DNA of 13,453 bases, from positions 1 through 13,453 of the forward strand of contig JALVOR010000212.1 of the NCBI GenBank assembly GCA_027026295.1. Direction: 5' to 3'. Below the pieces are notes generated by a model. That model made no database searches, was not told the origin of the DNA, and saw nothing but the letters and a program-made list of their open reading frames with translations. This document shows positions 1 through 13,453 of the stretch, in pieces. Positions within the stretch are counted from its first letter, which is position 1, and each line of letters opens with the position of its first letter. A program made the translations under genes and the position numbers. The stretch is from Anaerolineales bacterium (GTDB taxonomy: Bacteria; Chloroflexota; Anaerolineae; Anaerolineales; DRMV01).

Positions 1-19
1 TATTTTGAGCGAGCGCTAT

Positions 20-48
20 CGCAATCGGAGAAAGCGCTTTCGGTTGCG
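20..48. repeat. Imperfect inverted repeat / hairpin
   Basis: Arms CGCAATCG (20-27) and CGGTTGCG (41-48) pair with one G-U wobble, and the palindrome AAAGCGCTTT lies between them. It is downstream of the minus-strand gene ending at 155, but no T-rich run follows on either strand, so a terminator role is not supported. Otherwise 1-154 shows only CACAGA-rich sequence near 123-140 and no convincing gene. Confidence 0.3.
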
Positions 49-122
49 GTTCAACTTAATTGCGGCAATTTACAACTTGGAGATTGCCTCACGATGACTT
101 TTGCAAGAGGTCTACAGAAGCG

Positions 123-140
123 CCACAGAAAACACAGAAA
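123..140 (+). repeat. CACAGA-rich degenerate repeat fragment
   Basis: CCACAGAAAACACAGAAA resembles the CACAGA units seen in inverted orientation at 1981-2039. Such CACAGA-rich remnants are, to my recollection, scattered in intergenic DNA of several environmental phyla. The match is short, so this is tentative. Confidence 0.3.
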
Positions 141-154
141 TTCATATTGGATGG

Positions 155-796
155 TTACGGCTGACGACGCTCATGCTCCCAAATTCGCCAATCGAGTTCG
201 TAGGCTTTGATATTCATTGTTTTGGCAACTTGCTCGAGGACTTTCACGGCTGTTTTGTCATTTACTTTGTAGCCAAGAGTTTTTTGAATGAAGCGGTGAA
301 TCCATACATCGGGCTTGATTGTCTCGATGCCTTGTCGCATCACCAACCACTGGAAGATTGCCAGTCCGGCACCTTTGATTTTTCCCTTAAAGTCCTTTTC
401 AAAGTCAACAGTGGTTGCCCATTGCTTTAATTTTTCCTGCGAGGTTACTTCCACGCTTTCAAAGTAATCAACAAACCTCCTCAAGAGTTCTACCCGTGTC
501 CAGTATTTGTAACCCCAAAGGTATTGAGCGACCAGTAGATTGCCCTCCTTGGTATTGGGGTACTGAGCAAGCAAGGCCTTGAGTTCTTCAAAATTCGATA
601 CTTTTTGCCGGGCGTGTTGGCGATAATGTTGCATAGCGCGCTCAATGGTGATGCCGCGCATCTGGTAATCGAGAACGGTTAAGAGCATGTTCTCCACGAA
701 ATCGCGAACGAGGTAATTTCCCTTTGCAGGTGGCAATTCTTTGCACCTGGCAAGAAGGCGTTGAAAATCATTGCTTGGAATTGTGGTTTGAGACAT
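155..796 (-). CDS. HhH-GPD-like (DNA glycosylase fold) protein
   Basis: The 213-residue protein probably has the helix-hairpin-helix glycosylase fold. Residues 140-146 (IKGAGLA) align with the hairpin of endonuclease III-type enzymes (LPGVGRK). Residues 162-168 (PDVWIHR) match the PVDTHVxR motif, which puts the catalytic Asp at D163. Position 146 is Ala where bifunctional lyases have Lys, and there is no C-terminal Fe-S cysteine cluster. A monofunctional glycosylase or a non-catalytic DNA-binding relative is therefore more likely than an AP lyase. The N-terminal half (1-130) is helical and not recognised. The gene is more A/T-rich than its neighbour (28/60 G+C at 361-420 against 46/60 at 1141-1200, hand-counted), which suggests a separate origin. 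The start at 796 lacks a clear Shine-Dalgarno sequence. I am confident that it is a gene and moderately confident of the fold; its substrate is unknown. Confidence 0.72.
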   Translation of the reverse strand: MSQTTIPSNDFQRLLARCKELPPAKGNYLVRDFVENMLLTVLDYQMRGITIERAMQHYRQHARQKVSNFEELKALLAQYPNTKEGNLLVAQYLWGYKYWTRVELLRRFVDYFESVEVTSQEKLKQWATTVDFEKDFKGKIKGAGLAIFQWLVMRQGIETIKPDVWIHRFIQKTLGYKVNDKTAVKVLEQVAKTMNIKAYELDWRIWEHERRQP

Positions 797-835
797 TTGA
801 TTTACCCGTTGTCGCAGGTTGGGTGCGAGATGCGG

Positions 836-850
836 AGCGAAAGTTTCGCT
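836..850. repeat. Short perfect inverted repeat
   Basis: AGCGAAA and TTTCGCT flank a single G in the gap 797-909 between two minus-strand genes. It could form a 6-bp stem with a 3-nt loop. No T-run follows on either strand, so it is recorded as a palindrome only. Nothing else stands out in this gap. Confidence 0.3.
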
Positions 851-909
851 AAGTAACAGAGTAACTAACCATGAATTCGCCAGCCTCTACGTCCATTGTA
901 CAAGATATT

Positions 910-1962
910 TCATAGTCCCCACCCCACCATCGCCCGCCTGGCGGCGCGTGCCAGTCCCGCGACGGCTTTGTCGAAATGGCGGAAGCGCTCGTCGCGGCTT
1001 TGTCCATGGTAATAGCGGTAGTAAATCTGCTGGGCGATGCTCGCGAGGCGAAAGAGGCCGTAAACGAAATAGAAGCGCAGGTCGTCGGTGGTGAGATCTG
1101 TGTCGGCGAGGTAGCGTTGCGCCACCTCGCGGCGGGTGAGTGCGCCGGGGGCGTTGGTGGGGCCGAGGCGGACGGCCTGCATTTCGGGTGGGTCGTCGGC
1201 TTCCACCCAATAGGCCAGCGACGCGCCCAAATCCATCAGGGGGTCGCCGATGGTCGCGAGTTCCCAATCCAGCACGCCCACCACGTGGAAATCGGCGGGG
1301 TCGAAAACCACATTATCGAAGCGATAGTCGTTGTGGATGAGCGCCGCGCCCCGTTCGGGCGGCATATTGGCTTCCAGCCACGCGATGACCTCTTCGAAAT
1401 CTGGCACGTTGGGCGTGCGGGCGTCGCGGTAGCGGCGCGCCCAGCCCTGCACCTGCCGCTGCACATAGCCTTCGGGGTGGCCGAAGTCGCCGAGGCCGAA
1501 GGCGTGGTAGTCGAGGCTGTGCATGCGGCGGTGAGTGTCAATGAGCCGCTCGCACAGGCCGCGTACCTCGGCGGGGGAAAGCGCCAAATCGGGCGGCAGG
1601 TCGCGGCGCAAAATCAGGCCGCGGATGCGTTCCATGACGTAAAATGGCGCCCCCAGCACCGCCGGGTCGTCGCAATAGGCCAGCGGTTTGGGCACGGGGA
1701 AAGCGCCGTGCAGCGCGTTGAGCAGTACCCACTCGCGGTGCATGTCGTGACCGCTTTTGGGCTTTTTGCCCCGCGGCGGGCGGCGGAGCACCAATTCGGT
1801 GTCGCCGACGCGCAGCAGGTAAGTGAGGTTGGAGTGCCCTGAGGGGAATTGCAGCACCTCCAACTTGCCCTGCAGGCCGGGGATGGCGTTCTTGATGTAG
1901 GCTTCCAGGCGGGGCAGGTCAAGTTCTTCGCCGGGGCGAGGCGGGCGGACGGCATCGTTCAT
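910..1962 (-). CDS. Phosphotransferase (APH / ACAD10-11 kinase-domain type)
   Basis: This 350-residue protein has a complete APH (choline/aminoglycoside kinase-like) fold. Its N-lobe contains FPSGHSNLTYLL (a nucleotide-binding loop, about 40-51) and VLRRPPRGKK. The Brenner motif HNDYRFDN at 210-217 supplies the catalytic Asp (D212) and Asn (N217). VLDWE follows, with Mg-binding D232. The RRPP-G pattern and the IGDPLMDLG segment are typical of the family found as the N-terminal half of ACAD10/ACAD11 and of LvaA, a kinase of 4-hydroxyacyl-CoA. They are not typical of antibiotic-resistance enzymes. It lies 100 bp downstream of an ACAD11-like dehydrogenase on the same strand, so the two probably act together. 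The likely reaction is phosphorylation of the hydroxyl of a hydroxyacyl-CoA before elimination. The start at 1962 has a good GGAAGGGGG ribosome site 5 nt upstream. There are no signal peptide or membrane segments. The substrate is inferred. Confidence 0.9.
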   Translation of the reverse strand: MNDAVRPPRPGEELDLPRLEAYIKNAIPGLQGKLEVLQFPSGHSNLTYLLRVGDTELVLRRPPRGKKPKSGHDMHREWVLLNALHGAFPVPKPLAYCDDPAVLGAPFYVMERIRGLILRRDLPPDLALSPAEVRGLCERLIDTHRRMHSLDYHAFGLGDFGHPEGYVQRQVQGWARRYRDARTPNVPDFEEVIAWLEANMPPERGAALIHNDYRFDNVVFDPADFHVVGVLDWELATIGDPLMDLGASLAYWVEADDPPEMQAVRLGPTNAPGALTRREVAQRYLADTDLTTDDLRFYFVYGLFRLASIAQQIYYRYYHGQSRDERFRHFDKAVAGLARAARRAMVGWGL

Positions 1963-1980
1963 CGCAACCCCCTTCCTGGC

Positions 1981-2039
1981 TTCTGTGCCTGGACTTGGCC
2001 GTGTTTCTGTGCTAAACGACTCTCCTCGTTCTCTGTGCC
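1981..2039 (-). repeat. CACAGA-type degenerate repeat cluster
   Basis: On the minus strand the 100-bp gap between the dehydrogenase and the kinase holds GGCACAGAGAAC (2028-2039), GCACAGAAACAC (2001-2012) and GGCACAGAA (1981-1989). ATTACGCAGATTGG lies just upstream. This separates two genes that would otherwise sit close together, and it probably represents an old intergenic repeat insertion. No terminator or promoter was recognised inside it. Confidence 0.35.
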
Positions 2040-2062
2040 AATCTGCGTAATTTGTGATTTCT

Positions 2063-3286
2063 TCACCGCAGCACCTTCCTCCCGGCTTCCATCTGCTCGC
2101 GGTAGGGGCGTAGAATGCGCCTGGCGAGGGAAATTTTGTGCACCTCGTCCGCCCCGTCGTAGATGCGGGCAGCGCGCTCGTGGCGGTAAAAGTAGGCTAA
2201 GATGGTGTCGTCGGTCATGCCTAAGCCGCCGTGCACCTGCAGGGCGCGGTCCACCACTTTCTGCATCGTGTTGGCGACCAAAAACTTGATCATGGAAATT
2301 TCCTGGCGGGTTTCCTTCCAGCCTAAGTGTTCAATGCGCCACGCCGTTTGCAGGGTGAGGGCGCGGGCGGCCTGAATTTCGGCGGCGCTCTCGGCAATCC
2401 ACGCCTGGATGATTTCCTTGTCGGCTAACACCTGCCCCGGCGCGATGGGGCGGCGGGCGGCGTAGGCAACCATCAGGTCGAGCGCGCGGCGGGCGACGCC
2501 CAGCCAGCGCATGGTGTGGTGGATGCGCCCCGGCCCTAAGCGTTCCTGCGCGATGCGGAAACCGGCGCCTTCCGGCCCCAGCAGGTTGCTTTGGGGCACG
2601 CGGCACGAGTGGTAGAGGATTTCGGCGTGGCTGAAATAGCCGCCGCCCTTGTGCCCCATGATGTTGATGTTCCGCACCAGGTCAAAGCCGGGGGTGTCGG
2701 CGGGCACGATGAGCATGCTGGCGCGCTGGTAAAGCGGCGCATTGGGGTTGGTGACGGCCATCACGATGGCAAAAGCCGCGCCGTCGGCGGCAGTGGTGTA
2801 CCACTTCTGGCCGTTGATGACATAATCGTCGCCGTCCTTGACAGCGGTGGTTTCCATGTAGGCTGGGTTGGAGCCGGGCATTTCCACTTCGGTCATGGAA
2901 AAGCAACTGCGGATTTTGCCTTCCACCAGGGGGTGCAGCCAGCGTTCTTTTTGTTCCGGCGTGCCGTATTTGTGCAAAATCTCGATGTTGCCCGCGTCGG
3001 GGGCTTGCGTGCCGAAGGCGTAATGCCCCAGGGGGCTGGTGCCCAAAATTTCGGAAACCAGCGCGAAGTCGGTCAGAGGAAGTTCCATGCCGCCGTATTC
3101 TTTTGGCTGGGCGGGGGCCCACAGCCCCATTTGCTTGACCTTCTCGCGCAGGGTGTCCAGACGGGGTTGGAAGACTCCCGGCGGCTCGTTGAGGAAGTGC
3201 TGCTCCAACGGATAGACCTCTTTTTCCATGAATTCCCGAATGAGGTCGAGCATGAGTTGGGTGTTGCGGGGAATGCTGAAATCCAT
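2063..3286 (-). CDS. Acyl-CoA dehydrogenase, ACAD10/11-like
   Basis: This 407-residue flavoprotein has the usual ACAD length and order: a helical N-domain, a beta domain with CFSMTEVEMPGSNP and NGQKWYTTAA (FAD and substrate contacts), then a C-terminal helical domain with QVHGGLGMTDD. Classical short/medium-chain enzymes carry the catalytic Glu in YEGT. Here the motif is YDGADEVH (376-383) with Asp377, like the ADGPDEVH signature I associate with ACAD10/ACAD11 and LvaC. A role in rearranging phosphorylated 4-hydroxyacyl-CoA, together with the kinase gene downstream, is therefore plausible. Ordinary beta-oxidation remains the alternative. The ATG at 3286 is chosen because TGAGGAG (3294-3300) lies 7 nt upstream and MDFS starts the family's first helix. 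The frame stays open upstream to 3934, but that part is opposite the divergent kinase gene and has no family similarity. Confidence 0.93.
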   Translation of the reverse strand: MDFSIPRNTQLMLDLIREFMEKEVYPLEQHFLNEPPGVFQPRLDTLREKVKQMGLWAPAQPKEYGGMELPLTDFALVSEILGTSPLGHYAFGTQAPDAGNIEILHKYGTPEQKERWLHPLVEGKIRSCFSMTEVEMPGSNPAYMETTAVKDGDDYVINGQKWYTTAADGAAFAIVMAVTNPNAPLYQRASMLIVPADTPGFDLVRNINIMGHKGGGYFSHAEILYHSCRVPQSNLLGPEGAGFRIAQERLGPGRIHHTMRWLGVARRALDLMVAYAARRPIAPGQVLADKEIIQAWIAESAAEIQAARALTLQTAWRIEHLGWKETRQEISMIKFLVANTMQKVVDRALQVHGGLGMTDDTILAYFYRHERAARIYDGADEVHKISLARRILRPYREQMEAGRKVLR

Positions 3287-3320
3287 ACGGTTGCTCCTCA
3301 GGCGAAAAGTTGACACATTT

Positions 3321-3348
3321 GTTATAGCACGTTTGAGGCGGGGGGCAA
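3321..3348 (-). promoter_or_regulatory. Candidate sigma-70-like promoter for the dehydrogenase operon
   Basis: On the minus strand TATAAC (3321-3326) carries an extended TG element (TGCTATAAC). TTGCCC (3343-3348) lies 16 bp upstream as a 4/6 -35 match. The predicted start would lie about 28 nt before the dehydrogenase ATG, leaving room for the TGAGGAG ribosome site. Motif match only. Confidence 0.4.
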
Positions 3349-3413
3349 AGTGATGAGTGGCAGGAAGATGGTAGTTTTCGATTTTTCGGCTTATACGTGG
3401 GTGGCATTTCCTG

Positions 3414-3419
3414 TATAAT
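3414..3419 (+). promoter_or_regulatory. Candidate -10 box of the sensor-kinase operon
   Basis: A perfect TATAAT lies 18 bp before the kinase ATG. No good -35 exists at 16-18 bp (TTATAC at 17 bp is poor). Transcription from it would begin near 3426, right at the GGGAGG ribosome site (3426-3431), giving a very short leader. Either this is an activator-dependent promoter or the match is fortuitous. Confidence 0.35.
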
Positions 3420-3437
3420 GATAGTGGGAGGTTTTGT

Positions 3438-6400
3438 ATGTCTGAAAAGGCGCGATTTCTGGAACAATTGCGGCGTGTTGGGCGGTTGACGAAGGCCAAA
3501 TGGGCTGCCTGGGTAACGCCCGATGATGGCGGCTGGGTGTGGCATATCGCCTGGGGAATGACAGCCCGTTGCAAGCGTGTGCTGCGGCACTGTTGTGAGC
3601 AGCAGCGTTGGAAAGCGTGGCTGAGTGGGGCGCTGGCAAGCGGGCGCTGGCGAAGCCGCAAGGCGCCAATTGACGAGGCTGAAATTGTGGGGAAACGTTT
3701 GTACGCTTTCCCCGTGCCTGAATTGCGCGGCGTGCTGCTGGTGGGGGGAGACCCGCTGGACGAGGTTGCACGACAGATGTGGCGCACTGTGGCGTTGGGA
3801 GCGCCTTCGGCGACGCAATCACAGACAACTGGCCACCCTCCTGCTTCGTTGTCGTTTTGCGCTGAATTCATCGAGCAGTTGGGCGCGGCAGCACAGCGTC
3901 CTGATGCGATGGCCGGGGTCGTTGTGGAGCGCATAGAGCAGGTTGTTCCTTGTGAGCGCGCTTATCTGGCGGTGCCGGAAGGTGATACCTGGTCGGTGCT
4001 GGCTGCGCGGGGAGAGAACGCTGAGGTTTTGCGGGGGCGGCGTTTGCGCGTAAGCGAAGCACCTGCCCTGAGGCGATTGTTGCAGAAAGAAAGCGTGGTG
4101 TTCTCCGGTGCCGCATGGCCGGGCGTTCCTGTGCCTTCGCCGTGGGCAGAGGCGGTAGTGCCGTTGATGTACCGCAAACGTTTGATTGGTGTGCTCGCTG
4201 TGGGGCGCAGGCAGCCTGAGTTTTCTGCTGACGAAATTGAGCGCTTGGAGCGCATCGCCCGACGGACGGGATGGTTGTTCGAAAATGCCTTTGCCTTCGA
4301 AGAGGTGCGGGAGCACCTGCGTCGCAAGGCTGTGGTGAACGATGTTTTCCTGTCGGTGCTTTCCAGTAAAACGGTTGAAGAGGCAGCAGCCAATGCGACC
4401 CGTTATTTACGGCGGGTGATGCAGGCCGACGCGGTGATTGTACTGCTGCCCGATGAACGTGGCGGCTCTCTCAGGGTGGTAGGTGCTTCGCCGCCCAGTT
4501 TCAATCGCACGATGCTTCTCAGGGAAAACAGCATTTGCGGGCAAGTATTCAAAACGGGGAAGCCCGCGCGCTACGGTGATGTAAGCAAGGCGCCGCATTA
4601 TTTCCCGATAGAAGGACTGGATACCCGCTCGGAACTGTGTGTGCCGATGCGCTCGCGGCGCGGGGTTGTGGGTGTGGTGAACCTGGAAAGCCACTTGCCG
4701 AATGCGTTTGACGAGGAAGACGAGCGGTTGTTGGCCGGCGTTGCCGGGCAACTGGCCTTGCTGCTGGAAACCGTGCGGTTGCGTCACCAGATTGCCACTC
4801 AGGCGCGGCGCATGGAAGTGGTGCACCGGGTAGTGCAGGATATCGTGGGGCTGCTGGATGAGGAGAAAATTGTTTCCCTCACTGCCCAACGCCTGGCCGA
4901 TTATTTTGGTTTCGAAGTGACGGTTGTGGCGTTGTATGAGGACGAGGGAACAGGCGCTGATTCGGAAGACGCTTCACACCATCGCCTTTTGTCTCACTGG
5001 GCAGCCGGCTCAGGCGTGAAAGATTGCGCCGCCGCGCTCGATTTTCCCTGCCCGCCTCCGGCAGACTCTGGGGTGGCAGGCTACGTCCTCCGCACGGGAA
5101 AGAGCGCGCTCATCAACGACACTTCGAAAGACGAGCGCTACATTCCGTTTCCCGGCTTCGATGCGCATTCCGAACTGTGCGTACCTGTTTTTTCTCACGA
5201 AAAACCCGATTTGGCGGTGGGCATCATCAACATCGAGAGCAGCAAAGCCAATGCCTTTACCGAAGAAGACCGCCTGGCGTTGGAGTCGGTAGCGGGGATG
5301 CTCTCGGCAGTTTTAGGCAATGCTCGCCGTTACCGGCGTTTGAACGTGACGGCGCAGCACCTGAATGCGGCAAGAGAGACTTCTCTGGATATCATTGCCG
5401 ACCTCGAAATGAAAACTTTGCTGCAACGGGTGGTGCGGCGCGTGCGCTTGCTGCTGGATGTGCGGGGTGCCGAAATAGGTTTGCTGGAAGGCGACCGGGT
5501 GCGTGTGGTTGCCACGGAAAATCCGTGGCAAGACTACACCGGCTACACTTTCCCTCTTGGCAAGGGCGTTTCGGGGCGGGTGGCCGCCACAGGCGAGATC
5601 GAGGTGGTGAGCGATTATGCTGTGTGGGAGGGACGCAACCCCGAGAATCCGTTGCCGTCTTTCCGCGTCGTGGCTGGTGTTCCGTTGATTTTTCACGACG
5701 AGACGGTAGGGGTGTTGACGATTTATGATGACCGTGAAGGGCGGCAATTCAGCGAAGATGAAATGGCATTGCTCAAACTGCTGGCGCCGCAGATTGCGAT
5801 TGCCATCCGCAATGCTTTGTTGTATCAGGAACTGGGCGAACGTATCAAGGCCCAGGCTGCGGCGGAAAGGAAACTGGTTCAATCTGAACGGCTGGCGGCA
5901 GTGGGCGAAATGGCCGCTGCTGTGGCGCACGAACTCAACAGTCCGTTGACGACAGTGATGGGCTTTGTCGAACTGGCATTGGAAGAATTGGCGCCTCAGA
6001 GTGAGATATACAAGGATTTGCACCTGGTGTTGCAGGAAGCCCAGCGGGCACGCGACATCGTGCGCCGTCTGCTGGATTTTGCCCGCCGTAGTGAGCCCCT
6101 GCGAATTGCAACCGATATCAACGAACTGGTGAAAGATACGGTAGATCTTGTTCAGCATATGGTGGCTTCCAAGGGAATCGTGCTGGATGTGGAACTCGAC
6201 GAAGCCTTGCCACTGGTGCAGGTTGACCGCACTGAAATAAAACAGGTTTTCCTCAACCTTGTGCATAATGCGTTGAATTTTATGGAATCAGGAGGGCACT
6301 TGCGTATTGCCACGCGCAGGGAGGATGATGAATTTGGCCAGTGGGTGGTGACCGATGTCTCTGATACTGGTGTGGGGATGACGCCAGAACAGCAGATGCG

Positions 6401-6569
6401 CATTTTTGAACCTTTCTTTACGACGCGACAAGGCGGTGCAGGGATGGGGCTGGCTGTAAGTTATAGTATTGTCAGAAACCACGGCGGCGACATTCGAGTT
6501 AGCAGCCAGGTGGGGAAGGGAAGCACTTTTTCAGTGTATCTGCCGATGTTTCTTTACGAGGAACACTGA
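3438..6569 (+). CDS. Multi-GAF cytoplasmic sensor histidine kinase
   Basis: The 1043-residue protein has no membrane segment or signal peptide, so it senses inside the cell. Residues 1-140 form a divergent module whose end (RLYAFPVPELRGVLLVGG) resembles the last strands of a GAF domain. Four GAF domains follow at about 150-290, 305-450, 465-635 and 645-795. GAF2 and GAF3 share GK-A...D-SK...Y-P, SELCVP (C401, C581), a V-NLES/I-NIES strand and NAF-EED, and look like an internal duplication. A short coiled coil leads to a HisKA domain with phospho-acceptor H831 (VAHELNSPL). The ATPase domain has an N-box around N940 (NLVHNALNF), a G1 box DTGVGM (from D976), an F-box FEPFFTT and a G2 box GAGMGLAVS. 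The GGGAGG site 6 nt before ATG 3438 fixes the start. It is the first gene of a three-gene operon. Its ligand and partner are not evident; the downstream regulators are the natural phosphate acceptors. Confidence 0.93.
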   Translation: MSEKARFLEQLRRVGRLTKAKWAAWVTPDDGGWVWHIAWGMTARCKRVLRHCCEQQRWKAWLSGALASGRWRSRKAPIDEAEIVGKRLYAFPVPELRGVLLVGGDPLDEVARQMWRTVALGAPSATQSQTTGHPPASLSFCAEFIEQLGAAAQRPDAMAGVVVERIEQVVPCERAYLAVPEGDTWSVLAARGENAEVLRGRRLRVSEAPALRRLLQKESVVFSGAAWPGVPVPSPWAEAVVPLMYRKRLIGVLAVGRRQPEFSADEIERLERIARRTGWLFENAFAFEEVREHLRRKAVVNDVFLSVLSSKTVEEAAANATRYLRRVMQADAVIVLLPDERGGSLRVVGASPPSFNRTMLLRENSICGQVFKTGKPARYGDVSKAPHYFPIEGLDTRSELCVPMRSRRGVVGVVNLESHLPNAFDEEDERLLAGVAGQLALLLETVRLRHQIATQARRMEVVHRVVQDIVGLLDEEKIVSLTAQRLADYFGFEVTVVALYEDEGTGADSEDASHHRLLSHWAAGSGVKDCAAALDFPCPPPADSGVAGYVLRTGKSALINDTSKDERYIPFPGFDAHSELCVPVFSHEKPDLAVGIINIESSKANAFTEEDRLALESVAGMLSAVLGNARRYRRLNVTAQHLNAARETSLDIIADLEMKTLLQRVVRRVRLLLDVRGAEIGLLEGDRVRVVATENPWQDYTGYTFPLGKGVSGRVAATGEIEVVSDYAVWEGRNPENPLPSFRVVAGVPLIFHDETVGVLTIYDDREGRQFSEDEMALLKLLAPQIAIAIRNALLYQELGERIKAQAAAERKLVQSERLAAVGEMAAAVAHELNSPLTTVMGFVELALEELAPQSEIYKDLHLVLQEAQRARDIVRRLLDFARRSEPLRIATDINELVKDTVDLVQHMVASKGIVLDVELDEALPLVQVDRTEIKQVFLNLVHNALNFMESGGHLRIATRREDDEFGQWVVTDVSDTGVGMTPEQQMRIFEPFFTTRQGGAGMGLAVSYSIVRNHGGDIRVSSQVGKGSTFSVYLPMFLYEEH

Positions 6570-6574
6570 AATTC

Positions 6575-6581
6575 GAGGTGA
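6575..6581 (+). promoter_or_regulatory. Ribosome-binding site deciding the hybrid kinase start
   Basis: GAGGTGA is a 7-base match to the anti-Shine-Dalgarno complement and lies 8 nt before ATG 6590. The in-frame GTG at 6578 sits inside this site and has no suitable site of its own, so ATG 6590 is preferred. Confidence 0.65.
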
Positions 6582-6589
6582 CAAATACG

Positions 6590-8218
6590 ATGGTATCGCA
6601 GAAATCCCCGCGAGTGGTTGTGGTTGATGATGAAGAAGGCGTTTTGAGGCTGTGCCGACGTGTGCTGGAACGCGCCGGTTTTGAAGTGCAAACCTTTCAC
6701 CGCCCTTATCTTGCTCTCGACTACTTTCAGGAACACGAGGTTGATGTGCTGGTCGTTGATACCCGCATGCCGGAAATGAACGGTTTTGTACTGATGAAGC
6801 AGGCGCGCTTGCATCAGCCTAACCTGGCGGTGGTGATGATGACCGGCTTTGCTTCGCTGGATATGGCGCTCGAGGCGTTGAATGCCGGCGCGGATGGTTT
6901 GCTGCTGAAGCCCTTTGAGAAGACCGAAGACTTGGTGGAGAAAGTGTGGCAAGGGTTGAGTAACCGCCGCAGCCAGGAAGAAAACGCCCGCATTGCCGCA
7001 TTGCGCCCGCTGTTTGAGGTGACGGAAGCGCTGTTGAGTGAAACTTACCTTGCGCCTTTGCAGCAGATGATTGTGGAAAAAGTGAGTGAATTTGTGCCGA
7101 GCATCGCGGTGGGGCTGTATCAATGGGATTTTGACGGAAATGAAGGCGCACTATTGGCGGCGATAGGCGAAGTTCCCGCCCCTGACGAGTTGTTCACTGA
7201 AGGGTGTAGCACTTTTGACCGCCCCTGGGTGGTGCATGTCAACAGCCCGGACCCGGAGATGGAAAATCGCCGGAAATTGCTCCGTCGCTATGGGTGGTAC
7301 AGTCTGCTGGTTGCACCGGTGGAGCGGGGGCAGCGCCGTTACGCCATTCTGGTGGCACGGGAACAATTGCCTCTGTTTCACCCCGAAGTGGATACAGCCG
7401 CGTTGGGCATTTTGGCGCGAATTTCAGCAGCAGCGTTGGAAAATGCCCGCCTGTATGAAGCACTGCGGGAATCGCTGGAGAAATTGAAACGCTCGCAACA
7501 GGCCCTGGCGCTGGCTGAAAAGATGGCCGCCATCGGGCGGCTGACTGCTTCTTTGGCCCATGAGGTCAACAACCCCATTCAGGCGGTGCGCAACAGCCTT
7601 TACCTGGCAGCGCACCCTGATGTGGACGAGGAGCGGCGTCAGAAATATTTGCAGAGCGCCCGTCAGGAAATCAAGCGCCTTTCGGTGTTGGTGCACCAAA
7701 TGCTGAATTTTTACCGCCCTGGCAACGTGGAGCGGCAATTTGTTCGCTTCAAACTGCTGATTAATCGGGTGGTCGACCTTTTGCAGCCGCAACTTACCGA
7801 CCAGCAAATCGAAGTCGAGGTGGATATTCCCGACGATTTGCCCCCCGTGGTGGGCGTAGAAGACCAGTTGCAGCAGGTCGTGTTGAATCTGGTGCTCAAT
7901 GCGATGGAAGCCATGCTGATGGGCGGCAGACTTTATTTGCTCGCCTGGGCTGAAGAGGACCATGTGATTTTGGCGGTAGAAGATACCGGCCCCGGCGTTC
8001 CTCAGCACTTGCGAGAGCGAATTTTCGAGCCGCTGATCAGTACCAAAGAAGAAGGCACCGGTTTGGGGCTGGCGGTGAGTTACAATATCCTTGTTGCCCA
8101 CACGGGTGAATTGCGATTGGCTGCACCGCGGCGCGGCAGTGGAGCGGCTTTCCAGATGGTGTTGCCCGTCGCCGAAAATGGTGAGGTCGTCGTAAAACAA
8201 GAGCCTGAGGAGGGATGA
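6590..8218 (+). CDS. Hybrid kinase: receiver-GAF-histidine kinase
   Basis: The 542-residue soluble protein begins with a receiver domain (about 6-120). It has the acidic pair DDE, phospho-acceptor D57 (VVDTRMPEMNG), MMTG, and the conserved Lys in LLKPF. A divergent GAF domain follows (about 135-290). A coiled-coil stretch leads to HisKA with H324 (LAHEVNNPI). The ATPase has LNLVLNAMEAM, DTGPGV, FEPLIST and GTGLGLAVS. The layout, receiver first and kinase last, lets another kinase control this one; the four-GAF kinase 20 bp upstream is the obvious candidate. Its own output would go to the response regulator whose start overlaps or abuts this stop. The ATG at 6590 is chosen over the GTG at 6578 because GAGGTGA is positioned to serve the ATG. 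No motif residue appears lost, so I expect kinase activity. The stimulus is unknown. Confidence 0.92.
   Translation: MVSQKSPRVVVVDDEEGVLRLCRRVLERAGFEVQTFHRPYLALDYFQEHEVDVLVVDTRMPEMNGFVLMKQARLHQPNLAVVMMTGFASLDMALEALNAGADGLLLKPFEKTEDLVEKVWQGLSNRRSQEENARIAALRPLFEVTEALLSETYLAPLQQMIVEKVSEFVPSIAVGLYQWDFDGNEGALLAAIGEVPAPDELFTEGCSTFDRPWVVHVNSPDPEMENRRKLLRRYGWYSLLVAPVERGQRRYAILVAREQLPLFHPEVDTAALGILARISAAALENARLYEALRESLEKLKRSQQALALAEKMAAIGRLTASLAHEVNNPIQAVRNSLYLAAHPDVDEERRQKYLQSARQEIKRLSVLVHQMLNFYRPGNVERQFVRFKLLINRVVDLLQPQLTDQQIEVEVDIPDDLPPVVGVEDQLQQVVLNLVLNAMEAMLMGGRLYLLAWAEEDHVILAVEDTGPGVPQHLRERIFEPLISTKEEGTGLGLAVSYNILVAHTGELRLAAPRRGSGAAFQMVLPVAENGEVVVKQEPEEG
8207..8214 (+). promoter_or_regulatory. 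Ribosome-binding site before a triple ATG
   Basis: GAGGAGGG lies inside the end of the hybrid kinase gene and precedes ATGATGATG (8215, 8218, 8221, all in one frame). The AGGAGG core is 1, 4 and 7 nt from these three codons, so 8221 has the usual spacing. The upstream stop TGA (8216-8218) overlaps the first ATG, so translational coupling is likely. Confidence 0.6.
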
Positions 8219-8220
8219 TG

Positions 8221-9033
8221 ATGGTTGTGGGTAAAGTGTTGGTTGTGGACGATGAACTTGTTCCCCGCATGTCGCTGACCGATATTCTGCAGTTGGAAGG
8301 TTACGAAGTTGACGCTGTGCCCAATGGCGCGCTGGCATTGCAACGTTTGGAAGAGAGGGACTATGACGTTCTGTTGCTGGATTTAATTATGCCAGGTATC
8401 AGTGGGCTGGAAGTGCTGGCCGAGATAGACAAAACCTCGAAAGACGTCGAAATCATCCTTTTGACGGCGCACAGTTCGGTGGAATCGGCGATCGCGGCGC
8501 TGCGGCATGGTGCGGTAGATTATTTGATGAAACCAGCCAAGCCGGAGGAAATCGTTCAGGCAGTTGGAAAAGCCGTCCAGCGGCGGCAGCGGCGGCTGCG
8601 CCATCAGCAGGTGCTGCAGCAACTGGAACGCTCGGTGCAGCAACTGAAGGAAGAGGGGCTCGTTGACGCGACGAACACAACGGATGCGGAAGAATCCTTG
8701 TCCTCCCGGGAGCGCGTATATTTGCCAGGTGGCGTGTTGTTTGATGTGGAACGGCGGCGACTGTATTATGAAGACCAGAACGTAGTGCTTTCTCCTGCGG
8801 AGGCGCGTCTGTTGCAGACCCTGGTGCAGCATAAAGGGGAAGTGTTGAGCCACCGGGATTTGGTGCGTTGGGTGCAAGGCTATGAAGTAGCCGAATGGGA
8901 AGCGCCGGGCATGCTGCGCCCCTTGATGAGCCGCCTGCGCGCTAAACTGGACCCATTGCCGGGAGGGCGCGAGTGGATAGCCAATGTGCGCGGTGTAGGA
9001 TACGTCTTTGAGGAGGAAGAGGGCGAAACGTAA
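8221..9033 (+). CDS. OmpR-type response regulator
   Basis: The 270-residue protein is the likely output of the operon. An N-terminal receiver (about 3-115) shows DDE, phospho-acceptor D54 (LLLDLIMPG), LLTAHSS and the Lys of LMKPA. A long charged and Gln-rich helical linker (about 118-150, QRRQRRLRHQQ and onward) may form a coiled coil. The C-terminal winged helix (about 165-268) matches the OmpR/PhoB class: LSPAEARLLQTL, then the recognition region ending in LMSRLRAKL, then NVRGVGYVFE. The linker is longer than in typical OmpR proteins. The receiver, with SSVESAIAALRHGAVDYLMKP, looks more like those of NtrC-type regulators, so the protein may be a domain recombination. Its targets are unknown; the divergent promoter region at 3287-3437 is a reasonable autoregulatory candidate. 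Start 8221 is chosen by ribosome-site spacing; 8215 and 8218 would add one or two Met residues. Confidence 0.92.
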   Translation: MVVGKVLVVDDELVPRMSLTDILQLEGYEVDAVPNGALALQRLEERDYDVLLLDLIMPGISGLEVLAEIDKTSKDVEIILLTAHSSVESAIAALRHGAVDYLMKPAKPEEIVQAVGKAVQRRQRRLRHQQVLQQLERSVQQLKEEGLVDATNTTDAEESLSSRERVYLPGGVLFDVERRRLYYEDQNVVLSPAEARLLQTLVQHKGEVLSHRDLVRWVQGYEVAEWEAPGMLRPLMSRLRAKLDPLPGGREWIANVRGVGYVFEEEEGET

Positions 9034-9111
9034 ATCCGGCGTCGCCGCTCACCGCAGGAGAACAGGGGAAAGATGAGGCCTGCGCTCATAAGAAAAGGCG
9101 GATCTTCGAAA

Positions 9112-9125
9112 TTGCACAGGTGCAA
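9112..9125 (-). terminator. Weak candidate terminator between convergent genes
   Basis: TTGCAC-AG-GTGCAA is a perfect 6-bp inverted repeat just past the stop of the minus-strand transporter gene. On that strand TTTCG and then CCTTTTCTTAT follow, a poor T-tract. No better hairpin was seen in the 99-bp convergent gap 9034-9132, so termination of the plus-strand kinase operon is not explained. Confidence 0.3.
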
Positions 9126-9132
9126 AGCGGGC

Positions 9133-10068
9133 TTAGTGGCCGGGAAGCCCTCGCGGCCTTAGCCAACTGAGCCATCCTCCCTGGGTGGGCAAGGGGCGGG
9201 AAGGTGGTGGGGCTTTGTCTATGCCTGAAAGCAGCAGGATGATAGCCAGCAACAATGCGCCGCCCCACTGCAAAAGGGAAAGGCTTTCGTGTAGCCATAC
9301 ATTGGAAAGCCCCAGGGTGACCAGCAATTCGCTTAGGCCGAGCAAAGCGGTTTGCATACCGCCAATGTGCTTGACCCCCAAAAAGAGCGTGATGCGGGAA
9401 AAGAACGTGACCAGCGTCAGCCCCAGCACAGGCCAGGCTGTGTTCATGGTGGTAGGCAGCCGGACGGGGCCGATGAGCAGGAACGCGGGCACCACCACCG
9501 CGCTCATTGCCGTCAGGGTGTAAAGGGTGACAGTGGGGGCAGGAACATCGAAAAGCACGCGCTGGTTGACGGGCAGGTGCAGGGCATAGAGGGCCGCTGA
9601 AAGCAGCATCATGCCCATACCGAGTGGGTCGAGATGGTGCGTGCCCCCCATGGTGAGCAGTGCTACCGCGGGAATTGCTAACACCAGCCGCAGCAAAGTG
9701 AGTTTGCTGGGTGGCTGTTTGTCCATCCACAACCAGAGTGCGACGAAGAGGGGATAAAACGAATAGAGCAGTTGCCCAATGCCGGCGTCAATTCTGCCGA
9801 GGGCGCTGTAATAGAACAGCGAACCGATGCCGTTGATGGCCCCTGCCAGCAGACAACCGACCAGACCGAGGGGGTAAATGTGAAGGAAGGGGCGTTTGAA
9901 AGCGGCAATCAGCACGAACAGCAGCAAGGCTGCTAATATGGTGCGCAATGCTACCACTGCCAGCGGAGGCAGGCCGTTGAGGATGGCTTGTTTCCCGAAA
10001 ATGGGTGCCATGCCCAGAAAAAGAGCCGAGAGTACCGCTGAGCGGACGCCTTTCCAGTGCCGTTGCAT
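9133..10068 (-). CDS. EamA/DMT-superfamily transporter
   Basis: The protein (311 residues) is an integral membrane protein with about ten hydrophobic helices in two homologous halves, the EamA (drug/metabolite transporter, 10-TMS) pattern. The first half starts with AVLSALFLGMAPIFGKQAI. The second starts near GMGMMLLSAALYALHLPVNQ. Typical half-ending segments are GIGSLFYYSAL and the GLSELLVTLGLSNVWLHE type loop before the last helices. The family exports or imports small metabolites, including amino acids in RhtA/YdcZ-like members; the substrate cannot be read from sequence. It is the last gene of the minus-strand set, downstream of the PLP enzyme but separated from it by a repeat element, so cotranscription is uncertain. 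I start at ATG 10068 because AAAGG lies 5 nt upstream. An in-frame ATG at 10089 (seven extra residues) has no clear ribosome site but cannot be excluded. The extreme C-terminus is Pro/Gly/Trp-rich and probably unstructured. Confidence 0.88.
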   Translation of the reverse strand: MQRHWKGVRSAVLSALFLGMAPIFGKQAILNGLPPLAVVALRTILAALLLFVLIAAFKRPFLHIYPLGLVGCLLAGAINGIGSLFYYSALGRIDAGIGQLLYSFYPLFVALWLWMDKQPPSKLTLLRLVLAIPAVALLTMGGTHHLDPLGMGMMLLSAALYALHLPVNQRVLFDVPAPTVTLYTLTAMSAVVVPAFLLIGPVRLPTTMNTAWPVLGLTLVTFFSRITLFLGVKHIGGMQTALLGLSELLVTLGLSNVWLHESLSLLQWGGALLLAIILLLSGIDKAPPPSRPLPTQGGWLSWLRPRGLPGH

Positions 10069-10098
10069 AATGACCTTTGTCTGTGACATTCCCGGCTA

Positions 10099-10252
10099 AG
10101 AGCCTATCCGAAAATTCTTTGCAGATGTGTCACTGCGAGAGCAGTCTCCTGACCGATAAAAGGGGGATTGCTTCGCCCCGGAGCCTGCGCCGAGCGCAGC
10201 GAGGGGGGGGGCTTGCAATGATACCACCGCGATATTTTTCGGATAGAGCCTA
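10099..10252. mobile_element. MITE-like element with terminal inverted repeats
   Basis: CTATCCGAAAA (10104-10114) is inverted exactly as TTTTCGGATAG (10236-10246). The 8-bp word AGAGCCTA occurs in direct orientation at both outer edges (10099-10106 and 10245-10252), as a target duplication would. With that reading the element is 10107-10244 (138 bp) with 8-9 bp inverted ends. It has no coding capacity and fills most of the gap 10090-10262. Inside is a second, degenerate palindrome and a run of nine G (10203-10211). It could be the footprint of an insertion sequence mobilised in trans, or a REP-type palindrome. It may also stop or attenuate transcription from the PLP-enzyme gene into the transporter gene. 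Confidence 0.5.
10128..10222. repeat. Inner REP-like degenerate palindrome
   Basis: TGTCACTGCGAG (10128-10139) pairs with CTTGCAATGATA (10211-10222 approximately) with one mismatch and two G-U pairs. The sequence between holds AGCAGTCTCC and GGGATTGCTTCGCCCC. It resembles a GTCATTGCGAG...GCAATC...CTTCG...GCAATGAC dyad that I recall from intergenic regions of several bacterial groups. The copy here is decayed. Identity with a named repeat family needs a database comparison. Confidence 0.4.
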
Positions 10253-10262
10253 AGCGAATGTG

Positions 10263-11939
10263 TTACCCCAACAGCGCCCGAATTTCATCCAGCAATTCGT
10301 CGGTGAGGAACTCGCCCTTGGGCATGAGTTTTTCGATTTGCCCGCTGAGACGCCGCCTTTCTTGAGGCGTAAGCGTTTTTGCCGTGACGGCAATGATGGG
10401 AATGTGCGCCGTTGTCGGGTCGGAACGCAGTGTTTCGATGACTTGAAAGCCATCGGTTTCCGGCATCATCAGGTCGAGCAAGATGAGGTCGGGTCGCTCT
10501 TTCCGCGCCAGTTCGATGGCCTCGGCACCGTTGGCGGCTTCCGAAATGGTGAACTCACCTAACGATTGCAGCACGCGGCGCAACAGAATGCGAGCGGGTT
10601 CGTGGTCGTCGACAATGGCAATATGGGGCACTTCGTGAGAGGCGAGGTTTTCCAGCGCGGTGCTCAGGCCATCGGTGGGGGCTTCTCTGTCTTTTTGAGT
10701 AAGGTGTTTTGGGAAATCAATGTTGCGCACCCAGCGGTTGCCGAGGATGTGCGACTCGATGGGCATGGTGTGCCCGGTGCCGTTGATGACGATGAGATCA
10801 TCGGGCTTGAGCACGCCCGCGCGCGCCAGATTGATGACGCCCGCAATGGCAACGGCGGTGGCCGGTTCCACCGAAAGACCTTCCATTTTTGCCAGAATGT
10901 GCATCGCCCGGAAGGCTTCTTCGTCGCTTACGCTGGTGATGGTGCCACCGTGGGCTTTCATGCTGTCGAAGAGCATGGAATACACCCGCCCGGGGTCGCC
11001 TGTGGCGAGGGTGGCGATGTGGGTGCGGGGCAATTGCACAGGCGTGGCCACCCGCTGCCCTTGCTGCCAGGCTCGCGCCATGGGCGCGCAACCTTCGCTC
11101 TGCACCAGCAACATTTTGGGCGGGCGAGCAACGAAGCCCATTTCTTGCAGTTCGCTGTAGGCTTTGTAAACCCCCAAAGGCCCCAGCGCGCCGCTGACCG
11201 ATTGCACAAACCAGTCAGGCGTTCGCCACGGGAAGCCGGTGCCCGGCGCACCTATACGCTCGGTCAACTGCTCGCTGATTTCGTAGGCCAGGGTTTTCAT
11301 GGATTCTACGGTGGGGAGGGAACGGGCGCCCTTGTCCAGATACAGCCCGCGTTGCCGAGCGAACTCGGCGGCAACGTGCTTGGTCTGGTCGTAGGTGCCG
11401 GTAACCTTGATGACCTGCGCACCGTAGATGGCAACTTCGCGCGTTTTTTCTGCGGGCACTGAACTGGCGAGGAAGGCCCACAATTTGATGCCGGCGCGGG
11501 CGGTATAGGCTGCGTAGGCAATGGCGACGTTGCCGGTAGAGGCCACTACCATCTCGGTGAGGCCGGCTTCTTTGAGCACGGCAATGGTTACGGCAGCCTG
11601 GCGGTCTTTGAAAGATGAAGTGGGGTTTTGCCGCTCGTCTTTGAAATAAATGTGCGGCATTTTGAGCATCATGCCCAGACGCTCGAGATGCAGCAACGGC
11701 GTGCCGCCTTCGCCCATGGAGATATCGGGGTGCGCCGACGCCACAGGGAGCAGTTCGTGATAGCGCCACAGGTTGAAAGCGCGCCTCGGCAAAACCGCCG
11801 GCAGGGTGGTGGCCAGTTCTTCGTAGTTGTAAAGTGCCGTCAGCCACTCGCTGTTGCACTGTTCGCATTGCGTGTGAAGCGGGTCGAAGGACTGTGTGTG
11901 GCCACAATCCAGGCATTGCACGGTGATCGGTTTTGTCAT
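10263..11939 (-). CDS. Threonine-synthase-like PLP enzyme fused to a receiver domain
   Basis: The 558-residue protein joins two complete modules. Residues 1-30 form a zinc ribbon (C9, C12, C25, C28), as in many threonine synthases. Residues about 70-425 are a fold-type II PLP enzyme: GEGGTPLL, NPTSSFKDR with Schiff-base Lys K111, phosphate loop ASTGN, and NGTGH near the end. Residues about 440-558 are a receiver domain with D444/D445, phospho-acceptor D489 (LLLDLMMPE), T519 and K541. The 30- and 52-residue spacings from D489 equal those of CheY, so the receiver looks functional. Family threonine synthases convert O-phosphohomoserine to threonine and are not normally joined to receivers. Several core motifs deviate (NPTS for NPTG, GNVAIA for GNTSAS), so the substrate may differ. 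The gene is 47 bp downstream of a hybrid kinase on the same strand, probably cotranscribed. The ribosome site is weak (GGA). The reading frame is continuous through a linker at 425-440. Confidence 0.92.
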   Translation of the reverse strand: MTKPITVQCLDCGHTQSFDPLHTQCEQCNSEWLTALYNYEELATTLPAVLPRRAFNLWRYHELLPVASAHPDISMGEGGTPLLHLERLGMMLKMPHIYFKDERQNPTSSFKDRQAAVTIAVLKEAGLTEMVVASTGNVAIAYAAYTARAGIKLWAFLASSVPAEKTREVAIYGAQVIKVTGTYDQTKHVAAEFARQRGLYLDKGARSLPTVESMKTLAYEISEQLTERIGAPGTGFPWRTPDWFVQSVSGALGPLGVYKAYSELQEMGFVARPPKMLLVQSEGCAPMARAWQQGQRVATPVQLPRTHIATLATGDPGRVYSMLFDSMKAHGGTITSVSDEEAFRAMHILAKMEGLSVEPATAVAIAGVINLARAGVLKPDDLIVINGTGHTMPIESHILGNRWVRNIDFPKHLTQKDREAPTDGLSTALENLASHEVPHIAIVDDHEPARILLRRVLQSLGEFTISEAANGAEAIELARKERPDLILLDLMMPETDGFQVIETLRSDPTTAHIPIIAVTAKTLTPQERRRLSGQIEKLMPKGEFLTDELLDEIRALLG

Positions 11940-11986
11940 GGTGTGTCCGGAAACCAGCGCCTGGTTTTTCTGTTGTGTTGATGCAG

Positions 11987-13453
11987 TTATTCAGCCTGTG
12001 GGTTTTCGTCGTTTTTGGTTTCTGCAGGCTTTGTCATGCGCTGGAGTAGTTTTTGAAGTTGTTGCAGCAGGGCTTCGGTGCCCAGCGCGCCTTTGTGTAG
12101 CAGCCCCTGAGAGGCGGCCCGCAGGCGGGCGCGCTCGGCGGGCGAGAGGTCGGCTGCGGTGAAAATGATGACGGGTATGTCTTGCCATTCGGGGGTGCTG
12201 CGGATTTCTTCCAGCACGGTGAACCCGTCCAGTTCGGGGAGGAGCAGGTCGAGGATGATGGCGTCGGGGCGCTGTTCGCGGATGCGTTGGAGGGCTTCTT
12301 CGCCGTTGACTGCCGTGCGGGTGGCGAATGCACCAATTTCGTCCAGCAGCCGGGCAATGAGGTAGCGGTCGGAGTCGTCGTCTTCTACGATGAGGATGTC
12401 TTCGACTTCTCCATCGGGGTCGACGTGTTGCAGCGCCCGCAGCAGGTCTTCTTCACGAATGGGTTTGGTGATGTACTCGGCGGCGCCCAGGCTGAAGCCC
12501 TTTTCTTTTTCTTCGAGGATGCTGGAGATGATAATGGGAATTTCGCGAGTTTCCGGATGCTGTTTCAGATCTTGCAGCACCTGCCAGCCATCGCGTCCGG
12601 GCATCATGATATCCAGGAGGATGGCGACGGGTTTGATCTCGCGGGCTCGCGCGACGGCCCTGTTGGGGTTGGTGAGCGGCACGACGCGGTATCCCATGGG
12701 GGTCAGGTAGCGCTGATAGAGGTGAATCACATCGGTGTCGTCGTCCACTGCGAGGATGATGCGTTCGTTTTCGTCAGCCGCGTGTTGTGATGGCTGGATG
12801 ATGGGGAGCGTGAAGTAGAAAGTGGAGCCTTTGCCCAATTCGGATTCTACCCAGATGCGCCCGCCGTGCATTTCGATCAGGTTGCGGGAGATGGAAAGCC
12901 CCAGCCCCGTGCCGCCGGTCTTGCGGGTGGGGGAGGCGTCGACCTGCGAGAAGGGTTTGAAGAGTTTTTCCTGGTCTTCGGGGGCAATGCCGGGGCCGGT
13001 ATCTTCCACACCAATGAGGATTTCCGGCAGGCCGTGGGGGCCTTTTTCCCTGCGGGCGAAGATTTTGATGTGCCCTTCTCCGGTGAATTTGGCGGCGTTG
13101 GAAACCAGGTTGAGCAACACCTGCCGCACACGAATGGGGTCGGCGTGGATGATGGGCAGATCGGGATCGACTTCCGTGATGAGTTCGACGGCTTTGCCTT
13201 TGACCAGCCCGCTGGCGGTGGAAAGCACGCTGTTGATGAGGTCGGTGAGGTGCACTTCCTCGAAGGCGAGTTCCATCTTGCCTGCCTCGATTTTGGAGAG
13301 GTCGAGGATGTCGTTAATCAGGCCGAGGAGGTGCTGACCAGCGTTGTAAATGGCGGTGAGGTCTTGCTGTTGCAGGTCGGTGATGGGGCCGTCGATGCCT
13401 TTGAGGATGACCCGTGAGAAACCGATGATGGAATTGAGCGGCGTGCGGAGTTC
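11987..13453 (-). CDS. Hybrid histidine kinase with two C-terminal receivers (5' truncated)
   Basis: The gene runs off the right edge of the window; 488 residues are present. Reading begins at [12 protein letters not shown], so the phospho-acceptor His of HELRTPL lies one codon outside. The rest of HisKA (to about residue 60 of the fragment, ending [14 protein letters not shown]) is followed by the ATPase domain with [24 protein letters not shown] and [10 protein letters not shown]. Receiver 1 has phospho-acceptor D281 ([11 protein letters not shown]) and Lys in ITKPI. Receiver 2 has D402 ([11 protein letters not shown]) and Lys in LLHKGA. The C-terminal tail is polar. An ATG at 13276 is internal to HisKA and is not the start. 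The sensory part is upstream and unseen. This kinase probably phosphorylates its own receivers, and possibly the receiver fused to the PLP enzyme encoded 47 bp downstream. Confidence 0.93.

Follow-up and report, generated by a model that had tools for sequence, protein, structure and literature searches.

A fold-type-II PLP enzyme fused to a receiver domain and paired with a histidine kinase in Chloroflexota

The window, that is, the whole 13,453-nucleotide stretch of Anaerolineales DNA analyzed here, contains a gene in which a PLP-dependent enzyme domain is followed by the receiver domain of a two-component system, next to a gene for a hybrid histidine kinase (Table 1). This arrangement raises the question of whether the two modules truly belong to one protein and, if so, which enzyme is involved and whether the kinase could control it.

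Table 1. Positions of the features of the window that are discussed in the text.
Feature	Position	Strand	Remarks
Multi-GAF histidine kinase	3438..6569	+	Pfam
REC-(GAF)-HisKA-HATPase kinase	6578..8218	+	GAF match below its cut-off
Response regulator, REC + Trans_reg_C	8215..9033	+	Pfam; convergent
EamA (DMT superfamily) transporter, downstream	9133..10089	-	318 aa; PF00892, 83 bits, cut-off 28
PALP-REC fusion gene	10263..11939	-	558 aa; ATG ends at 11939; stop TAA 10263-10265
Receiver domain, residues 440-541	10317..10622	-	PF00072 (Response_reg), 74.9 bits, cut-off 30.2
D489 codon (receiver phospho-acceptor Asp)	10473-10475	-	
Inter-domain linker, residues 396-439	10623..10754	-	Mostly variable
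GLxxAL segment of linker, residues 424-429	10653-10670	-	Conserved
PALP fold-type-II PLP enzyme domain, residues 73-388	10776..11723	-	PF00291, 228.3 bits, cut-off 35
K111 codon, predicted Schiff-base lysine	11607..11609	-	Aligns with SFKDR lysine of threonine synthases
CxxC...CxxC zinc-ribbon-like motif, N-terminal, residues 9-28	11856..11915	-	Four Cys: C9, C12, C25, C28
Hybrid histidine kinase HisKA-HATPase-REC-REC, upstream	11987..13453	-	5' end cut by contig end; H-box His outside

The fused gene and its distribution

The PALP-receiver fusion is real. As an earlier note on this DNA had proposed, the two modules share one open reading frame, which contains no internal stop, and residues K111, D444, D445, D489, T519 and K541 were found where that note had placed them. 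When 5.8 billion proteins were searched with the window protein and, separately, with one distant relative, both PF00291 and PF00072 were present in 120 of the 120 best matches listed for each query; the architecture is carried by all 240, and the fusion is therefore neither a chance event nor an artefact of assembly or frameshift. K111, D445, D489, T519 and K541 are unchanged in all 121 sequences formed by the window protein and its 120 best homologues listed, and position 444 holds D in 119 of them and E in the other 2. The same picture was obtained from the sequences of other loci, which yielded 107 fused proteins (80 from close and 27 from divergent loci). All of these keep the four cysteines of the N-terminal motif, K111, D445, D489 and K541; at position 519, 94 of them carry T and 13 carry S, and at position 444, 91 carry D and 16 carry E. 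The four cysteines suggest that the N-terminal motif binds zinc. In the linker, the GLxxAL segment is kept (G424 in 105, L425 in 102, A428 in 99 and L429 in 104 of the 107), and in an AlphaFold model of the fusion protein (pTM 0.72), the pLDDT of the linker falls below 50 at residues 409-422 and 432-435.

Members of the family (E <1e-100) were present in 33 of 120 genomes sampled from the class; leaving aside the window itself, these members are 48-61% identical to the window protein, and the other matches listed reach at most 38%. At least one more distant paralogue (E <=1e-15) was also matched in 32 of the 33 member genomes, the exception being G096, which is 81% complete. Across the phylum, 44 of 400 sampled genomes gave a match (E <=1e-68), or 42 after removal of G417 and G470; these two had been considered as unfused members of the family (38-39% identity), and they are indeed unfused but score as PRK08197-type enzymes (613.6 bits for locus L109). 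Another candidate for an unfused member inside the fused clade, L108, proved to be a gene cut by the contig end. Few unfused rows were sampled, and a rare unfused member may have been missed.

Beyond the class, members belong to the lineage from G150 to G384, and the protein of L112 (from G223) is 96% identical to a Herpetosiphon giganteus protein named threonine synthase. All named matches are from Chloroflexota, in a comparison that comprised the best 120 matches listed per search, most of them without a name, and genome samples drawn within Chloroflexota; the named close loci, likewise all from this phylum, include those of the cultured Bellilinea caldifistulae, Ornatilinea apprima, Thermanaerothrix daxensis and Longilinea arvoryzae. 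The fused enzymes form one branch, with an SH-aLRT support of 100 and apart from the sampled unfused paralogues, in a tree built from 74 enzyme domains; roughly one in four of the 80 close loci was included, together with 17 of 20 fetched paralogues (L124, L130 and L141 gave no clean reading in a simple frame test and were dropped). Long branches leave the mutual order of the groups uncertain; with this sampling, the fused group itself is secure, and among the sequences sampled the fused enzymes have a single-clade origin.

Identity of the enzyme domain

The closest solved folds, in a list of structural matches that covers the enzyme domain of the fusion and not its receiver, are threonine synthases and CapA2 (9k3c, annotated as a cysteate synthase). 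The fusion protein shares with threonine synthase the fold, the PLP lysine within SFKDR and a zinc-ribbon-like N-terminus, as found in its own paralogues. Unlike threonine synthase, however, it carries an added receiver, its substrate loop and phosphate-loop sequence (SGxxGP) are altered, and it passes none of the NCBIfam equivalog cut-offs, those of the other threonine synthase models included. Its best equivalog score is 265.4 bits against PRK08197 (cut-off 303), followed by 145.0 bits against TIGR00260 (cut-off 167.1), and it falls below the cut-off for cysteate synthase as well (TIGR03844, 124.6 bits; cut-off 324.9), a family that is not known to carry a receiver.

These scores bear on the most serious alternative, namely that the fusion represents a second threonine synthase, ordinary apart from its regulation, through which the kinase directly tunes the synthesis of threonine (or vitamin B12-independent aspartate-family synthesis). 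We consider this reading unlikely, as two other genes of the same genome pass threonine synthase cut-offs (C101, 589 against 303; C260, 174.2 against 167.1). The substrate site may also speak against it. The phosphate ligands of Thermus thermophilus threonine synthase, which we take to be K61, T88, N154, S155, R160 and N188, were aligned to the fusion protein, and only K61 is matched; the other five fall on V138, D202, K203, T210 and G250, of which D202 is D in 97 and G250 is G in all of the 107 fused proteins. This difference at five of six positions is not decisive alone, since C260, which passes a threonine synthase cut-off, itself lacks T88- and R160-like residues. The substrate-site motif of the fusion protein is also unlike that of most unfused paralogues, in a comparison that covered 21 of the 25 rows confirmed as unfused. 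Because the cut-offs are missed, the substrate motif is altered and the genome holds two better candidates, "threonine synthase" is probably the wrong name for the fusion protein, and the assignment in the earlier note of a threonine-synthase-like enzyme to amino-acid biosynthesis agrees with our results in its fold alone. As judged from these comparisons, the best reading is that the enzyme is a specialized offshoot of the threonine synthase fold with an amino-acid-type substrate of its own. In plants, S-adenosylmethionine acts as an allosteric activator of threonine synthase (2c2b, which by its title we take to be the complex of the two), and for this reason the fold may well be switchable.

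The adjacent kinase, the transporter and the origin of the receiver

To characterize the neighbourhood, we used 108 loci, comprising the best 80 of 460 relatives from a contig scan (the close loci) and 28 loci picked as divergent or odd; at least one duplicate is included, as L118 has the same sequence as L028. A kinase gene on the same strand ends within 1.3 kb upstream of the enzyme domain in 100 of the 108 loci. In the window, it ends 47 bp before the start of the fusion gene, and in other loci the gap is often shorter than 50 bp. The suggestion that the upstream hybrid kinase is the natural partner of the fusion protein is thus well borne out by the conserved pairing, which is maintained even in rearranged neighbourhoods (L095-L108, L111-L116). 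Of the eight loci lacking an upstream kinase, four (L013, L027, L044 and L066) have less than 700 bp of contig left on that side, and the absence is genuine in L091, L092, L099 and L117; L099 has a REC-HK gene directly downstream instead, and the domain scan revealed no kinase near the gene in the other three. The possibility that kinase and enzyme form a single polypeptide in G096 and G037 (open reading frames of 1784 and 1157 aa) was rejected, as the kinase lies in a different, overlapping reading frame.

The 100 adjacent kinases have the architecture HK-REC-REC (69), HK-REC (19) or HK (12), 97 of them carry the H-box HELRTP, and several GAF or PAS domains were found in all five full-length relatives scanned. 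The wiring must vary, because 12 of the 100 kinases have no receiver and some loci have extra free receivers. The terminal receivers of the kinases keep their site residues (D in 68, K in 69 and T/S in 69 of 70). The first receiver (12431-12757 in the window, minus strand) has Ser in the window, but 72 of 89 relatives have Cys where Thr or Ser is usual, and because of this cysteine, part of the relay is possibly atypical.

On the other side of the fusion gene, 77 of the 80 close loci have an EamA homologue as the next gene downstream. Among the three exceptions, the sequences of L021 and L048 end 4 and 96 bp past the gene, respectively, and L029 is a true absence, with a different gene on the opposite strand. 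In the 28 divergent loci, EamA is near the fusion gene in 10 (on the same strand in 7 and on the opposite strand in 3) and absent in 18, which indicates that export is not a universal part of the system. A second branch of the family (50-53% identical; for example, L089-L094, L096, L098, L105, L111, L112, L115 and L116) is without EamA, and its loci have kinases without receivers, free receiver genes and sometimes two receivers on the enzyme.

The receiver of the fusion protein may itself derive from this neighbourhood. Its best match in its own genome is the last receiver of the neighbouring kinase (43% identity, 90.8 bits; the next match scores 61.6). Enzyme receivers and terminal kinase receivers were placed together on one side of a branch both by FastTree (135 receivers; support 0.907) and by IQ-TREE (117 receivers, with group sizes limited; SH-aLRT 75), in trees that sampled about every third of the 80 close loci, dropped receivers shorter than 80 aa, and have few columns and long branches. 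These results are suggestive, if weakly so, of a duplication between the two genes.

A candidate phospho-switched enzyme

The fused receiver scores above its cut-off, retains the site residues and is linked to a kinase, all of which are features of a response regulator. We favour, with moderate confidence, the reading that the fusion protein is a response regulator with a small-molecule enzyme as its output, in which the kinase sets a one-step phospho-switch and EamA, in the main branch, transports the product or the substrate. The adjacent GAF/PAS sensor kinase would autophosphorylate on its H-box histidine and then transfer the phosphoryl group to D489 of the fused receiver; we infer this direct transfer because no separate HPt domain was found in the five full-length kinases scanned and because the receiver is directly attached. 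The linker, in which the GLxxAL segment is conserved, could relay the activation of the receiver to the PLP enzyme, altering its order or its dimer contacts and thereby its rate, and in the main branch, EamA, encoded in the same gene row, would move the product or substrate across the membrane. We speculate, more tentatively, that the sensor kinase, the phospho-switched PLP synthase and the exporter together form a unit that makes and secretes a compound resembling an amino acid, which might signal between cells, without transcription, and that the other branch has extra receivers in place of the exporter and uses the product intracellularly; this extension is possible but doubtful.

The receiver could alternatively be a structural or oligomerization module that performs no switching, similar to the REC-derived "wing" of the extended basic amino-acid decarboxylases, PLP enzymes whose N-terminal REC-derived domain is required for assembly (PMC8503589). 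The acidic, Thr/Ser and Lys site residues of the fused receiver are, however, kept in 107 of 107 proteins (position 444 as D or E), and a kinase is the near-constant neighbour. We consider a structural role rather improbable, because a purely structural domain would be expected to lose both its site residues and its kinase neighbour. Similarly improbable, finally, is a reverse flow of information, in which an amino acid (or the turnover of the enzyme itself) is sensed by the PLP domain, and the kinase-receiver network is phosphorylated accordingly: the gene does lie amid several kinases, receivers and a DNA-binding regulator, the free receivers beside it at some loci could take the output role, and PLP domains that act as sensors exist in MocR-type regulators, but the catalytic residues are fully conserved and the main branch has a transporter rather than signalling genes only. 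Both directions of flow could also coexist.

Response regulators with enzymatic output, such as CheB and PleD, are known. The statement of the earlier note that receivers normally control DNA-binding or cyclic-nucleotide output is not borne out as worded, since REC domains on standard metabolic enzymes have been described as a rare trend of narrow spread in bacteria and archaea (PMC5847659), and a REC-derived domain is found in one group of PLP decarboxylases (PMC8503589). As in those metabolic fusions, a kinase could here control chemistry without transcription (PMC5847659); unlike them, the output is a fold-type-II PLP enzyme that is paired with a kinase and occurs in several families of one class and in the Herpetosiphon lineage. 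The extended AAT-fold Arg/Orn/Lys decarboxylases resemble the fusion protein in combining a PLP amino-acid enzyme with a receiver-derived domain, but they are of fold type I, with the domain at the N-terminus and a role in assembly (PMC8503589), whereas the fusion protein has a PALP domain, a C-terminal REC domain with an intact phospho-acceptor site, and an adjacent kinase. A further likeness is to the CqsA-CqsS and LqsA-LqsS-LqsR loci, in which a PLP synthase lies beside a (hybrid) histidine kinase and sometimes a receiver protein; CqsA and LqsA are related to aminotransferases and have no fused receiver, and their kinase senses the product (PMC3376566), whereas here the enzyme is a PALP domain and the receiver is fused to it. 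In the open-licence literature, we found no description of a threonine synthase/PALP-receiver fusion, and an earlier mention is possible. The fold-type-II PLP-receiver fusion is a new, unusually widespread variant of the known but rare combination of receiver and metabolic enzyme.

If phosphorylation does set the rate of the enzyme, a PLP enzyme of the amino-acid type would be under direct kinase control in much of Anaerolineae and in Herpetosiphon, and these Chloroflexota hosts may switch a chemical reaction directly rather than genes. The fusion would then offer a tractable system for studying how receivers switch a non-nucleotide enzyme, would correct a widespread annotation (records are often named threonine synthase), and would point to a metabolite that links these otherwise poorly tractable bacteria to the sensing of their environment.

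The wider neighbourhood was surveyed in 51 long close loci, in which counts by similarity clusters are lower bounds: EamA is present in at least 47 and the adjacent kinase in at least 43. The signalling trio that converges on the enzyme row (3438-9033 in the window, plus strand) is conserved opposite this row in many relatives, with convergent relatives of the REC-Trans_reg_C regulator in at least 32 loci, relatives of the REC-HK kinase in at least 31, and partial relatives of the GAF kinase (about 35% identity over half) in at least 20. In at least 36 of the 51, the gene immediately preceding the adjacent kinase encodes a ParA/MinD-type ATPase (PF13614, PF01656; e.g., L028:3104-3886), so that a positioning ATPase accompanies the row of sensor kinase and enzyme; in the window, this region falls beyond the contig end. 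Further upstream, a membrane-type Cache-HAMP-GAF protein without a kinase domain was observed in at least 37 (e.g., L028:162-3107). In the second branch, an unfused PRK08197-like PALP enzyme accompanies the fused gene in three loci (L090:5011-6543, L093:4367-5578 and L116:3803-5029), and a fusion of REC with a guanylate/adenylate cyclase domain (PF00211) is encoded near the fusion gene at L115:3307-4353.
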